A stretch of 64,000 nt of DNA, from NCBI GenBank assembly GCA_021739765.1, contig JAIPBD010000013.1, positions 1 through 64,000 of the forward strand, read 5' to 3'. A model generated the notes under the pieces. That model made no database searches, was not told where the DNA came from, and was given only the letters and a program-made list of their open reading frames with translations. A program made the translations under genes and the position numbers. The stretch is from Melioribacteraceae bacterium (GTDB taxonomy: Bacteria; Bacteroidota; Ignavibacteria; Ignavibacteriales; Melioribacteraceae). Positions 1 through 64,000 of the stretch are shown one piece after another; within the stretch, counting starts at the first letter, position 1, and each line of letters starts with the position of its first letter.

Positions 1-28
1 GATATTGAAAACTACAATTAATTAAAAC

Positions 29-406
29 TCAATTCATCTCCTTAATCGCATTTAGCAACCCAAAAACTATACTAAAAATAATAATCAAACCGACAAGATT
101 TATAATTAGAGCAATCACAATTGCAATTGCCGGACGCTTTGTTAGCCATGGGAAAAACTTTATTGATATGTCTTCAACAACTACCAATCCACTCACAAAA
201 CCAATTACTGTAGACAGCCAGGCTACTGAATTTAAAAACCAGTCATCCAGCTTTGCTGCAGCTATAAAAATGACACTAGTTATCGTTATCCATTCTAACC
301 AAGTGAACCAAGCATGAATATAGCCATTTTTAAGTGCCTTTTTGACAACATCGAAAACGATGTCTGTAGCAGACATATCCATTTTTTCGAGATCAGTTTT
401 TTTCAT
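29..406 (-). CDS. Small three-helix membrane protein, function unknown
   Basis: Protein of 125 residues that I do not recognise. Three hydrophobic stretches are visible, at about residues 33-52, 56-77 and 92-118, after a short charged N-terminus, so it is probably an inner-membrane protein. It is the last visible gene of a leftward group that also holds 668-1246 and 1541-2062, beside a Mu-like early region, and it could be cargo of that element. No strong ribosome binding site precedes the chosen ATG; a second in-frame ATG lies eight codons in. Coding looks genuine from the length and membrane pattern, but no function can be given. Confidence 0.6.
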   Translation of the reverse strand: MKKTDLEKMDMSATDIVFDVVKKALKNGYIHAWFTWLEWITITSVIFIAAAKLDDWFLNSVAWLSTVIGFVSGLVVVEDISIKFFPWLTKRPAIAIVIALIINLVGLIIIFSIVFGLLNAIKEMN

Positions 407-439
407 CCGAATAAAAATTTGTAAATAAATATCCCAGCG

Positions 440-505
440 CTAGAAACAGCATCTGAAAAATCCCATCACCATCCAATCTTCGTTTCTTTTCCATGGGTTT
501 GGCAT
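440..505 (-). CDS. Candidate 21-residue micropeptide
   Basis: A very short frame preceded by a good ribosome binding site (TTAGGAG, about eight bases before the ATG at 505). It reads MPNPWKRNEDW and ends in a Cys-Cys-Phe. Beyond a run of five T, one alternative frame continues and stops exactly over the ATG of 29-406. The original gene may therefore have been slightly longer and coupled to that gene, with a frameshift here. This is speculative because the frame is tiny. Confidence 0.25.
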   Translation of the reverse strand: MPNPWKRNEDWMVMGFFRCCF

Positions 506-667
506 TTTAATTTCTCCTAAATGCAAAACCAGAGATTATTAAATCCTCGCCAGATCATTTCCGTATTTGAATACAAACGGCAAAAGGGAAATCATTTCTC
601 CAATTGGTAGTGAAATAAATCGAAGCCCAATTAGGAAAAGAAATCTGGGGAAATAGGTTTGATGGTA

Positions 668-1246
668 TTACCGTTCGGAGGGATCATGAAGATCTACATC
701 TGTAAGCGAGATCCCCTTTTCGGCAAAGTATTTATTCCTGATCACCAGACCAAAAATAATATCATAATCACTCAGCTTATTGCCGTTTTTGAATGCAATA
801 TTAGCAATTACGTTATACTGGTTATCACTTAGAAAGTCAGAATAACTTTCTCCAACTTCTAAACAAGCCTCTTGAATATCATATGGGTTTGCATCGGTTT
901 CAATTCTGCTGTTAATCTTTTTTAGAATTCTTTCCCAACTCTCTTCAACTATTCCTTCAGCTTTCAGCTCCTCGGCTACATTGCGGCCCCTTTCTGTTAA
1001 TCTCAAAGGGCTTTTTCTTTGTGCAAACGCTGTGTTTTCTTGCCGGAAGGTTCGAATAAACGCCTTTATTTCAGCAACATCTTCTTTTATTTTATCGATC
1101 GCCGCTTCAATTTTGCCAATTGTTTTAAACCTCTCCCACAATTGACCCGCTTTTGTGAATAAAGATAATATCCCTATCGAAACAGCAAAAACGAATCCGA
1201 AGCTTCCGAATGGGGATGTCAAAATTTCCTTTACTAAATCCCACAT
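668..1246 (-). CDS. Membrane-anchored protein with C-terminal helical domain, unknown
   Basis: Protein of 192 residues. A single membrane helix lies at about residues 12-31, followed by a charged, probably coiled-coil stretch (40-65). A soluble domain then begins with a 'SPLRLTERGR' block and ends near 'GLVIRNKYF'. From memory, this LTxxG to IRNKY pattern recurs in small bacterial proteins of unknown function; I cannot assign a role. It lies in the leftward gene group flanking the Mu-like module. The start is the ATG after a weak purine-rich site. Being anchored with a cytosolic sensor-like domain, it could act in signalling or exclusion, but that is only a guess. Confidence 0.6.
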   Translation of the reverse strand: MWDLVKEILTSPFGSFGFVFAVSIGILSLFTKAGQLWERFKTIGKIEAAIDKIKEDVAEIKAFIRTFRQENTAFAQRKSPLRLTERGRNVAEELKAEGIVEESWERILKKINSRIETDANPYDIQEACLEVGESYSDFLSDNQYNVIANIAFKNGNKLSDYDIIFGLVIRNKYFAEKGISLTDVDLHDPSER

Positions 1247-1400
1247 AGTCTTATTTCTTTCTTTATATTTTTAGTGAGGAGGCAATGATGCCCGGTATCT
1301 CTTTCATATTGAACCAATTGTGTGAATAATTGTTTCACATCTGTACGTAATCTAATACAAAAAGTTCCAAATAAAAACAAATAAACACCGCAAACATGGA

Positions 1401-1422
1401 CGGCAGATTATCCAATCTGCCG
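1401..1422. other. Perfect 9-bp stem hairpin
   Basis: CGGCAGATT (1401-1409) pairs perfectly with AATCTGCCG (1414-1422) around a four-base loop. It lies downstream of the leftward micropeptide at 1459-1539. There is no T-tract on either side, so it is not a classical intrinsic terminator; it could stabilise the 3' end of the leftward transcript. Confidence 0.5.
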
Positions 1423-1458
1423 AACAAACAGCTACCAATAAAAATCGACAATTAAACG

Positions 1459-1539
1459 TTAATAAACGTAAATCGTTAGCAAACTCAGTATCGCTATTGT
1501 TGCCCACGCCCTATATTTCTGGAATTTTGTGCGTTTCAT
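1459..1539 (-). CDS. 26-residue membrane micropeptide coupled to the lipoprotein gene
   Basis: The ATG at 1537-1539 follows the stop codon of the lipoprotein gene 1541-2062 after one base, and GGAAG within the end of that gene serves as ribosome binding site. The product begins MKRTKFQKYR and continues with one hydrophobic helix (about residues 11-26) ending in YVY. Positive residues precede the helix, as in single-pass membrane peptides. Translational coupling suggests it is a real partner of the lipoprotein. A longer open frame extends through the lipoprotein gene in another frame, but the short form explains the context better. Function unknown; a lysis, toxin or regulatory peptide are all possible. 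Confidence 0.5.
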   Translation of the reverse strand: MKRTKFQKYRAWATIAILSLLTIYVY

Positions 1540-1540
1540 G

Positions 1541-2062
1541 TTACTTCCGTTTAATTGCAAATCCTTTAAAAATCGTAACAACATAAGGGACACCGCTATG
1601 TGTCCTGGGCTCTCTTTCAACAACAACATTTGCAAATGCGTCTGCACCGTGTGCTTTTGCTTCGTTATAAACTTTTTCGATAACATCGTTAATATCAAGG
1701 ATTCCAACATAGACGTATTTAAAATTAACCTGCTCACGTAAGTAGTATTTTGTCCCTTCCTCTGTTTTAATTTTTGCAATTTTTGAAGGTGCACTGACAT
1801 AATTCGCGAAATCTTGTTTATCTGAGATCGAAGAATAAAGTTTTATATCCGGTGTGAATTCATATTCATAAATCCCTATCGACTCATATTCCCCTGCATA
1901 GGAGTAGGGTGTAAATAAAAAACCTTCTTTAGAATATTTTGAGAAATCATAAAGATTCAAAATTTCCGTACCCTCCATTTCGGTGAAAGAAGAGCAGCCA
2001 ACCGCTAACAACATAACCGTAATGGTAGTAATTAAAAGATTTGATCGCAAAATGCTTTTCAT
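1541..2062 (-). CDS. Lipoprotein of unknown function
   Basis: Protein of 173 residues with a lipoprotein signal peptide: basic start, hydrophobic core, and a lipobox ending in Gly-Cys at residue 23, followed by Ser-Ser. The mature part is mixed alpha/beta, and its C-terminal part has 'AKAHGADAFANVVVE', reminiscent of small lipoproteins with a GADA motif. It is probably tethered in the envelope. It is transcribed away from the phage repressor and lies between the repressor and other leftward genes, as accessory (moron-like) genes of Mu-like prophages often do. Its stop codon almost touches the micropeptide start at 1539. No function is assignable. Confidence 0.65.
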   Translation of the reverse strand: MKSILRSNLLITTITVMLLAVGCSSFTEMEGTEILNLYDFSKYSKEGFLFTPYSYAGEYESIGIYEYEFTPDIKLYSSISDKQDFANYVSAPSKIAKIKTEEGTKYYLREQVNFKYVYVGILDINDVIEKVYNEAKAHGADAFANVVVEREPRTHSGVPYVVTIFKGFAIKRK

Positions 2063-2138
2063 TTGTCGCCTCCTAAATAACTCTTATTGCTTAATAAGTT
2101 ATCGATTTTTTTTTAACATTGACATTCAAGAATCTTCA

Positions 2139-2504
2139 CTATGATCGATTGAGAATTTTATTAATTGCTTCTAAATCTTTTTCAAGTTGAATATTTTTTT
2201 TCCGTAGTTCATCGTTTTCGTTTCGTAGATTCTCCATCTCTGTCAAATCATGAAGCTTCTCTCTAAAGTCGCTGACATAATTATTAAAACCACTGTTAGT
2301 GTATTCCATTTTTTTTCCAGTCAGTAACCAATTAATATCACAACCCATCAAGTTCAATTTTTGCAGAATTTCCGTACCAGGTTTTCGACTCCCGTTAAGG
2401 TAGGCTTGTAGTGCGGGCGGCTGCATTCCCAACTCCTCGGCAAATTTTTTCACACTACCGAATCGATCATTTCCAAATTTTCTTAAACGAATTCCAACAC
2501 TCAT
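2139..2504 (-). CDS. XRE-type phage repressor with C-terminal coiled coil
   Basis: Protein of 121 residues. The N-terminal helix-turn-helix (about residues 14-60, with 'FAEELGMQPPALQAYLNGSRKPG') is a typical Cro/CI-family DNA-binding domain. Residues 85-121 are a heptad-rich coiled coil likely to dimerise. It is divergent from the Cro/Ner-like gene at 2592, the arrangement of the c repressor against ner in phage Mu. The expected role is to bind the intergenic operators and hold the transposition operon silent. It lacks a LexA-type self-cleavage domain, so induction must be by another route. Assignment rests on domain and position. Confidence 0.85.
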   Translation of the reverse strand: MSVGIRLRKFGNDRFGSVKKFAEELGMQPPALQAYLNGSRKPGTEILQKLNLMGCDINWLLTGKKMEYTNSGFNNYVSDFREKLHDLTEMENLRNENDELRKKNIQLEKDLEAINKILNRS

Positions 2505-2591
2505 AAAAATAATCTATTGTATACTTGATAAATAAAGTCAACGATTGTATATTGTGTATAAAGGTTCACAACTATTTTAAAACGAGACACC
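2505..2591. promoter_or_regulatory. Divergent promoter/operator region of the Mu-like element
   Basis: Between the leftward repressor and the rightward Cro/Ner-like gene, ATTGTATA occurs at 2516-2523 and again at 2544-2551, followed by the related ATTGTGTATA (2551-2560). A GTATAC palindrome is inside the first copy. Repeated half-sites in a short divergent gap are expected for operators read by both regulators. Exact promoters cannot be fixed by eye. Confidence 0.6.
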
Positions 2592-2765
2592 ATGAGCATT
2601 ATAAAATTCGATAAAAAACTTATTAATCAAGCTGAAGTGGCTCGTCGATTAGAAATCTCTAAATCCTATGTGTCTATGCTTCTGAAGGGCGACAGGAAAA
2701 ATACCGAGATGCTCAATAAGATAAACCAAATAGTTAAAGAGTCTCTTGAATCTAAAGCCGCATGA
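2592..2765 (+). CDS. Cro/Ner-like small HTH regulator
   Basis: A 57-residue protein from ATG 2592 to TGA 2763-2765. Residues 12-40 contain a helix-turn-helix ('NQAEVARRLEISKSYVSMLL') that closely fits Cro/C1-type DNA-binding domains; nothing else fits in so small a protein. It is the first rightward gene opposite the repressor, the place of ner in phage Mu, where the product damps early transcription. It probably binds the same ATTGTATA sites as the repressor. The next gene starts 112 bases downstream. Confidence 0.75.
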   Translation: MSIIKFDKKLINQAEVARRLEISKSYVSMLLKGDRKNTEMLNKINQIVKESLESKAA

Positions 2766-2877
2766 ATATAATTCAATCTAAATATAACCAAACCATCTGT
2801 CTCAAGTTAATTAATTATGTCAATGAGCACAATTACAAATACACCAAATTTTATTACAAATTTTAAAGGAGTTTGGA

Positions 2878-3240
2878 ATGGTAGAAACACCTATTGGACA
2901 TATTGAGAAAATGCGAGAGCTTAAAGCCGAATTAATTCTCACTCACAAAAAACATGCATCTGTTGAGGATCTCGCAAGCTTGGCAATGAAATCGACCTCA
3001 ACGATTTATAAAGCATGCAGTATAACAGAAGATAACCCGCCCCCATTCGATGCGGACTGGATCGTTCCTTTTACTAACGCTAAAAGAAATTACAAAATTA
3101 TTCGGTACCTAAACATTATGACAGGTCATCTTCCTCCAGTGAAGTTACCTCACTTTGCCAGATCCGAAAAGAAATTTGCCGTAACAGTTAATCATTATGG
3201 CCATAAAAAATTATCCGGTCAATCAGAACTATTCGATTAA
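2878..3240 (+). CDS. Phage CII-like regulatory protein (PF06892-like)
   Basis: Protein of 120 residues starting at ATG 2878 after an AGGAG site. The N-terminal half has a helical, HTH-like segment ('HASVEDLASLAMKSTSTIYKA'-type pattern with possible recognition helix near residues 38-46). The middle 'FDADWIVPFTNAKRNYKIIRYL' and following LPPVKLP resemble the phage regulatory CII family, in which a 'FPAxWLxPLxxxTGDxxxLRYL' block is typical. It precedes the transposase gene by five bases and is likely co-transcribed. The expected role is regulation of early genes; the family match is from memory and moderate. Confidence 0.6.
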   Translation: MVETPIGHIEKMRELKAELILTHKKHASVEDLASLAMKSTSTIYKACSITEDNPPPFDADWIVPFTNAKRNYKIIRYLNIMTGHLPPVKLPHFARSEKKFAVTVNHYGHKKLSGQSELFD

Positions 3241-3245
3241 ATCTC

Positions 3246-5372
3246 ATGATACATTCACCGAATCAAGACAACATCTCCATCAAAACACTTGCAGAATTAA
3301 CTGCTGAAAGCTCTTATTCATTTCAAAAAGAATATGCAAAAATTCGGCAACGTGTTGCACGTGGTTACTATCCCACATATTTCAAAATTCAAGGTGAAGG
3401 ACATGTTTCGCTTTCAGATCCCAAACTGCCCGATTCACTTAAATTCAAACTCACAAACAAACAATGTACACAGTCCGCCGCGGCGGATCAATCTGCGGAA
3501 ATAGCACAAATTGAGTCCAAACCCATCAAAGAACTGATAGCAGACCCAATGTTTAAACTTGCTTACGAAAACGAACCGAAGTACAACAGAATTAAGGCAG
3601 ACAAATACATTTCAATTCTCACTCAATGCGAGAATTTGAAAGGTCAAAAACTGCACAGATTTGTTTTCGAGTGGAACACCAATAATCCGGAATTTACAAC
3701 CAGTTATAAATCCATTAAACGCATATTAAAACAAGTTCAAACTGAAGGAGCCGTTTCACTTCTTGCCGGCTACGGAAAGAACGCCGGTAAAACCACGGTT
3801 GATGATTTATGGTACGACTATTTCTATAAATTATTCATGGATCAAAACAAACGATCTTCCAAAAGCTGTTGGACTTCAACACTCGGTTACGCATTCCAAA
3901 TCAATTCAAAATTAAAATTTGATGAATTCCCGAGCGAATCTGCATTTATGCGAAGATTAAAATCAGAGAACCCGGATTCTGTAATTTGCCTGAAAAGAGA
4001 AGGTCCCGCAACTTATAATAAAAGATATGCGAACTATGTAGAACGAGATTACTCTAATCTGTATCCGGGGCAAGTCTGGGTCTCAGATCACCGTCAACTC
4101 GATGCTGCTACAATCGCTAAAGTTGAAGATAAAAACTTCCGGGAAGATTTGGATAATTGGTTTAGCAAATTCCCACATGCTTTCTATCAAGATAACCGGA
4201 GCAGAAAACCTATCTATCCGTGGATTACAGTCTGGAGGGATTTCCTAACCGGTCGATGGTTAGGATGGTCTTTACATCTTGAAGATCCCAATACAGATTT
4301 TGTGCTCGAAGCATTTTACAATGCTTTTCTTAATGTCGGCAGCCGGGTACCGGAAGCCGTAATCATTGATAATGGCAAAGATTACAGAGCAAAAGATTTT
4401 GCCGGAGGTCGGGTTAGAAGAGTAAAAGTGAAAGTCGACGAGATCAAAGTAAGGAGCTTGTGCGCTCAGCTGAATATCGAATCAATATTTACCTGGCCAT
4501 ACAATGCTCAAGCTAAACCGATCGAAAGAGATTTCCTCGATTTCAAAAACTGGGCGGATAAATCCTTTCCGGGTTATAGAGGCGGTAATGTGGTTGAACG
4601 TCCCGAAAAACTTATAAAGGAAATTAAATCGGGGAATATCATCGAGTTTGGTCAATATTCAAATTTGATCGATTTCTTTATTGAGGAAATTCTTAACAAA
4701 AAGATCAGCAACGGCAAAGTATTACAAATGCGAAGCCGCAACCAAGCATGGAATGAAGAGCTTGAATATATGGTGGAGAACGGAATTCAATCTAAAATGC
4801 GAAACGTTGATGTTGATGACATGAAGTTGTTTATGATGCGTACCAGCATCGATAAACCAATCGGACGCAACGGAGTCTGCCTATCTGAAAAGAACAGACT
4901 TTACTATTACGGCACCTGGATGGAAGGCAGAAAAGGTCGTTATGTTTATATGCGAAGATCTAACAAACGTTATCAAATTGCTTACGTTTTCGATAGCAAG
5001 GACGACGCCTATTTGGGCAAAGCCGTTCTAAATGCGTGGGTAGCTTCAGCTTATGCGCAGACTGACCTCGAGAAAAAAGACCTTTCACAAATTCTTCTGA
5101 TGAAAAAACAAGCTGATAATATTGCCAAAGCACTCGGAGATACAGATTTGCAAATTGATGTTTACGACATTCTTAAAAACATGTCACTTGGTGAAAAAAT
5201 CGCATCCGGGGGCGAAGACCACAAAATCAAGAATATTTCACCAAAAGCAGCGAAGGTGTTTGTTCTGTCAAAAGCATCGGAACACAAACGACAAATAGAG
5301 AGAGACGGAACTTATGATATTGATGCAGCACCTCTTTCTTCTAATGATGATGAAGTTCGAACTTGGATTTAA
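3246..5372 (+). CDS. Mu-type DDE transposase (MuA-like)
   Basis: Protein of 708 residues, slightly longer than phage Mu A (663). The N-terminal third (1-170) is the region expected to bind element ends. The integrase core carries the DDE triad: Asp281 in 'VWVSDH', Asp375 in 'VIIDNGKDY' and Glu427 in 'AKPIERDF', with 52 residues between the last two, close to the MuA spacing. The C-terminal beta-barrel and tail region follow. It should cut and join element ends during replicative transposition, with the MuB-like ATPase encoded downstream. It is intact, with no frameshift, so the element may still be mobile. Only a weak ribosome binding site is visible at the start, consistent with coupling to the preceding gene. 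Confidence 0.92.
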   Translation: MIHSPNQDNISIKTLAELTAESSYSFQKEYAKIRQRVARGYYPTYFKIQGEGHVSLSDPKLPDSLKFKLTNKQCTQSAAADQSAEIAQIESKPIKELIADPMFKLAYENEPKYNRIKADKYISILTQCENLKGQKLHRFVFEWNTNNPEFTTSYKSIKRILKQVQTEGAVSLLAGYGKNAGKTTVDDLWYDYFYKLFMDQNKRSSKSCWTSTLGYAFQINSKLKFDEFPSESAFMRRLKSENPDSVICLKREGPATYNKRYANYVERDYSNLYPGQVWVSDHRQLDAATIAKVEDKNFREDLDNWFSKFPHAFYQDNRSRKPIYPWITVWRDFLTGRWLGWSLHLEDPNTDFVLEAFYNAFLNVGSRVPEAVIIDNGKDYRAKDFAGGRVRRVKVKVDEIKVRSLCAQLNIESIFTWPYNAQAKPIERDFLDFKNWADKSFPGYRGGNVVERPEKLIKEIKSGNIIEFGQYSNLIDFFIEEILNKKISNGKVLQMRSRNQAWNEELEYMVENGIQSKMRNVDVDDMKLFMMRTSIDKPIGRNGVCLSEKNRLYYYGTWMEGRKGRYVYMRRSNKRYQIAYVFDSKDDAYLGKAVLNAWVASAYAQTDLEKKDLSQILLMKKQADNIAKALGDTDLQIDVYDILKNMSLGEKIASGGEDHKIKNISPKAAKVFVLSKASEHKRQIERDGTYDIDAAPLSSNDDEVRTWI

Positions 5373-5382
5373 GGAGCAACAA

Positions 5383-5508
5383 GTGAAAAGAAAAATTAAA
5401 AGACTTTTTGTCAGAATACTTCAGAGCATAACTCAATGCGATGGAATGTGCAACTTCTGCAGCAATGATTTTTGCGAACAGAGACAAAACTTGGAGACTA
5501 AAATCTAA
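5383..5508 (+). CDS. 41-residue Cys-rich small protein
   Basis: GTG start at 5383, six bases after a strong AAGGAG site that overlaps the end of the transposase gene. The product has a basic N-terminus (KRKIKRLFVR) and a compact Cys cluster 'CDGMCNFCSNDFC', four cysteines that could form a zinc knuckle. It sits between the MuA- and MuB-like genes. I do not recognise the family. The strong site, tight spacing and Cys pattern argue for a real gene; it might bind DNA or RNA or modulate the transposase. Confidence 0.5.
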   Translation: MKRKIKRLFVRILQSITQCDGMCNFCSNDFCEQRQNLETKI

Positions 5509-5518
5509 ATAAACAAAA

Positions 5519-5554
5519 GCCCCGTTCCACGCCGACAAGCATCGGAAACGGGGC
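5519..5554. other. Strong hairpin between the MuA- and MuB-like genes
   Basis: GCCCCGTT (5519-5526) pairs with AACGGGGC (5547-5554), and an inner CCGA/TCGG pair stacks inside. On the plus strand no T-tract follows; on the minus strand the stem is followed by a T-rich stretch (CTTTTGTTTATTT), so it could terminate antisense transcription or attenuate and process the A-B message. Confidence 0.6.
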
Positions 5555-5585
5555 ATACTCAATAAATAATACAGGAGCATTACTT

Positions 5586-6533
5586 ATGAGCGATTCTAAA
5601 AATAACGTCGAATTAAGACAAAAACAATTTATCGATAAGCTCGAAGACTACCAAAAAGAAACCGGCAAATCCTGGGCTGACATTGCTTCAGCTATCGGAC
5701 ACACGAGCTCATCAAAACTATCCCAATGGCGTTCATTCAGCTACCCTTCACCAACAGGGTCAGATAAAATAACAACGGAAGTTGAACGCTTTCTCAAGAT
5801 CGAAAACAAGAAACATCTTTCACCCAGAATTGATCTTGACTATGTAGAAATCGAGAACAATATACGTGTTTTTAAAACACTCGAAACCGCTCAAGCCGAT
5901 AAAATTATAGCTTGTATAACTGGAGATACCGGAACGAGCAAAACATCTTCGATTCAAAAATATATTGAAGAAAACGATGTAATTTATCTTCAATCAAACC
6001 GTTCTTACAAATTCCCCATCGAATACATGCGAGTGCTGCACAAACATCCTCGTGTTGGTAACAGCGGTGCTGGGACTTTAAATCAAATTGTTCAAGATAT
6101 TACTTCAGAACTAAAAGGTTCCAATACCCTCCTCATTGTAGATCAATGCGATTATTTAAACCTAACCGGAATCGATATTTTCCGGACTCTTAATGACGAA
6201 GCAAAAATCGGGATTTGCTTCGTAGGGTTGCCCAGTTTTTTATCAAAGATTCGTGGTACAGAACCGGAAGTCCGCCAGGTCAGAGATCGCATTAAACTCC
6301 GGATTGAGCTTAAGTCGTACTCTGAAGAGGACTGCCAGAAAATTCTTGATCACAACTGGCATGGTCTAAACGGCGAGGTTTCTACCTTTTTCAAATACTC
6401 ATTTGGTTCAATTCGTATCCTAAGTGGACTTGTATACAACACTCGCAGACTGATGAAAGTCCCGCAAAACGCAAATGTTGAAATCAAAAAACTAATTCCG
6501 GTTGCGGCATCAATGCTGGAAACGAGGTCATAA
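5586..6533 (+). CDS. MuB-like AAA+ transposition ATPase
   Basis: Protein of 315 residues, the size of phage Mu B (312). Residues 1-75 form a helical HTH-like domain, as in MuB. The AAA+ core follows, with a P-loop-like 'GDTGTSKTS' at 113-121 and Walker B-like 'LLIVDQCDYL' at 182-191. Both are unusual: Ser replaces the last Gly of GxxGxGKT, and Gln replaces the Glu after the Walker B Asp. 'CFVGLPSF' (211-218) is a likely sensor region. It should polymerise on target DNA, deliver target to the transposase and stimulate strand transfer. It starts after an AGGAG site. Confidence 0.88.
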   Translation: MSDSKNNVELRQKQFIDKLEDYQKETGKSWADIASAIGHTSSSKLSQWRSFSYPSPTGSDKITTEVERFLKIENKKHLSPRIDLDYVEIENNIRVFKTLETAQADKIIACITGDTGTSKTSSIQKYIEENDVIYLQSNRSYKFPIEYMRVLHKHPRVGNSGAGTLNQIVQDITSELKGSNTLLIVDQCDYLNLTGIDIFRTLNDEAKIGICFVGLPSFLSKIRGTEPEVRQVRDRIKLRIELKSYSEEDCQKILDHNWHGLNGEVSTFFKYSFGSIRILSGLVYNTRRLMKVPQNANVEIKKLIPVAASMLETRS

Positions 6534-6800
6534 ATGCCAAGCCTCGGAATTACTGATCACGTATGCGCTCGTTACATCGAAAGATTTAATCCACAGCTTT
6601 CAGCTTCTTCAAAAGAAGAAGGATTTTTCCGTGTAAGGAAGGTGATTAAAAATATCGTTGATGACGCAAAATATATCAGTGATAACGAACATGGAATCAA
6701 GTTGATAAGCAAAAAATTCAAATGCGTACTCATTATTAAAAACAAAAGACTCATCACCATTTATCCGGTAGATGAAAGAAAAAAAAGGACTAACAACTGA
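6534..6800 (+). CDS. Small protein, possibly DUF4258-like
   Basis: Protein of 88 residues directly after the MuB-like gene with no spacer. The pattern 'TDHVCARYIERF' near the start and 'LITIYPVDERKK' at the end recalls small DUF4258/BrnT-type folds, with an N-terminal H..R..R helix and a final beta strand; this is weak. It overlaps the next start by one base (TGATG), so it is part of the early operon. Similar small genes fill the semi-essential early region of Mu-like phages; no specific role can be assigned. Confidence 0.5.
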   Translation: MPSLGITDHVCARYIERFNPQLSASSKEEGFFRVRKVIKNIVDDAKYISDNEHGIKLISKKFKCVLIIKNKRLITIYPVDERKKRTNN

Positions 6801-6997
6801 TGGAGTATTCGAAAATAACTACAGAAAGCATCATAAAAGATTTGATGCGCCTTGAAAATAAATTCGGACGCCGTGTAGTGCTTTTGCTTTGCGCAATTAT
6901 TATCCACGAATTCTGTTGGTGGAACTGGCCGCATTGCGTAAAAGGTCTTCTCACGGACGATAATTTAAATAAAATTAAAAAGGGAGCTAATCCATGA
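6800..6997 (+). CDS. Small early-region protein, unknown
   Basis: Protein of 65 residues. It is helical at the start, with a hydrophobic stretch 'VVLLLCAIIIHEFCWW' at about residues 26-41 that could be membrane-embedded or a buried helix. It overlaps the previous gene by one base and the next by four (ATGA), so the three are probably translated as a coupled set. No family is recognised. Confidence 0.5.
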   Translation: MEYSKITTESIIKDLMRLENKFGRRVVLLLCAIIIHEFCWWNWPHCVKGLLTDDNLNKIKKGANP

Positions 6998-7227
6998 AAA
7001 ATGAAGATTTAATCAAACAAGCAAAGGAGTCATTCCCAAACACAGGTAACGACGTGGAAGCCGTTGATGAACTTGCTAGAAAAGTCTACATCGATCTTTC
7101 AGCTATGAAGGATAAGGAGTCTGAAGAATATTTTATCCTCGCTGCTAAATACAAAAAACTCCGAGACCTCTATAAAAAACTTTACAAAACCGAAGTTGAA
7201 AAAAGTTCATTCAAAAGAGTTAGTTAA
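6994..7227 (+). CDS. Small charged helical protein, unknown
   Basis: Protein of 77 residues, almost entirely predicted helix, rich in Lys, Glu and Asp ('KYKKLRDLYKKLYKTEVEK' near the C-terminus). The ATG overlaps the upstream stop and has a good AAAAAGGGAG site, so it is probably translated efficiently. It belongs to the early operon. There is no recognisable catalytic or binding motif. Confidence 0.5.
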   Translation: MKNEDLIKQAKESFPNTGNDVEAVDELARKVYIDLSAMKDKESEEYFILAAKYKKLRDLYKKLYKTEVEKSSFKRVS

Positions 7228-7229
7228 AA

Positions 7230-7658
7230 GTGTACGAACGAAATGAATATAAGGATGAGTTGATTTTACTCCAAGGTCAGACGGAAGGATTACCGTTATT
7301 CGAACAAGAAAAACTGAATAGTACAACGGTGCAACACCCTGATTGGCTTTGGAGCGGGAACTCAATCAAAGCGGAAATCTACAACAAAATGAAGGAAAAA
7401 TTCGCGCTTGATTCACTTATTTACTTAAACGCCCTTGTGCAACTTGGTGGTGCGGCTACCGATCACGAGATCAAAGAATTGTTCTCCGATGTCGAAAAGT
7501 GGCCGCTTCACATTGTTGCCGCTCGAAGAAATTATTTCACAAAATCACCTTTTTACCTCGTGGAAAGTTTTCCCGGTAAAACCAAACTCGGTCCCTCCGG
7601 GAAGCCTAACACAATCTGGTATCTCAATTATAAAAACTTATACCAAATAATTGCATAG
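7230..7658 (+). CDS. Winged-helix-like early protein, unknown
   Basis: Protein of 142 residues from a GTG start two bases after the upstream stop. Residues 55-135 have a helix-helix-helix-beta hairpin pattern ('LDSLIYLNALVQLGGAATDHEIKELF', split here for description, then 'WYLNYKNLY'), compatible with a winged-helix DNA-binding domain of the kind often found in the early regions of phages. It lies among early genes of the Mu-like element. The fold assignment is inference from the pattern; the function is unknown. Confidence 0.5.
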   Translation: MYERNEYKDELILLQGQTEGLPLFEQEKLNSTTVQHPDWLWSGNSIKAEIYNKMKEKFALDSLIYLNALVQLGGAATDHEIKELFSDVEKWPLHIVAARRNYFTKSPFYLVESFPGKTKLGPSGKPNTIWYLNYKNLYQIIA

Positions 7659-7666
7659 GAGAAAAA

Positions 7667-7957
7667 ATGGATAGTCAACTTGTTAATTCAACTCATCACC
7701 AGCTGCAATTCGGAATGAAGATGCTGCACAAAATTGAAGAGGAGCTTGAAGCTCTTAAAGCTGAGCAAGCCGAATTAAAGGAAGCCGTAGTAAAACACTC
7801 CGAACTTGAAGAGCGTATTAAAATGCTCAGAAGCGAAAGAAAAGAAAAGTTTGAGTTTATGAAATCCTCAATTCGTTTTTACGAAGAAACAACCGGGACA
7901 GATTTCGCGGAGGAAGGCTCCCTTTTTGATAAAAAATCTATAAAGGAGGTAGTGTAA
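7667..7957 (+). CDS. Coiled-coil early protein, unknown
   Basis: Protein of 96 residues after an AGGAG site. Residues 15-70 are a continuous charged heptad pattern ('EELEALKAEQAELKEAV'), a clear coiled coil, followed by a short mixed tail. It ends one base before the next ATG. It could oligomerise or partner the neighbouring gene products; no enzymatic motif is visible. Confidence 0.5.
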   Translation: MDSQLVNSTHHQLQFGMKMLHKIEEELEALKAEQAELKEAVVKHSELEERIKMLRSERKEKFEFMKSSIRFYEETTGTDFAEEGSLFDKKSIKEVV

Positions 7958-7958
7958 A

Positions 7959-8162
7959 ATGGGATCAATTTATGATGCGTCAGTCGTAGTTCTCGATCGC
8001 TTTCAAGAAGCTAATTTAACATCAAAGTCAGCGAGGGAAAGAATCGCTAAAGAGATTGCAGATCTCGCGGCAAAGCGATTGCAGAAGGGAATGGTCGAAG
8101 CACTTTTTAAAGCAAAAAACCGAAACAATAGCAGAAGGATTATAGGTGAATCAGTTGATTAA
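7959..8162 (+). CDS. Small basic helical protein, unknown
   Basis: Protein of 67 residues starting after an excellent AAAGGAGGT site and ending 17 bases inside the Gam-like gene. It is helical and basic at the C-terminus ('KAKNRNNSRR'). It is part of the coupled early operon. No family is recognised. Confidence 0.5.
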   Translation: MGSIYDASVVVLDRFQEANLTSKSARERIAKEIADLAAKRLQKGMVEALFKAKNRNNSRRIIGESVD

Positions 8163-8688
8163 AAGATCTAAACAAAACGAATACTCAACTTTTGAAGAAG
8201 TTGACCAAGCACTTAAAACTATTGCTGAAAATGATTCAACAATCGAAAAGCAAACAGCCATGATGAATAAAAAAATCATCGCAGCTAAAGAAACCCATGA
8301 GCCAAAAATTACAGAGTTGCAACAATCGAACAAAGTGCTTGAGAACCAAATACACAAATTTCTGAAGAAGAAAAAATCACTGTTTCAATCCGTCAGAAGC
8401 AAAACTCTGACATATGGAGTGGTTGGTTTTCGTAAAAGTCCCAAACATTTATCCAAAACGCCAAAAGTTACTTGGGATACAATTGCAGATAAATTCTTTG
8501 ATCTGTTTGGATCCAAGTATGTGGTACTGAAGAAGAAGCTCGATAAAGATTCTGTTATCAATGCGCTTAAGAAAAGCGAATTAACCATTGAGGAAATAGA
8601 GAGAACCGGAGCGAAAGTAGTCCAAATCGATCGTGAATACTACGAATTAACTACTTCCGAAGCCAATGCAACCGGAGAAGCTAAATGA
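8146..8688 (+). CDS. gam: Mu Gam-like host-nuclease inhibitor
   Basis: Protein of 180 residues from a GTG start with an AAGGA site. Residues 15-85 form a long coiled coil. A core with 'TLTYGVVGFRKSP' and 'KVTWDTIADKF' follows, the signature order of the Mu Gam family (PF07352), and then a K-rich segment and a beta tail. In phage Mu, Gam is a Ku-like end-binding protein that shields linear DNA from exonucleases. Its presence with MuA, MuB, GemA and Mor homologues anchors the Mu-like identification. It overlaps GemA by four bases. Confidence 0.88.
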   Translation: MNQLIKRSKQNEYSTFEEVDQALKTIAENDSTIEKQTAMMNKKIIAAKETHEPKITELQQSNKVLENQIHKFLKKKKSLFQSVRSKTLTYGVVGFRKSPKHLSKTPKVTWDTIADKFFDLFGSKYVVLKKKLDKDSVINALKKSELTIEEIERTGAKVVQIDREYYELTTSEANATGEAK

Positions 8689-9110
8689 GAATCCTTCCGG
8701 TTCAAATAAAAAAAATCAAAATCGCTCAGAAACAACTCGGTCTTACTGATAGCCAATATCGGGATGTTCTGAGTGGTTTTAATGACCAAAACGGAAAACC
8801 GTGTAAAAGCTGCACAACACTCAGCTCCACCGATGCAAATAACGTACTCGCACTTTTTGAAAAACTCGGATGGGAGCAGAAATACAAAAAGAAATTAAAA
8901 TATTCAGAGCTGGAAGGCAGAGGAGGCGATTTTGCCTCTCCCAAATCATTAAGAAAAATTGATGCAATGTGGCACACTTCCCCCAATGTTCGTTCTAAAA
9001 CCGATGCCGCAATGAATAAATTTATTAAACGCGAAACCGGTAAAGAAAACATCGAATGGATCTCACAGAGTGATGTTAAAAAAGTTGTGCAAGGCATTAA
9101 AAGATTATGA
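8685..9110 (+). CDS. gemA: GemA-like protein (Mu gp16, DUF1018)
   Basis: Protein of 141 residues. It opens with 'IKKIKIAQKQLGLTDSQYRDVL', the hallmark of DUF1018/GemA proteins, followed by a 'LSSTDANNVLALFEKLGW' segment and a second domain with 'SPKSLRKIDAMWH'. In phage Mu, GemA modulates host gene expression. It overlaps Gam (ATGA) upstream and the 48-residue membrane peptide downstream. The length agrees with the family. Confidence 0.87.
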   Translation: MRILPVQIKKIKIAQKQLGLTDSQYRDVLSGFNDQNGKPCKSCTTLSSTDANNVLALFEKLGWEQKYKKKLKYSELEGRGGDFASPKSLRKIDAMWHTSPNVRSKTDAAMNKFIKRETGKENIEWISQSDVKKVVQGIKRL

Positions 9111-9253
9111 CGATTGCATTTCAAATACTGTCAGTCGTACTTCTTACAACTTCTGTTTGTATCGCTGCTCTCTGTTTTTTAACACTCCTTAAAAGCATAT
9201 TTAATTGGATTGCGAATGCTATTTATAAAATCATGATCTCCGGTGAAAAATGA
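9107..9253 (+). CDS. 48-residue single-span membrane peptide
   Basis: ATG 9107 overlaps the GemA stop (ATGA), and its own stop TGA 9251-9253 overlaps the ATG of the Mor-like gene (9250), so it is coupled on both sides. Residues 5-32 are strongly hydrophobic ('ILSVVLLTTSVCIAALCF'), followed by a polar tail. It is probably a membrane peptide and could be a holin-like relic or an early-region accessory. The double overlap makes chance unlikely. Confidence 0.6.
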   Translation: MTIAFQILSVVLLTTSVCIAALCFLTLLKSIFNWIANAIYKIMISGEK

Positions 9254-9564
9254 AGAATACAATTCCTGAACGTTACAAGTTTATCAGCAACATGGAATGG
9301 GAAAATTTCCTCACTGAAGAGGAATTAATGATTTGCGAAATCGTCGGGTTGGAAGGATTCCTAAACCTTCTCGAACACTTCAAAGGAATGCCCGTCTACT
9401 TCACCGAAGATCGTATTGATAAAATGAAAAAAGAGTTTATCCGGAGAAATCCGGATAATCTCTCCAAAAAAGAATTGGCAAAAATAACCGAACTTTCACT
9501 AATGACGATCTACAGATACGCCGGCAATGGAGATAACGACCCCGGTTTGTTTGATCATAAGTAG
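9250..9564 (+). CDS. Mor-like transcription activator
   Basis: Protein of 104 residues. The second half, 'GMPVYFTEDRIDKMKKEF' followed by 'SKKELAKITELSLMTIYRY', matches the Mor/C activator layout: a beta strand with a Val-Tyr-Phe/Ile core, then a helix-turn-helix ending in a TIYR-type recognition helix. In phage Mu, Mor switches on middle transcription leading to the late genes. Here no late genes follow, so its target may be the promoter of the downstream RNA and peptide unit, or it may be a relic. It is shorter than Mu Mor (129). Confidence 0.8.
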   Translation: MKNTIPERYKFISNMEWENFLTEEELMICEIVGLEGFLNLLEHFKGMPVYFTEDRIDKMKKEFIRRNPDNLSKKELAKITELSLMTIYRYAGNGDNDPGLFDHK

Positions 9565-9572
9565 GAATCAAA

Positions 9573-9809
9573 ATGGCTGAAAAAGAAGAAAAATTTGTTA
9601 CTCTTAATCTATCTCAAGATCAAAAACACCTATTCCTAAAAATTGATGCTGAGTGGATTAAACAATTCCACTTCACATACCTCACTCCAATCGTTTTCCA
9701 AATCGAAAACGGCAAAATCATAATAAGCATTGACCGCAAATCGCTCGAAGCCCAAAGCGATTTATATAACTACGACATGGATCGAGAGAATACATGTTTG
9801 AGTGAATAA
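9573..9809 (+). CDS. Small protein of unknown function
   Basis: Protein of 78 residues, eight bases after the Mor-like gene, so probably in the same transcript. It has a beta-rich core ('FVTLNLSQDQKHLFLKID' and 'GKIIISIDRKSLEAQ') and an acidic tail. It is not recognised. It is the last rightward early gene before the strand switch and the structured stretch. Confidence 0.5.
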   Translation: MAEKEEKFVTLNLSQDQKHLFLKIDAEWIKQFHFTYLTPIVFQIENGKIIISIDRKSLEAQSDLYNYDMDRENTCLSE

Positions 9810-9863
9810 TAATTCTAAATAATGAAAGAACACGGTAGATAAAGAGACGGATTGACTGTAATC

Positions 9864-10052
9864 CTATTTTAGTCTATGATGTTTTTTTGCTTTCTCAAAT
9901 CCAATCCAAATTCCATTACTATCAAGCCCTCTTCCTGCTAATTGTCGTTTCACCAAATCTCCCAAATCAATCTCTCTCTTTATGGCTTTTACAAGTAAAT
10001 CTGTGTGAGTCATATTAAAAATAAATTCTGGATTCTTTTCATCTTTGTACAT
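9864..10052 (-). CDS. Small conserved-looking protein, unknown
   Basis: Protein of 62 residues. The ATG at 10052 is preceded by AAAGG eight bases upstream and is preferred to a TTG nine codons earlier (10079). The end 'LAGRGLDSNGIWIGFEKAKK' recalls a family of very small Bacteroidota proteins with a 'RGLDxNGxWVGF' motif and no known function (from memory). It points left, against the early operon and divergent from the structured region, so it probably has its own promoter in 10053-10190. Confidence 0.5.
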   Translation of the reverse strand: MYKDEKNPEFIFNMTHTDLLVKAIKREIDLGDLVKRQLAGRGLDSNGIWIGFEKAKKHHRLK

Positions 10053-10190
10053 TTTATGACCTTTATTTTGTGGTTCCAAAACAGTATAAGGTCACGATTC
10101 AACACTCGCAAGTCTTTTAAATCCAAAAGTGTTTCTTAGTTTTTTAAGAACCTTTCTTCATATTTTCTTATTTTTTAAATGCCTCTAGTA

Positions 10191-10427
10191 GCTGAGGGAG
10201 GTCAAAAAATTCTCAGCGAGGGTTACTTTCAAACCCTGTGTCGATTTGAAAGAATCGGCTAAATGGCAACGAGTAAAGTGGCTTCTTTGTGAGCAGTTGT
10301 TGGAAAATAACTAAGCCGAGGGATACCCTCTTCGCTCGATGTCGAATTCAAGATTATAGTAGACGTCCTATAGTCTTGACGTTGTAGCAACGCAACGATA
10401 AAAAATGTCAGACTATTAAACAGTCTG
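10191..10427 (+). ncRNA. Candidate structured RNA (run of hairpins)
   Basis: Consecutive inverted repeats are seen by eye: GCTGAG/CTCAGC (10191-10196, 10212-10217); AGGGTT/AACCCT (10219-10224, 10232-10237); GTCGATT/AATCGGC (10240-10246, 10253-10259); TCGGCT/AGCCGA (10255-10260, 10314-10319, a long-range alternative); GAGGG/CCCTC (10318-10322, 10326-10330); a 12-bp stem 10348-10359 with 10368-10379 whose loop holds the self-complementary GACGTC; CGTTG/CAACG (10380-10384, 10388-10392); and CAGACT/AGTCTG (10409-10414, 10422-10427). Three stems contain pairs that are G.U on the plus strand but would be A.C on the minus, so the plus strand is favoured. The stretch is visibly richer in G and C than its surroundings. 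No known RNA family is recognised. It could be the 5' leader of the peptide at 10461. Confidence 0.55.
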
Positions 10428-10442
10428 GGCCGGCTCGGACTC

Positions 10443-10459
10443 AATATAGGAATTATATT
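10443..10459 (+). promoter_or_regulatory. Hairpin presenting the ribosome binding site of the 30-residue peptide
   Basis: AATATA (10443-10448) pairs with TATATT (10454-10459); the five-base loop GGAAT contains the only Shine-Dalgarno-like bases before the ATG at 10461. The placement, one base before the start codon, suggests translational control by structure. Confidence 0.5.
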
Positions 10460-10460
10460 G

Positions 10461-10553
10461 ATGAATAAGTTCGAGATAAAAGTAGAGATAATCGTAAATG
10501 TGTCTAAAATTATTTTAGCCATAGCTGTATTATTATTATTTCTGCTGCGGTAA
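10461..10553 (+). CDS. 30-residue hydrophobic membrane peptide
   Basis: ATG 10461 to TAA 10551. The first 16 residues are polar and charged (MNKFEIKVEI...), and residues 17-29 are a solid hydrophobic run ending LLLFLLR. It follows the structured stretch and the SD hairpin and is followed eight bases later by a strong intrinsic terminator, so leader, peptide and terminator look like one transcription unit. Hydrophobic peptides behind heavily structured leaders are typical of type I toxins, but no antisense RNA can be recognised here; a phage lysis or superinfection peptide is an alternative. A 99-residue frame on the other strand covers the same region and is judged spurious. Confidence 0.5.
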   Translation: MNKFEIKVEIIVNVSKIILAIAVLLLFLLR

Positions 10554-10560
10554 AACATGA

Positions 10561-10590
10561 AACGGGAAAGTTCAACTTTCCCGTTTTTTT
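10561..10590 (+). terminator. Intrinsic terminator
   Basis: AACGGGAAAGT (10561-10571) pairs perfectly with ACTTTCCCGTT (10575-10585) around a three-base loop, followed by a T run to 10590. It closes the RNA and peptide unit. Confidence 0.9.
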
Positions 10591-10653
10591 ACTCGAAATC
10601 ACAAAAAGCTTTAATAATAAGACGCCACCCTAATCAATCCATTACTGACATAT

Positions 10654-10812
10654 TGTCACACGATATACTCTGTAGATGTCACTTTTGAAATATTCACCAT
10701 CCATCCGTCAAAATCACCGTAAACTATTATTTTATAATCACTTAGTCGATTGTGACATTGGCACCAAAATGTCACACCTTTAAAGTGACATTTCTGGTAG
10801 TTTAAAGTGACA
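10654..10812. repeat. Cluster of TGTCAC/GTGACA motifs, candidate transposase end sites
   Basis: TGTCAC at 10654-10659, 10677-10682 and 10770-10775; GTGACA at 10752-10757, 10785-10790 and 10807-10812; a further TGTCAC at 11062-11067. TTTAAAGTGACATTT is repeated exactly at 10779-10793 and 10801-10815, a 22-bp period. AAATGTCAC (10767-10775) and GTGACATTT (10785-10793) form a perfect inverted repeat. MuA-type transposases bind arrays of about 22-bp sites near element ends, and the cluster lies between the last element gene and the host junction. Operator sites for a regulator are the alternative. Confidence 0.55.
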
Positions 10813-10933
10813 TTTATGCTTCATAAACGACCGATTAAATACCATCGTAGAAGTATAATTCTTAAGTTTTTTCGCAATATGGCGCAATCTGTGGGCTTTT
10901 CTCAGTATATTCGATCAATAAAACAACGATTGT

Positions 10934-11001
10934 AAAAATTCTCAAACCAAGCGAAGAAATGTGTAAAAAAGTAGAAGATTATGCAAAAATTCTCAAACCA
11001 A
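10934..11001. repeat. Short direct repeat near the right end of the element
   Basis: AAAAATTCTCAAACCAA occurs at 10934-10950 and 10985-11001, 51 bases apart. It lies in the otherwise geneless stretch between the TGTCAC cluster and the host junction. No other feature was recognised in 10816-11061. Confidence 0.6.
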
Positions 11002-11094
11002 TATTTTAATCGAAAATGCCTGTAACTCATTATAAATCAAATGCTTACAAGGCATTCTCAATGTCACAATCAGTTCTCATTTTACACAAAGTCC

Positions 11095-11487
11095 CATACG
11101 TTTGGAATTTTGAACACAGTGTTAATGTCTATTACGGAACGGTTCAAGGAGTTTGGTGTTTCACTCGCGATCGGAATGCAGCAGATGAGACTTGTTACAT
11201 TAGTTACTTTTGAAACACTTTTTATCACAATACTCGGATTAGTTTTCGGCAATCTTATCGGATACGGTATCAACTATTATATTTATTTAAACCCAATAGA
11301 ATTCGGGAGTGAATTCGCCGATATTTATGCTGAATACGGATTTCTTCCGAGAATCGAATCATCTCTAAATCCGGAAATTTTCATAAATATAAATATTACG
11401 ATTGTAATTGTTGCGTTGCTTGCCGTATTAATTCCGCTTTACAAAGTTTATAAACTCGAGCCACTAAAAGGTATCAGATACACATAA
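11095..11487 (+). pseudogene. 5'-truncated ABC transporter permease (FtsX-like C-terminal part)
   Basis: Homology starts abruptly at 'FGILNTVLMSITERFKEFGV', the beginning of the C-terminal FtsX domain, and runs to the normal C-terminus ('KLEPLKGIRYT'). The downstream gene 11493-12716 has the same block at its residues 280-300 ('FGIINTMLMSVFERINELGV'), showing that roughly 270 residues are missing here. The codons upstream of 11095 encode unrelated residues. An ATG at 11041 keeps the frame open but is probably accidental. The gene was the first permease of the operon, cut by the Mu-like element; the 5' half should lie at the other end of the element. Confidence 0.8.
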
Positions 11488-11492
11488 GGAAA

Positions 11493-12716
11493 ATGAAGAT
11501 GATATTAAAATTAGCTTGGCGAAATATTTGGAGAAACAGTCGAAGATCAATTATTGCTCTTAGTTCAATCTCTGTCGGCGTGTTCGCGATTTTGCTTTCC
11601 GACGGACTTAATACCGGAATGATCGAACAAATTCTATCCAATCAAATTAGTTCAAGTGTTTCGCATATTCAGATTCACAATAAGGGTTACAACGATAATA
11701 AAGTAATTCAATCGATTATCCCGGAGCCCGCGAAAGTGGAGCAAACCATAAAAAAAAATCCCGAAGTAAAAAGTTTCAGCAAAAGGGTAATCGCCTTTGG
11801 ATTATTAAGTTCGGCTTCAAGTTCGACTGGAATGTTTATTTATGGTGTTGATCATAAAGATGAACCACAAGTTTCTTCGATTAAAGATGCGGTTATCGAA
11901 GGGGAATATTTGATGGGGAACGATAAAGAAATTGTCGTCGGCAAAAAGCTGTCTGAAAAATTGGGTGTTGGAATCGGAGACAAAGTTGTGGCGATGTCTA
12001 ATACTCCCGATGGTGCAATCGGCTCAGACGTTTACAGAATCGTTGGAATTTATGCAACTGCAAGTTCTGAATTTGATAAAGTGAACGTGTTTATAAATAT
12101 TAAAGCTGCTCAGAAATTACTTGAGATCGGGAATGATTTTCATGAATTCGCTTTGATTTTGAATGATATCAAAAAATTAGAAGTCGCAAAAGATGAAATC
12201 AACAGAATTTTAAGCGAGGGAAAATATGAAGTTTTAACTTATCGGGATTTGCTCCCTTCGCTAATTTTGCAAATCGATCTTTACAAAGAATCGATGTGGA
12301 TTATTAATCTTATCGTCGGGCTCGCGTTAATCTTCGGAATCATCAACACAATGCTGATGTCTGTGTTTGAAAGAATTAATGAGCTTGGTGTTTTAATGTC
12401 AATCGGAATGAAAAACCGAAAAATTTTCTCGATGATCGTATCTGAAGCATTAATTCTCGGAGTCATTGGTACATTAGTCGGTTTATTAATTGGCGCGGCG
12501 GTTCTGATTCCACTCTCAAATACCGGAATTGATTTCTCCTGGTTTGCAGCCGGTTTGGAATCTTGGGGTGTCGGTTCAATCGTTTATCCTTCATTTATGA
12601 TTGAAAATTTAATAACAACAATTATTCTGATACCGTTTATAACTGTAATCGGGGCGATGTATCCTGCTCTGAAAGCAATAAGACTGGAGCCCGTTTCCGC
12701 AATCAGATATGTGTAA
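11493..12716 (+). CDS. ABC transporter permease, LolC/E-MacB type
   Basis: Protein of 407 residues. The N-terminal 'LAWRNIWRNSRRS' precedes membrane helix 1 (about 18-40). A periplasmic MacB-type core domain (45-260) and three C-terminal helices of the FtsX domain (near 270-295, 318-345, 370-395) follow. This is the topology of LolCDE/MacB permeases, which act by mechanotransmission on lipoproteins or envelope substrates. It starts after AAGGA, six bases behind the truncated permease, and is followed by its ATPase and an outer-membrane barrel, making an export operon. With its partner permease broken, the complex may be non-functional or act as a homodimer. Confidence 0.85.
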   Translation: MKMILKLAWRNIWRNSRRSIIALSSISVGVFAILLSDGLNTGMIEQILSNQISSSVSHIQIHNKGYNDNKVIQSIIPEPAKVEQTIKKNPEVKSFSKRVIAFGLLSSASSSTGMFIYGVDHKDEPQVSSIKDAVIEGEYLMGNDKEIVVGKKLSEKLGVGIGDKVVAMSNTPDGAIGSDVYRIVGIYATASSEFDKVNVFINIKAAQKLLEIGNDFHEFALILNDIKKLEVAKDEINRILSEGKYEVLTYRDLLPSLILQIDLYKESMWIINLIVGLALIFGIINTMLMSVFERINELGVLMSIGMKNRKIFSMIVSEALILGVIGTLVGLLIGAAVLIPLSNTGIDFSWFAAGLESWGVGSIVYPSFMIENLITTIILIPFITVIGAMYPALKAIRLEPVSAIRYV

Positions 12717-12737
12717 ATTTTAATAGTGAGAAATAAA

Positions 12738-13409
12738 ATGGAAATAATTAAAACAGATAGTTTAGAAAAAATTTACTCCGATAACGGAGTTCCGGTTCAT
12801 GCTTTAAGAGGGATCGATTTATCAATTCAGAAGGGAGAGTACATTGTTTTTGCGGGCCCATCCGGCTCGGGCAAAACTACTTTGTTGAATTTAATCGGTG
12901 CTTTGGATAAACCGACAAAAGGCAAAGTTTTTTATGAAGGGAAAGATATCTCGCAGAAATCCAAAAAAGCATTGTCCGATTTTAGATTAAACAATCTCGG
13001 ATTTATTTTTCAAGCTTATAATCTAATTCCGGTTTTATCGGCTCTCGAAAACATCGAATTTAGTATGATGCTAAAAGGAGTAGAGCAAAAAATTAGGAAT
13101 GAAAGAGCGTTTTCATTAATGAAAGACCTGGAAATTGAAGAACTCGCGCACAAAAAACCAAATGAAATGAGCGGTGGTCAACAACAACGCGTTGCAGTTG
13201 CGAGAGCAATTATTAATGATCCAACAGTTGTGCTCGCTGATGAACCAACGGCAAACCTAGATTCCAAAACCGGTGGCTTACTTCTCGATTTGATGGAAAA
13301 AATGAATGAAGATAAAAAGATCACTTTTATTTTTTCATCGCACGATAAACAAGTAATCGAGCGCGGAAAAAGATTGTTAATGTTAAAAGACGGACTGATT
13401 GAGAAGTAA
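12738..13409 (+). CDS. ABC transporter ATP-binding protein, LolD/MacB type
   Basis: Protein of 223 residues from ATG 12738; an in-frame GTG at 12726 would add four residues but has no better site. It carries Walker A 'GPSGSGKTT', Q-loop region 'GFIFQAYNLIPVLSALENIE', signature 'MSGGQQQRVAVARA' and Walker B 'VVLADEPTANLD', followed by the switch His in 'SSHDK'. The 'FQxYNLIPxLxxxENIE' block is typical of the LolD/MacB/FtsE subgroup. It powers the permease encoded upstream. Its stop codon directly abuts the next ATG. Confidence 0.9.
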   Translation: MEIIKTDSLEKIYSDNGVPVHALRGIDLSIQKGEYIVFAGPSGSGKTTLLNLIGALDKPTKGKVFYEGKDISQKSKKALSDFRLNNLGFIFQAYNLIPVLSALENIEFSMMLKGVEQKIRNERAFSLMKDLEIEELAHKKPNEMSGGQQQRVAVARAIINDPTVVLADEPTANLDSKTGGLLLDLMEKMNEDKKITFIFSSHDKQVIERGKRLLMLKDGLIEK

Positions 13410-14552
13410 ATGAAACGATTTTTTCTGCTTTTAATTCTGCTGATTTCATCAGGATATTCTTTAGCGCAAGTGGAGTTTGAATATTCAGGATATATTCAAG
13501 ACTTCCCAATTTATCAGACCCAAAATCAAAATTTATCTTCGCACCTGGGAGTCAAAGAAGCCCAATTTCTAAACATGACCAGATTGCGATTACGTTCAGC
13601 TGCTTATTTTGGGGATCGTTCAAGAGTAAATTTTGAATACGAAGTCAATGCTGTCTATTTAAGCTCGCCAACCGGATTTGGGTTTTCGGGTGATCAGATT
13701 AATATCCGACAGGCTGTTGATTTAAATTGGAATTTGGTAAACGAATCTAATTGGCAAGTCAATCATTTTATAGATCGGCTTTCATTCCGGCAAGGATTCG
13801 ATTTTGGGAGTTTTGTTCTGGGCCGGCAGCGAATCTCTTGGGGAACCGGACGAATTTGGAATCCGACCGATTTATTTAATCCAATTAATCCGGCCTCATT
13901 CTTTAAAATTGAAAAAGATGGAGCGGACGCTGCTTCTTTTACTTACAACATTGCTGATTTCACTGACCTGGAATTAGTGTACAATTTTGTTGATGAATTC
14001 AACAGGGCAAATTACGGTGGGAGATTCCGGACAAACTTTCAAGAGTTTGATCTCTCCGTTGTTGCGGGGAAATTTGACAATAACACTGTTCTGGGTGGTG
14101 ACTTCGCCGGTAATTTGTTTATGGCCGGAGTTCGAGGCGAAGGAATTTATTCGAAGAATGAAAATTCGGAGTTCGTTAATTATGTTGTCGGAATCGATAT
14201 GCAGTTCACATCCAAACTTTATGCGGTTGCGGAATATCATAACAACGGGGCCGGAACGAAAGAAAAAATGTCCTATGATTTTAACAAGTTGGTTTCCGGA
14301 GAAATATTAAACTTGAACAAGAATTATTTCTATATCGGATCAACTTATCAGTATACGCCTTTATTGTTTCTGACTATCGGAGAATTAGCGAATATAAATG
14401 ATGGTTCGGGGTTTGTTACTGTTGCGTCTAATTATTCCTTATCCGACAACTCCTATCTAAATGGTGGAATCCAATTATTTTACGGCGAAGATTTTTCGGA
14501 ATACTGGTACTACTCCAACTCATTCTATCTTCAAATCGAGTATTATTTTTAA
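13410..14552 (+). CDS. Outer-membrane beta-barrel protein, porin-like
   Basis: Protein of 380 residues with an N-terminal signal peptide ending near 'SLAQ'. The rest is dominated by alternating hydrophobic/polar beta strands and ends in an aromatic terminal strand ('YLQIEYYF'), the mark of outer-membrane barrels. 'GRQRISWGTGRIWNPTDLFNP' is a conserved-looking block seen in DUF1302/alginate-export-like barrels (from memory). It follows the ABC ATPase with no gap, so it is probably the outer-membrane part or a client of that export system. Substrate unknown. Confidence 0.75.
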   Translation: MKRFFLLLILLISSGYSLAQVEFEYSGYIQDFPIYQTQNQNLSSHLGVKEAQFLNMTRLRLRSAAYFGDRSRVNFEYEVNAVYLSSPTGFGFSGDQINIRQAVDLNWNLVNESNWQVNHFIDRLSFRQGFDFGSFVLGRQRISWGTGRIWNPTDLFNPINPASFFKIEKDGADAASFTYNIADFTDLELVYNFVDEFNRANYGGRFRTNFQEFDLSVVAGKFDNNTVLGGDFAGNLFMAGVRGEGIYSKNENSEFVNYVVGIDMQFTSKLYAVAEYHNNGAGTKEKMSYDFNKLVSGEILNLNKNYFYIGSTYQYTPLLFLTIGELANINDGSGFVTVASNYSLSDNSYLNGGIQLFYGEDFSEYWYYSNSFYLQIEYYF

Positions 14553-14591
14553 TCATCTCATAAAACAAAATCTTATTTTCTCTTTACTTTA

Positions 14592-15809
14592 TTATTCATA
14601 ACGTAAAGCGTCAATCGGATTAAGTGCGGATGCTTTTCTTGCAGGATAGAATCCGAAAAATACTCCCACAAATCCGGAAAAGATTAGGGCAAAGGCGACA
14701 ACAAATAGATTCAGTTCGGCTGTGAGTGTCGAATATTCATTCAACAAATAAATAGTAAAAATTGAAATCAAAATGCCTAATATCCCTCCGATCAAACTTA
14801 AAACAATCGCTTCCAAAAGAAATTGAATCAGTATGTCGCTTCCCCTCGCACCAATTGAGAGACGTATCCCGATTTCACGGGTTCTTTCGGTAACCGAAAC
14901 CAACATAATATTCATAATCCCGATTCCACCAACAATAAGCGAAACTGCGGCTACGGAGCCGAGGAGCATTGTCATCACTTCGGATGATTCTGACGCGGCT
15001 TCAGTTATTTCCGTCTGATTTCTGATTGTAAAATCATCATCCTCGCCAAAATCGATATTGTGAGCAGCCCTCATGATTTGTCTCAATTCTTCCTGTGCCG
15101 CGTCAATTTTCTCCAGACTGCTCGCGCTTGCATAAATAAAATGGATATATCTCCCACCGGATAGTCTGTAAAGAACAGTATTTGACGGAGCGAGAATCAA
15201 ATCATCATTGCTTGATCCCATTGCGGATTGACCTTTCTCTTTCAAAACGCCGATAACTTTAAAAGGTGTATTCACGATCCGAATCATTTCGCCAACAGGA
15301 TTTTGATTCGGGAATAAATTCTCCGCGACTTCACTGCCCAAAACACAAACTTTACTGCGCGATCTTTCATCCCTTTCCGTAAAGATTTCACCATACTCCA
15401 ATTCCCAATCTCGAATTTCCAGGTAACTTGGAGAAACACCGTAAATTCCCGTATTCCAATTTGTTCCCCCCCCGATCACTTGTCCACCGGAACGAACAAC
15501 CGGGGACACAGCCTTTATCAATGTTGCCTGCTCCTCAATTTTTTCGAGATCTTTCATAGTAAATCTGTTGAAACTTCCGGCGCCGCGACTAACTCCTCCT
15601 GATCTGCTCGCACCGGGGAAAATTACTATCAAATTTGAGCCGAGAGAATTAATTTGTTCCTCAATTTCTCGCTGAGCGCCTTCACCAACAGCGACCATAA
15701 TTATTACGGCACTTACTCCGATAATAATTCCGAGTGTTGTTAAAAGACTTCGCATTCTTGCTTTTAATAAACTTTTAAAGGCGACTTTGAAAAGGTTTTT
15801 ACTTTTCAT
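14592..15809 (-). CDS. MacB-type ABC permease
   Basis: Protein of 405 residues. 'ARMRSLLTTLGIIIGVSAVI' is the characteristic MacB N-terminal helix, followed by 'GEGAQREIEEQINSLGSN', a periplasmic core domain, and three FtsX helices. The loop 'SVTERTREIGIRLSIGAR' is diagnostic of the MacB/YknZ family. Unlike E. coli MacB, the ATPase is a separate gene, with which it overlaps by four bases (ATGA). The complex probably exports peptides, lipids or drugs together with the periplasmic adaptor encoded upstream. Confidence 0.92.
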   Translation of the reverse strand: MKSKNLFKVAFKSLLKARMRSLLTTLGIIIGVSAVIIMVAVGEGAQREIEEQINSLGSNLIVIFPGASRSGGVSRGAGSFNRFTMKDLEKIEEQATLIKAVSPVVRSGGQVIGGGTNWNTGIYGVSPSYLEIRDWELEYGEIFTERDERSRSKVCVLGSEVAENLFPNQNPVGEMIRIVNTPFKVIGVLKEKGQSAMGSSNDDLILAPSNTVLYRLSGGRYIHFIYASASSLEKIDAAQEELRQIMRAAHNIDFGEDDDFTIRNQTEITEAASESSEVMTMLLGSVAAVSLIVGGIGIMNIMLVSVTERTREIGIRLSIGARGSDILIQFLLEAIVLSLIGGILGILISIFTIYLLNEYSTLTAELNLFVVAFALIFSGFVGVFFGFYPARKASALNPIDALRYE

Positions 15810-16570
15810 GAATTATTCTCCGTAACAGTTTCCGTAGTCTCTTTCTTAATTTCTGCTAAGTCCTTTTTTGCGATTGATCTGTGTTCAACTTGGTAGTCGT
15901 TTACAATTAAACCGTCTTTTACTTCTACAATCCTTTTCGCGTACTTCGCGAAATCTCTTTCATGAGTTACAATTACGACAGTAATTCCACGATCATTTAG
16001 GTCTTGAAAAAGACTGAATACATCAACCGAAGTAACACTGTCTAAATTTCCGGTTGGTTCGTCGGCAAGAATTAGCGAAGGGTTATTTACCAACGCTCTG
16101 GCAATCGCGACTCTTTGCTGTTGACCACCGGATAATTGATTCGGTTCATGGTTCATACGATCTTCCAAACCAACGCGTATCAATGATTTTTTTGCCTGAT
16201 CCATGGGATTCTGAATCCGGTTATTTCGATCATAAAGGAGAGGCAGTTCCACGTTTTCGAGTGCGGTTGTTCTTGGAAGGAGATTAAATCCTTGAAATAC
16301 AAATCCAATGTTTTGATTTCGAATATCAGCATATTGGTTCTTCGTCATGTTACCGGTTGGAATTCCGTTTAGAAAATACTCGCCTGATGTCGGTTGATCC
16401 AGACAACCGAGCAGATTCATTAATGTTGATTTCCCGGAACCGGAAGCTCCCATTATCGCGACAAATTCACCTTCGTTGATTGTTAAATCAACACCGCGCA
16501 AGGCGTGGACTTTAACATCGCCGAGTGAAAAATTTTTGGTTATTTGTTTCGTTTCAATAACTTTTTTCAT
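15806..16570 (-). CDS. MacB-type ABC ATPase
   Basis: Protein of 254 residues from ATG 16570, one base after the adaptor stop codon. A longer frame to 16597 overlaps the adaptor gene and is less likely. Walker A 'GASGSGKSTLMN', the 'GFVFQGFNLLPRTTALENVELPL' block, signature 'LSGGQQQRVAIARA' and Walker B 'LILADEPTGNLD' are intact, with the switch His in 'VTHERD'. The last 35 residues form a charged tail beyond the usual domain end. It drives the permease encoded immediately downstream. Confidence 0.92.
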   Translation of the reverse strand: MKKVIETKQITKNFSLGDVKVHALRGVDLTINEGEFVAIMGASGSGKSTLMNLLGCLDQPTSGEYFLNGIPTGNMTKNQYADIRNQNIGFVFQGFNLLPRTTALENVELPLLYDRNNRIQNPMDQAKKSLIRVGLEDRMNHEPNQLSGGQQQRVAIARALVNNPSLILADEPTGNLDSVTSVDVFSLFQDLNDRGITVVIVTHERDFAKYAKRIVEVKDGLIVNDYQVEHRSIAKKDLAEIKKETTETVTENNS

Positions 16571-16571
16571 T

Positions 16572-17870
16572 TTATCTGAATCCTCTGCCAAAACCACCCG
16601 GCGGCAATCCCCTTGGCTGCTCGGAGGTTTTTAATTTTTCTGGGGACTCGAATCCGCTTACTATTTTCATTCCTTCGGTAACATTTCTGCCTCTAACAAT
16701 CTCTGTGTTTTTCCCGTCTGTTAATCCTAAGAATACATTTGTCATGGCAAGTTCATTGTTCTCATCGAAATACCAAAGCGTTCCAAATGATGATCGATCG
16801 AAACCGGAAAAATTAGGACGACCGCCGCCGGAATTTAAACCTCTGCCTTGTTGACGGCCTTGTCCATCACCTCTTTCACCTTGGCGGTTTTGTTGTCGCG
16901 AAGTATCAGCCCTTGCTTCCATTCTGGCCCGCATCTTTTCCCGGAATGCGGTAACAACTTCTTCGGGAGGGGAAAATCTTAATGCAGCGGCAGGAATCAA
17001 CATTACATTTGCTTTTTCATCTATATAAAAATCGACTGTCGCTGTCATTCCGGGGAGTAATAATCCGTCTCTGTTTTCAGCATTCACAACTACAGTATAA
17101 TTAACAACATTCGATACGGTTTTGGGCTGAAGTCGGATTTGTTTTACATAACCGGTAAATTCTTTTTGGTCAAATGCTTGAACGGTAAAAATTGCTTTCT
17201 GTCCATTTTTGACCTTTCCAATATCACTTTCATCCACATTAACCAAGATCTCCATTTTCGATAAATCCTCGGCGATTATAAACAGTTGAGGTGCTGAAAG
17301 ACTTGCCGCAACGGTTTGACCTTCTTCAATGTTCCTGTGAATTATCGTTCCATTTATTGGTGACCGGATAAAGGCGTAATCAAGGTTCGTTTCAGCCCGT
17401 TCCAAAGCCGATTTTGCAGACCGAACAGAAGCCGATGATGTAACGACACTTGTTTCCGAAATTATAAAATCGAGTTCCGAAATCATCCCTTTTTCGTACA
17501 ATTTTTTGTTTAATTCATGTTTAGCTTTTGCTTCTTTATACTGTGCGGTTACTCTTTCGAGCGAGGCTTTTGCATCCCCGACGGAAGCCGCAAGGAAAGT
17601 TGTATCGAGAACTGCGAGTAGTTGCCCACGTTTTACATTATCGTTAAAATCGACATAAATTTTATCGAGTTTCCCCGAAACCTGGGTGCCAACTTCTACC
17701 GTGGATACCGCATCCATTGTTCCGCTGCTGGTGATGGTAGAAGAAATATTTCCCCTCGTTATTTCAACAAAACTGTAGGAACCTTCAGCTGTTTCCGTAT
17801 TCCCGAAAAAATAAAACCAGGTAATAAAAATGACGGTAAATGATCCCAAAATCCATATTGCTTTTTTCAT
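16572..17870 (-). CDS. Periplasmic adaptor (HlyD/MacA-type membrane fusion protein)
   Basis: Protein of 432 residues. It has a short N-terminal membrane anchor (4-23); a first lipoyl half 'GTQVSGKLDKIYVDFNDNVKRGQLL'; a helical hairpin (about 90-155); a second lipoyl half 'IRSPINGTIIHRNIEEGQTV'; and beta-barrel domains. Between the barrel and the C-terminal domain is a low-complexity Gly/Gln/Arg-rich insert (about 320-365). It links the MacB-type permease to an outer-membrane exit duct; no TolC gene is next to it. It is encoded first among the transport genes, after the Spy-like protein. Confidence 0.9.
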   Translation of the reverse strand: MKKAIWILGSFTVIFITWFYFFGNTETAEGSYSFVEITRGNISSTITSSGTMDAVSTVEVGTQVSGKLDKIYVDFNDNVKRGQLLAVLDTTFLAASVGDAKASLERVTAQYKEAKAKHELNKKLYEKGMISELDFIISETSVVTSSASVRSAKSALERAETNLDYAFIRSPINGTIIHRNIEEGQTVAASLSAPQLFIIAEDLSKMEILVNVDESDIGKVKNGQKAIFTVQAFDQKEFTGYVKQIRLQPKTVSNVVNYTVVVNAENRDGLLLPGMTATVDFYIDEKANVMLIPAAALRFSPPEEVVTAFREKMRARMEARADTSRQQNRQGERGDGQGRQQGRGLNSGGGRPNFSGFDRSSFGTLWYFDENNELAMTNVFLGLTDGKNTEIVRGRNVTEGMKIVSGFESPEKLKTSEQPRGLPPGGFGRGFR

Positions 17871-17923
17871 TTTAAGTTTATTCCTAAAATTGTCGCTTGT
17901 TGTTTGAATTTATAAAGGATGAA

Positions 17924-18289
17924 TTAAAAATTATTTCTTCTTTGCCCCATATTATTCTGCCTTCTTTCCGCACGTTCCTTGAGCAATTCTTTGAATTTGA
18001 TTTTTTGGTCATCGGTTAAAACTACTTCAATCTTTTTATTCGTTTCATCTCTCAGTATTCTAAGTTTAATCATCATCATTTTTCTGTCACCATTAGCAGC
18101 GGTTCTCATATCGGAAATTTGAGAGACCGATTCATTAATAATCAATTCGATTTTTATGGATTGTTCTTCGGTAAGACTCAATTTATCGTTTAATTCTTTG
18201 AGTTGTTCCTTTGGGTCAATTCCTCTTTGAGCAATAATTGTGGTGAAAGAAAATAGAATTAAAATAAAGTAGAAATGTGATGATTTCAT
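17924..18289 (-). CDS. Spy/CpxP-like periplasmic protein (LTxxQ type)
   Basis: Protein of 121 residues with a signal peptide (to about residue 20, 'TIIAQ'), then a helical, highly charged body with 'KLSLTEEQSIKIELII' and 'VVLTDDQKIKFKELL', two copies of the LTxxQ-type motif seen in Spy/CpxP proteins. A basic Arg/Asn tail follows. These proteins act as periplasmic chaperones or metal/stress sensors. It lies upstream of the MacAB-like genes on the same strand, 53 bases away, suggesting a stress-responsive efflux operon. Confidence 0.7.
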   Translation of the reverse strand: MKSSHFYFILILFSFTTIIAQRGIDPKEQLKELNDKLSLTEEQSIKIELIINESVSQISDMRTAANGDRKMMMIKLRILRDETNKKIEVVLTDDQKIKFKELLKERAERRQNNMGQRRNNF

Positions 18290-18427
18290 TGTTGCGTTCC
18301 TTGTATAATGAAAAAATGATTACGATAAACTCCGTCAAAAATCGATCGTGTTTACAATCGTCAATATTGGACACGTCTTATTAAGCCAAGGTTTATTTCG
18401 TTTTATGGCTGCCGGGAAAGTCATTAT

Positions 18428-19315
18428 TTACGATTTGAGTGTTCCTCTTCGAACCAAATAAACCGCGGCCAATACAATCGAGCCGGCAAAAGCAATCGAT
18501 AAATCCAACTTTTCATCAAGGACAAACCAACCCAATATCAGGGCTAAAATCGGGTTTATGTAAGCATAAGTTGTTACAAGCGAGACGGGGAGATGATTAA
18601 TTGCGTATATGTAAAACGCGTAACCGGCAATTGACCCGACAATTGCCAAATAGAAAAAAGCATACAAACTGTTTGTAGTAAAATTAAAATCAGTATGTTC
18701 GCCGAGCACTAATCCAATAAAAACTTGAACGGAACCTGCAATCAACATTTGAAATGTGGCGTTCATCAGAGGGTGAACATCTACCTTTTTGTATTTCGAA
18801 TAAAGTGAACCGGAAGCCCATGATGTTACCGCGACCAATACCAGCAACATCCCTAGTAGATAATCGGGATTTGTCAAGTTTTCCAATTCCGAACGGAAAA
18901 TTAGCAGAACACCGACTAAACCAATGATAATTCCGCTGATTGTTGTTTTTGAAACCCTTGGACTTGATGGAACAGCCGCTTCCAATCCTGTTACCCAGAA
19001 AGGTAATGTTGCAATTAAAAGAGCCGCGATTCCACTCGGAATCCATTGTTCACCAACTACAACCAAACCGTTTCCCACTCCGAGCAAAGCCAATCCGACA
19101 ACAGCAATATGTTTAATATCAGCTGGTTTAGGAAGTTTGTAGCCTCGCAGGAGAAGGAAAATCAAAAATACTGTTCCGGAGAATATCCATCTTAATCCAG
19201 CGAAGAGCATCGGTGGTAAATCTGTTACGCCGATTCTGATAGCTAAATATGTTGTACTCCAAACGAAGCAAACTGAGATCCAGGCGAGGTATGCAAGTGT
19301 ATTTTTGTTTTCCAT
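18428..19315 (-). CDS. EamA/DMT-family transporter
   Basis: Protein of 295 residues from ATG 19315; a TTG eight codons upstream (19339) is possible but less likely. Ten hydrophobic helices form two EamA repeats, with 'WISVCFVWSTTYLAIRIGV' at the start and 'GSIAGYAFYIYAINHLPVS' plus 'TYAYINPILALILGWFVLDE' in the second repeat, a classic signature. It is an inner-membrane exporter of small metabolites such as amino acids; the substrate cannot be told. It is divergently arranged against the MscS-like gene, so 19316-19393 should carry two promoters. Confidence 0.9.
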   Translation of the reverse strand: MENKNTLAYLAWISVCFVWSTTYLAIRIGVTDLPPMLFAGLRWIFSGTVFLIFLLLRGYKLPKPADIKHIAVVGLALLGVGNGLVVVGEQWIPSGIAALLIATLPFWVTGLEAAVPSSPRVSKTTISGIIIGLVGVLLIFRSELENLTNPDYLLGMLLVLVAVTSWASGSLYSKYKKVDVHPLMNATFQMLIAGSVQVFIGLVLGEHTDFNFTTNSLYAFFYLAIVGSIAGYAFYIYAINHLPVSLVTTYAYINPILALILGWFVLDEKLDLSIAFAGSIVLAAVYLVRRGTLKS

Positions 19316-19393
19316 GATTAAACCAAAAGAGAAAATCAATGATATTAAATATTTTTGTATGTTTAGCCACTTCGAATAATAAATTACAAAGCA

Positions 19394-20605
19394 ATGGAAA
19401 CAATACTTAATTGGTTAGACACAAATCCCGAGATTTATAACCTTGTAAAAATTATTGGGGTTACAATTCTTGCGGTAATCTCTTACATAGTTACGAAACA
19501 AATCATTCTTAGGTTAATTAAAAAGCTGGTTAGTAAAACTAAAACCAAGATTGACGATATCCTTCTCCACGAGTCAATTCTTGTGAAAATTTCGTTCCTT
19601 CCGCCTTTGATAATTTTCACCCAGTTTACTTATCTGTTCCCAATCGGCTCCGATTTGATGACAAGTATAATCAAAGCCACAATGGTACTTTTGGTGCTTA
19701 TGGTCATCGGTATATTTCTTTCCAGACTTACCGAAATTTTGGAAAATATTGACAAACTGAAGGACAAACCGATTAAGGGATATATTCAAATCGTAAAGAT
19801 GGTCATTTACCTTTACGGAATAATTTTGATTGTCGGTATATTTTCTAATCAGTCTGTGCTTACCATCCTCGGAGGTTTATCGGTTTTTACTGCGGTGCTT
19901 CTGTTAATTTTCAAAGATACAATACTTTCGTTTCTTGCAAGTATTCAGATTTCGAGTTACGACTTGGTGCGTAAAAATGATTGGATTGAAGTCCCCAAGT
20001 ACGGAATTGACGGGGATGTAATGGAGGTGAATCTCCATACGATCAAAGTAAGGAATTTTGATAAAACGATAACAACTATCCCAACATTTCGGCTGACGGA
20101 AGATTCATTCAAAAATTGGCGGGGAATGCAAGACGCCGGCGGAAGAAGAATTAAACGAGCGGTGAATATCGATCTTTCTTCAATCCGTTTCTGCGATGGA
20201 GAAATGGTGGATAGATTCAAAAAAATTCAGCTCATTAAAGGTTACCTCGAAAGCAAAGAAGTTGAGATAGAAAAGGACAACTCCGACAAAAAAGTTGATC
20301 CTTCTAACGAAATTAACGGAAGACGATTAACCAATGTAGGAACGTTCCGTGCTTACATAAAGGCATATTTAAAAAGCCGGGGAGATATTCGGGATGATTT
20401 TACATTTCTTATCCGTCAGCTTGCACCCGGTCCGACCGGACTGCCGATCGAAGTTTATGTTTTTACCAATACGATTAACTGGGTTAAATATGAAGAAATT
20501 CAATCGGATATCTTCGATCATATTTTGTCGGCAGTAAAACAATTTGATCTAAAAATATTCCAAAATCCTACAGGAAATGATTTTCAGAAATTGATAAATA
20601 AATAG
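19394..20605 (+). CDS. MscS-family mechanosensitive channel (YbdG-like)
   Basis: Protein of 403 residues. N-terminal membrane helices (about 15-175) end in the pore-lining 'FTAVLLLIFKDTILSFLASI' region. A cytosolic MscS beta domain with 'NDWIEVPKYGIDGDVMEVNLHTIKVRNFDKT' follows. 'FRLTEDSFKNWRGMQDAGGRRIKR' is the pattern of the YbdG subgroup. It should open under membrane tension or osmotic shock. It is a single gene beside a DMT transporter, with the DUF819 membrane gene 18 bases downstream, possibly co-transcribed. Confidence 0.88.
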   Translation: METILNWLDTNPEIYNLVKIIGVTILAVISYIVTKQIILRLIKKLVSKTKTKIDDILLHESILVKISFLPPLIIFTQFTYLFPIGSDLMTSIIKATMVLLVLMVIGIFLSRLTEILENIDKLKDKPIKGYIQIVKMVIYLYGIILIVGIFSNQSVLTILGGLSVFTAVLLLIFKDTILSFLASIQISSYDLVRKNDWIEVPKYGIDGDVMEVNLHTIKVRNFDKTITTIPTFRLTEDSFKNWRGMQDAGGRRIKRAVNIDLSSIRFCDGEMVDRFKKIQLIKGYLESKEVEIEKDNSDKKVDPSNEINGRRLTNVGTFRAYIKAYLKSRGDIRDDFTFLIRQLAPGPTGLPIEVYVFTNTINWVKYEEIQSDIFDHILSAVKQFDLKIFQNPTGNDFQKLINK

Positions 20606-20623
20606 AAATGAAAGGGTAATAGT

Positions 20624-21772
20624 TTGTTTGATAGTGTATTGATCTCAGCTGATAATAACTGGTTTTTATGGAGTATTTTACTCGGTGTCGCTGCATTTTC
20701 ATTATGGGCTGAAAAAACAAAATTAGGCGCTAAACTTTCCGGAGCGATGATCGCAATTATTTCAACCTTTGTGTTATCGAATTTATCAATTATTCCTTCT
20801 TCGGCACCGGCATATGATGTTGTTTGGTCATATCTCGTTCCTCTAGCGATTCCACTTTTATTATTTAAAGCCAATCTTAGAAAAATTCTGAAAGAAGCCG
20901 GCCCGACTTTAATCGCTTTTACAATGGGTGGAATCGGAACGGTGATTGGAACCGTAATCGCGTTCCATCTGATTCCTCTTGGTGAAGAAGGATGGCAATT
21001 GGCCGGCATATTTTGCTCAACTTACATCGGCGGATCGATGAATTTCGTTGCCGCAGCCGAAGCAGTTCAATTGCGGTCGGGTGATATCCTTTCAGCCGGA
21101 ATTGCTGCTGATAATTTGATAATGACTGTTTATTTCCTAATCCTATTTGCTTTGCCGTCGATAAAATTTCTTCAGAAATTATTTCCCAATAAACACCAAG
21201 AAAATGCTGAAATAAATGATAATGAAGAAAATTACTTTGAAGAAGAGGACGGTGGCATAACTTTAGCAAATTTGAGTATGTCGTTATTCGTATCAACCAC
21301 AATTTGTGCGGTCGGTTATTTGTTTGCCGATCTTTCCGGAATAGATGGAATCGGAATTCTGGTTGTAACCGCGCTCGTGATTATCATCGCTACCTCTTTC
21401 CCAAAACAGATCGGTGCAATCGAAGGCGGGGATAAAATTGGAATGTTTTTTATGTCGATATTTTTTGCCGCAATCGGCGCAAGCGCAAACATAAAAATTG
21501 TTATGGAATACGGCTCAATTCTGTTTCTGTTTGCCGCATTGATTCTATTAATACATTTGATATTCCTTCTGACAGCCGGAAAACTTCTCAAACTTGATTT
21601 AGCTGAAATGGTTGTCGCCTCCAACGCCAACATGGGCGGACCTACAACCGCGGCAGCGATGGCCGCAGCGAGGAAATGGAAAGATTTGGTTATCCCGGCC
21701 ATTTTGTGCGGAACTCTCGGTTACGCAATTGCCACCTTTATTGGAGTTGGTGTCGGTTTTTGGCTGAAATAG
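20624..21772 (+). CDS. DUF819 family membrane protein (YjcL-like)
   Basis: Protein of 382 residues with ten or so hydrophobic helices from a TTG start with an AAAGGG site upstream. 'YIGGSMNFVAAAEAV' and 'ASNANMGGPTTAAAMAAARKW' are signature blocks of the DUF819 family, which resembles two-repeat sodium-coupled transporters. An acidic cytosolic loop (about residues 192-215) separates the two halves. The substrate is unknown. It follows the MscS-like gene closely. Confidence 0.85.
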   Translation: MFDSVLISADNNWFLWSILLGVAAFSLWAEKTKLGAKLSGAMIAIISTFVLSNLSIIPSSAPAYDVVWSYLVPLAIPLLLFKANLRKILKEAGPTLIAFTMGGIGTVIGTVIAFHLIPLGEEGWQLAGIFCSTYIGGSMNFVAAAEAVQLRSGDILSAGIAADNLIMTVYFLILFALPSIKFLQKLFPNKHQENAEINDNEENYFEEEDGGITLANLSMSLFVSTTICAVGYLFADLSGIDGIGILVVTALVIIIATSFPKQIGAIEGGDKIGMFFMSIFFAAIGASANIKIVMEYGSILFLFAALILLIHLIFLLTAGKLLKLDLAEMVVASNANMGGPTTAAAMAAARKWKDLVIPAILCGTLGYAIATFIGVGVGFWLK

Positions 21773-21784
21773 TTGACAAATTAA

Positions 21785-22141
21785 TTATCCTTTATATTTA
21801 ACAGCAAAACCTTTTTGTATCAAATCGTTGTTAACATCGATGATTTTTCCGTCATCGTTTTTAACAGTAACTTTGCCCAAATATCTGCCGTATTTACCTT
21901 TTTTATCCTTAATTGTGTGCAAAGTTATTTCTTTAAATAAAACTAATTTTCTCAAATAATCCCGGGCTTTTAATCCTTTGTCTCTTTCTTTTCCGCGAAG
22001 TTCCGGAGTGTTAATTCCATAAAGACGAATCTTTTCACCCTTTACAAAAGTTTTTAGTCCAAGATCAATATCAACAGTTATTGTATCGCCATCATAAACT
22101 TTAGTTACATAAGCGCTGTAATAGTACAACTCGTTTTTCAT
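21785..22141 (-). CDS. Thermonuclease-like nuclease (SNase domain)
   Basis: Protein of 118 residues, essentially one SNase domain without a signal peptide. Catalytic-type residues are in place: 'YDGDT' (Asp17, Asp19), Arg39 and Glu47 in 'RLYGINTPE', and Arg86 in 'KYGRY'. Staphylococcal-type nucleases cut DNA and RNA with calcium. Lack of a leader suggests a cytosolic role or non-classical export. It is convergent with the DUF819 gene, 12 bases apart. Confidence 0.9.
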   Translation of the reverse strand: MKNELYYYSAYVTKVYDGDTITVDIDLGLKTFVKGEKIRLYGINTPELRGKERDKGLKARDYLRKLVLFKEITLHTIKDKKGKYGRYLGKVTVKNDDGKIIDVNNDLIQKGFAVKYKG

Positions 22142-22190
22142 TTAATTCCCCCATTCATTTTCTTATTTTAACTAAAACAGAAATTAATTT

Positions 22191-22757
22191 ATGAAATTCA
22201 TCGCAAAGTCACTTTTTACATTATCATTTATTTTGATATTATTTTCCAATAGCTTAAAAGGGCAGGAGCGCGGACTCGAGTTTGGCGGCGCTGTGGGTGT
22301 CGCGAGTCTATTTGGCAATTTCGCTTCCCAAACTTCACTTGCCGGAACAATTATTTTTGATGTACACCACCCCTATTTTGATGGTTATAACCTCTCAGCG
22401 AGATTTTCGTACATCCAGAAATTTGAACGATTTTTGCCCGAAGACCGGAAAGGACGATATTATCCATTTGTTAAATCGCTCTCAATTAGGGTTGATTTAA
22501 CTCAACAGCTCGATGAAACATTTTTCCTCGAAGAATCTTTTGGATTATTACTGCTGAACGATCATACTTTTGAAATAATCAAAGATTGGAATTATGGAGT
22601 TGCTTTCTCAGGTGCGATCGGGTTGATACTTTCACAAACGAAAGCGGAAATCTGGAAGTTGTATTTTGGAATGGATGTCGGACAAACTTTTAATAATCTA
22701 TCAACCGGATTTTATTCCCTGCAAATTGAAGGGAAATATTACTTCAGCACCGAGTAA
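22191..22757 (+). CDS. Secreted or outer-membrane protein, unknown
   Basis: Protein of 188 residues with a clear signal peptide ('LFTLSFILILFSNSLKGQ'). The mature protein is beta-rich, starts with 'GLEFGGAVGVASLFGNF' and ends in a strand with 'SLQIEGKYYFSTE', compatible with a small outer-membrane beta barrel. It is convergent with pheA. No specific family or function is recognised. Confidence 0.6.
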   Translation: MKFIAKSLFTLSFILILFSNSLKGQERGLEFGGAVGVASLFGNFASQTSLAGTIIFDVHHPYFDGYNLSARFSYIQKFERFLPEDRKGRYYPFVKSLSIRVDLTQQLDETFFLEESFGLLLLNDHTFEIIKDWNYGVAFSGAIGLILSQTKAEIWKLYFGMDVGQTFNNLSTGFYSLQIEGKYYFSTE

Positions 22758-22764
22758 ATAGTTT

Positions 22765-23931
22765 TTACTTCGTTGGTGGTAAATCTTGTGATGGATAACT
22801 TCCCAACACTTTTAAAAATCGTGTGTGATCTTCAAGCTCGCGCAAAGTTTGTTTGATCGCTTCAACTTGATAATTACCCTCAAAATCAAGATAAAACATT
22901 TCTTCCCAAGGATTGCCGAGAATCGGACGGGATTCAAGTTTGGTCATATTTAAATTGTTTTTACGGAAAACTGTTAACGCATCAACCAGTGATCCGGCTT
23001 TATGCGAAGTGGCGAAAACCAGCGATGTTTTACAAGGAACCCGTGTATCAACCGCTATTGGTTTACGGGCACAGACTAAAAACCGCGTGTAATTATTTGT
23101 CTGATTAGCAATATTTTTCGCCAGAATTTTCATTCCGTAAAGTTCCGCCGCGTCTTCACTGGCAATTGCAACCAATTTTGGATTAGACATTTCTTTTACT
23201 TTCCGAACTGACATTGCTGTATCGGCAAAATATTCCAGCGCGACCGAATTCATATTATCAATAAATTTATTACACTGCGCCGCCGCTTGGTAATGTGCGT
23301 AAACCTTTTCGATATTTTGAATTTTTATTTCGGTCGTCCCGACTAAACAATGGTTTACTTCGTATCGTTCTTCACCAACGATGGCTAAAGTTGTGTGGAG
23401 CAATAAATCGTAAACTTCGTTAATTCCGCCCGAAGTAGTATTTTCGATCGGGAGCATCGCGTAATCCGCTTCGCCGTTTTCGACTGAACTTACAACTTCA
23501 TCGAACCGTTTGTAACTGCTGTATGTAAGTTCGTTCCCGAATTGTTTGAAGAACTTTTTCCCGGCAAGATAACTGTATGAACCTTCAATTCCTTGAATCG
23601 AAATGCGGATTTGGTCGGATGTGGTTTGATTATTATTAGCGAGTTTCTGCAAATAATCGTGCTGAACTTTAACGGAATAATCGATTATTTCTTTATAAAC
23701 TCTATCCAAAAAATGTTCGTCAAGCCCGTATTCTTCGCCGAGTGATTTGATACGTTTTAATAATTCCTTCTCTCGTTCACGGTCGCGGATTGGTTTATCG
23801 TTTACATCTTTAAAACGAACAACCTCCTCACTTAACCTGTAACGGTTGCCGAGCATTTTAACTATTTCTGAATCAATTGAATTGATTTTATCGCGAAGTT
23901 CTTTAATATCGGGTGTTTTGTTCTTATCCAT
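22765..23931 (-). CDS. pheA: Bifunctional chorismate mutase / prephenate dehydratase
   Basis: Protein of 388 residues. Residues 7-90 are an AroQ-type chorismate mutase ('LRDKINSIDSEIVKMLGNRYRL', with a 'KPIRDREREKELL' helix). Residues 110-290 are prephenate dehydratase, with 'GIEGSYSYLAGKKFF', 'PIENTTSGGINEVYDLL' and the 'NYTRFLV' motif (TRF). Residues 300-388 form the ACT domain with 'LESRPILGNPWEEMFYLDFEG' (ESRP), the phenylalanine-feedback site. It makes phenylpyruvate from chorismate. It stands alone, so regulation is probably allosteric through ACT. Confidence 0.95.
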   Translation of the reverse strand: MDKNKTPDIKELRDKINSIDSEIVKMLGNRYRLSEEVVRFKDVNDKPIRDREREKELLKRIKSLGEEYGLDEHFLDRVYKEIIDYSVKVQHDYLQKLANNNQTTSDQIRISIQGIEGSYSYLAGKKFFKQFGNELTYSSYKRFDEVVSSVENGEADYAMLPIENTTSGGINEVYDLLLHTTLAIVGEERYEVNHCLVGTTEIKIQNIEKVYAHYQAAAQCNKFIDNMNSVALEYFADTAMSVRKVKEMSNPKLVAIASEDAAELYGMKILAKNIANQTNNYTRFLVCARKPIAVDTRVPCKTSLVFATSHKAGSLVDALTVFRKNNLNMTKLESRPILGNPWEEMFYLDFEGNYQVEAIKQTLRELEDHTRFLKVLGSYPSQDLPPTK

Positions 23932-24057
23932 ACGTAGAGTTTATTTTTTGATTTCTGAATCTAAGAAAAATGAATGAATTATCACTAAAATGCGCGGAGA
24001 ATGTGGAAATAATTATTTGATTAATGAATAAGTCTATGTAATGAAAAGGTTTGAGAC

Positions 24058-24095
24058 TCTGACCCCGAAACTTCGGGACAGAATCTCAATGAAAA
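24058..24095. repeat. Stand-alone hairpin related to the 160-bp repeat family
   Basis: CCCGAA/TTCGGG with a two-base loop sits inside flanking GAGACTCTG and CAGAATCTC arms. The same words (CCCGAA..TTCGGGA, CAGAATCTCAAT) recur in the array at 60.3-61.0 kb, so this looks like a dispersed copy. It lies in the 270-base gap between pheA and the KamA-like gene, where nothing else was recognised. Confidence 0.5.
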
Positions 24096-24201
24096 AAATC
24101 AATCATCTTTTAGAGGTCTTTAACCAGGCAAGTACAGCGCTTAAATGATTTAGAAATCATAGAGTTGCTCGAATTGATGAATCGCGACGACATCAAAAGA
24201 A

Positions 24202-25575
24202 TTAAGCGCTTTGAAGTACATCTTCTTTATCTTCTTCAATTTTTTCGATTCTGTTCCTTTTCTTTTCCAACATTTGTTTCAGTTCACCTTGGTAGAAAAA
24301 CTTCTCTTCGCCGAAAGCCGGTTCCAAATCAGTTAACCAACCCGCCGATTCGTCATATTTTGCGAAGAACGGTCTTTTAATCCAATCCGGATTTCGAGAT
24401 TGAAGAAAATTAAGAACAAATACTTTTTGTCCGTAAACCTTTGATATACCTTCGATAGAAACTTTACCCGGCGTTGCTGACATTGAAGGCCCCCGAACGG
24501 TTCTGCAAAGTCCCGAAACCTCCTGAATCGCGTCGCGGTAAATTTCCAATGTTCTGGAAAGTGGAACTTCGAAGTAATTTTGCGCACCGGTTTGTCTTTC
24601 GATAAACATGTAATACGGTATCATGCCGAGCGCAACTTGATCTTTCCACATCTTTGCCCAAACGGCCGCATCATCATTAATATGTTTAATAATCGGAGAC
24701 TGCGTTCTGATTTGCGCGCCTGTTTCACGGATTCTCCGGATGGCTTCATGAGCAATTGGAGTTGATGATTCAATGTGATGATTAAAATGTGCCATAAATG
24801 CGAGATGTTTTCCGGCCGCAACAATTTTATCTAATAAGCCCAATACTGCATCTGCGTCTTTATCGGTAACGTACTTAAACGGCCAATACGAGATCGATTT
24901 CGTTCCGATTCGAATTGATTTTATATGCTCAAATTCGGGTTTTAACAGCGGGAGAATATATGCTTCGAGCTTTTTGATTCCCATTACCATCGGATCGCCG
25001 CCCGTGAATAATACATCTGTAATTTCTTTATGGTTTTTAAGATATGATTGAAATCGATTCGATTCATCAGTGGCAAATTTTAAATCGTTTATCCCGACAA
25101 ATTGAGCCCATCGAAAACAAAATGTACAATAAGCATGGCAAGTTTGCCCGGCTGAAGGAAAGACAAGCGCCGTTTCCCGGTATTTGTGTTGAACACCCGG
25201 GATAACTTCATCATTTTCTATTGGGACGTTTGCCGTCATTTGTCCGGCTGGATGTGGATTTAATTCATACCGGATTTCATTGGCGATTGCTTTTAATTTT
25301 TCAGAATTTTCATCGCGCAAAATCGCATCAGCCATTTTGTTAAATTGTTCCGGTAACAGCATATCTCTTTGCATAAAAGTCAGCTGAAAAATCGGGTCAT
25401 TCGGAACGTTATCCCAATCAATCAATTCTTCAATTATATAATTATTTGTTCTGAACGGTAAAACATGGGATACAACTTTGGTTGCAAATCTTGCTTCTTC
25501 GCTCAAATTATTCATTTGAGGTATGTTTTCCAGATCACGGAGACCATAGAACTTCATTTTTTTCGATAAAATCAT
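24202..25575 (-). CDS. KamA-family radical SAM aminomutase-like protein
   Basis: Protein of 457 residues. The [4Fe-4S]/SAM motif CxxxCxxC is Cys146, Cys150 and Cys153 ('TCHAYCTFCFRW'). 'DVLFTGGDPMVM' is the SAM-binding GGDP block. 'SATPGKVSIEG' with Lys371 aligns with the PLP-lysine region of lysine 2,3-aminomutase. The canonical enzyme has an MYCRHCTRRR-like motif, so this is a diverged subgroup and the substrate is uncertain. ATG 25575 has an AAAGG site eight bases upstream. Downstream, 24058-24150 holds hairpins related to the dispersed repeat at 60 kb. Confidence 0.85.
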   Translation of the reverse strand: MILSKKMKFYGLRDLENIPQMNNLSEEARFATKVVSHVLPFRTNNYIIEELIDWDNVPNDPIFQLTFMQRDMLLPEQFNKMADAILRDENSEKLKAIANEIRYELNPHPAGQMTANVPIENDEVIPGVQHKYRETALVFPSAGQTCHAYCTFCFRWAQFVGINDLKFATDESNRFQSYLKNHKEITDVLFTGGDPMVMGIKKLEAYILPLLKPEFEHIKSIRIGTKSISYWPFKYVTDKDADAVLGLLDKIVAAGKHLAFMAHFNHHIESSTPIAHEAIRRIRETGAQIRTQSPIIKHINDDAAVWAKMWKDQVALGMIPYYMFIERQTGAQNYFEVPLSRTLEIYRDAIQEVSGLCRTVRGPSMSATPGKVSIEGISKVYGQKVFVLNFLQSRNPDWIKRPFFAKYDESAGWLTDLEPAFGEEKFFYQGELKQMLEKKRNRIEKIEEDKEDVLQSA

Positions 25576-25750
25576 AGTTGCACCTTTCCATTAATGGGGG
25601 ACTCAATTTTTGTAGGATGTCGTTTGATAATTAAGTGAACTTTGTAGCCAGCTCTGCCAGTTCTTTAGATTACTGAAAATTTCTCGAAATATCAAGAAAC
25701 TCACAGAGCTTTAAAATGAGGGTTTACTATAAAGGAATTAAGAGTCTGAA

Positions 25751-25915
25751 TTATTTTATTTCGGAAACTTTCCCAATTTCATCAAGTGTTTCAAACCTTT
25801 CTTGAAATTTGTAACTGCCTTTCTCAGATTTTACCGTTTTTATTACTTTTACGTTAACCTGAGCTGATTTTCCTTTGCCTTTAGACTTATCGGCAAATGT
25901 TTGTTTTTTAGCCAT
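25751..25915 (-). CDS. 54-residue DUF4295-like basic protein
   Basis: ATG 25915 with a strong GGAGAAG site ten bases upstream; stop at 25751. The protein starts MAKKQTFADK and contains 'VKVIKTVKSEKGSYKFQE', matching the K-V-I-K-x-V-K-S-x-K-G-x-Y-x-F pattern of DUF4295, a tiny basic protein of Bacteroidota usually found near ribosomal protein genes. Here it stands alone between the KamA-like gene and a lipoprotein gene. A ribosome-associated role is conceivable from charge and family habit only. Confidence 0.65.
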   Translation of the reverse strand: MAKKQTFADKSKGKGKSAQVNVKVIKTVKSEKGSYKFQERFETLDEIGKVSEIK

Positions 25916-26082
25916 TTTTATTCTTCTCCATTTTTACAAGACAACAAAGATAATATTTCTTCAAATCAAATAAAATTGAAAAATTATTTCAGATCTTAAT
26001 TCGGACTATTTTTTGTTCTGTAAGTTATCAGATACTCTTATTTACGAAAAGAATTTAAATTGTATTAAAAAAGGGAAGAGTT

Positions 26083-26838
26083 ATGCAAAAATATGTTTGG
26101 AAATTATCATTGTTAGTCGTTTTCATTCTTATTCTGGCATCATGTACAGAAGAATTTATACCCAGCGGCAATTCAATTGTTGAAAAAGCAATTGAGAACC
26201 ACGGCGGCGACTTATATAAAAATTCAAAAATCGAGTTTGATTTTAGGGGCAAACATTATGTCGCTCTAAGGAATAAGGGTCGGTTTTCGTATGAACGGAT
26301 TTATTCCGATTCAACGGGAAATGTAAAGGAGTATAAAAACAACATGGGTGTATTTAGGGAAGTAAACGGCGAAAGTGTTGAATTAAATCAAGAACTTAAA
26401 ACAAGAATTGGGAATGGAATTAATTCAGTGATTTATTTTGCCTCCCTGCCGTATCCGTTAAATGATAAAGCTGCTGTTAAGGAATTTATCGGAATGGCGA
26501 ATATGAAAGATCAGCCATATTATGTGGTTGAAGTTACATTTAAAGCAGAAGGTGGAGGCGAGGATTTTGAAGACAGATACATTTACTGGTTCCACGAGGA
26601 AACTTTTTCAATGGATTATCTCGCTTATTATTTTCGTGTCAACGGCGGCGGTTCACGTTTTAGGATAATGCACAATAAACGAATGATAAACGGAATAACT
26701 TTTACTGATCATGAAAATTATAAATCTGATGAAATTGGAGATAATGTTGAGGATTATGATACTTTGTTCAACAATGAGAATATCGAAAAAGTCTCCGATA
26801 TTAATTTGGAAAATGTAAGTGTGGAGATTTTGAAATAG
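26083..26838 (+). CDS. DUF6503-like lipoprotein
   Basis: Protein of 251 residues with a lipobox (LASC, Cys21). The mature part has the order 'VEKAIENHGG', 'FRGKHYVALRNKGRFSYERIYSDS', 'NSVIYFASLPYPLND' and 'MDYLAYYFRVNGGGSRFR', the hallmark pattern of DUF6503, a Bacteroidota lipoprotein family of unknown role (family recalled from memory). Likely beta-rich and outer-membrane-tethered. It is convergent with the protease gene, with which it shares a bidirectional terminator. Confidence 0.75.
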   Translation: MQKYVWKLSLLVVFILILASCTEEFIPSGNSIVEKAIENHGGDLYKNSKIEFDFRGKHYVALRNKGRFSYERIYSDSTGNVKEYKNNMGVFREVNGESVELNQELKTRIGNGINSVIYFASLPYPLNDKAAVKEFIGMANMKDQPYYVVEVTFKAEGGGEDFEDRYIYWFHEETFSMDYLAYYFRVNGGGSRFRIMHNKRMINGITFTDHENYKSDEIGDNVEDYDTLFNNENIEKVSDINLENVSVEILK

Positions 26839-26978
26839 TTTCCCTAAGGCGGATCGCGGAAAAAAGGAAAATCTAAGAAAACCAGAGAACGAAGCTCCGG
26901 CAGATTTTTATGTTTTACTCCGTTATAATTCTATTGTTGTAAATTGGCGCTAAGTGGATTGAAGGATTAATTGTAGTG

Positions 26979-27016
26979 AAAATGGGAAGAATTCTATATG
27001 AACTTCTTCCCATTTT
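26979..27016. terminator. Bidirectional intrinsic terminator
   Basis: AAAATGGGAAGAA (26979-26991) pairs with TTCTTCCCATTTT (27004-27016) around a 12-base loop. On the plus strand the stem runs into a T stretch; on the minus strand a T run also follows. It sits between two convergent genes. Confidence 0.85.
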
Positions 27017-27025
27017 TTATAATTG

Positions 27026-29122
27026 TTATTTTTTTTCCAGTTTGGCAATTTTATCAGATGTCAGAAAAATTAAATCGGTTAATATATGACCGGTTTCTTC
27101 CAGCAAAGGATCATCAACTAAAAGACTATTTTTCTTAATCTCCTCATCGCCCACTATTTCAATTTCATTGTTTTTTTGTCGTTCCAGATCTCTTTCTTCT
27201 TCTTTCTTCTTTTTGGCTTCTCGTTCCTCTTTCCGGATGGTTTCATTCAGAGAAAAATCCTTCCTTTCCAAACTTGATTTATATTCTTCAATATCTTCAA
27301 GTCTAAATTGGAATTCCAAATTATTTTTGATCCTTTCCTCGTGCTTTTTCTCAATCTTATTGATAAAAGGAGAAATATCATTTAACTTTTGATAAGTAGT
27401 GCTTGCAATTTCATCCCATGGCAAAGCAGTTGGTTTAGAGCTTTCGCCATAATTATCGGCCTCATGGAAAGAAGGGAATTCGATATCGGGAACAACACCT
27501 TTGTGTTGAGTGCTGCTTCCATTTATTCTGTAAAATTTTGCGACGGTCAGTTTTAACTGTCCGAGGGTTTCTTTCGTTGATGGAATAAAATTATTAAGAT
27601 TAATTAAATTTTGAACAGTTCCTTTTCCATAAGTTTGTTCACCAACAACTATTCCTCTTCCATAATCTTGAATCGCTCCCGCAAAAATTTCAGAAGCGGA
27701 TGCGCTATAACGATTAATCAATACAGCCATCGGTCCATCGTATATAATTTTATCATCTTCATCTTTATTTACTTCAATACTGCCATTAGAACTTCTAACT
27801 TGTACAACCGCACCCGTATCTATAAAAAGTCCGGTTAACTCAACTGCTTCCAATAAAGAGCCGCCGCCGTTGTTTCTTAGATCTATAACAATACCATCTA
27901 CTTTCTGATCTTTTAATTCATTTACTAACTTTTCAACATCATAAGTAGTACTTCTGTAATTCCCCCAACCAAGGTGTCGTTTTCTGAAATCAGTATAAAA
28001 AGACGGAAGTTCGATTACACCAAGCTTAAATTCTACATCATTTTCATTAATTGTGATAATTTTACTCTGTGCAGCTTGATCGTCGAGATTAACTTCATCG
28101 CGGACAATTTTAATTTCATCTGTCGGCATATCCGGAGTATCATCGGCTCGTAGAATTGTTAACCGCACGACTGTTCCTTTTTCACCGCGAATAAGTTGAA
28201 CGACATCATCTAATCTCCACCCGATAACATCGATCATTTCACCTTCGTCGCCTTGAGCCACTCCGACAATTCTATCCTCTTCGTGCAGTAACTTACTTTT
28301 ATCGGCAGGCCCTCCGGGAATTATTCTGGCTACTTTCGTGTAATCATCCTCCGGAGTTAATTGTGCTCCAATTCCTTGAAGCGAAAGTGACATATTTATA
28401 CCGAAGTTTTCTGAAGTTATAGGGGAGAAATAACTTGTGTGCGGATCGGCTACTTCAGCATAAGCGTTCATGTAAAGTTGGAAAACATCCTCCGCTTTAT
28501 ACTGTAAGATAGTTTTTTGAAATCGATAATATCTCTTTTTCAAAGTTTCGTTTATGGCTTCACCTTCTTTTCCACTAAGCTTTAAATTAAGCGCATCATT
28601 TTTTAATCTTTTTCTCCATATCTCATTCAGCTCATCTTGCGAATCTACCCAATCCATATCTTTACGATCGGGTCTAAATGATTCATCCAGAGTGAAATCG
28701 AACGGTTCCTCCAATTGCACATTTAGATTTTGTATTCGTTCATCGAGGCGTGTTTTAAATCTGTTAAAAATATCATATCCCGGACCTGTATCGCCGATTC
28801 TTAAATAATCGTCGAATTTATAGCGGTATTTTTCAAATTCATCCAGATCCGATTTAAGAAAGTACATTTTATTATTATCCAATGCTCCAACGTAATTTTC
28901 GAAAACTGTTGCTGAAAGTGAATCATCAAGAATTGTTTTCCGGTAGTGGAATCTGCTTAATATTTGTGTAATTACTTGATTTAATTTTTCATGTTTTAAT
29001 TCGGGTTCTATAACTTTATTGGAATCAAGAAATTGGTTCTCGGCAATTATTTTTTCGACATCTTGTGCTTTACAACTTACGCTTAAAATAACGAGAATTA
29101 GGAGTGCGAGTAATTTTTTCAT
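27026..29122 (-). CDS. prc: Tail-specific protease (carboxy-terminal processing, S41)
   Basis: Protein of 698 residues, close to E. coli Prc (682). It has a signal peptide with Cys17 (possible lipobox 'SVSC'), an N-terminal helical DUF3340-like domain, a PDZ domain (about 240-325, 'SLQGIGAQL', 'GPADKSKL'), and an S41 protease domain with 'VIDLRNNGGG' (about 413-421) and catalytic Ser475 in 'ASASEIF' and Lys500 in 'TYGKGT'. A charged C-terminal coiled region follows. It degrades or trims envelope proteins from their C-termini. The gene stands alone. Confidence 0.93.
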   Translation of the reverse strand: MKKLLALLILVILSVSCKAQDVEKIIAENQFLDSNKVIEPELKHEKLNQVITQILSRFHYRKTILDDSLSATVFENYVGALDNNKMYFLKSDLDEFEKYRYKFDDYLRIGDTGPGYDIFNRFKTRLDERIQNLNVQLEEPFDFTLDESFRPDRKDMDWVDSQDELNEIWRKRLKNDALNLKLSGKEGEAINETLKKRYYRFQKTILQYKAEDVFQLYMNAYAEVADPHTSYFSPITSENFGINMSLSLQGIGAQLTPEDDYTKVARIIPGGPADKSKLLHEEDRIVGVAQGDEGEMIDVIGWRLDDVVQLIRGEKGTVVRLTILRADDTPDMPTDEIKIVRDEVNLDDQAAQSKIITINENDVEFKLGVIELPSFYTDFRKRHLGWGNYRSTTYDVEKLVNELKDQKVDGIVIDLRNNGGGSLLEAVELTGLFIDTGAVVQVRSSNGSIEVNKDEDDKIIYDGPMAVLINRYSASASEIFAGAIQDYGRGIVVGEQTYGKGTVQNLINLNNFIPSTKETLGQLKLTVAKFYRINGSSTQHKGVVPDIEFPSFHEADNYGESSKPTALPWDEIASTTYQKLNDISPFINKIEKKHEERIKNNLEFQFRLEDIEEYKSSLERKDFSLNETIRKEEREAKKKKEEERDLERQKNNEIEIVGDEEIKKNSLLVDDPLLEETGHILTDLIFLTSDKIAKLEKK

Positions 29123-29241
29123 GTATATCGACCTTAGCTTTTTCGAATTCTGTTTTTAATACATTCCGGTGATTAATTAGTTTCAAATTTCGTAAAATTG
29201 TTATGAATATATGACAATTAATAAAACCATGCGAGGCAAAT

Positions 29242-29595
29242 GTGAATCTGGAAATGATCAGAAATTATTGTCTGACAAAAAAAGAGGTGACGGAAAGTTT
29301 CCCGTTTGATGAAGAGGTTCTTGTTTTTAAAGTTGCCGGGAAAATGTTTTGTCTTATCAATTCAGTTAAACCATTTTATGTAAATCTAAAATGTGATCCC
29401 GAAAAAGCTATAGAATTGCGTGAAGAATATGAAGAAATTAAACCCGGTTACCACATGAATAAGAGTCTTTGGAACAGCGTTTATCTTACAGGAAGTTTAA
29501 CTGATTCACATATTAAAGAAATGATTGACAATTCATACAAACTTATTGTTGAAAGTCTGAAGAAGAAGGACCGGGAAAGGATTCTTGGAAGTTAG
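29242..29595 (+). CDS. MmcQ/YjbR family protein
   Basis: Protein of 117 residues from a GTG start with a GAGG site. 'IRNYCLTKKEVTESFPFDEEVLVFKVAGKMFCLI' and 'GYHMNKSLWNSVYL' are the defining blocks of the MmcQ/YjbR (DUF419) family, a CyaY-like fold with possible DNA-binding. Length is typical. It is convergent with ruvA, one base apart. The cellular role is not established. Confidence 0.9.
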   Translation: MNLEMIRNYCLTKKEVTESFPFDEEVLVFKVAGKMFCLINSVKPFYVNLKCDPEKAIELREEYEEIKPGYHMNKSLWNSVYLTGSLTDSHIKEMIDNSYKLIVESLKKKDRERILGS

Positions 29596-29596
29596 T

Positions 29597-30184
29597 CTAT
29601 TTGTTCAATCTGGAGAGCGCTTGTTTTATCAGTAGTTCTAACGGTGTTTGTGGATCATCCATTAGTACCGCTTGAACAAATTTTTCAGCAACTCTTTGGT
29701 TATAACCCAGTGTAACTAATGCGTTTACAGCGTCATTTTTAATTTGAGAACCAGCCGGAGATTCGTTATCGGTACCCGCAATATTCCTAATTTTATCTCG
29801 TAATTCTAAAATTAGTCTTTCGCCGGTTTTTTTACCGATTCCCGGAATAGCTACAATTCTGGATAAGTTCCCTCCGGTAATTGCATCTTTGAGGTCATTG
29901 ATTTGAATACCTGATAAAATACCTTGCGCAGATTTACACCCGACTCCGCTAACAGAAATTAAAAGCGTAAACATACTTTTTTCACTTTGAGTTAAAAATC
30001 CGTAAAGATCTAGAGCGTCTTCTTTTACATGTAAATAAGTGTGTAAAAATACTTCAGATTTTTCGGGAGGAAGTTTCTCGAAAGTATTAATTGAAATATG
30101 CACTAAATATCCCACACCGTTTACATCTATTAAAACTACCGTGGGCTCTTTCGAAATAATCTTCCCCATTAGTGATGCTATCAT
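29597..30184 (-). CDS. ruvA: Holliday junction helicase subunit RuvA
   Basis: Protein of 195 residues. An N-terminal OB domain (1-62, 'MIASLMGKIISKEPTVVLIDVNGVGYLV'), helix-hairpin-helix domain II ('LISVSGVGCKSAQGIL', 'IPGIGKKTGERLILEL') and a C-terminal domain III that contacts RuvB are all present. It binds four-way junctions and loads RuvB. It directly follows ruvC; ruvB is not in the window. The yebC-ruvC-ruvA order is a widespread arrangement. Confidence 0.97.
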   Translation of the reverse strand: MIASLMGKIISKEPTVVLIDVNGVGYLVHISINTFEKLPPEKSEVFLHTYLHVKEDALDLYGFLTQSEKSMFTLLISVSGVGCKSAQGILSGIQINDLKDAITGGNLSRIVAIPGIGKKTGERLILELRDKIRNIAGTDNESPAGSQIKNDAVNALVTLGYNQRVAEKFVQAVLMDDPQTPLELLIKQALSRLNK

Positions 30185-30721
30185 TTAACCAACCACCTTA
30201 TCCGGATTTTCTTTAATGAAATTTTTCCACGAACCGCTCGATTTTACCGGTGAATTCATCTTAAAAAAATGACACACGGCAACTGCCAATGCGTCGGTTT
30301 CATCAAACTTTATACTTTTTTCCCTAATTGCCAGTAACTTTCTGATCATAAATTGAACTTGCTCTTTTGTTGCAGCACCACGACCTACTACCGATTTTTT
30401 AACCTCTCTCGGGGAATATTCGCTGGTTGGAATGTTGTTATGAACTGCCGCTAAAATGGAAACTCCGCGAGCATAACTTATTTTCATCGCGGATTGTACA
30501 TTTTTCCCATAAAAAGATGTTTCAATTGCGAATTCATCCGGTGTGTGTATTTTTATCAAGGAATCAATTTCATCATAAATCAATTCGAGTTTTTGGGGTA
30601 ATTCTAAATTAGAAGAAAGGGAAATGACGCCCGACTTCAGCTGCCGGATTTCATTTCCCTTACAATATACTATTCCAAAACCCGTAACAATTGTGCCCGG
30701 ATCAATTCCAAGAATAACCAT
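30185..30721 (-). CDS. ruvC: Holliday junction resolvase RuvC
   Basis: Protein of 178 residues. RNase H-like fold with acidic residues: Asp7 in 'GIDPGT', Glu in 'FAIETSFYGKN', and the Asp pair in 'FDETDALAVAVCH'. It resolves four-way junctions processed by RuvAB. The stop codon abuts the ruvA ATG, so the two are co-translated. Length typical. Start ATG 30721 is 18 bases downstream of yebC. Confidence 0.97.
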   Translation of the reverse strand: MVILGIDPGTIVTGFGIVYCKGNEIRQLKSGVISLSSNLELPQKLELIYDEIDSLIKIHTPDEFAIETSFYGKNVQSAMKISYARGVSILAAVHNNIPTSEYSPREVKKSVVGRGAATKEQVQFMIRKLLAIREKSIKFDETDALAVAVCHFFKMNSPVKSSGSWKNFIKENPDKVVG

Positions 30722-30739
30722 TACTTGGATGTAAAATTA

Positions 30740-31471
30740 TTATTCGGATTCACCAAAATCCGCATTTGTATAAACATTTTGCACATCATCATTATCTTCT
30801 AAAGCATCGATTAGTTTCTCAAGTTTTTCGGCATCCTCACCGCTTATTCCAATCGTATTTTTTGCGATCCATTGAAGCGAAGCATTCTCGATTTTTAAGT
30901 CGGCATCAGCAATTGCTTTACGTACATTCTCAAAATTTTCTACTTCAGATGTAATTTCGAAAAAATCATCCTCAAACTGAAGGTCATCAGCGCCGGCCTC
31001 TAAGACTATTTCCATCATGTCATCTTCAGATTTCCCTTGAGCGGGCAGAGTAATAACACCTTTCCGATCGAACATCCATGCAACAGAGCCCGTTTCACCC
31101 AGACTGCCGCCATGTTTGCTCAGATAATGCCTTACATCCGCAACTGTTCTGTTTTTGTTATCCGTAACACTTTCAATCAGAAGCGCTATTCCGCTTGGGC
31201 CGTATCCTTCGTAAGTTAATTCGGAAAAGCTGACACCTTCAAGTTCTCCGGTAGCTTTTTTGATTGCTCGGTCAATATTATCGGCAGGCATATTTGCGCC
31301 TTTTGCGTTATCGACAGCTAATCGTAAACGTGGATTTGCGTTAATATCACCACCTCCTGAACGGGCGGCAACAGTAATTTCTTTAATTAATTTTGTAAAT
31401 ATTTTGCCTCTTTTTGCATCGATGGCAGCTTTTTTACGTTTTATGGTTGACCACTTCGAGTGACCTGACAT
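30740..31471 (-). CDS. yebC: YebC/PmpR family protein
   Basis: Protein of 243 residues, full family length. It begins 'MSGHSKWSTIKRKKAAIDAKRGK', the universal YebC start (MSGHSKWxxIKxxK), and has 'GPSGIALLIESVTDNKNRT' and 'GSVAWMFDRKG'. The family is described as transcriptional regulators and, more recently, as translation factors acting on proline-rich stretches. It sits upstream of ruvC and 9 bases downstream of recJ, forming a repair-linked operon. Confidence 0.96.
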   Translation of the reverse strand: MSGHSKWSTIKRKKAAIDAKRGKIFTKLIKEITVAARSGGGDINANPRLRLAVDNAKGANMPADNIDRAIKKATGELEGVSFSELTYEGYGPSGIALLIESVTDNKNRTVADVRHYLSKHGGSLGETGSVAWMFDRKGVITLPAQGKSEDDMMEIVLEAGADDLQFEDDFFEITSEVENFENVRKAIADADLKIENASLQWIAKNTIGISGEDAEKLEKLIDALEDNDDVQNVYTNADFGESE

Positions 31472-31480
31472 AACTACTCC

Positions 31481-33205
31481 TTAACGTGCAATTTCTTTAA
31501 TATGAATATCTTTTAGACGAAGCTGAGGGTATGTTCTTCCGTCTTTATTTAGTTTTTCAATCGTAAACACAATATCGAGTAAATTTTGTTCTTTATCAAT
31601 CAAGTTCACAAATCCACCGAGATTGAATCCAATAGTATCAAAAACCTTATCATTTCCGTTTTGGCGTACTGAGGCAAGGAAATGATTTGATCCGACAATT
31701 CTGGGCTGCGAAATCAATGAAACATCTTCAGCAACAAATACGGGTCTCATATTCAGCGGTCCAAAAGGAGCAAATTGATCAAGAATACGTAAAAATTTCG
31801 GAGTGATTTCGGAAAGTGAAATTTTCATGTCAACTTTAATTTCGGGAAGAATATCGTCTTCAGTTAGTGTTTGCTTCAAAGCGAGATTAAATCTTTTCCT
31901 AAATTCGGGAATGTTTTCAATTTCAATTGCTAATCCTGCAGCGGCTTCATGCCCACCGAATTGCAATAACAGATCTTCACAATTTTCGATTGCCTGATAA
32001 ATATTTACTCCCGGAATACTTCTAGCGGAACCCTTCGCGACACCATCAATTGTTGAAAGCATAATTGATGGCCGATGAAATTTTTCAACCATCCTCGAAG
32101 CTACAATTCCGATAACACCGGCATGCCAATCATCCGAATGAAGAACAATCGCGATATCGTTTTCAAAATCAACGTAATCGTCCACCATTTTTACCGCATG
32201 AGCAAAAGTTACCTCGTCGATTTTTCTTCTTTCGTAGTTTTCACTTTCAAGCACTTGAGCAAGCCTAATCGCTTCATTTTCATCTTCCGTAACAAAAAGA
32301 TCAACTGCTCTGTTCGCGTCACCTAATCTGCCAACCGCGTTAATTCTGGGCGCGATTGTAAAAACTATCTGCCCGGCGGAAAGGTCACCAGGCTGCATTC
32401 TGGCAGATGTGATTAAAGCTTTTATTCCCGGTCTCGGATTACTGTTAATTGAATCAATACCGGCTCTTACAAGTATCCGGTTTTCATCCATTAGGGGAAC
32501 AATATCGGCGGCGGCGGCTAGAGCTACAAGATCAAGATATTTCAAAACCATATCTTTTTTACCGAAAAGATCACTGACCGCGCGAGCTAATTTAAATGCT
32601 ACACCGGCTCCGGATAAATATTTAAATGGATAATCACAGCCGGGTTTTAAAGGATCTAAAACGGCTACGGCGTCAGGAATCTCTTCTTTCGGTTGATGAT
32701 GATCGCAAATGATCAGATCAATTCCGAACTGTTTAGCGTATTCCACCTCGTTAACAGCAGTTATACCACAATCCACCGCGATTATAAGAGAAGTATTCCT
32801 TTCTCGGATATTATCGATCCCAAAGTTGGACAATCCGTAACCATCCGTAAGACGGTTAGGAATGTAAACATCAACATTTCCTCCCAGTTCTTTGATGAAC
32901 AGAAACATCAAAGCAGCGGAACAGGTGCCATCCACATCATAATCGCCATAAACCGTAATTTTTTCATTTCCGGTGATAGCTTTAATAACACGTTTGGCGG
33001 CATCTTCCATGCCGTTCATCAAAAAGGGATCGTATAAACTTTCAATATCGGGTCGAAAGTAGGTTTTAGCTTCGAAGAAATTAGTGATGCCGCGCCGAAC
33101 TAATAATTCTGAAAGTACTGTGGAAATGTTCAAACTGTCTGCCAAAGCAAGCACCGAACTTCTTTCCGAACTTTCTCGAAATTTCCAGCGTTTTTGTTGC
33201 ATCAT
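31481..33205 (-). CDS. recJ: Single-stranded-DNA exonuclease RecJ
   Basis: Protein of 574 residues. DHH domain motifs: 'VYGDYDVDGTCSAA' (metal-binding DYDxDG), 'IIAVDCGIT', 'ICDHHQP', and DHHA1 'GGHEAAAGLAI' near residue 435. A C-terminal OB-like domain follows. RecJ degrades 5' ends of single strands in recombination and mismatch/base excision repair. It lies just downstream of rnpB on the same strand, and upstream of yebC-ruvC-ruvA. Confidence 0.96.
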   Translation of the reverse strand: MMQQKRWKFRESSERSSVLALADSLNISTVLSELLVRRGITNFFEAKTYFRPDIESLYDPFLMNGMEDAAKRVIKAITGNEKITVYGDYDVDGTCSAALMFLFIKELGGNVDVYIPNRLTDGYGLSNFGIDNIRERNTSLIIAVDCGITAVNEVEYAKQFGIDLIICDHHQPKEEIPDAVAVLDPLKPGCDYPFKYLSGAGVAFKLARAVSDLFGKKDMVLKYLDLVALAAAADIVPLMDENRILVRAGIDSINSNPRPGIKALITSARMQPGDLSAGQIVFTIAPRINAVGRLGDANRAVDLFVTEDENEAIRLAQVLESENYERRKIDEVTFAHAVKMVDDYVDFENDIAIVLHSDDWHAGVIGIVASRMVEKFHRPSIMLSTIDGVAKGSARSIPGVNIYQAIENCEDLLLQFGGHEAAAGLAIEIENIPEFRKRFNLALKQTLTEDDILPEIKVDMKISLSEITPKFLRILDQFAPFGPLNMRPVFVAEDVSLISQPRIVGSNHFLASVRQNGNDKVFDTIGFNLGGFVNLIDKEQNLLDIVFTIEKLNKDGRTYPQLRLKDIHIKEIAR

Positions 33206-33232
33206 AATTTATGATACAGAAGAACATATGAT

Positions 33233-33612
33233 ATCAAGCTTGTAAGCCGAATCCTGTATCCCACTAGTGGGATGGCAATTATTTATCTGGTTCCGATATT
33301 GCTAACGGAATCAAGCGGTCTACCCGAAAGGATTTCAAAGGGAACGACTTCGATTCCAAATAATGGAAACCTTTCTACATGACCTTGCTCCAAGTGGGGT
33401 TTACCCTGACTCCGGAAAACCGAAGCTCTATAAATAGACCCGGATTATTGCTAACCCGGCGGTAGGCTCTTACCCTGCCTTTTCACCCTTATCCCGAAAA
33501 TTCGGGACGGTATTTTTTCTGTGGCACTTTCCGTAGTAAATTATTTGCATAATTAACCCCCGGCAGTTAACCGGCACTTTGTTCCGTGGAGTTCGGACTT
33601 TCCTCTACTCGA
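33233..33612 (-). ncRNA. rnpB: RNase P RNA, bacterial type A
   Basis: Read on the minus strand, the 5' part has GAGGAAAGTCCGAACTCC and an ACAAAGTGCCGG element, the CR-I region of bacterial RNase P RNA. The middle contains GGTAAGAGCCTACCG. The region before the 3' end has the conserved AGGATTCGGCTTACAAGC. All conserved blocks are in the right order over about 380 bases. It supplies the catalytic RNA that trims tRNA 5' ends. Ends are estimated to within about 5-10 bases. A 62-codon frame over its 5' flank (33605-33793) is not considered a gene. Confidence 0.95.
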
Positions 33613-33828
33613 TATAAATTATGAGCAGCAATTGCCCCGCCTGAGTATCCAATGTTTTCTGTATTTCCTTATTTATTAATCTATTTTCTAATAGGTAAAA
33701 TATACTAAAAATGGAATCCGTATTCATTAGTAAAAAGTCAGTATTCTTTTTAACGGAATGGTTCCTTTGGGAGAAAAGTTTGGGGAAGTCCAATTTTTAT
33801 GATTAGGGAAGAGTCGAATAAATAACCG

Positions 33829-35001
33829 TTACTTACTCTTATTTTTCGCTGAATATTTTTCGTTATCCATCAAATCACTTAAAAAGAATAGATTTTCTGA
33901 TGAAGAACCGGCCATAATTATGTAAATAACTGCTGTTAGCGGAACGGAAAGAAACATTCCTACGATTCCCCAAATGTAACCCCAAATAAGTAAGGAGAGA
34001 AGGATCACCAGCGGATTTATTCCCAATTTATCTCCGAGGAGCATTGGTTCAACGATACTTCCAAGGATATTCTGAATAATCGTAGCGACTCCCGCAAAAA
34101 CTAAAGCGAAGCCAAAAGATTCGAATTGAACCAGAGCCATCAAAGAAGGTAATAAAATTGCTACAACAGAACCGATATTTGGGATAAAACTTAACAGCAT
34201 CATCAAAAATGCCCAGACCAGTATAAAGTCTATATCGAATATCCAGAGAATCAATGCTAATACTCCGCCGTTTAGTAAAGCCAGTAAAGATTTTAGCGCA
34301 ATGTATTTTTGAATCTGACCCGTTATGCTTTTGAACGTTTTTTCAACTTTTGCTTCTCCGGCTAATTTTGCTTTTAATGAAATTTCGTCGTCCGTAATTC
34401 TCAAATCAAGTTCGTTCGCGTCTCTTTTTAACCTTTTCCTAAACTTGTTTATTGAACTTCTTGCTGTTCCTTCCAAATATCTTTTTTGAATAGCCTCATA
34501 AATGTTTTTATGACCGGAACTGATAAAAATGAAAAAGAACAGAACAAAAAAGATTCCTGTAAAGATTTCAACAGTTGAGTTAAAAAATCCGGTAGCAATT
34601 CCACCATAATCGAGTGTGCTGAGAATTTCGCTGATATCGAATTGAGTGATAATCGGTTGGTTAATTTCAAAAGTAACCGCGGTTTCTCTTACAAGTGAAT
34701 TTAATTTAATTTCATAATGGGGAAGTCTTTCTCCCAATCTCTGAAAGGATCCGATTATGAACTGGGAGATCCCAAAAATAATCGCAATGATCACTCCTAA
34801 ATCAAGAATGACTGTCAATTTTTGGGGAAATTTATGCTTTACAAAAAAACTGTTAATTGGTTGAAATAAAAAAAAGAGTAAGTACGCAATCACGAAAGGA
34901 ATAAAAATATGCTGCAATTCTTTTAGAACAATAGCTACAAGGATTATGGCAATTATACTTACCGATAATTTAACAACTGGATCAGAAGCAACTTTTTTCA
35001 T
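33829..35001 (-). CDS. AI-2E family transporter (PerM/TqsA-like)
   Basis: Protein of 390 residues with two N-terminal helix groups, a long charged extramembrane segment (about 185-235), and a C-terminal membrane half containing 'ILWIFDIDFILVWAFLMMLLSFIPNIGSVVAILLP' (shown in overview only as the family signature region) and 'EPMLLGDKLGINPLVILLSLLIWGYIWG'. The family includes autoinducer-2 exporters and Na+/H+ antiporters. The substrate is unknown. It stands alone, upstream of and on the same strand as rnpB, and is divergent from the amylase gene. Confidence 0.9.
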   Translation of the reverse strand: MKKVASDPVVKLSVSIIAIILVAIVLKELQHIFIPFVIAYLLFFLFQPINSFFVKHKFPQKLTVILDLGVIIAIIFGISQFIIGSFQRLGERLPHYEIKLNSLVRETAVTFEINQPIITQFDISEILSTLDYGGIATGFFNSTVEIFTGIFFVLFFFIFISSGHKNIYEAIQKRYLEGTARSSINKFRKRLKRDANELDLRITDDEISLKAKLAGEAKVEKTFKSITGQIQKYIALKSLLALLNGGVLALILWIFDIDFILVWAFLMMLLSFIPNIGSVVAILLPSLMALVQFESFGFALVFAGVATIIQNILGSIVEPMLLGDKLGINPLVILLSLLIWGYIWGIVGMFLSVPLTAVIYIIMAGSSSENLFFLSDLMDNEKYSAKNKSK

Positions 35002-35103
35002 TATAAAGCGAAATTAAGTAAATTTATTGATTAGGAAATTTCATGAAAATATATAACAAATATAGCCAAGTTTAGCTAAAACATTGAATTAGAGGTCACA
35101 ATT

Positions 35104-36480
35104 ATGAACATCCATTTCAAATCACTACTCACACTTTTACTATTATTTCTATTCTTGATTGCTTGTAATGTAGAACAAAATGAATCTAATGTTGAAATCG
35201 ATAATTCATCGGGTGTTGTACATCCTGAATGGAGTTACGACGCGACCATATATGAGGCCAATATTCGACAATTCAGCGAAGAAGGAACATTCAATGCTTT
35301 TTCGGAAGGGTTGCCCGCAATCAAAAATATGGGTGTTGATATTATCTGGTTAATGCCGATTCACCCGATCGGTGAAAAAAATAGAAAAGGTTCACTGGGA
35401 AGTTATTACGCGGTAAAAAATTATTTGGGCGTTAATCCGGAATTTGGAACTGAAGATGACTTGAGGAATTTAGTCAACAAAATTCATGAAATGGGAATGT
35501 ATGTTATCATCGATTGGGTTGCAAACCATTCATCATGGGATAACCCTCTCACAGTCACCAACCCCGAATTCTACACAACAGATGAAAATGGAAACTTTGT
35601 ACCACCGGTAGAAGATTGGGCAGATGTTATCGATTTTAATTATGACAACCCTGGTTTGCGACGATATATGACGGACGCTCTGTTGTATTGGGTAAAGGAA
35701 TTTAATATTGACGGCTACAGATGTGATGTTGCAGGAATGGTTCCAACTGATTTTTGGGAACAATCCAGAAAAGAACTTGATGAAATTAAACCGGTATTTA
35801 TGCTTGCCGAAGCCGGAGAACCCGAACTCCAAGAAAACGCGTTTGATATGACATACAACTGGCAGCTTAAAAATTTGATGAACGAAATAGCAGCCGGTGA
35901 AAAAAACGCACTTAATTTTAATGAGTACTTAGCCGAAGAACTTAAAACCTACGACGAAAATTATTTCAGAATGGTTTTTACTACTAATCATGACGAAAAC
36001 TCGTGGGATGGAACAGTGTTTGAAAGATTGGGTGAGGGTTATAAAACTTTCGCGGTTCTTACCGGAACTGTTAACGGAATGCCTTTAATTTATAGCGGGC
36101 AAGAAGCCGGGCTGGATAAAAGATTGCAGTTTTTTGAGAAAGATCCGATCGAATGGAAAGATCATCCAATTCGCGAACTTTATACAAAACTTTTCAATCT
36201 CAAAAAGAATAATCAAGCACTCTGGAATGGTAAAAAAGGCGGCTCAATTTCTCGAATAAATACCGATAACGATGAAAATGTTTTGATATTTAAAAGAGAA
36301 AAGGGAGAAAACATCGTCGTGACTATTTTGAATCTATCCGATGAATCTCAAAAGGCAACTGTTTTGGATGGGACATTGGAAGGAAATTTCAAAAATCTTT
36401 TTAGTGAAACGGAAGAGGTGAATCAACTTTCCACTTCGCATCAACTAAAACCGTGGGAATACCAAGTTTGGTTCAAATAA
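35104..36480 (+). CDS. GH13 alpha-amylase-family lipoprotein
   Basis: Protein of 458 residues with a lipoprotein signal peptide (Cys21). A GH13 (beta/alpha)8 barrel follows: 'IIDWVANHSS' region I, nucleophile Asp208 in 'GYRCDVA', acid/base Glu236 in 'MLAEAGEP', and Asp297 in 'TTNHDEN'. A C-terminal beta domain ends the protein. It should hydrolyse alpha-glucans at the cell surface or in the periplasm. Compact size and 'EANIRQFSEEGTFNAFSEGL' near the start match the short amylase lipoproteins common in Bacteroidota relatives. Confidence 0.92.
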   Translation: MNIHFKSLLTLLLLFLFLIACNVEQNESNVEIDNSSGVVHPEWSYDATIYEANIRQFSEEGTFNAFSEGLPAIKNMGVDIIWLMPIHPIGEKNRKGSLGSYYAVKNYLGVNPEFGTEDDLRNLVNKIHEMGMYVIIDWVANHSSWDNPLTVTNPEFYTTDENGNFVPPVEDWADVIDFNYDNPGLRRYMTDALLYWVKEFNIDGYRCDVAGMVPTDFWEQSRKELDEIKPVFMLAEAGEPELQENAFDMTYNWQLKNLMNEIAAGEKNALNFNEYLAEELKTYDENYFRMVFTTNHDENSWDGTVFERLGEGYKTFAVLTGTVNGMPLIYSGQEAGLDKRLQFFEKDPIEWKDHPIRELYTKLFNLKKNNQALWNGKKGGSISRINTDNDENVLIFKREKGENIVVTILNLSDESQKATVLDGTLEGNFKNLFSETEEVNQLSTSHQLKPWEYQVWFK

Positions 36481-36543
36481 TGTTATTAAGGTAATTCTCG
36501 ATAATAAATTGTTATTTTTGTTGTTCAGAAGCTCTTATCCATC

Positions 36544-38802
36544 GTGGTGAATAAAATTAAAATACTTATTATAGAATTTGAAGATAGTTTTTCAAAGAGT
36601 ATTGTTAATGCTCTGAAGGAAAGCGCTTATCAACCTGAAATTACTTATTGTGCGAATCTTCAATGCGCTAAAGAGAATTTTACCGGAACCACTTTCGATC
36701 TGGTAATATTAGATCTTGATCTTCCATCTGACGAAAATGAACCGATTACAAACATTTTTATTGATTATCCGACATTACCCATAATTATCCTCGTTGAAGA
36801 CGTAAATGCACCAATCGCTCAGCGGTCCTTAAAATTAGGCGCATCCGATTTTATCCAAAAGAATAAGGATAGTATCGCTTCAATTCGGCAAACACTTGAG
36901 CACACTTATTTACGCTTAACCACAAAAGCAGAATTATTAAATCTGGAAGGTAAGTTTAGAGCGGTCTTTGAAAATATAGAAGTTGGAATTGCGCTTGTTG
37001 ATTTGAATGGATATCCGATCGAAATTAACAGTTTTTTAGAATCCTATCTTGGATATCCCTTAGATGAATTGAGTAAAATGTCATTCCCTGAATTTACTTA
37101 TCCCGATGATATTGAAAAAGATGTCGACTTGTTCAAGAAGTTGTTGAATAAAGAAATTAAAAATTATGAGATTGATAAAAGATATATCCGCAAGAATGGA
37201 GATATTGTTTGGGCCAGCCTAAATGTGTCGCTGCTTCGTGATTATAAAGATGAAGCGATCTATTTAATCAGTATCGTTAGAGATATTACCACTGAGATGG
37301 AAACTCGGAGGAAATTGAATGAAGAAACAATGCTGATGGACGCTTTAATGGAGCAAATTCCCGACGCAATTTATTTTAAGGATCGAGAGAGCCGGTTTAT
37401 CAGAATTAATAAATCTTTGTTGGATAAACATGGATTTAAAGATTTATCCGATGTAATTGGTAAATCCGATTTTGACTTGTTTGATACCGAGCATGCCGAA
37501 AAAGCTTACAGTGATGAAAAAGAAATTATTCTTTCACGGAAGCCGAAAGAGGGAATAATTGAAAAAGAAGTTTTTAATGATGGCACCGTGGAATGGGCAC
37601 ACACAACCAAATGCCCGTTGATCGATAAAGAAGGAAACGTTTTAGGAACGTTTGGAATAAGCAGGAATATAACTCACCGGATAAATACAGAAGAAGCTTT
37701 GAAGGAAAATGAAGCTCGATTTCGAAGTCTTTATCAGAATCTTACTATCGGAATCTACCGGGCAAACATTGACGGGAAAATTATTTTTGCGAACCCCGCA
37801 GTGGTTACTATGCTTGGTTATAATAAAATTGATGAATTTTTGGATTTGGATATCAATAAACATGGTTATGTTGATAAATCATTCCGGCAGCAATTTATAA
37901 ACAAAATCATTGAAGACAAGGAAATCGTCGGATTCGAAAATCAATGGCAAAAACCAAATGGAGAGTTAATTTATTTACGCGAAAGTGCCAGGTTGAGCAC
38001 CGATGAAACTGGAAATCCTCTTTATTACGAAGGAACTGTTGAAGATATAACAGAGAAGAAAAAAGCTGAAGAGCAGATTAAAAAGTACAACGAAGAGTTG
38101 AAATCGTTGAATGCGAGCAAGGATAAGTTTTTCTCAATTATCGCTCATGATCTCAGAAGTCCTTTTACCGCTCTATTGGGATATTCCGATATTATAAAAA
38201 ATGATTTTGATGAGATGAATTCGGATGAAATCAAGGAATACAGCGGATATATATACAACGAAGCAAAAAATGTTTATTCGTTGTTAGATAATCTGCTAAC
38301 GTGGTCTAGAATTCAAACGGGTCGGCTCGAATATAATCCTGAAAAGATTGATATCGGCAAAATGATCCGGCGGGTGATTGAATTATATTCCGAATCAATG
38401 AAAACCAAAAACATTTCACTTTCATCGGAAATTTCCGAAAACATCTTCGTTTACGTAGATGAAAACATGATCTATACAACTATCAGAAATCTGTTATCCA
38501 ACGCGTTAAAGTTTACGAATGAAGGCGGTAAAATTAAAATAATCGGAGCTGCCTTAGAAGGAGTATTTGTGATTGGTGTTAAAGATAATGGAGTTGGAAT
38601 GAATGAGGAATCAATTAATAAATTGTTTAGAGTTGATGTTCACCACACCACTATGGGAACCGGAAAGGAAAAAGGAACTGGCCTCGGGCTTCTTCTCTGC
38701 AAAGATCTGGTTGAAAAAAACGGTGGAAAAATTTGGGTGGATAGCGAATTAGGAGTTGGAACTACTTTTTGGTTTTCATCACCGATAAATGAAGAAAATT
38801 AA
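36544..38802 (+). CDS. Sensor histidine kinase with N-terminal receiver-like and three PAS domains
   Basis: Protein of 752 residues. Residues 1-125 are a receiver-like domain with a possible phospho-acceptor Asp57 ('VILDLDLP'). Three PAS domains follow (about 137-250, 263-380, 390-505), then HisKA with His535 in 'SIIAHDLRSP' and an HATPase domain (about 635-750; 'NLLSNALKFT', 'DNGVGM', 'GTGLGL'). There is no transmembrane segment, so it is cytosolic. Receiver at the N-terminus implies phosphorelay input from another kinase. It starts with a GTG (36544), 63 bases after the amylase gene; no response regulator is adjacent. Confidence 0.9.
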   Translation: MVNKIKILIIEFEDSFSKSIVNALKESAYQPEITYCANLQCAKENFTGTTFDLVILDLDLPSDENEPITNIFIDYPTLPIIILVEDVNAPIAQRSLKLGASDFIQKNKDSIASIRQTLEHTYLRLTTKAELLNLEGKFRAVFENIEVGIALVDLNGYPIEINSFLESYLGYPLDELSKMSFPEFTYPDDIEKDVDLFKKLLNKEIKNYEIDKRYIRKNGDIVWASLNVSLLRDYKDEAIYLISIVRDITTEMETRRKLNEETMLMDALMEQIPDAIYFKDRESRFIRINKSLLDKHGFKDLSDVIGKSDFDLFDTEHAEKAYSDEKEIILSRKPKEGIIEKEVFNDGTVEWAHTTKCPLIDKEGNVLGTFGISRNITHRINTEEALKENEARFRSLYQNLTIGIYRANIDGKIIFANPAVVTMLGYNKIDEFLDLDINKHGYVDKSFRQQFINKIIEDKEIVGFENQWQKPNGELIYLRESARLSTDETGNPLYYEGTVEDITEKKKAEEQIKKYNEELKSLNASKDKFFSIIAHDLRSPFTALLGYSDIIKNDFDEMNSDEIKEYSGYIYNEAKNVYSLLDNLLTWSRIQTGRLEYNPEKIDIGKMIRRVIELYSESMKTKNISLSSEISENIFVYVDENMIYTTIRNLLSNALKFTNEGGKIKIIGAALEGVFVIGVKDNGVGMNEESINKLFRVDVHHTTMGTGKEKGTGLGLLLCKDLVEKNGGKIWVDSELGVGTTFWFSSPINEEN

Positions 38803-39224
38803 AACTCGCTTAACTCAAACGGTAAATTACAAGTATCTTTTTTTGTGGAATTTAAATCCTCGGCAATAATAATCAATTCATAATTACCGGGGTCAAAATT
38901 ACTTCCAAACTCAATCTGAAATTCAATTTCCATCTCCGCAATTTCCTCTTCAGATGATTTTTCAATTTTACCGGAGTCAACATTTTCGAATATCGTTGTT
39001 CCGTCCATCGCTAAATCAGCTTTGTATTTAACGGCGGCATGATATATATCATCCTCATCTTCAAGAAGAGAAAATCCGTAAACTTGAACATTCCCGTTAA
39101 ATTCCCAAGTATCTTCAAGAGGAAAGGCAAATCCACTCGGACTTTTTAACTCCATCTTTTCCGGTTCGGATGAACAACTGATGAATAAAATTAAAGTAAG
39201 CGCAAATAAAAATGGTTTCTTCAT
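38799..39224 (-). CDS. Small lipoprotein, unknown
   Basis: Protein of 141 residues with lipobox 'FISCSS' (Cys17). The mature part is beta-rich and may be a small immunoglobulin-like or jelly-roll domain: 'DTWEFNGNVQVYGFSLLEDEDDIYHAAVKYKAD' and 'GNYELIIIAEDLNST'. It overlaps the histidine kinase gene end by four bases on the opposite strand. Probably an envelope-tethered protein of unknown role. Confidence 0.65.
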   Translation of the reverse strand: MKKPFLFALTLILFISCSSEPEKMELKSPSGFAFPLEDTWEFNGNVQVYGFSLLEDEDDIYHAAVKYKADLAMDGTTIFENVDSGKIEKSSEEEIAEMEIEFQIEFGSNFDPGNYELIIIAEDLNSTKKDTCNLPFELSEF

Positions 39225-39246
39225 AAAATATCTTTTCCAAAAAATA

Positions 39247-39358
39247 GGGGCTGTCTCAGAATTTTTGAGTTTTTATCCCAAAACGGTTGCAGAATAACGA
39301 CTCAACTTAAATTTAAGTTTCCGGTTCAAGTCCGGCAGTACATTTCTAAAACAACCCC
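39247..39358. repeat. Possible MITE-like element with imperfect terminal inverted repeats
   Basis: GGGGCTGT at 39247-39254 is mirrored by ACAACCCC at 39351-39358 (one mismatch). The left end GGGGCTGTCTCAGAA resembles ends seen in some insertion sequences (from memory). Inside are AACTTAAATTTAAGTT and a T-arm-like CCGGTTCAAGTCCGG. It fills the gap between two genes. No transposase is present. Confidence 0.3.
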
Positions 39359-39364
39359 ATTAAA

Positions 39365-40450
39365 TTAATTATTAGATTTGAAATCTTTCATAAACTCAAC
39401 TAAATCTTCAACTCCTTTTTTCGGGAAAGCATTGTAGATTGATGCTCTTAATCCTCCGACCGAACGATGACCTTTTAATCCCGAGAATCCTTTTGCTGCT
39501 GATTCAGAAATAAACTTTTGCTCAAGTTCTTCACTCGGCAAACGCAAAGTTACGTTCATTAGTGAACGATCTTCTTTTGCTGCCGTTCCGGTGTAATAAC
39601 CATCACTTTCATCCATATAATTATAAAGGAGATTAGCTTTCTCTAAATTTAACGCGTACATAGCATCCAATCCGCCTTTATTTATAAGCCATTTAGCGAC
39701 AAGTCCGATTATGTAAATAGCGAAAGATGGAGGAGTGTTGTACAAAGAATCCGCCTCTGCGTGAACTTTATAATTCAAATATGTATGAAGTTCGTCAGAT
39801 GATCGCTCAAGCAACGATTTTTTTACAATAACAAGAGTTGCTCCCGCAGGACCCATATTTTTCTGCGAACCGGCGTAGACTAATCCGTATTTGTTAATAT
39901 CGATTTTTTTGTGGAGAATATCGGACGATGCGTCACAAACCAGAGGAACATCACCAACTTCCGGCTCTGACTTGAATTGAGTTCCGAATATCGTGTTGTT
40001 TGAAGTAAAATGAACATAAGAAGCACCCGGGTCCAATTTTAATTCGTCTTGTTTTGGTATTCTGGAAAAGTTGGTCTCTTGCGATGTTGCAGCGATATTA
40101 ACAGCACCGACCCTTTTCGCTTCTGTCACTGCTTTTTTCGACCATGATCCTGTTACAATATAATCCGCTTTATTTTTCGGCGGCATTAAATTTAACGGAA
40201 CCATAGAAAACTGAAAAGTTGCTCCACCTTGCAAAAACAAAACTGAATAATCATCTCCGATATCGAGTAAAGTTCTGATATCTTTTTCTGCCGTTTTAAT
40301 AATTTTGTCGTATGCTTTGGAACGATGGCTCATTTCCATTACGGACATTCCGGCTCCCGGAAATGAATACAAATGTTCTTGCGCTTCTTTTAAAACTTCC
40401 TCCGGTAGTACTGCAGGTCCCGCACTGAAATTATAAATTCTGTTGCTCAT
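39365..40450 (-). CDS. serC: Phosphoserine aminotransferase
   Basis: Protein of 361 residues, the family length. It starts 'RIYNFSAGPAVLPEEVLKEAQ', the SerC N-terminal motif. The PLP lysine lies in 'GLVYAGSQKNMGPAGATLVIV'. 'GHRSVGGLRASIYNAFP' is the C-terminal substrate-binding block. It transaminates 3-phosphohydroxypyruvate with glutamate to O-phosphoserine. It follows the DUF1015 gene by 25 bases; the two are often neighbours in serine biosynthesis loci. Confidence 0.97.
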   Translation of the reverse strand: MSNRIYNFSAGPAVLPEEVLKEAQEHLYSFPGAGMSVMEMSHRSKAYDKIIKTAEKDIRTLLDIGDDYSVLFLQGGATFQFSMVPLNLMPPKNKADYIVTGSWSKKAVTEAKRVGAVNIAATSQETNFSRIPKQDELKLDPGASYVHFTSNNTIFGTQFKSEPEVGDVPLVCDASSDILHKKIDINKYGLVYAGSQKNMGPAGATLVIVKKSLLERSSDELHTYLNYKVHAEADSLYNTPPSFAIYIIGLVAKWLINKGGLDAMYALNLEKANLLYNYMDESDGYYTGTAAKEDRSLMNVTLRLPSEELEQKFISESAAKGFSGLKGHRSVGGLRASIYNAFPKKGVEDLVEFMKDFKSNN

Positions 40451-40475
40451 TTTAATAACCTCTTTGTTTACTTTA

Positions 40476-41711
40476 CTAAATTTTATGGACTAATAAACCA
40501 TCACGCAATTTGGGTTCGAACCAGGTTGATTTGGGCGGCATAATTTCATCCGCGTCCGAAATCGCGATTAAATCATCTATGCTAACCGGGTAGAGTGAAA
40601 AAGCGACTTTTGCTTCACCGCTGTCGACTCTTTTTTCTAATTCTTTCGTACCGCGAATACCACCAATAAAATCCACATTATTGCTCGTTCGAGGATCTTC
40701 AATTCCAAGAACGGGGTTAAGGAGATAATTCTGAAGGATACTCACATCGAGATTATCGCCAATTTTTTCTCCGGCTTTAACATTTTCGTTGGGTGTTAAT
40801 GTATACCAGCTTTTTTGGAAATACATAGATATCTCTTTTTTATTTTTGGGAGAATCAATCCCGGTCTCCGCCAAGTTGAAATTTTCCTTCAAATTTTCAA
40901 TGAATTCTGATTCGCTGAGATCATTCAGAGAAAATACAATTCTGTTATAAGGAAGAATTTTGAGTTGTTCGGCGGGAAATAAAACGGCCATAAAAAAGTT
41001 ATACTCTTCCGCACCTGTTTGGTTAACTACAGTTTCACGTTTTACTTTTTGAGCACGACTTGCACTAGCTGCCCTATGGTGTCCGTCAGCGATGTAAAGA
41101 TTTTCAACTTTACCAATTTCAAATGTGATGATATCATTAAAATCGGTTGGGATTGCCCAAATTGTATGCTGAACACCATCATGAGTTGTAAAATCGTAAA
41201 GAGGCTCATTGTCATTAACAGTTTTCTCGACAATAAGATTAATATCATCAACGCCTTTGTATGTTAAAAATACAGCACCTGTTTGCGCTTCGGTGGTAAC
41301 GATGTGATTGGTTCTGTCATCCTCTTTAACTTTCCGTGTTTTTTCATGTTTTTTGATAATATTATTATCATAATCATTAACGGAAAAGGTCGCCGCGATA
41401 CCGAATTGAGTTTGTTCTCCCATAATTAATCGATAAATATAAAATTTCGCTTCTTCGTCTTGAACAAGATGACCATCGTCAATCAATTTTTGAAAATTCT
41501 CTTTAGCTTTTAAGTAAACTGATTCATTGTAAGGGTCTGTATTTTTATCCAGTTCAATTTCCGAACGGGTTACTCTTAAAAAATTTATCGGATTGTTACT
41601 CGCTAATTCCGCAGCTTCATTTCTATTAACAACATCATAAGGTACACTTGCAACTTTTTCAGCAACTTCCTGTGCCGGTCTTACCGCTTTAAAAGCTTTT
41701 ATAATCGCCAT
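40476..41711 (-). CDS. DUF1015 family protein
   Basis: Protein of 411 residues, typical for DUF1015. 'FKAVRPAQEVAEKVASVPYDVVNRNEAAELA' is the N-terminal hallmark, and 'YIADGHHRAASASRAQK' contains the conserved GHHR. Family members have been linked to serine metabolism by gene neighbourhood (some relatives act as serine kinases). It precedes serC on the same strand, supporting a serine-related role. Confidence 0.9.
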   Translation of the reverse strand: MAIIKAFKAVRPAQEVAEKVASVPYDVVNRNEAAELASNNPINFLRVTRSEIELDKNTDPYNESVYLKAKENFQKLIDDGHLVQDEEAKFYIYRLIMGEQTQFGIAATFSVNDYDNNIIKKHEKTRKVKEDDRTNHIVTTEAQTGAVFLTYKGVDDINLIVEKTVNDNEPLYDFTTHDGVQHTIWAIPTDFNDIITFEIGKVENLYIADGHHRAASASRAQKVKRETVVNQTGAEEYNFFMAVLFPAEQLKILPYNRIVFSLNDLSESEFIENLKENFNLAETGIDSPKNKKEISMYFQKSWYTLTPNENVKAGEKIGDNLDVSILQNYLLNPVLGIEDPRTSNNVDFIGGIRGTKELEKRVDSGEAKVAFSLYPVSIDDLIAISDADEIMPPKSTWFEPKLRDGLLVHKI

Positions 41712-41807
41712 GACTTCTCCAAAAACAATAAAATATTATCATCCAAATTACGATTTTAGTACGTATTTCTCTCATTTTTCAGGTAATAAATTGTCTTTAA
41801 AAAAGAA

Positions 41808-41834
41808 AAAGGATGGAAAGAAATTCCATCCTTT
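41808..41834 (-). terminator. Intrinsic terminator of the TlpA-like lipoprotein gene
   Basis: AAAGGATGGAA (41808-41818) pairs with TTCCATCCTTT (41824-41834); on the minus strand the stem is followed by a T-rich run. It lies 20 bases past the stop codon at 41854. Confidence 0.85.
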
Positions 41835-41853
41835 ATACGTAAAAGGTTTGTGT

Positions 41854-43746
41854 TTAGTTTACGAGGGAAATCATCGCGTCCAATTCTGAAACAAGTCCAT
41901 CGGTTGAACCGTTGTAACCGACACTTTTAAAGCGGATGTTTCCTTCGCCATCGATTACAAACTTGGTAGGAATTCCCGATACTTTAAAATCAGCTACAAC
42001 TTTATTGTTATTGTCCATCAAAACTTCGAAAGGATAATTATTTGTATTAATAAACTTGGAAGCATTCGATTCTTTATCTTCTACATTTTCCCAAGTATTT
42101 ACAAATAGAAATCTCACATTGTCATTTCCGGAGTATTTTTCAACCATAATTTTCATTCCCGGGAAGGAAGATTTGCATGGTCCGCACCACGTAGCCCAGA
42201 AATCAACTATTACGGTTTTACCTTTGAGGCTTTCTAATGAGACTTCATCGCCTTCAAGATTTGAAAGAGAAAACTTTGGAGCAGGCTCTTCAATCAACTT
42301 TCCTTCGAGTTCTGCCATCATTTTTTCTTGCGCGGCTTTTTCCAGTTTATTTAGGTATGCATCATAACCTTCAGTGGAGCCGTTAATACTTTCATAAACT
42401 TGAGCGAGAATATCTTTCATTTCAGCAGTTTGATGTCCTTCCTTTATAAACTTCTCAATTTTTTCTTGTGCGCTTTTGCTGTTACCGGAAGCAAAAAGCT
42501 GACGGGCGAAATTTGTATTAATATTCCCATCTTCAAAATTTGCATATTCAGCAGCTTGCTCAATACTTTCCAGAGCTTCATTTACATTTCCGGCCTTCTC
42601 TTGAATAGTAGAATATGTATCTAAAATATTTGCCAAACTTTGCTTGGTTGCTTTTTCAGCTTCTGTTTTTGAATAATATTCTGGAGCATCGATGGTGGGA
42701 TTATCGAGTTCCGATTTTAAATTTTGGATCCCGTCATTTGCGATCTTTGCTGCCAATTCCAAATCGCCATCGTTTTCATAAATAGTCCAGGCGATTGTGT
42801 TGAAGTTATTATACGCTTCCGCGCCCAATGATTTATTATAAGTATAGGCTTCTTCATATCTGCCATCTTTGCTCAGCGTACTAACCACAGTCCTTTGCAT
42901 ATAATTCTTATATATGCTCTTTTCATACTTTGAGGTGAAATCCTCAACAAAAGCCTTGATTTCATCAGTATCCGCAAGTTGTCGAAATTTCGAGTATCCG
43001 TCTTGTTGCGCAAAGATTCCATCGGGATATTTCTCGTTGTAAAGCGATTTATATTGCTCGCTTTTTTCCTCCATTCCCAATCGGCTGTACCAATTTGCTA
43101 ATACTTCAAGTTCCGTTTGGGAATAACGTTCTTTCTTTTCTAACTCGGCTAATAAATTCTCAACTTCCATCGTGTTAGATTTTCCGTTGAATGAATAGCT
43201 TGTGGAGATGAAATTTCCAATAATTTGATCTTTGATAGATTCATCTAACGATAAAGCTTTTTTAAAAAGTTTATAAGCTTTCTCGATGTCATTATCCATA
43301 TCTACATAGTAGAACCAATTCCGCCATCCTTGTGCTTGCCCTGCAACCGAAAGGGCGAGGCTTTTGCCATCTTCGTCGTAAGTGGAAATTATATAACCAA
43401 CAGCTCCATTATGGTCTTCAAAATCTTCACCAATAAATTTTACTACGGCGCCATACCCCGAATCTGAAAGGGTAAATTCCGAAACCCAACCATCGCCGGA
43501 TCTTGTCATTCTGTATTCTGTTGTACTGTTCAGATCTGTTCCAAATTCGTAAACATTCATTTTCAATTCAGCGTCGAGAGGAATTTCTTCACCCTCTCCA
43601 GAATAAAGTACGGTGACTGTTTCTTTAAGATTTGGTTTTTCGGGAATTGTAGCGAATTTTGATTTGAATTCGTAAGTCTTCGTGCAAGACGTAAGAGTGA
43701 GAAGGGAAATAACGGCAATCATCCCTAATCTTAGTGATTTAATCAT
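41854..43746 (-). CDS. Lipoprotein with TPR-like middle and C-terminal TlpA/ResA thioredoxin domain
   Basis: Protein of 630 residues. Lipobox 'LTSC' (Cys21). Residues 25-130 are beta-rich; residues 155-470 are helical with repeated TPR-like units; residues about 490-630 are a thioredoxin domain with 'DFWATWCGPCKSSFPG' (CGPC active site) and cis-Pro in 'VSGIPTKFVID'. It is probably a periplasm- or surface-facing thiol-disulphide oxidoreductase, as seen in Bacteroidota TlpA-like lipoproteins (some involved in heme or cytochrome maturation). It is monocistronic with a strong terminator. Confidence 0.85.
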   Translation of the reverse strand: MIKSLRLGMIAVISLLTLTSCTKTYEFKSKFATIPEKPNLKETVTVLYSGEGEEIPLDAELKMNVYEFGTDLNSTTEYRMTRSGDGWVSEFTLSDSGYGAVVKFIGEDFEDHNGAVGYIISTYDEDGKSLALSVAGQAQGWRNWFYYVDMDNDIEKAYKLFKKALSLDESIKDQIIGNFISTSYSFNGKSNTMEVENLLAELEKKERYSQTELEVLANWYSRLGMEEKSEQYKSLYNEKYPDGIFAQQDGYSKFRQLADTDEIKAFVEDFTSKYEKSIYKNYMQRTVVSTLSKDGRYEEAYTYNKSLGAEAYNNFNTIAWTIYENDGDLELAAKIANDGIQNLKSELDNPTIDAPEYYSKTEAEKATKQSLANILDTYSTIQEKAGNVNEALESIEQAAEYANFEDGNINTNFARQLFASGNSKSAQEKIEKFIKEGHQTAEMKDILAQVYESINGSTEGYDAYLNKLEKAAQEKMMAELEGKLIEEPAPKFSLSNLEGDEVSLESLKGKTVIVDFWATWCGPCKSSFPGMKIMVEKYSGNDNVRFLFVNTWENVEDKESNASKFINTNNYPFEVLMDNNNKVVADFKVSGIPTKFVIDGEGNIRFKSVGYNGSTDGLVSELDAMISLVN

Positions 43747-43824
43747 TTTAGAGTCCTCATTTTTGAATTAATTCATCTTGTAACTTATGAATAATTCTTT
43801 GGAAGCAAAAATTAAAATCGATGC

Positions 43825-44286
43825 TCAATTTATAGCGGCTACACCCGTTCCTAATTTTTTGAGTAATTGGCCGAGAGTATTTTGCTCATCGTTTGAGAGC
43901 ACCGACATAAGTTTTTTGATGTATTCGGCATGACTTGAAAAGATTTTTGAAAATAACTTATTTCCCTTTGCAGTCAGATGGATTTTAATTGCCCTTCTAT
44001 CATTGGGATCCGAGCTTCTTTTTACAAGATTATTTTTTTCCATATTGTCCAGTACTAAAGTCATATTACCACCTGTGAGCAGCATTTTTTCACAAAGCTT
44101 CCCAATTGTCATTGGTCCAAGGTGAGCGAGCACATCAATTACACCAAACTGTGTAACAGTTAAATTATATGTGCGAATATTCTCCGTAGTTTTTTTATCA
44201 AATGATGCAAAGGATCTCGCCAATTTTATCCAAGTATTTAACGCAAGACTTACGTCCGGCGGATATTTATCGATTTTGCTCATCAT
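43825..44286 (-). CDS. MarR-family transcription regulator
   Basis: Protein of 153 residues from ATG 44286 (or 44283), with AAAGGTG just upstream. A much longer frame to 44556 is open, but its extra 90 residues look random. The winged helix is typical: 'LTVTQFGVIDVLAHLGPMTIGKLCEKMLLTGGNMTLVLDNMEKNNLVKRSSDPNDRRAIKIHLTAKG' region, with the DRR wing motif. It probably represses its own gene or a neighbour in response to a ligand. The 78-base gap to the TlpA-like gene suggests independent transcription. Confidence 0.92.
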   Translation of the reverse strand: MMSKIDKYPPDVSLALNTWIKLARSFASFDKKTTENIRTYNLTVTQFGVIDVLAHLGPMTIGKLCEKMLLTGGNMTLVLDNMEKNNLVKRSSDPNDRRAIKIHLTAKGNKLFSKIFSSHAEYIKKLMSVLSNDEQNTLGQLLKKLGTGVAAIN

Positions 44287-44802
44287 GGCACCTTTATTAT
44301 TGATAATTAAATATATATTAGATAAATGAATACTATAAATCAACGTTAATAGGAGTTCATGTCCATTTATTTTAAAATAATAAGAAAAGGAACTAAATTT
44401 GTCAATTAATCTATAAGGATAAAATTGGAATTTCCGATTTTTGAAATTAGAGTCTACAAATGAAACTGTATCCATCTTACGAAGACTGATAAACTTCGTC
44501 ACATCAGCGGGAAGAATGTCACCATTATTTTTAATTATATTTTTCAAGTTCAGCATTCTCTGAATTACAAGTCGAAAAATTGAAGGGAAATTATGATGCT
44601 CGATAATTATTGAATACGTAAAAGTTGCTGAAGCCGGAACTTAAAGCGCCTGGTTGTTTTTATAAGGATTGGAACTTCTTGATAGGTTTTGTAGATTTTC
44701 CCCCGGTAATTGTTGAGATAAAAGGTTGGCCTGTTACGAAATTTATCAGTTATTTGAAAAATTGCATATATAGTGAATTCAGATGCTGTTGCACGTAAAG
44801 CA

Positions 44803-44823
44803 TCACAAATTCGATTTTTGTGA
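44803..44823. promoter_or_regulatory. Inverted repeat in a 600-base geneless stretch
   Basis: TCACAAA (44803-44809) and TTTGTGA (44817-44823) are perfect inverted half-sites 7 bases apart, 68 bases upstream of the TPR gene start. It is a candidate operator, possibly for the nearby MarR protein. Otherwise nothing was recognised in 44287-44890. Confidence 0.35.
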
Positions 44824-44890
44824 CACTTTTAGGAACCAAGTCAGCATTTATAGTAAAAATTAATACCGGATCTATATTTTGAAGGATCGA

Positions 44891-46072
44891 ATGAACGCCA
44901 TAAATATTAAAATGAATTGTAAAAATTATAAACTGACTCTTGCTATTTATTTATTTGTACTTTTTAGCAGCGTGAGTTTTGCGCAAGACGCACGATTTGA
45001 CTCACTACTCTTTAAAGGTATGGATCAGATTTATGGTATTGAGTTTGAAGCAGCCCAAAAAACCTTCGATCGTGTAAAAAAGGAATATCCAAACCATCCT
45101 GCCGGATTATTTTTTGAATCGGGAATTACATGGTGGAAAATATTACTTGATTTAAATAACGAAGAATTGGATGACCTGTTCTATGATCAAATTGATGAAA
45201 CAATTGACTTTTGTGATGAAATTTTAGATTCAGACCCGATGAACGAGGATGCTTTATTCTTCAAAGGCGGCTCGTTGGGATTTAGAGGAAGACTGCTCGC
45301 GATTAGGGAAGAGTGGCTTAGCGCGGCACTTGACGGGAAAGATGCGCTGCCTTTAATTCACAACGCGAGAAGTGTCAATCCGGATAATCCGGATCTGCAA
45401 TTAGGATTCGGCATCTATAATTATTATACGGCTGTAATTCCAACCGAATTCCCGATGGTAAAACCGTTTCTTTGGTTTCTTCCCCCGGGAGATAAAGAAC
45501 TCGGATTAAAACAAATTGAAAATGTTGCTTTTAACGGGAAATACGCGAAATACGAATCAATGTATTTTTTAGCCGGTGTGCTTGATCGACATGAGAAGGA
45601 TTATGACGGTTCACTAAAGTTTACCAAACTATTATTAGAAAAATTTCCGAATAACCCCAGATTTGAAAGTTTGTACGCGCGTGTGTTTATTAGGAAAAAT
45701 GACTGGGAATCGGGTGTTAAACACTTTAGAGTGATTTTGGAAAAATGCAATGCTCAACAAACTGGGTATATAAATAAATACAAGAGGGAAGCTTTATACT
45801 ACGTTGGAGTTTATGAGAAAAATCATTATCAAAGAGAAAAAACTGTAAAATACCTTGAGGAATGCTTAAAACTTTCGCTTCAATTAGAAGAAGACAGGGA
45901 AGAAGAGAGCGGATTTACCATTAATTGTGTATTGTATTTAGGAATGATGTACGATGCTAACGGCGAAAGAGAAAAAGCGATTAGAAATTACGAGCAAGTA
46001 CTTGACTATAATGAACATGGAAATTCGCACATTCTGGCAGAGAAATATCTAAAGGAACCATATCAATTTTAA
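44891..46072 (+). CDS. Exported TPR-repeat protein
   Basis: Protein of 393 residues from ATG 44891, which has GAAGGA just upstream; a TTG start at 44879 is possible. Signal peptide with core 'LTLAIYLFVLFSSVSFAQ'. The mature protein is helical with TPR-like units, e.g. 'DSLLFKGMDQIYGIEFEAAQKTFDRV' at the start and 'YLGMMYDANGEREKAIRNYEQVLDY' at the end. It is probably a periplasmic scaffold; no partner is obvious. It is convergent with the PorQ-like gene with no gap. Confidence 0.8.
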   Translation: MNAINIKMNCKNYKLTLAIYLFVLFSSVSFAQDARFDSLLFKGMDQIYGIEFEAAQKTFDRVKKEYPNHPAGLFFESGITWWKILLDLNNEELDDLFYDQIDETIDFCDEILDSDPMNEDALFFKGGSLGFRGRLLAIREEWLSAALDGKDALPLIHNARSVNPDNPDLQLGFGIYNYYTAVIPTEFPMVKPFLWFLPPGDKELGLKQIENVAFNGKYAKYESMYFLAGVLDRHEKDYDGSLKFTKLLLEKFPNNPRFESLYARVFIRKNDWESGVKHFRVILEKCNAQQTGYINKYKREALYYVGVYEKNHYQREKTVKYLEECLKLSLQLEEDREEESGFTINCVLYLGMMYDANGEREKAIRNYEQVLDYNEHGNSHILAEKYLKEPYQF

Positions 46073-47002
46073 TCAGAGGGAAGTTGAGAGACCGAACCGG
46101 TGAAGTGCGCCGATTGATCCTAAAGACGAATAAGCATAATCAACAACATATTCGCTAACAGCAAATCCAACACCAAAACTTATTCCGGAAAGTCCGGTTG
46201 AAGAACCGATTTTTAATTCTTTCCGTTTTTCGTTGTCATAACCAATTCTAATATTAAACGAAGTACCGAGTTTAATTTCCGTTCCAAAAGTGAAATTTTG
46301 AAATCTATCGCCAAAAGAATCTGCGGATTCATTCAGTTTATTAAGCGATAAAAATAGTTTGAATGGAGTTCGAGTAAGTTTTTTTGAGACCCCGACTCTC
46401 ACATCCAGCGGAAGGCTTTCCGAAGTTCCCGCATAAGTAGAAAGCTGCGAACCAATATTTAGAGCCGAGAATCCAAAATACAAATCGAATTCGGGCATTG
46501 CATAGCTTAAACCTAAATCGAAAGCGAGACCGGTTGAAGAATAATCTGCTATCCCGGAATAAATAAACTTGATGTTCGCGCCATAATAAAAATTCTGATC
46601 GAGCTCATTTGAATATCCGACTGTCATCAATAGATCCGAAGCACCAAACTCTCCCAGCTTGGTTCCAAATTCATCCGCTTCGGTGAATGAGCCGTAATTT
46701 GTATAAGTAACGGCTGCTGCAAATCGTCCCAAACCTTCAATTTCTTGGGAATAAACCGCTCCCATAAAATTGATATCTAACAGGTGATTAAGATAAGAAA
46801 CCGAAATAGGTCTTTCACTTAAATAAGAAATGCCGGCGGGATTATATAAAATCACATTTGGATCATCGTTGGTAGAAACAAAACTGCCTGCAAGTGCGGC
46901 TGCCCTCGGACTCAAATCCAACTTCAAAAATTCATAAATTGATTGGGCATTTAAGCTGGTGCTTAATAGAAATAACAGAATGTAGTAATTAATTTTTTTC
47001 AT
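46073..47002 (-). CDS. PorV/PorQ family outer-membrane barrel
   Basis: Protein of 309 residues with a signal peptide ending 'SLNAQ'. 'YEFLKLDLSPRAAALAGSFVSTNDDPNVILYNPAGIS' (positions 23-60) is the conserved N-terminal plug region of PorV/PorQ proteins, and the rest forms FadL-like barrel strands ending near 'HRFGLSTSL'. PorQ-type proteins belong to the type IX secretion apparatus of Bacteroidota. This supports the idea that the FlgD-tailed metalloprotease at 51948 is a T9SS client. Confidence 0.8.
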   Translation of the reverse strand: MKKINYYILLFLLSTSLNAQSIYEFLKLDLSPRAAALAGSFVSTNDDPNVILYNPAGISYLSERPISVSYLNHLLDINFMGAVYSQEIEGLGRFAAAVTYTNYGSFTEADEFGTKLGEFGASDLLMTVGYSNELDQNFYYGANIKFIYSGIADYSSTGLAFDLGLSYAMPEFDLYFGFSALNIGSQLSTYAGTSESLPLDVRVGVSKKLTRTPFKLFLSLNKLNESADSFGDRFQNFTFGTEIKLGTSFNIRIGYDNEKRKELKIGSSTGLSGISFGVGFAVSEYVVDYAYSSLGSIGALHRFGLSTSL

Positions 47003-47168
47003 AAATCAATGTAAATTTCAACTGTGATATTAAATATTTGTCACTGGAAAGGCAAGGCAAATCAAAACCATTACCAAGTTAGGAACTTAACCCGAGCAAG
47101 CCATGTTAAAATTCCAATATTGATTAAACATTTTGTAATTTTATAAATTCATTCGACGGGAGCAATAG

Positions 47169-48011
47169 ATGAACTCAGTTAAAACTGTGTTTTTAATGAC
47201 AGTTATGATGGTTTTATTTCTTTTGGTTGGCCAGTTTCTTGGTGGTCAAACAGGATTAATAATAGCTTTCATTTTTTCCATCGCTCTAAATTTTAGCAGT
47301 TATTGGTTCTCCGATAAAATCGTTTTGAAAATGTACAAAGCGGTTGAAGTCGATCGATCAAAATTTCCTGGATTGTATGATTCCGTTGAAAAATTGACCA
47401 AGAATGCCGGACTACCGATGCCCAAAGTTTATGTTATGGATAATCCCACTCCAAATGCCTTCGCAACCGGAAGGAATCCCCAAAACAGTGCCGTCGCGGT
47501 TACAACGGGAATTTTGAAGGTATTAAATAAAGCTGAAATGGAAGGTGTAATTGCGCATGAATTGGCTCATATCAAAAATCGAGACATTTTAATCAGTTCG
47601 ATTACAGCTACTTTAGTCGGAACAATAACGTTTGTTGCGCGTATGGCCGGTTGGGCGATGATGTTTGGCGGTAGAGATGAAGATGGAGATGGAATTGAGG
47701 GATTAGTTTTGCTGATCCTTTCACCTATCGTTGCCGTACTTTTACAACTTGCGATTTCAAGATCAAGAGAATATGGAGCTGACGCCGGCGGAGCGGCAAT
47801 TTCCGGAAGCCCCCTTTCGCTCGCTTCAGCTTTAAATAAGTTATCGCTCGCGAGTCAGCAAATTCCGATGAGGAACGCTGAAACATCTTCCGCTCATATG
47901 TTTATCGTTAATCCTTTGAGTGGAAAGTCACTTTCAAAATTGTTCTCGACGCATCCTCCGATGGAAGAAAGAATTAAAAGACTTCAAGAAATTGAGAACG
48001 GTAAAAGGTAG
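47169..48011 (+). CDS. htpX: HtpX-type membrane zinc metalloprotease
   Basis: Protein of 280 residues. Zinc motif HELAH at residues 130-134 ('VIAHELAHIKNRD') and third ligand Glu201 in 'SREYGADAGG'. N-terminal membrane helices at about 5-22 and 28-45; two more between 145 and 198. This is the HtpX layout of an M48 protease that degrades damaged membrane proteins. It starts after CGGGAG. The following gene begins six bases later. Confidence 0.95.
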   Translation: MNSVKTVFLMTVMMVLFLLVGQFLGGQTGLIIAFIFSIALNFSSYWFSDKIVLKMYKAVEVDRSKFPGLYDSVEKLTKNAGLPMPKVYVMDNPTPNAFATGRNPQNSAVAVTTGILKVLNKAEMEGVIAHELAHIKNRDILISSITATLVGTITFVARMAGWAMMFGGRDEDGDGIEGLVLLILSPIVAVLLQLAISRSREYGADAGGAAISGSPLSLASALNKLSLASQQIPMRNAETSSAHMFIVNPLSGKSLSKLFSTHPPMEERIKRLQEIENGKR

Positions 48012-48016
48012 TTGAT

Positions 48017-48604
48017 TTGAAAATTTATTTCGGTTATGCGGTTTGTATAATTTTATTTTCTTCATTTTTTTTGAATGCTCAGGAAAAAAACAATTTTGAA
48101 CTTATTGGAGATTTAATAACTCAATCGATCGAAAAAATTGAACTGAAATCTGATGAGGTAAATCTAAATCTAATTATATCTGAAGGATTCGAACCGCTTC
48201 AAAACCGGATCTACTCAGCGTTTAAAGATAAATTTTCAGCTGTGAGCGTAAAAAAATCTGATCAATCTTTGATTAATTATTCGATTAACAGCATCAATGT
48301 TGAGTATGGGGAAACATTTAAAGATGGGTTTTTCGGGGATATTTTTGCAGAACGAAAAATTGAAATCTCCGGTAACTATTCCATTATTGAAAACTCAAAA
48401 TTAGTTGAAACAAAAGATTTTTTGGAGAGTATAGAAGACACCGTAAATTTTGGAAACTTGAAATCGATAGAAAATTATTCACTCCCTTTCACGCAAGGGG
48501 AGAAACCCAATGAACCTTTTTTATCTGGATTAACGGAACCGGCAATTGCGATTGGTACCGCGATTGTAACTGTGGTTCTATTTTTTACAGTCAGGAGTAA
48601 CTGA
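48017..48604 (+). CDS. Exported protein with C-terminal anchor, unknown
   Basis: Protein of 195 residues from a TTG start. Signal peptide ends 'FFLNAQ'. The body is mixed alpha/beta, and a second hydrophobic helix lies at the very end (about 172-192, 'EPAIAIGTAIVTVVLFFTV'), so it may be anchored at both ends. It follows htpX by five bases and is probably co-transcribed with it. No family is recognised. Confidence 0.6.
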   Translation: MKIYFGYAVCIILFSSFFLNAQEKNNFELIGDLITQSIEKIELKSDEVNLNLIISEGFEPLQNRIYSAFKDKFSAVSVKKSDQSLINYSINSINVEYGETFKDGFFGDIFAERKIEISGNYSIIENSKLVETKDFLESIEDTVNFGNLKSIENYSLPFTQGEKPNEPFLSGLTEPAIAIGTAIVTVVLFFTVRSN

Positions 48605-48667
48605 TTTTATTATTTCTTTAAATCATTATTCCTATTTTTGTTAGCTAAATCAAAACCGGAGATTGAA

Positions 48668-49411
48668 TTGTTATTTAAGAAATTTTTATTGTTGATTGTT
48701 CTCGTGACCTTAGCCGCTTGTTCCGGCGCAAAAGATACTACGGTGATGACACCAAAAGAACACTTCGACTATGCATTGGAAATATATACAGATGAAGATT
48801 ATCAACAAGCATTAACAGAATTCCAAACTATATTATTGCAATATCCCGGAAGTTCTGTTAACGATGATGCCCAGTATTATTTGGGGATGACCTATTTTAA
48901 CCGCGATCAATTTTTGCTTGCCGCTTACGAATACAGCAAATTGATAACCAACATTCCAGCGAGCCCTTTTGTACCAATGGCTCAATTTCAACTCGCTGAA
49001 TCTTATTACCAACTTTCACCGCCTGCTCCTTTAGAGCAAAGCTATTCGATAAAAGCGATCGAAGAATTTCAAGCGTTTATTGATTTTTTCCCGATGAACC
49101 CAAAAGTTGAAGAATCGGAAAAGAAAATTGCTGAGTTGAATGAAAAACTCGCTGAAAAACAGTATAACAATGCTGTAATTTATGGCAAGATGGAATACAC
49201 AAAGGCCGCGATTCAATATTATACGGATGTCGTGAATAATTATCACGATACAAAGTATGCGCCGCTTGCTCTTCAGAACAAAATTGAATTGTTGGTTCAG
49301 CGTGAGCAGAGCCGGGAAGCTTTGGAGAGTATCGCAATTTTTTATAACAGATATCCAAATCACCCTGACTTATCAAAAGTTAAAGAGATTGAAGAGAGTC
49401 TGATCAATTGA
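48668..49411 (+). CDS. bamD: BamD-like outer-membrane assembly lipoprotein
   Basis: Protein of 247 residues from a TTG at 48668 with a CCGGAG site; an earlier TTG at 48638 is weaker. Lipobox 'LAAC'. The mature part has five TPR-like units ('HFDYALEIYTDEDYQQALTEFQTILLQYPGS' opening), the layout of BamD. BamD works with BamA to insert beta-barrel proteins. The stop overlaps the start of the thioesterase gene. Confidence 0.9.
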   Translation: MLFKKFLLLIVLVTLAACSGAKDTTVMTPKEHFDYALEIYTDEDYQQALTEFQTILLQYPGSSVNDDAQYYLGMTYFNRDQFLLAAYEYSKLITNIPASPFVPMAQFQLAESYYQLSPPAPLEQSYSIKAIEEFQAFIDFFPMNPKVEESEKKIAELNEKLAEKQYNNAVIYGKMEYTKAAIQYYTDVVNNYHDTKYAPLALQNKIELLVQREQSREALESIAIFYNRYPNHPDLSKVKEIEESLIN

Positions 49412-49890
49412 CGGATTCGACCAGAAGTAAATTTGTTTCCGAATCTATTGTTACCATGACCGAGCTGGTGCTTCCACACCATACAAATCAACTTTCGAAT
49501 TTGCTTGGCGGGCAGTTAATGCATTGGATTGATATTTGCGCCGCACTCGCTGCAGCAAAACATTCAAATCGGGTTTGTGTTACTGCCTCGGTTGATCATA
49601 TCGATTTTCATCATCCGATTAAACTTGGCGATGTTGTTACTCTTACCGCATCAGTTAACCGCGCTTTTACAACATCAATGGAAGTTGGCGTTAAAGTTTT
49701 TTCCGAAAATTATCGTTTAGGTACAAAAACTCATACAAATACTGCATATCTTACATTTGTTAGTGTTGATGATGAAGTAAAACCAACTTCGACATTTGAA
49801 ATTATCCCAAAGACCGATGAAGAAAAAAGAAGGTTTGATGAAGCACTTAAAAGAAGGCAGGATAGACTTAAACTTCGCTCTTCGGATTAG
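49408..49890 (+). CDS. Hotdog-fold acyl-CoA thioesterase
   Basis: Protein of 160 residues from a TTG start overlapping the BamD stop. 'LLGGQLMHWIDICAALAAAKHSNRVCVTASVDHIDFHHPIKLGD' is the typical acyl-CoA hydrolase core (YciA/BACH type), with the Asp of 'WID' as likely catalytic residue. It hydrolyses acyl-CoA thioesters. Its 3' end overlaps the FG-GAP gene, so the cluster from bamD to ccmB is probably one operon. Confidence 0.9.
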   Translation: MTDSTRSKFVSESIVTMTELVLPHHTNQLSNLLGGQLMHWIDICAALAAAKHSNRVCVTASVDHIDFHHPIKLGDVVTLTASVNRAFTTSMEVGVKVFSENYRLGTKTHTNTAYLTFVSVDDEVKPTSTFEIIPKTDEEKRRFDEALKRRQDRLKLRSSD

Positions 49891-51955
49891 TCTGTTTTTT
49901 CTGCTAATTTATTCATCATCATTATCCCAAATAAATACAAACGGGTTTATTGATTTACAAGAATTTTCCACTCTCCGTCCTCAATCCAAAATATTAAAAC
50001 TTGATTTTAACAATGACGGCATTTTCGATATCCTTCTATACAACGAATTTGCCAAGGGCGTTTCTATTCTTAAAGGTGTTGAGGAAGGTTTTGATTCAGC
50101 TATCAATAAGTTTTTTTTCTACCCGTTAACTCAAATTAAAAAGCTTCATTCGGATAGTTCGCTGGGTGACTTTTACATATTTATTTCAAGGTCGCTTCGA
50201 TTGGCGGGGCTTGTTACAATTACACCTTACGGAACACTTCAACTGATGACCCGCAAAAATCTGAATTCATATCCGTCAAAAATAGAAATAGTTGATTTAG
50301 ATAATGACGGAATTAATGAAGCGCTTGTTTTCGGAAGTAACTATGAAGGAATCACAATTCTATCGCGAAATGGTTTTTCGTTAGATGTGAAAAAATATGT
50401 CGATACCGGAATATTTCCTTTTGTGCTCAATATTGATTTTGATTACGATGGTTTAAATGATATTGTCGCGTATAATTTATTAAAAAGTGAAATCGATTTT
50501 TTTTACAATTCGAATAACGGTGAAATTGAACTGGAAAGGTCGATTCCGCTTTTAGATTATCCTCATCACATGATAACAACTGATTTTAACAACGATGGAT
50601 TTGTGGATATTCTTTACGCTCACAAACTCGGCATTACGGCACTGCATGGGGATTCGGTCTCGAGTTTTAGCAAAAGTTCATCTCTTTTAAATTATGAAGG
50701 GATTACAAACTTTGTTTTGGAAGATCTGAACTACGACCTGTTAAAAGACATTTCATTTTTAGCCGGTGATGGTCAATATTTTGCTCCGCTGTCAGAAGAT
50801 TTATCGCCGGTGGCCCCGATTAAAATGATAAACGATAGTTCGTTAACGGATCTTGAATTAATGAACGGGACCGGGTATCGGAGCTTAATTATAATATCCC
50901 AAAACAGAAAACTTTATGAACTAAGCAAATTCAATCCGGATTCAGAAAAAAGTTTGAAGTTGCCGTGGAGCAGCTCAACATATTCGATACACGATTACAA
51001 CCGCGACGGAATGCCTGATATATCATTTTTAAATTCGAATAACAATAATTTTGGAATTTTAATTAATTCAACCAAAACTCCGGTGATGTTGTACGAACAT
51101 CAAGATCAAACAAGTTACCAATACATTATTCCGCAATATGTAGGTGGAAATGAATATTTGATTTTGGCTTATAACAGTGGTGCCGATGATTTTGAACTTA
51201 TTCGTTTTAATTATTCCGATGGCACATTTCTTTCACAAAACTATTATACCGAATATCCGATAGTGGATATAAAACTGCAGGATTATTTTCTGGATAACCA
51301 GTATGTTATTTCTTCAATTTTAGCCAAAGAAGATTCTCTTTTCTTACAATCCTATTATCTGGAAAATGGAGAAATGGTATCCGACCAACTAAATTACATC
51401 TCTTCAGATACCAGTTCGGTTCTTCTTGATGTTGATATTTCAGCCAATGTTTATGTAGCCGATGTTCATTCCGATTCACTGAATCTATCGATCTATAATT
51501 TCGAAATCGGCTTTTACAGCATTGATGAAATCAATAAGGAATTGCCAAAAAAAGTAAAGGGAAATTTACAAAGGACTTCCATTCTGGAATTTAAAGACGG
51601 TAAGAGCAAATATTTATGGTTGGAATGGAAGAATTTAGATTTACTGTATGATATCGAAAAGAAACGATTTCTTGATCTCAAAAAGGAGAAATCAATTTCC
51701 GGTTTCCTTTTTGAAAACATCTTTAAAAGCGATATTCTAAAATCGTTTGAAAATCTCGTGGTGACTTACAAAAAAACGAAAAACGAATTTGAGGTTTTTT
51801 CGTATTCAAAGGTTAATGGATATAAGAGTAAGACTAAATTCATTGTATCGGATAAGATTGATAACTATTTTGTCGCGCGGTTATTTCAGAATAAACTTTA
51901 CTTGATTTATTTAGATTCACAAAACAAAATTGTTATGAAACGAATAGATGATTAG
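49838..51955 (+). CDS. Exported FG-GAP/VCBS repeat protein
   Basis: Protein of 705 residues from ATG 49838 (AGAAGG four bases upstream); it overlaps the thioesterase end by 53 bases. An ATG at 49796 would be longer. A signal peptide follows ('ISLFFLLIYSSSLSQ'). Repeats of the FG-GAP type carry calcium-binding 'DFNNDGIFDILLY', 'DLDNDGINEALVFG', 'DFDYDGLNDIVAY', 'DFNNDGFVDILYAH' and 'DYNRDGMPDISFLN'. It is probably a surface beta-propeller binding ligands or partners. It overlaps the next gene by eight bases. Confidence 0.8.
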   Translation: MKHLKEGRIDLNFALRISLFFLLIYSSSLSQINTNGFIDLQEFSTLRPQSKILKLDFNNDGIFDILLYNEFAKGVSILKGVEEGFDSAINKFFFYPLTQIKKLHSDSSLGDFYIFISRSLRLAGLVTITPYGTLQLMTRKNLNSYPSKIEIVDLDNDGINEALVFGSNYEGITILSRNGFSLDVKKYVDTGIFPFVLNIDFDYDGLNDIVAYNLLKSEIDFFYNSNNGEIELERSIPLLDYPHHMITTDFNNDGFVDILYAHKLGITALHGDSVSSFSKSSSLLNYEGITNFVLEDLNYDLLKDISFLAGDGQYFAPLSEDLSPVAPIKMINDSSLTDLELMNGTGYRSLIIISQNRKLYELSKFNPDSEKSLKLPWSSSTYSIHDYNRDGMPDISFLNSNNNNFGILINSTKTPVMLYEHQDQTSYQYIIPQYVGGNEYLILAYNSGADDFELIRFNYSDGTFLSQNYYTEYPIVDIKLQDYFLDNQYVISSILAKEDSLFLQSYYLENGEMVSDQLNYISSDTSSVLLDVDISANVYVADVHSDSLNLSIYNFEIGFYSIDEINKELPKKVKGNLQRTSILEFKDGKSKYLWLEWKNLDLLYDIEKKRFLDLKKEKSISGFLFENIFKSDILKSFENLVVTYKKTKNEFEVFSYSKVNGYKSKTKFIVSDKIDNYFVARLFQNKLYLIYLDSQNKIVMKRIDD

Positions 51956-53606
51956 ACGAATATTACTTTTGATGTTTTTGTTCGGGGCGTTAAAAATCAG
52001 CGCTCAAAACTATGATTCGCTTTTTACGGAATTTATGGATTTGAAAGAAAATCAGAACAGTATTGTTTCAACTAAATCCGATTCCAAACCGATAAAATGC
52101 GCTTTCGGAATTCACGCTGAAATCAAACACAATTTTGATAGATTTTCGACAGCTCAGAAAAACCAACTTGCCAAAGTGTTAGGAAGACCTTCTCCTTCGG
52201 AACTGCCTCTCACATTAGATTCACCGATGGGTTTATTCAAATTGCACTATGATACTACAAATGTATTCGATAAACCCGGCTATGATCTAAATGAACTCGC
52301 CGAAGCTTTCGATTCTTCTTACAATTTTCAAATAAATGTAATGGGTTTTGATCCGCCTCCGTCGGATAATGGTTTGGGAGGAGATAATAAAATCGATGTT
52401 TACATTTGGCATTTGGGCGGTGATGTATATGGGTTCACGGAATTTGACGATTCGAACAATCCGAACCAATTTTCAGCATACATTCAAATGGATAACGATT
52501 ACCCCGCAAAGTCATATTATACTTCAGGCATAAATGCCGCCAAAGTTACGGCGGCGCACGAACTTCATCATGTTATTCAAGTCGGTTCGTACGCTTATAA
52601 AAGTGACGATATTTTTTATCACGAGTTAACCTCAACCGCAATGGAAGAATTCGTTTTTGATGAGGTTAATGATTATTACGCTTATATGGGCTCCTACTTT
52701 CGAGAAACAAGATTCCCGTTAACATTATCCGATGGTTACGAATCGGCTGTCTGGAATATTTTTATCAATGAAAAACTTAACAAGGAATTTCACGGACAAA
52801 AGAAAGGGTTCGAATTTATCAAACGTACATGGGAAATTTTACGTGGAGATTACCGCGCAATCGAAGCCATCGCGCTTTCATTTACTGAATTCGGACTAAC
52901 ATTTTCAAACGAGTTTTCAGATTTTGGGGCATGGATGTATTTCACCGGCGCAAGAGCTGATACGGAAAATTATTTTTCGGAAGGAGTCGCTTACCCCTCC
53001 ATCTCGCTTTCAATGGATGATGAATTTATTCCCCCCGCTTCAGCAGCGTTGGCGTTATCAACCAGAGCGATAACTTTAAATTATTTACAGTTTACAAACA
53101 TTGCCGAAGATCCTCTGGATGTTATTATTTGCGTAATATCAAATTCGGATATTGTGGAATCGATTGAACGACCGCTCGGTTTGCTGGATGTTTCATATAC
53201 ACTTTCTCAGTCCGATAATAATTACTTCTCGAAAGTCACTTCCTCCAAGAAGCAGTTTATCTCTGAAGCAAATATTATCAATAACATTCAAGTAACTCCA
53301 TTCAGCAGCGGCTCTTCGGATATTGGCAAAATTGTTTTTCCTCAGCCTTTCAATTATCAGAAACATATTAATTTAATTATTCCTTTGGAAAATTCAGATA
53401 ATTCGGAAGTTGAACTGATTGTTTTTACTCCTTCGATGGATGTTGTTTATAAAAATTTTCATGAAGTTTTTGGCGGGACAAATCCTTTTATAAGATGGGA
53501 CGCTAAAAAAGTAAACGGCGAATATTTACCATCTGGTGTTTATATTTACTCCACCAAATATGATAATTCTGAAACGATTGGGAAATTTGTAATATTTAAT
53601 GACTGA
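51948..53606 (+). CDS. Secreted metalloprotease-like protein with FlgD/T9SS-like C-terminal domain
   Basis: Protein of 552 residues. Signal peptide to about residue 20 ('LKISAQ'). HExxH zinc motif His204-Glu205-Leu-His-His208 ('TAAHELHHVIQ'), with downstream acidic residues in 'HELTSTAMEEF' as possible third ligand, as in MXAN_6640-type putative metalloproteases. The last 85 residues ('LPSGVYIYSTKYDNSETIGKFVIFND' end) form a FlgD-like/T9SS sorting-type beta domain. It is likely exported across the outer membrane and may cleave proteins there. Confidence 0.8.
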   Translation: MIRRILLLMFLFGALKISAQNYDSLFTEFMDLKENQNSIVSTKSDSKPIKCAFGIHAEIKHNFDRFSTAQKNQLAKVLGRPSPSELPLTLDSPMGLFKLHYDTTNVFDKPGYDLNELAEAFDSSYNFQINVMGFDPPPSDNGLGGDNKIDVYIWHLGGDVYGFTEFDDSNNPNQFSAYIQMDNDYPAKSYYTSGINAAKVTAAHELHHVIQVGSYAYKSDDIFYHELTSTAMEEFVFDEVNDYYAYMGSYFRETRFPLTLSDGYESAVWNIFINEKLNKEFHGQKKGFEFIKRTWEILRGDYRAIEAIALSFTEFGLTFSNEFSDFGAWMYFTGARADTENYFSEGVAYPSISLSMDDEFIPPASAALALSTRAITLNYLQFTNIAEDPLDVIICVISNSDIVESIERPLGLLDVSYTLSQSDNNYFSKVTSSKKQFISEANIINNIQVTPFSSGSSDIGKIVFPQPFNYQKHINLIIPLENSDNSEVELIVFTPSMDVVYKNFHEVFGGTNPFIRWDAKKVNGEYLPSGVYIYSTKYDNSETIGKFVIFND

Positions 53607-54240
53607 CTACTCGCTCCACCTAAATAAAGTAACCATGATTTTTGGAAGAAGATTGATCTTTGAAGAGATTGACAAATCTCTAAAAAGCGGAGTTATCTAT
53701 GGCCTGGCGGGAAGCAACGGTTCGGGTAAATCAACACTTTCTAAAATTATGTGTGGATTGTTAACACCCACCAAAGGTAAAATCGTACACCACTTGAACG
53801 GCAAAGAAATAAAAGAAGAGAAAGTACAAGATTATATCGGCTTTGTTTCACCTTACCTTATTTTATATGATGAATTCACCGCCTGGGAAAATCTGTTCCA
53901 TTTTTCGAAAATCAGAGGAATGAATTTTGACGAAAATTTCGCGAAAGAATTGATGGATAGCTTCGGAATTTATGATCGCAGAAATGATTATTTCAAAGGT
54001 TATTCATCAGGGATGAAACAACGGATGAAGTTTATTTTTGCTCTGCTTCATAATCCTGCTTTCCTGATGTTTGATGAACCAACTTCAAATCTTGATAACG
54101 CAGGCAAAGAGAAGGTTTATGAAATAATTAAAAAATACGGCAAGGATAAATTGGTCGTTATCGCATCCAATGAAGATACCGATTTAGCGCAATGCGATGA
54201 AATTATTCAAGTTGAAGATTATAAACGGAAGCCAAATTGA
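53599..54240 (+). CDS. ccmA: CcmA-like heme exporter ATPase
   Basis: Protein of 213 residues. Walker A 'GLAGSNGSGKSTLSK', signature 'YSSGMKQRMKFIFALL' and Walker B 'FLMFDEPTSNLD' are present. It is compact and next to a CcmB gene with a four-base overlap, identifying it as CcmA of the CcmABC cytochrome c maturation exporter. The product couples ATP hydrolysis to heme handling. ccmC and ccmD are not adjacent. It overlaps the metalloprotease end by eight bases. Confidence 0.88.
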   Translation: MTDYSLHLNKVTMIFGRRLIFEEIDKSLKSGVIYGLAGSNGSGKSTLSKIMCGLLTPTKGKIVHHLNGKEIKEEKVQDYIGFVSPYLILYDEFTAWENLFHFSKIRGMNFDENFAKELMDSFGIYDRRNDYFKGYSSGMKQRMKFIFALLHNPAFLMFDEPTSNLDNAGKEKVYEIIKKYGKDKLVVIASNEDTDLAQCDEIIQVEDYKRKPN

Positions 54241-54899
54241 AAAGAGCGCTTGCATTATTTAAAAAAGATTGGCAATCCGAATTGCGAACTCGTTACGCGA
54301 TAAACGCCCTCGCGATGTTTATTCTCGTTACAATAAGTGTGATTTTGTTTTCGGTCGGACAAGAAGACATTTCCGAATATCTTACCGGCGGTTTACTATG
54401 GGTGGTTGTCTTTTTCTCAGCTATGAGCGGACTTTCGCGTGCTTTTGTTTCGGAGGAAGAAAGGGGAACAACTTTAACACTTCAACTGCTCGCTTCACCT
54501 TCAAGCATTTTTTCCGGCAAACTTATATTCAATATTTTGCTCGTTTATTTGATGAATATCGCGATTACGTTTTTATTCATCGTATTATTTGAGTCATTTG
54601 TAATTAGGAACTGGAATTTATTTCTTCTTGCCTTTTTCTTCGGGAATTTAGGAATTGCGATTTCATCCACTACGATCGCGTCAATTATTTCAAAAGCAAG
54701 TTCTAAAGGAACACTTTATCCGGTGCTCTCTTTCCCTATCCTGCTCCCATTAATCTTAACGCTGATCGAACTGACAAAATTTTCAATCGATGGTGAATCC
54801 ATCGCCGACTCTTATGTGGAAATAATGGTTTTGGTTTCTTACGACGTTATAATGCTGACCGCATCCTACATTCTATTCGATTTTATCTGGAAAGAGTAA
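54237..54899 (+). CDS. ccmB: CcmB heme exporter membrane subunit
   Basis: Protein of 220 residues from a TTG overlapping the ccmA stop. Six membrane helices; 'FKKDWQSELRTRYAINALAMF' is the CcmB N-terminal pattern and 'EEERGTTLTLQLLASPSSIFSGK' its conserved loop. Works with CcmA and CcmC in cytochrome c maturation. No terminator is obvious after it; the convergent DNA glycosylase gene ends 18 bases later. Confidence 0.92.
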   Translation: MKRALALFKKDWQSELRTRYAINALAMFILVTISVILFSVGQEDISEYLTGGLLWVVVFFSAMSGLSRAFVSEEERGTTLTLQLLASPSSIFSGKLIFNILLVYLMNIAITFLFIVLFESFVIRNWNLFLLAFFFGNLGIAISSTTIASIISKASSKGTLYPVLSFPILLPLILTLIELTKFSIDGESIADSYVEIMVLVSYDVIMLTASYILFDFIWKE

Positions 54900-54917
54900 A
54901 CCTTTGGGAATGAGAAA

Positions 54918-55502
54918 TTAGTCTTGAAGCGCTTCTAAATATTTTGCTATATACTCGTCCACCTTCTTCAACTTGTATTGCATAATATAACGCGGATGAT
55001 CGAGCGTGATGATTTTTTCAAAATGGTTTATCTCCGAATTTATTTCGTTCAGAAACTTTTCGTTTTTCTTTCCGAAGCAAATCGCTGTTTTCGTGGCGCC
55101 AAACTCAATTTGTTTTTTGAGTGAATCAATTATCTCCGGTTTCATCGCTTCATAAACTTCTTTGCTGTCGTAGTAATTGTAGTTTTTGCCGTCCTTGATC
55201 AAAGCGAGGGGATAAAGCGCCGATAGAAAAAATTTAGAAAAAAACTTTTCCGCGCCGCCGAAAGCATCGATAACCATATAAACAAAACGGGACGATAATT
55301 CCGCCCGTTTCTCTAAATTGTTGTTAATTCCGCATTTTTCCTCAAGATTTATCGGGTCTGTAAATCCAATTCCTGTTAGTCCGCCGCCAAATCTTCCCGG
55401 GTTTATTCCCACAATGAAAACGCGGGGATTTGAATCATCATAAAACTTATCAAAAAACCTTTTCACCAACTCAAGATTTTCCCGGTTTGCGTAAGGATTC
55501 AT
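54918..55502 (-). CDS. SMUG2-like uracil-DNA glycosylase family protein
   Basis: Protein of 194 residues. 'VFIVGINPGRFGGGLTGIGFTDP' is the active-site motif I region (GINPG type, as in SMUG enzymes) and 'LDHPRYIMQYK' is the motif II-like HPR block. 'FLSALYPLALIKDGKNYNYYD' is typical of the DUF4918/SMUG2 subgroup. It should excise damaged or deaminated bases in base-excision repair. Length is complete. Confidence 0.85.
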   Translation of the reverse strand: MNPYANRENLELVKRFFDKFYDDSNPRVFIVGINPGRFGGGLTGIGFTDPINLEEKCGINNNLEKRAELSSRFVYMVIDAFGGAEKFFSKFFLSALYPLALIKDGKNYNYYDSKEVYEAMKPEIIDSLKKQIEFGATKTAICFGKKNEKFLNEINSEINHFEKIITLDHPRYIMQYKLKKVDEYIAKYLEALQD

Positions 55503-55578
55503 AACAGAAACTCCCTCCGGGAAATTTACGTTGGATTCGAATTCCGAAAAGAACTTTATAGCCCGATTGTTAAATAAG

Positions 55579-55776
55579 TTACTTATACCATTTCTCCAGT
55601 TTTAGATCAGGAATTCTTGAAATCTCTTTAACATTGTTAGTGACCGGAACATCATCTCGAGATTTTACAATTGAAAGAATGAGTAAATCGTTTGAGCCAA
55701 TCGACAAACCCCTTGCCTCTAAAATATTCCTCATTGTAGAATATTGAAAAACAGAATTAAGATCGAATCCGACCAA
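55579..55776 (-). pseudogene. C-terminal fragment of a VapC-like PIN-domain toxin
   Basis: Only the last third of a PIN domain is present. 'GLSIGSNDLLILSIVKSRDD' followed by 'VTNNVKEISRIPDLKLEKWYK' matches the end of VapC toxins (IGxNDLLIAA ... LVTNNTREFxRVPGLKxENW), including one catalytic Asp. The N-terminal part with the first acidic residues is missing, and no VapB antitoxin gene is next to it. The upstream 55777-55942 shows no recognisable PIN sequence. A decayed toxin-antitoxin locus is likely. Confidence 0.7.
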
Positions 55777-55942
55777 TTAGAACTGCAGGTGATGTTCGAT
55801 TCAAGAAGTTGATGCAAATTCAATATATTTTCAATCCTCTAACAAGGGTTCTAAAATAAATTTCTGCGTTCTCGTAGAATGTTTACACTACAAAAAATAA
55901 ACCTATTCGTTCTCCCTTTTCGTTTCCATTTGCTCTTTTCTT

Positions 55943-57481
55943 CTAATCAATAATAAATTCCCGAACACCGGCTTTACGAAAATCAAACTCATGGAAATGA
56001 AAATCCGGTGTGTGAGGTGTATCGATTATCATCCTGTAAATTTCACCGAGCGAGTTCATTTCGAACCGGACGAATCCGCGAGTCGGTTTATGGAACGCGT
56101 CCTCCCATTCAAGGAGGAAAGTATTAAAATGCCAATGACTCATTTTTCCCTTCAGAGATTGGGTTGGAACGAATTGAATAAATAACTGATCATCATTTAA
56201 ACTAATTGTTGCGTCGCCATACATTTCATCAGTAAATGTACCTGTAAATTTTTCGAGCGGGTAAGATGGACTTGTACCTTCAACCCGCATACTATCCATT
56301 TTCGCGTCAGAGTCCGCGATTCGTTTTTGGCTTCTTTCATAGAAAGGAAGGTACTGCGCGCTGAAATCTTTCGGATTGCCTTCTTCGAAATACAAATCGA
56401 TGATATAATTTTTAAGCGCTGAAACCAGGTAAGTAATTTTATTGCTTAGAATAACGATTCCGAAATTCTCCTCGGGAATTAGTGTCACGGTTGTAATAAT
56501 GCCGGGCATTCCACCACCGTGTTCTACGATCTTTTTACCGTTACGGTTTCTTAGAAACCATCCCAAACCATAATTTTGGTTGCCCACATGCATATGATTT
56601 GAGAACATCTCATTTGATGTAGATTTGCTGAACAATGTATCACCTTCAAATACTCCTTGATTAAGATGGAGTTTTACCCAATTCGAAAGTTCGTTTACAT
56701 TCGATAATATTCCCGCGGCCGGAGCGCAATTATCCAGATTGTAATAAGGTATTTCAATTAATTCGCCAAAAGTATCTTGATGAGGATAAGCAACATTTGT
56801 TCCGTTTTTGATTTGTGAAATCGAAGTCATGGTTGTTTTCATTCCGAGTGGGGTGAAAATTCGTTCTTTTACAAAATCATCCCAGCTTTTACCTGTAACT
56901 GCCGGAATAATTTCGCCGGCTGCGGTAAACATTATATTCTGATATCCATATTTTTCTCTAAAACCGAATTTTGGTTCCAGAAACTTTGCGCGTTTAATCA
57001 CTTCTTCCCTTGAATAATCAGTGCCGAACCAAAGCAAATCACCGCTGAATGTTGAAAGCCCGCTTCTGTGTGTAACAAGATCACGAATCGTCATTTGATT
57101 GGAAACGTAATCATCATACATTTCAAACCAGGGCAGATATTTCCTCACCGGATCATCCCACTTTATTTTGCCTTCTTCAACAAGCATTGCAAGCGCCGTT
57201 GTTGTAAATGCCTTGCTTAACGAAGCAAGTTGAAAATTTGTATTCTCGTCAACTTCATCATTGGTGTTAACGCTTTTAACTCCGAATCCTTTTAAGTATC
57301 GGACTGTATCATTATGGATAATAGCTACTGATAGACCGGGTAAAGTCCACTCTTTCATAGATTTTGTGATGTAGACATCCAATGAATCTAATTTTGTGGA
57401 TTGTGCTAAATTTGTCGCGAAACAAATTCCTACAAGAAGAAATACATAAAGATTTTTTTTGATTTTCATTTTTCCCGCCAT
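55943..57481 (-). CDS. Serine hydrolase, class C beta-lactamase fold
   Basis: Protein of 512 residues with a signal peptide ('FLLVGICFATNLAQS'). SxxK motif 'SLSKAFTTTALAML' gives the nucleophile; Tyr-x-Asn is in 'YGYQNIMF'; a His-Gly-Gly ('VEHGGGMPG') stands for the third motif. Residues about 385-512 form the C-terminal domain of such hydrolases. Probably a periplasmic peptidase/esterase rather than an antibiotic-resistance enzyme. The start abuts the antiporter stop; ATG 57469 is an alternative. Confidence 0.9.
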   Translation of the reverse strand: MAGKMKIKKNLYVFLLVGICFATNLAQSTKLDSLDVYITKSMKEWTLPGLSVAIIHNDTVRYLKGFGVKSVNTNDEVDENTNFQLASLSKAFTTTALAMLVEEGKIKWDDPVRKYLPWFEMYDDYVSNQMTIRDLVTHRSGLSTFSGDLLWFGTDYSREEVIKRAKFLEPKFGFREKYGYQNIMFTAAGEIIPAVTGKSWDDFVKERIFTPLGMKTTMTSISQIKNGTNVAYPHQDTFGELIEIPYYNLDNCAPAAGILSNVNELSNWVKLHLNQGVFEGDTLFSKSTSNEMFSNHMHVGNQNYGLGWFLRNRNGKKIVEHGGGMPGIITTVTLIPEENFGIVILSNKITYLVSALKNYIIDLYFEEGNPKDFSAQYLPFYERSQKRIADSDAKMDSMRVEGTSPSYPLEKFTGTFTDEMYGDATISLNDDQLFIQFVPTQSLKGKMSHWHFNTFLLEWEDAFHKPTRGFVRFEMNSLGEIYRMIIDTPHTPDFHFHEFDFRKAGVREFIID

Positions 57482-59470
57482 TTATTTGCCGTTTTTAATA
57501 AAGACCGATTTTAATTTTGGAATATTATTATGATTCGTAAGAATAAATATAAGATCACCAACACTAATTTTATAATCAGCCGAAGGTGAAGTGGTAACTA
57601 CAGAATTGCTTTCAACCGCTATTACAGAAGCGTTGAAGCGGTTTCTAAAATCCGATTCCGCCAAAGTTTGATTCACAATTTCACATGATTTATTAACTTC
57701 AAAAGATACGATTTCAAGATCGGGGAAATGGAGTTTAAGATTTGTGCTTTTATAGTTCGATTCGGAAAAATTTCTCAGCATATCATAACTATGCGATCTG
57801 AAATCGGTTACAAACTCTTCAATCTCTACACGAGGCACCAAATACTTTGTAAGCACTCTGGTAAATATTTCGAGTGATGTCTCAAACTCTTCCGGGATCA
57901 CTTCATCCGCCCCAAGCTTGTAAAGATCCTGCATTTCATTAACATAACGGGTTCGTACAATCAGATAAACATTTTCTGCAAGTTCTTTAATTTGAGTTGT
58001 GATTCTTCTCGTTAAAGTAGCATCGTTTATAGCGACAACAACAACCCGTGCTCTTTGAACACCGGCATATTTTAAAACTTCTTCGTTCGAAGCGTCTCCA
58101 AATATTATCGGCTCTCCTTTTTCAGTTTCCCGTTTCACAGTATCCGGATTTGCTTCAATGATACTGTAAGGAATATCAGCCTTATTTGCCGCATGCGCGA
58201 TATTCGATCCGTTTAAACCAAATCCTATTATTACAATATGATCGGATAATTTTTTGTGTTCGGGGTTCGCTTCCGGGTCAATAGTTTTACCGAACTTTTT
58301 AAATGAATTCAGCATAAACAGTTTATCAAGAAGCGCCGGTGATTTAGAAATTATAAATGGAGTCGCCGCCATACTCAAAATTGAAACCGCGAGGAACATT
58401 TGATAATTACTCCCTGAAAGGAACCCATTATCCATCCCGGTTTTGGCAAGAATAAATGAAAACTCACCGACCTGACCTAATCCCAAGCCCGCTAATAATG
58501 AATATCTGATTGGTATTTTTAATGAAGCCGCCGCTCCGGTAGCCAAAGCGGATTTAAGAATTATTATAAATAATGACGCCGGAAGTACAATCCAAATATT
58601 TTCTATTAAGAAATTGAGGTTCAGCAGCATCCCAATGGAAACAAAAAACAGACTTGTAAAAACATCCCGGAAGGGGAGAATATTTCCTAACGCCTGATGG
58701 GAGTATTCCGATTCTGAAATTACCAATCCGGCCAAAAAAGCCCCGAGTGCAAGTGAAAGCCCCAGTTGTGCGGTAAACCAAACGATTCCGAAACATATCA
58801 CGAGAATGGTTAAAATGAACAATTCCCGACTGCGGGTTGACGCAATCTGGTGTAATAAGAATGGAACAATATATTTGGTTAACACGAATACAAGCACTAT
58901 TACAAGAAGCGCTTTTGCCAAAAGGAGCAGAATATCCTGCCCGATGTTCGCGCTCGTCCCCGCAAGTATCGGAACAACCAACATCATCGGAACGACAATA
59001 ATATCCTGTGATATTAACATCGCTAACGAAGTTCGTCCGTGCGGTGAATTAATCTGATTGCTTTCGTTATAAATTCGAAGAACAATTGCCGTACTGCTTA
59101 AAGCAATTAAAAAGCCCCAAAAAATTGATTGACCAAGAGAATTCGCAAATTGATATGAAATTAGAACTACCGCTAAAATTGTTAATCCAACTTGTAACAA
59201 ACCGCCTTGAATAACCGGTTTCCTTAATTGAAGCATTTCTTTAAACGAAAATTCAATTCCAATCGTAAAAAGCAAAAGTAGAATTCCAACTTCCGCAAGC
59301 AGCTCCACTTCATGAATCGAAGAAATTAAAGCCAACCCACTCGGGCCCGCGATAATACCGGTGATCAAAAAAACAATTATAACTGGTAATTTTAATTTAT
59401 GGAAAAGCGAAAGTACAACAACCGAAAGGGCAAATATTACTACAACATCATAAAGTATTGGTATTTCCAT
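57482..59470 (-). CDS. CPA2 cation/proton antiporter with TrkA-N and TrkA-C domains (KefB-like)
   Basis: Protein of 662 residues. Residues 1-385 hold 12 or so membrane helices of the Na+/H+ exchanger domain ('LFTIGIEFSFKEM', 'LALGAFLAGLVISESEY'). Residues 410-530 are an RCK/TrkA-N domain with Rossmann motif 'IVIIGFGLNGSNIA'; residues about 570-655 are TrkA-C. The layout is that of KefB/KefC-type potassium efflux. Both regulatory domains suggest control by nucleotide and ligand binding. The serine hydrolase gene follows without gap. Confidence 0.93.
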   Translation of the reverse strand: MEIPILYDVVVIFALSVVVLSLFHKLKLPVIIVFLITGIIAGPSGLALISSIHEVELLAEVGILLLLFTIGIEFSFKEMLQLRKPVIQGGLLQVGLTILAVVLISYQFANSLGQSIFWGFLIALSSTAIVLRIYNESNQINSPHGRTSLAMLISQDIIVVPMMLVVPILAGTSANIGQDILLLLAKALLVIVLVFVLTKYIVPFLLHQIASTRSRELFILTILVICFGIVWFTAQLGLSLALGAFLAGLVISESEYSHQALGNILPFRDVFTSLFFVSIGMLLNLNFLIENIWIVLPASLFIIILKSALATGAAASLKIPIRYSLLAGLGLGQVGEFSFILAKTGMDNGFLSGSNYQMFLAVSILSMAATPFIISKSPALLDKLFMLNSFKKFGKTIDPEANPEHKKLSDHIVIIGFGLNGSNIAHAANKADIPYSIIEANPDTVKRETEKGEPIIFGDASNEEVLKYAGVQRARVVVVAINDATLTRRITTQIKELAENVYLIVRTRYVNEMQDLYKLGADEVIPEEFETSLEIFTRVLTKYLVPRVEIEEFVTDFRSHSYDMLRNFSESNYKSTNLKLHFPDLEIVSFEVNKSCEIVNQTLAESDFRNRFNASVIAVESNSVVTTSPSADYKISVGDLIFILTNHNNIPKLKSVFIKNGK

Positions 59471-59613
59471 TCTTTTAATTCTTTCTTATTGCGAATCGTT
59501 TTCTAAAAAATGTGATAAAGATTACTCAAAAGTCTGTCTGTGATCAAAAGTACAATTTGTCCTGTATTTATTAATTCTTGTCACGAAACACCGCTAAAGT
59601 GTTTGAAAAGACT

Positions 59614-59623
59614 TACAATTGTA
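59614..59623. promoter_or_regulatory. Perfect palindrome upstream of hicB
   Basis: TACAATTGTA is a perfect 10-base palindrome 57 bases before the hicB ATG. A nearby inverted repeat AAACAC/GTGTTT lies at about 59586-59604. HicB-type antitoxins commonly autoregulate, so this is a candidate operator. Confidence 0.4.
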
Positions 59624-59679
59624 CCAAGATTTTTAATTAAAACAATATAACATAATCAACATTTTTTTTGAGGTACCAA

Positions 59680-59913
59680 ATGACAACTTCATACTTAGAA
59701 CATGCAATGAGAGAAGCGGAATATGAAGTTCTCGATGGAATTGAAGCTTACTTCGGACAAATTCCCGGATTTAATGGACTTTATGTTTACGCAAAATCTA
59801 TTTCTGACTGCAGAAGGGAACTTGCCGACGCGTTAATCGCGTGGATTAATATGAGAATGGCTTTTAATTTATCAATTCCTAAATTGCGACACTACTTTAG
59901 CGAAGCGGCATAA
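59680..59913 (+). CDS. hicB: HicB-family antitoxin
   Basis: Protein of 77 residues from ATG 59680 (GAGG seven bases upstream; a TTG at 59668 is less likely). 'EVLDGIEAYFGQIPGFNGLYVYAKSISDCRRELADALIAWINMRM' is the HicB fold with the conserved Gly-x-Ile-Pro (GQIPG). Only the N-terminal RNase H-like part is present, without an extra DNA-binding domain. It should neutralise the HicA toxin encoded six bases downstream. Confidence 0.88.
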   Translation: MTTSYLEHAMREAEYEVLDGIEAYFGQIPGFNGLYVYAKSISDCRRELADALIAWINMRMAFNLSIPKLRHYFSEAA

Positions 59914-59919
59914 ACCATA

Positions 59920-60129
59920 ATGAAAATCTTTCAACATATAAATCGAACCGAATTTATAGAATATCTCATCAAAATTGGATTTGACGGTCCATACGCGGTT
60001 GGTAGACATCAATTTATGATGCGTGGTGATTCAACTATTAAAATACCTTGTAACAATCAGATCGAACTTGATACTGCAATTCCATATAAAATATTGAAGA
60101 ACGCGGGTCTTCTTAACTCAAAAAAATAA
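59920..60129 (+). CDS. hicA: HicA-family mRNA interferase toxin
   Basis: Protein of 69 residues. Double-stranded-RNA-binding-like fold with 'YAVGRHQFMMRGDSTIKIPCNNQIE', containing the conserved catalytic-type His (GRHQFM) and IP motif, and the end 'IPYKILKNAGL'. Co-encoded with HicB, antitoxin first, the reverse of many hicAB loci but also common. The toxin should cleave mRNA and halt growth when HicB is lost. Confidence 0.88.
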   Translation: MKIFQHINRTEFIEYLIKIGFDGPYAVGRHQFMMRGDSTIKIPCNNQIELDTAIPYKILKNAGLLNSKK

Positions 60130-60299
60130 AAAACGAATAACTGCTTTTTATTTTCGTTTCCACACGTTTTACATTCCATTTGTATACAGTAGATATTTAT
60201 TCTCCACCGTTTTCATTATCGCGATTCCACAAATAAGATCCCGAATCGGTGACCTGTTTGCACAGGCAGGCCTGGGATGACGAGTTTTCCTATAACTTG

Positions 60300-61020
60300 T
60301 CATTCTGAGCATGCCGATAGGCATGATTCAGAATCTCAATCTTTTCATTTTTTCGATTCTACAAATAAGATCCCGAAACAAGTTCGGGATGACGTCAATG
60401 CGATTCCATGAAGAAGATCCCGGATCGCAGTCCAGGATGATGACTTCAATTTTCCCATGTCATTCTGAACATGCCGATAGGCATGATTCAGAATCTCAAT
60501 CTTTTCATTTTTTCGATTCTACAAATAAGATCCCGAAACAAGTTCGGGATGACGTCAATGCGATTCCATGAAGAAGATCCCAGATCGCAGTCCGGGATGA
60601 TGACTTCAATTTTCCCATGTCATTCTGAACATGCCGATAGGCATGATTCAGAATCTCAATCTCCTCATTTTTTCGATTCAACAAATAAGATTCCGAAACA
60701 AGTTCGGGATGACGTCAATGCGATTCCACGAAGAAGATCCCAGATCGCAGTCCGGGATGATGACTTCAATTTTCCCATGTCATTCTGAACATGCCGATAG
60801 GTATGATTCAGAATCTCAATCTTTTCATTTTTTCGATTCTACAAATAAGATCTCGAAACAAGTTCGGGATGACGTCAATGCGATTCCATGAAGAAGATCC
60901 CGGATCGCAGTCAGGGATGACGACTTCAATTTTCCCATGTCATTCTGAACATGCCGATAGGCATGATTCAGAATCTCAATCTCCTCATTTTTTTGATTCC
61001 GCCAATAATAACCCGAAAAG
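60300..61020. repeat. Tandem array of 160-bp repeats (four units plus partials)
   Basis: Units begin with CATTCTGA at 60301, 60461, 60621, 60781 and 60941, exactly 160 bases apart; the last is incomplete, and a degenerate partial unit precedes (from about 60209). Each unit has two hairpins: ATTCTGAA/TTCAGAAT with inner ATGCC/GGCAT, and CCCGAA/TTCGGG. Units differ by only a few bases. Open frames of 86-115 codons in every unit (MPIGMIQNLN...) are by-products of the repetition. Repeats of this word family are dispersed in this window (24058) and resemble intergenic repeats known in related bacteria. Confidence 0.95.
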
Positions 61021-61183
61021 AGCCTGCCTGTTGGGACAGGCAGGGCCGGGGCAACGACTACTCGATTTCATGAGGAAGATCACCGATCGAGACAGATTGA
61101 CGGGACAGACCGGACATCTCAAATCATGTTTTGTGTAATGACTGTTTGAATCATTAAAACTAATACAGAACAATCACTGCTGG

Positions 61184-61314
61184 TGATCAGTAATATAAAT
61201 CCTCCAAAGGCGGACATGGAACAAATTGTCCGAAGGATGCCTTTGGCAAAAGCAAATCACAACCCGTCCGATCAATTCGAATTAAAAAAAGTTGCTGTTG
61301 ATCAGTAATATAAA
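61184..61314. repeat. Paired 16-bp repeats with hairpin in the geneless gap
   Basis: TGATCAGTAATATAAA occurs at 61184-61199 and 61299-61314. Between them CCAAAGGC (61204-61211) pairs with GCCTTTGG (61239-61246). No coding region is seen in 61139-61353. Confidence 0.5.
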
Positions 61315-61353
61315 GAACAAAAAAGCCGTGGTAAGCCCCCATTTATGATGATA

Positions 61354-64000
61354 CTATTTCGTAAATATTTTATAAAGCACTGGCACAACAAGAAGTGTTA
61401 AGAAAGTCGAAACCAGCAGTCCGCCGATTATCGTCCAGCCCATCGGTGCCCACATACTGCCGCCGATTACGGTAAGCGGAAGCAATCCGCAGATAGTTGT
61501 AGCCGTTGTTAAAACGATTGGTGTAAATCTTGTTTCGCATGCTTCTTTTAACGCTTCGATTAATTCCTTCCCTTCGGCCCGTAATTGGTTTGTAAAATCA
61601 ACGAGAATAATTGAGTTATTTACGACTATTCCCACCAAACTCGTAAGCCCGACAAAAGCGGTAAACGAGAAGCTGTAGCCGGTAAGCAATAGCGCGATTA
61701 TTGATCCGATTAGAGCCAGCGGAATAGCCGAGAAAACAATTAACGGTTGTGAATAGGAACGGAATTGCAAAACCAGAACCGCGAAAATTCCGACTAAAGC
61801 AATAATTATCGCCTGCATCATTCCGCCGAAAGACTCTTCCCGGCTTTCTAATTCTCCGGCGATGTAATAACGGTAATCTTTATTCCAATCCAATTTATCC
61901 AATTCGGACGTGATTGAGTTTGTCGCCACGTAAACCGCCATTCCTTCTTGAACATCAGCGGTTATTATCACATTTCGTTCAAGATTATAATGATTGATCT
62001 GCATCGGAGTTGCTTTGAATTCAATCGTTGCTAACTGCTCAAGTGGAATTTGGGCTCCGGTTACCGATGAAACATATATTTTCTTGAAGTCGGTCACTTT
62101 CGATTTTTCATCAATTGGTAATCTGATAATTACATCATATTTTTTACCGGACAAATCTTGATAAGTCGAAATATTCAATCCGGCAATTCCCGCGCGGATA
62201 GTTCGATCAATTTCCGCTAATTGCACTCCAAGCAGCCCGGCTTTTTCCCGGTTTATATTTATAAATAAGTCAGTCTTCGAAGTTGAAAGGGGATTATTAA
62301 TATTAATTACGCCTTCGGTTTGTCGGAAAATGTTTTCAACTTCCATGGAGAGTTTTTCCAATTGTTCGAGATTTTCGCCGATTAATCGGATAGCAATCGG
62401 TGCTTCTACCGGCGGACCTTGTTCAAAAACTTTCACTTCTATTTTTGCACCTGCGTAAGTTGAAAATTCTGCTCTCAGATCATCAACCATCTTATAGAAT
62501 TTTTCCAGATCGAGTTCTTTCACTTCAGCGAAAATCTGGGCGTGATTGCTCATTTCATGCTTTCCGATAGCATTGTAATAAATACGCGGATTGCTCTTTC
62601 CGATGTTTGTCGCGTAATGTTTAATTTCTTCGTTTCTATTCAAAACTGATTCTACATAAGCCGCGGCTTCATCTGTCCTATCCAAACTTGATCCGCTTGG
62701 TGTGTTGATGTTAATAAGGAAAATAGGTTTATCGGCTTTTGGGAAAAAACTTACTCCGACCAATGGGAAAAGTGTCATTGACCCGAGGAAAACCACGACC
62801 GCGATTACAACAATCAGCCATGGTTTTTTCAAAGCAAAAGCTAACTGATCGCGATAATGTCCTTCGATAAATTTTTGCATCAATCTACCGAACGGACTTA
62901 AAGATTCGTTTTTATCCTTTGCTCCGGATTTAATTTTAATGTATCTGCTCGAGAGATAAGGCGTTAATGTTAACGAAACTAACAGTGAGGCACCAAGAGT
63001 ATAAACTACCGTAGTCGGCATACTCCTGATAAATTCACCTGTAATATTTTGCATTAGAATTATCGGAACAAATGCCAACACTGTCGTCGCTGTTGAACTT
63101 ACGATTGCCCACGCGATTTGAGCGGTTCCTTTTACGGCTGCTTCAAGAGGTGAAAATCCTTCACGCATAAATCGGGAAATGTTTTCCGTTACAACAATGG
63201 CGTTATCGACCAATAAACCGAGAGCGATTACCAGTCCGGCGATAGACATTTGCTCAATTCCAAAATCGGAAAAATCCAAAAGTCCGATTCCGATAAAAAT
63301 CGAGATTGGAATCGCAAGCATAACAATAATTGAAGGTCGCCACCCGACTGCCACAAAAACCACGATTCCTACCAAAAACAATCCTTGCATAAGATTGGCG
63401 AAAAATCCGTTAAGCCGTTGTTTAACGCTATCCGATTGATCAAAGATCGTCGCGATTTCAATGTTCGGCGAGAGATTCTCCGAGAATTTTTCTAATTCGG
63501 ATTTAAGACCTTCTGAAACATCATAAATATTCGTACCGGGTTTTTGTTTTACAATTACCCAAACAGCCGGAACGTTTTGATAACGCGCGTGATATTTTTT
63601 ATCCTCATAATCAAAAGTTACTTCGGCGACATCCTTCAAATAAATAATTTGATCGCCCGTTCCTTTGATTACCGTATTCCGAATTTCATCCAAATTTTTG
63701 TACGAACCGCTCGTTTGAACATTGAACCGTTTGCTTCCGATATCAACACTTCCACCGGGAATATTAAAATTTGAAGTCTGTACAATTTGTAAAATTTGAT
63801 TGAAGGGGATATTCATCTGAGCCGCTTTTTCCATATCGAGTGAAACGCGGACTTCTCTTTCCGGGAACGCGATCGCGTCCGCGCTTTTTACTCCGGGTAC
63901 TCTTTCGAACATTGATTTTAATCTTTCCGCTTCATCTTCAAGTTCGAAGTATTCGGCGGTTTCCGAGACTAATCCTATTTGAAGAATATTAACATCGGAG
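61354..64000 (-). CDS. RND-family efflux transporter, partial (continues past the window)
   Basis: At least 880 codons are present; the frame stays open from the ATG at 63912 to the window edge at 64000, so the N-terminus lies outside. Two RND halves are visible: 'GLVIALGLLVDNAIVVTENISRFMREG', with the essential Asp of helix 4, and the second half 'VGLTSLVGIVVNNSIILVDFTNQLRAEG'. The periplasmic domains contain the pump's porter and docking regions. It is an AcrB-type inner-membrane pump for drugs or other small molecules, driven by protons. The adaptor and outer-membrane genes should lie upstream, beyond 64000. Confidence 0.93.
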   Translation of the reverse strand, partial: SDVNILQIGLVSETAEYFELEDEAERLKSMFERVPGVKSADAIAFPEREVRVSLDMEKAAQMNIPFNQILQIVQTSNFNIPGGSVDIGSKRFNVQTSGSYKNLDEIRNTVIKGTGDQIIYLKDVAEVTFDYEDKKYHARYQNVPAVWVIVKQKPGTNIYDVSEGLKSELEKFSENLSPNIEIATIFDQSDSVKQRLNGFFANLMQGLFLVGIVVFVAVGWRPSIIVMLAIPISIFIGIGLLDFSDFGIEQMSIAGLVIALGLLVDNAIVVTENISRFMREGFSPLEAAVKGTAQIAWAIVSSTATTVLAFVPIILMQNITGEFIRSMPTTVVYTLGASLLVSLTLTPYLSSRYIKIKSGAKDKNESLSPFGRLMQKFIEGHYRDQLAFALKKPWLIVVIAVVVFLGSMTLFPLVGVSFFPKADKPIFLININTPSGSSLDRTDEAAAYVESVLNRNEEIKHYATNIGKSNPRIYYNAIGKHEMSNHAQIFAEVKELDLEKFYKMVDDLRAEFSTYAGAKIEVKVFEQGPPVEAPIAIRLIGENLEQLEKLSMEVENIFRQTEGVININNPLSTSKTDLFININREKAGLLGVQLAEIDRTIRAGIAGLNISTYQDLSGKKYDVIIRLPIDEKSKVTDFKKIYVSSVTGAQIPLEQLATIEFKATPMQINHYNLERNVIITADVQEGMAVYVATNSITSELDKLDWNKDYRYYIAGELESREESFGGMMQAIIIALVGIFAVLVLQFRSYSQPLIVFSAIPLALIGSIIALLLTGYSFSFTAFVGLTSLVGIVVNNSIILVDFTNQLRAEGKELIEALKEACETRFTPIVLTTATTICGLLPLTVIGGSMWAPMGWTIIGGLLVSTFLTLLVVPVLYKIFTK

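Follow-up and report, generated by a model that had tools for sequence, protein, structure and literature searches.

A conserved structured RNA and hydrophobic micropeptide unit on bacterial mobile elements: a putative translational attenuator gated by RNA homodimerisation

In ermC-type translational attenuators, four arms have two alternative pairings, either 1:2 with 3:4 or 2:3 instead, and the 3:4 hairpin hides the initiation region. A different kind of structured RNA is carried by phages. GOLLD and ROOL, found in phages or prophages, have kissing loops that join separate molecules; one ROOL is 659 nt long and many GOLLD RNAs exceed 800 nt. For OLE and GOLLD, loops that switch from one palindrome to another have served as evidence that the molecules pair with each other (PMC12286853).

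The locus described here lies in a 64,000-nucleotide stretch of contig JAIPBD010000013.1 from a Melioribacteraceae bacterium, referred to below as the window. It is best explained as a single short transcription unit composed of a structured RNA leader of ~270 nt, a hydrophobic micropeptide and a terminator. The combination of RNA and micropeptide is real, conserved and, as far as searched, undescribed, and represents a new family. Our overall reading, which we judge to have an even chance of being right, is a translational attenuator borne by mobile elements, gated by RNA homodimerisation and controlling a membrane micropeptide. The unit and the elements around it are as follows.

3246-5372, plus strand: MuA-like transposase, Mu-like early gene of the carrier (Pfam)
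5586-6533, plus strand: AAA ATPase, Mu-like early gene (Pfam)
8146-8688, plus strand: Gam, Mu-like early gene (Pfam)
8685-9110, plus strand: GemA, Mu-like early gene (Pfam)
10191-10217, plus strand: P0, 5' local hairpin (GCTGAG/CTCAGC), visible in the sequence and absent from the minimum free energy (MFE) fold
10220-10236, plus strand: P1 hairpin (GGGTT...AACCC), from the fold
10240-10266, plus strand: P2 hairpin (10240-10259) followed by an AAUGG motif
10265-10343, plus strand: P3, long stem with a variable tip (MFE)
10348-10379, plus strand: P5 hairpin of 12 bp; its apical palindrome GACGTC (10362-10367) is the proposed kissing-dimer loop
10380-10397, plus strand: P6 hairpin with the near-invariant loop UAGCAACG, then an A-rich linker
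10409-10427, plus strand: hairpin A (arms 1:2), CAGACT/AGTCTG
10422-10441, plus strand: hairpin B (arms 2:3), with the self-complementary tetraloop CCGG; excludes A and C
10434-10475, plus strand: hairpin C (arms 3:4), enclosing the ribosome-binding stretch and the start codon
10461-10553, plus strand: micropeptide ORF, 30 aa, hydrophobic, MNKFEIKVEIIVNVSKIILAIAVLLLFLLR
10558-10590, plus strand: terminator-like hairpin and T run (-16.9 kcal/mol)
10677-10812: TGTCACTTTAAA-type repeats at 10677 (plus, one mismatch), 10779 and 10801 (both minus, exact)

The original prediction, made from the letters of the window, had proposed a structured RNA, a start-codon hairpin, the peptide and the terminator. 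Its plus-strand RNA is favoured by folding: positions 10188-10440 have an MFE of -83.6 kcal/mol against -62.5 +/- 4.6 kcal/mol for shuffled controls (z -4.63), a value reached by 0 of 200 shuffles. The contrast between strands is not absolute, since the minus strand (z -2.45) was likewise matched by 0 of 200. Of the stems that had been drawn between 10191 and 10427, the outermost local one (10191-10217) is missing from the MFE structure. The 12-bp hairpin with a GACGTC loop was located at 10348-10379, and the hairpin proposed at the start codon is present as a local stem (10441-10461) within the larger hairpin C. The ORF at 10461-10553 yields the expected 30-residue hydrophobic peptide, and its stop codon is followed by the expected hairpin and T run. 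A consensus terminator scan called this element on the minus strand only, probably because on the plus strand the stem count consumes part of the T run.

Homologues were gathered by blastn, covariance models and motif scans, and 25 further loci with the RNA core were found in Ignavibacteria, Lysobacteraceae, Methyloceanibacter-type genomes and IMG/VR contigs. Among 80 genomes of the host family, blastn gave two convincing relatives (L014 and L015), other short matches (E 0.001-0.009) being left out of the relative set. A covariance model of the core (R1) matched 3 of the 80 family genomes, 4 of 165 in the order and 5 of 392 in the class, the window's own genome included, and 2 of 32 genomes of a second family, both already known. 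Motif scans matched the Stygiobacter contig MHAZ01000004.1 (Ignavibacteria) and added the IMG/VR contigs L024 and L027, two copies from Methyloceanibacter (L038, L044) and a GC-rich set made up of L046-L053 and of L043 from Lysobacter (now Cognatilysobacter) xinjiangensis. A second model (R2) matched 4 of 297 Lysobacteraceae genomes, namely that of L043, L055, L056 and the false L057, which was dropped as non-homologous. Searching with a Methyloceanibacter copy gave matches in 7 of the 199 genomes of that order: the query's own genome, five with at least 300 matching bases (L081-L085) and one with a short match. These genome counts are limited by search thresholds and filters. The rare and patchy occurrence is as expected for mobile cargo.

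Several candidates were rejected. Twelve of 14 viral contigs bearing a 16-nt motif had no match to model R1 at E 0.1, and L040, L041 and L045, among nine motif matches in genome contigs, and the 34-nt match L086 were dropped as non-homologous. A locus in the window's own genome (L002, 77% over 65 nt) is also not homologous and shares only the translation-start stretch before and into an epimerase gene. That match, L002 1501-1565 to window 10442-10510 at the start of a sugar epimerase, has E 5.9e-6 and may be chance in an AT-rich leader. Searches of phages and plasmids by blastn and tblastn gave only short chance-type matches in one search and otherwise none, and the peptide searches there may suffer from low-complexity filtering. 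No relatives were confirmed via the MuA-like protein.

In 18 of the 21 loci checked, which span different hosts and elements, the RNA core is accompanied by the peptide and by a hairpin downstream of the stop codon, as a compact unit should be. This co-occurrence, together with the start-codon hairpin (examined in 16 of the 18 peptide-bearing loci), also supports the original suggestion of a leader-controlled peptide. The hairpin lies at most 60 nt 3' of the stop codon in 18/18, with a T run that is strong only in some. Upstream, several homologues show by eye hairpins of differing sequence at the place of P1, and P3 varies in length. The AAUGG motif stands 89-190 nt 5' of P6 in 19 of 19 members examined, using a search pattern that was derived from these same sequences and permits variants (e.g. 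L015, L027, L055).

Covariation among homologues is present. One stem pair of P6 is T-A, G-C or C-G depending on the member, and a further signal comes from the apical loop of P5, which is palindromic in one register in 20 of 24 distinct rows through 10 different palindromes (GACGTC, AACGTT, GATATC, CTCGAG, GTCGAC, ATGCAT, TCTAGA, GTGCAC, GCATGC and TGGCCA). The rows (26 in all) were ungapped and anchored on P6, as MAFFT lost the P5 register between groups. None of 5000 column shuffles reached the observed value; such shuffles leave relatedness in, and grouping the 24 distinct rows by their flanks gives 15 clusters. At the three symmetric pairs, 91.7% of cells are Watson-Crick and all 12 possible pair types occur, whereas registers slid by 1-3 give 13.9-29.2%. 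The distinct rows not palindromic in register are L027 and L043, which carry TGATCA and TCGCGA one base away, and L044 (TGGCCG) and L085 (CGGCCA).

The position of the palindrome is also constrained. Its end lies exactly 13 nt 5' of P6 in 18 of 21 loci, and a palindrome 10-18 nt before P6 was found in 20/21 against 3.46 expected from shuffles, with other offsets giving 0-4 of 20-21. Other hairpin loops of at least 6 nt in the same RNAs were palindromic in 1 of 43. When the 48 nt before P6 were folded one sequence at a time, the last loop of the MFE structure contained the palindrome in no more than 8 of 21 cases, and for the GC-rich members the evidence for P5 is the consensus fold. A loop that changes sequence and stays palindromic is as expected of a homodimeric kissing loop, and this unusually clear covariation supports, at the level of sequence, homodimerisation via P5.

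Downstream of P6 the predicted structure is a four-arm switch. The hairpin set comprises 16 peptide-bearing loci; L049 and L053 were omitted from it because they nearly duplicate L048 and L047. In 16/16 of these, arm 2 has two alternative partners, arm 1 (hairpin A) and arm 3 (hairpin B). The two hairpins are exclusive, and in each sequence 0-5 of 60 shuffles reached the weaker one. L056, L038 and L044, which lack the peptide, lie outside this set, and the A/B/C pattern was not seen in them. The tetraloop of B is self-complementary in all 16, as GCGC (8), CCGG (5), GATC, GGCC or GTAC. Unconstrained folding of the whole four-arm region gave A and C together in 15 of 16 loci, with L046 folding as B, and forcing B costs 0-7.3 kcal/mol across the set. 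Shorter folds lacking arm 1 and cut at codon 6 formed B in 14 of 18, as expected if arms 1 and 4 displace B. The computed B:B duplex is, per strand, within ~3 kcal/mol of A+C or better in 10 of the 16, and at least 4 kcal/mol weaker in the other 6.

Hairpin C was chosen as the best hairpin that pairs the AUG, of which 1-3 bases are paired across members; in the window one of the three is paired, and arm 3 pairs with early peptide codons. When the AUG was not used for the choice, arm 3 folded with 4-10 pairs between arm and codons in 16/16, a pairing that is only moderately unusual per sequence (7-130 of 300 shuffles). The ends of C differ and still match: CTCG/CGAG in the window and L014, CTGG/CCAG in L046, L048 and L051, CTTGGG/CCCAAG in L050, and TGAG/TTCA in L027. 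Computation finds the arrangement that defines a translational attenuator, mutually exclusive hairpins of which one encloses the initiation region. The same four-arm geometry, and the T run that follows hairpin B within two bases in L015, L020, L024, L035 and L036, favour a metabolite riboswitch or attenuator serving an ordinary small membrane protein. We regard this as very unlikely, because a ligand would not require self-complementary loops, and because the occurrence is patchy (3/80 genomes of the window's family) and the context mobile.

The micropeptide is found at the same place in 18 of 21 loci, with 30 aa in 7, 28 aa in 10 and 27 aa in 1, and its start codon lies 61-73 nt 3' of P6 in the 16 folded loci. 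No peptide was found in L056, L038 and L044 among the 21 checked, a count that does not include L081-L085. Among the 30-aa members, coding is clear from the substitutions at the three codon positions (0.40/0.25/0.63) and from a pN/pS of 0.42. The indication is weaker in the 28-aa group (0.48/0.28/0.40; pN/pS 0.90), where the case for coding depends chiefly on an unchanging length and stop position and on conservation at second positions. All 18 peptides qualify as small hydrophobic peptides, the 15 residues before the last one having mean Kyte-Doolittle values of 0.89-3.12. The second half is hydrophobic, and in 18/18 the N-terminal part shows an alternation of polar with apolar residues, with a moment of 1.9-3.45 at 170 degrees versus 0.11-0.93 at 100 degrees; in the weakest case (L050), 5% of shuffles were as high. 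The alternation had suggested a peptide that begins with a beta strand; AlphaFold2 instead predicts one helix (residues 3-29, pLDDT 87.7, pTM 0.38). Eight of the 18 peptides searched against Pfam, NCBIfam and PHROGs gave three weak matches, the best with E 0.09.

The original prediction had compared the unit with type I toxins. As a resemblance of layout this stands, and it goes no further. In a type I toxin-antitoxin system the peptide would be the toxin, its translation delayed by the leader, and an unseen antisense RNA would neutralise it. The size, the hydrophobicity and the structured leader are like those of tisB-type loci (PMC4147584), mobile elements carry the unit, and a SocA/Panacea antitoxin domain is encoded near L014. 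Sense-antisense pairing, however, has no need of palindromic loops, and a consensus promoter scan of the window identified no antisense gene. We consider the type I explanation improbable.

In the window the unit lies downstream of the Mu-like early genes, and no late phage genes were seen by eye before ABC-transporter-type genes from ~11.0 kb. The TGTCACTTTAAA-type repeats may mark where the Mu-like element ends on the right, as possible sites for its transposase, which would put the unit just inside that end. The left end was not found, and the genome has no other exact copy of AATGTCACTTTAAA. A 62-aa ORF (MYKDEKNPEF...) without a Pfam match, at 9864-10052 on the minus strand, diverges from the RNA unit with a common upstream region, and could encode a regulator or partner. 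Elsewhere in the window, TGTCATTCTGAA recurs every 160 bases in four copies at 60458-60949, which suggests a tandem repeat.

The unit has several kinds of carrier, of which the Mu-like element is one, so the original claim of novelty in Mu-like elements was too narrow: copies also occur in tailed-phage contigs, beside tRNA genes and near DNA-methylase-type genes. In the phage contigs L047/L066, L052/L072, L053/L073, L069 and L071 the unit is antisense to neighbouring phage genes and adjoins lysis-type genes (ORFs by eye), while in L068 it lies between regulator-type and tail-type genes and in L070 it follows a D12 methylase and a tail-type gene. L075 and L076 are ~200 nt or less from tRNA-Thr and tRNA-Val genes, and L075 neighbours a C5 methylase. 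Neighbours of L067 include an SDH protease, a DUF4145 protein that matches PADLOC PD-T7-4, and an N6/N4 methylase carrying an Mrr domain; the protein with the SocA/Panacea domain lies near L014. The neighbour scan covered only 19 chosen proteins, several of which had no match, so the defence context is at most suggestive. Membrane-type proteins adjoin the unit at L020 (2380-3156, minus strand; a sub-threshold LapA_dom match only) and L074 (9194-9934; no PADLOC or Pfam match), and by eye resemble putative abortive-infection proteins.

Palindromes at conserved positions, near element or integration ends (the window; L075 and L076 beside tRNA genes), might instead mean that the repeats act as DNA, as a protein-binding palindrome or recombination site, the RNA fold being incidental. 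We give this almost no credence: the plus strand folds better than the minus (z -4.63 vs -2.45), the stems contain G.U pairs, the palindrome is off-centre from the stem in 7-nt loops, and the peptide is coding.

The three peptide-less loci indicate that the RNA may have a function of its own. L056 (G666:C14, near 181.7 kb) lies beside a tRNA-Val gene, with an IS3-type ORF (by eye) in the peptide's place. L038 and L044 have a differing 3' half in addition to lacking the peptide, and in the Methyloceanibacter-type RNA (L038, L044, L081-L085) the loop core GGCC is nearly fixed; this relative is possibly a domesticated stand-alone RNA. The RNA might then be the effector, an ornate homo-oligomer like GOLLD, ROOL and OLE, and the micropeptide its membrane anchor or partner and not a regulated product. 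Two self-complementary loops, a near-invariant P6 loop and linker, and the peptide-less L038 and L044, further copies of which occur in 5 more of the 199 genomes searched, all fit such a role, as does the example of GOLLD and ROOL, which join phage or prophage carriage with kissing between molecules (PMC12286853). The RNA is, however, shorter than GOLLD (many >800 nt) and ROOL (659 nt for one of them; PMC12286853), has no Rfam match, and is predicted to hold the start codon in a hairpin continuous with itself, which points to translation regulation. We find an effector RNA rather unlikely.

No known family was recognised at the unit. Rfam (4227 models, gathering thresholds) had one match in the window, RNase P at 33227-33648, and none at the unit; 15 homologous loci gave no match, with the GOLLD, ROOL and OLE models included, and permissive scans gave weak matches at best (E 0.18). 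ARAGORN found no tmRNA or tRNA in the window and three tRNAs in 20 loci, none at the RNA, and a tmRNA-like origin was rejected. None of the literature titles searched describes the unit, most subscription papers falling outside this scope. The suggestion that it may be undescribed thus holds within Rfam, the protein families and the literature searched, once freed of its Mu-like framing.

Under the preferred reading of a homodimer-gated attenuator, the monomer would form hairpins A and C together, and C, enclosing the ribosome site and start codon, would keep translation OFF. Two copies of the RNA would meet through the palindromic P5 loop, and hairpin B, through its self-complementary tetraloop, would then open into an intermolecular duplex; C would thereby lose arm 3 and the start codon would become accessible (ON). 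The peptide would insert into the membrane. The trigger would be transcript abundance or some partner of the conserved P6 loop, and the likeliest purpose would be conflict between host and phage or between elements, in the form of superinfection exclusion, abortive infection or addiction. The RNA family, the coding peptide, the covariation of the palindromic loop and the exclusivity of A, B and C are supported by sequence comparison and modelling, while dimer formation in cells, the dimer as the ON state, membrane action, peptide toxicity and the biological role are what we infer from them.

If this is right, the unit adds two new families, one of RNA and one of micropeptide, and a regulatory principle by which bacteria gate translation through homodimerisation of an mRNA. 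We tentatively extend it to a proposal that is possible and, in our estimate, still some way short of probable: a class of bacterial mRNA that senses its own abundance, in which transcripts kiss via a fast-changing palindrome, refold to an extended duplex and so switch on a membrane micropeptide, the palindrome serving as an identity tag so that only copies from the same element pair. If true, this would be a monomer-dimer translational switch like that of retroviral leaders, used by mobile elements. It would also give a small and tractable system in which to ask what the multimeric RNAs of phages do.

Among described systems, the type I loci tisB/istR-1 and hok/sok share with the unit a small hydrophobic peptide and a structured leader limiting translation (PMC4147584), and differ in that the unit has a homodimer-type loop, a start codon in a four-arm switch and no known antisense RNA. 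With ermC-type attenuators it shares the 1:2 plus 3:4 versus 2:3 logic; its 2:3 hairpin, however, has a self-complementary loop, and no leader peptide with a stalling ribosome was identified. Mobile carriage (GOLLD, ROOL) and the proposed intermolecular kissing loops, for which covariation speaks here, recall GOLLD, ROOL and OLE (PMC12286853), whereas the unit is ~270 nt long, has no Rfam match and is followed by a peptide in 18/21 loci. The leader with the HIV-1 dimerisation initiation site is alike in its palindromic apical loop, in possible conversion to an extended duplex and in coupling to the start-codon region (PMC7357161). No common origin is implied, and in contrast to that leader the present RNA is the message of a bacterial mobile element, encodes a micropeptide and carries a palindrome that varies widely.
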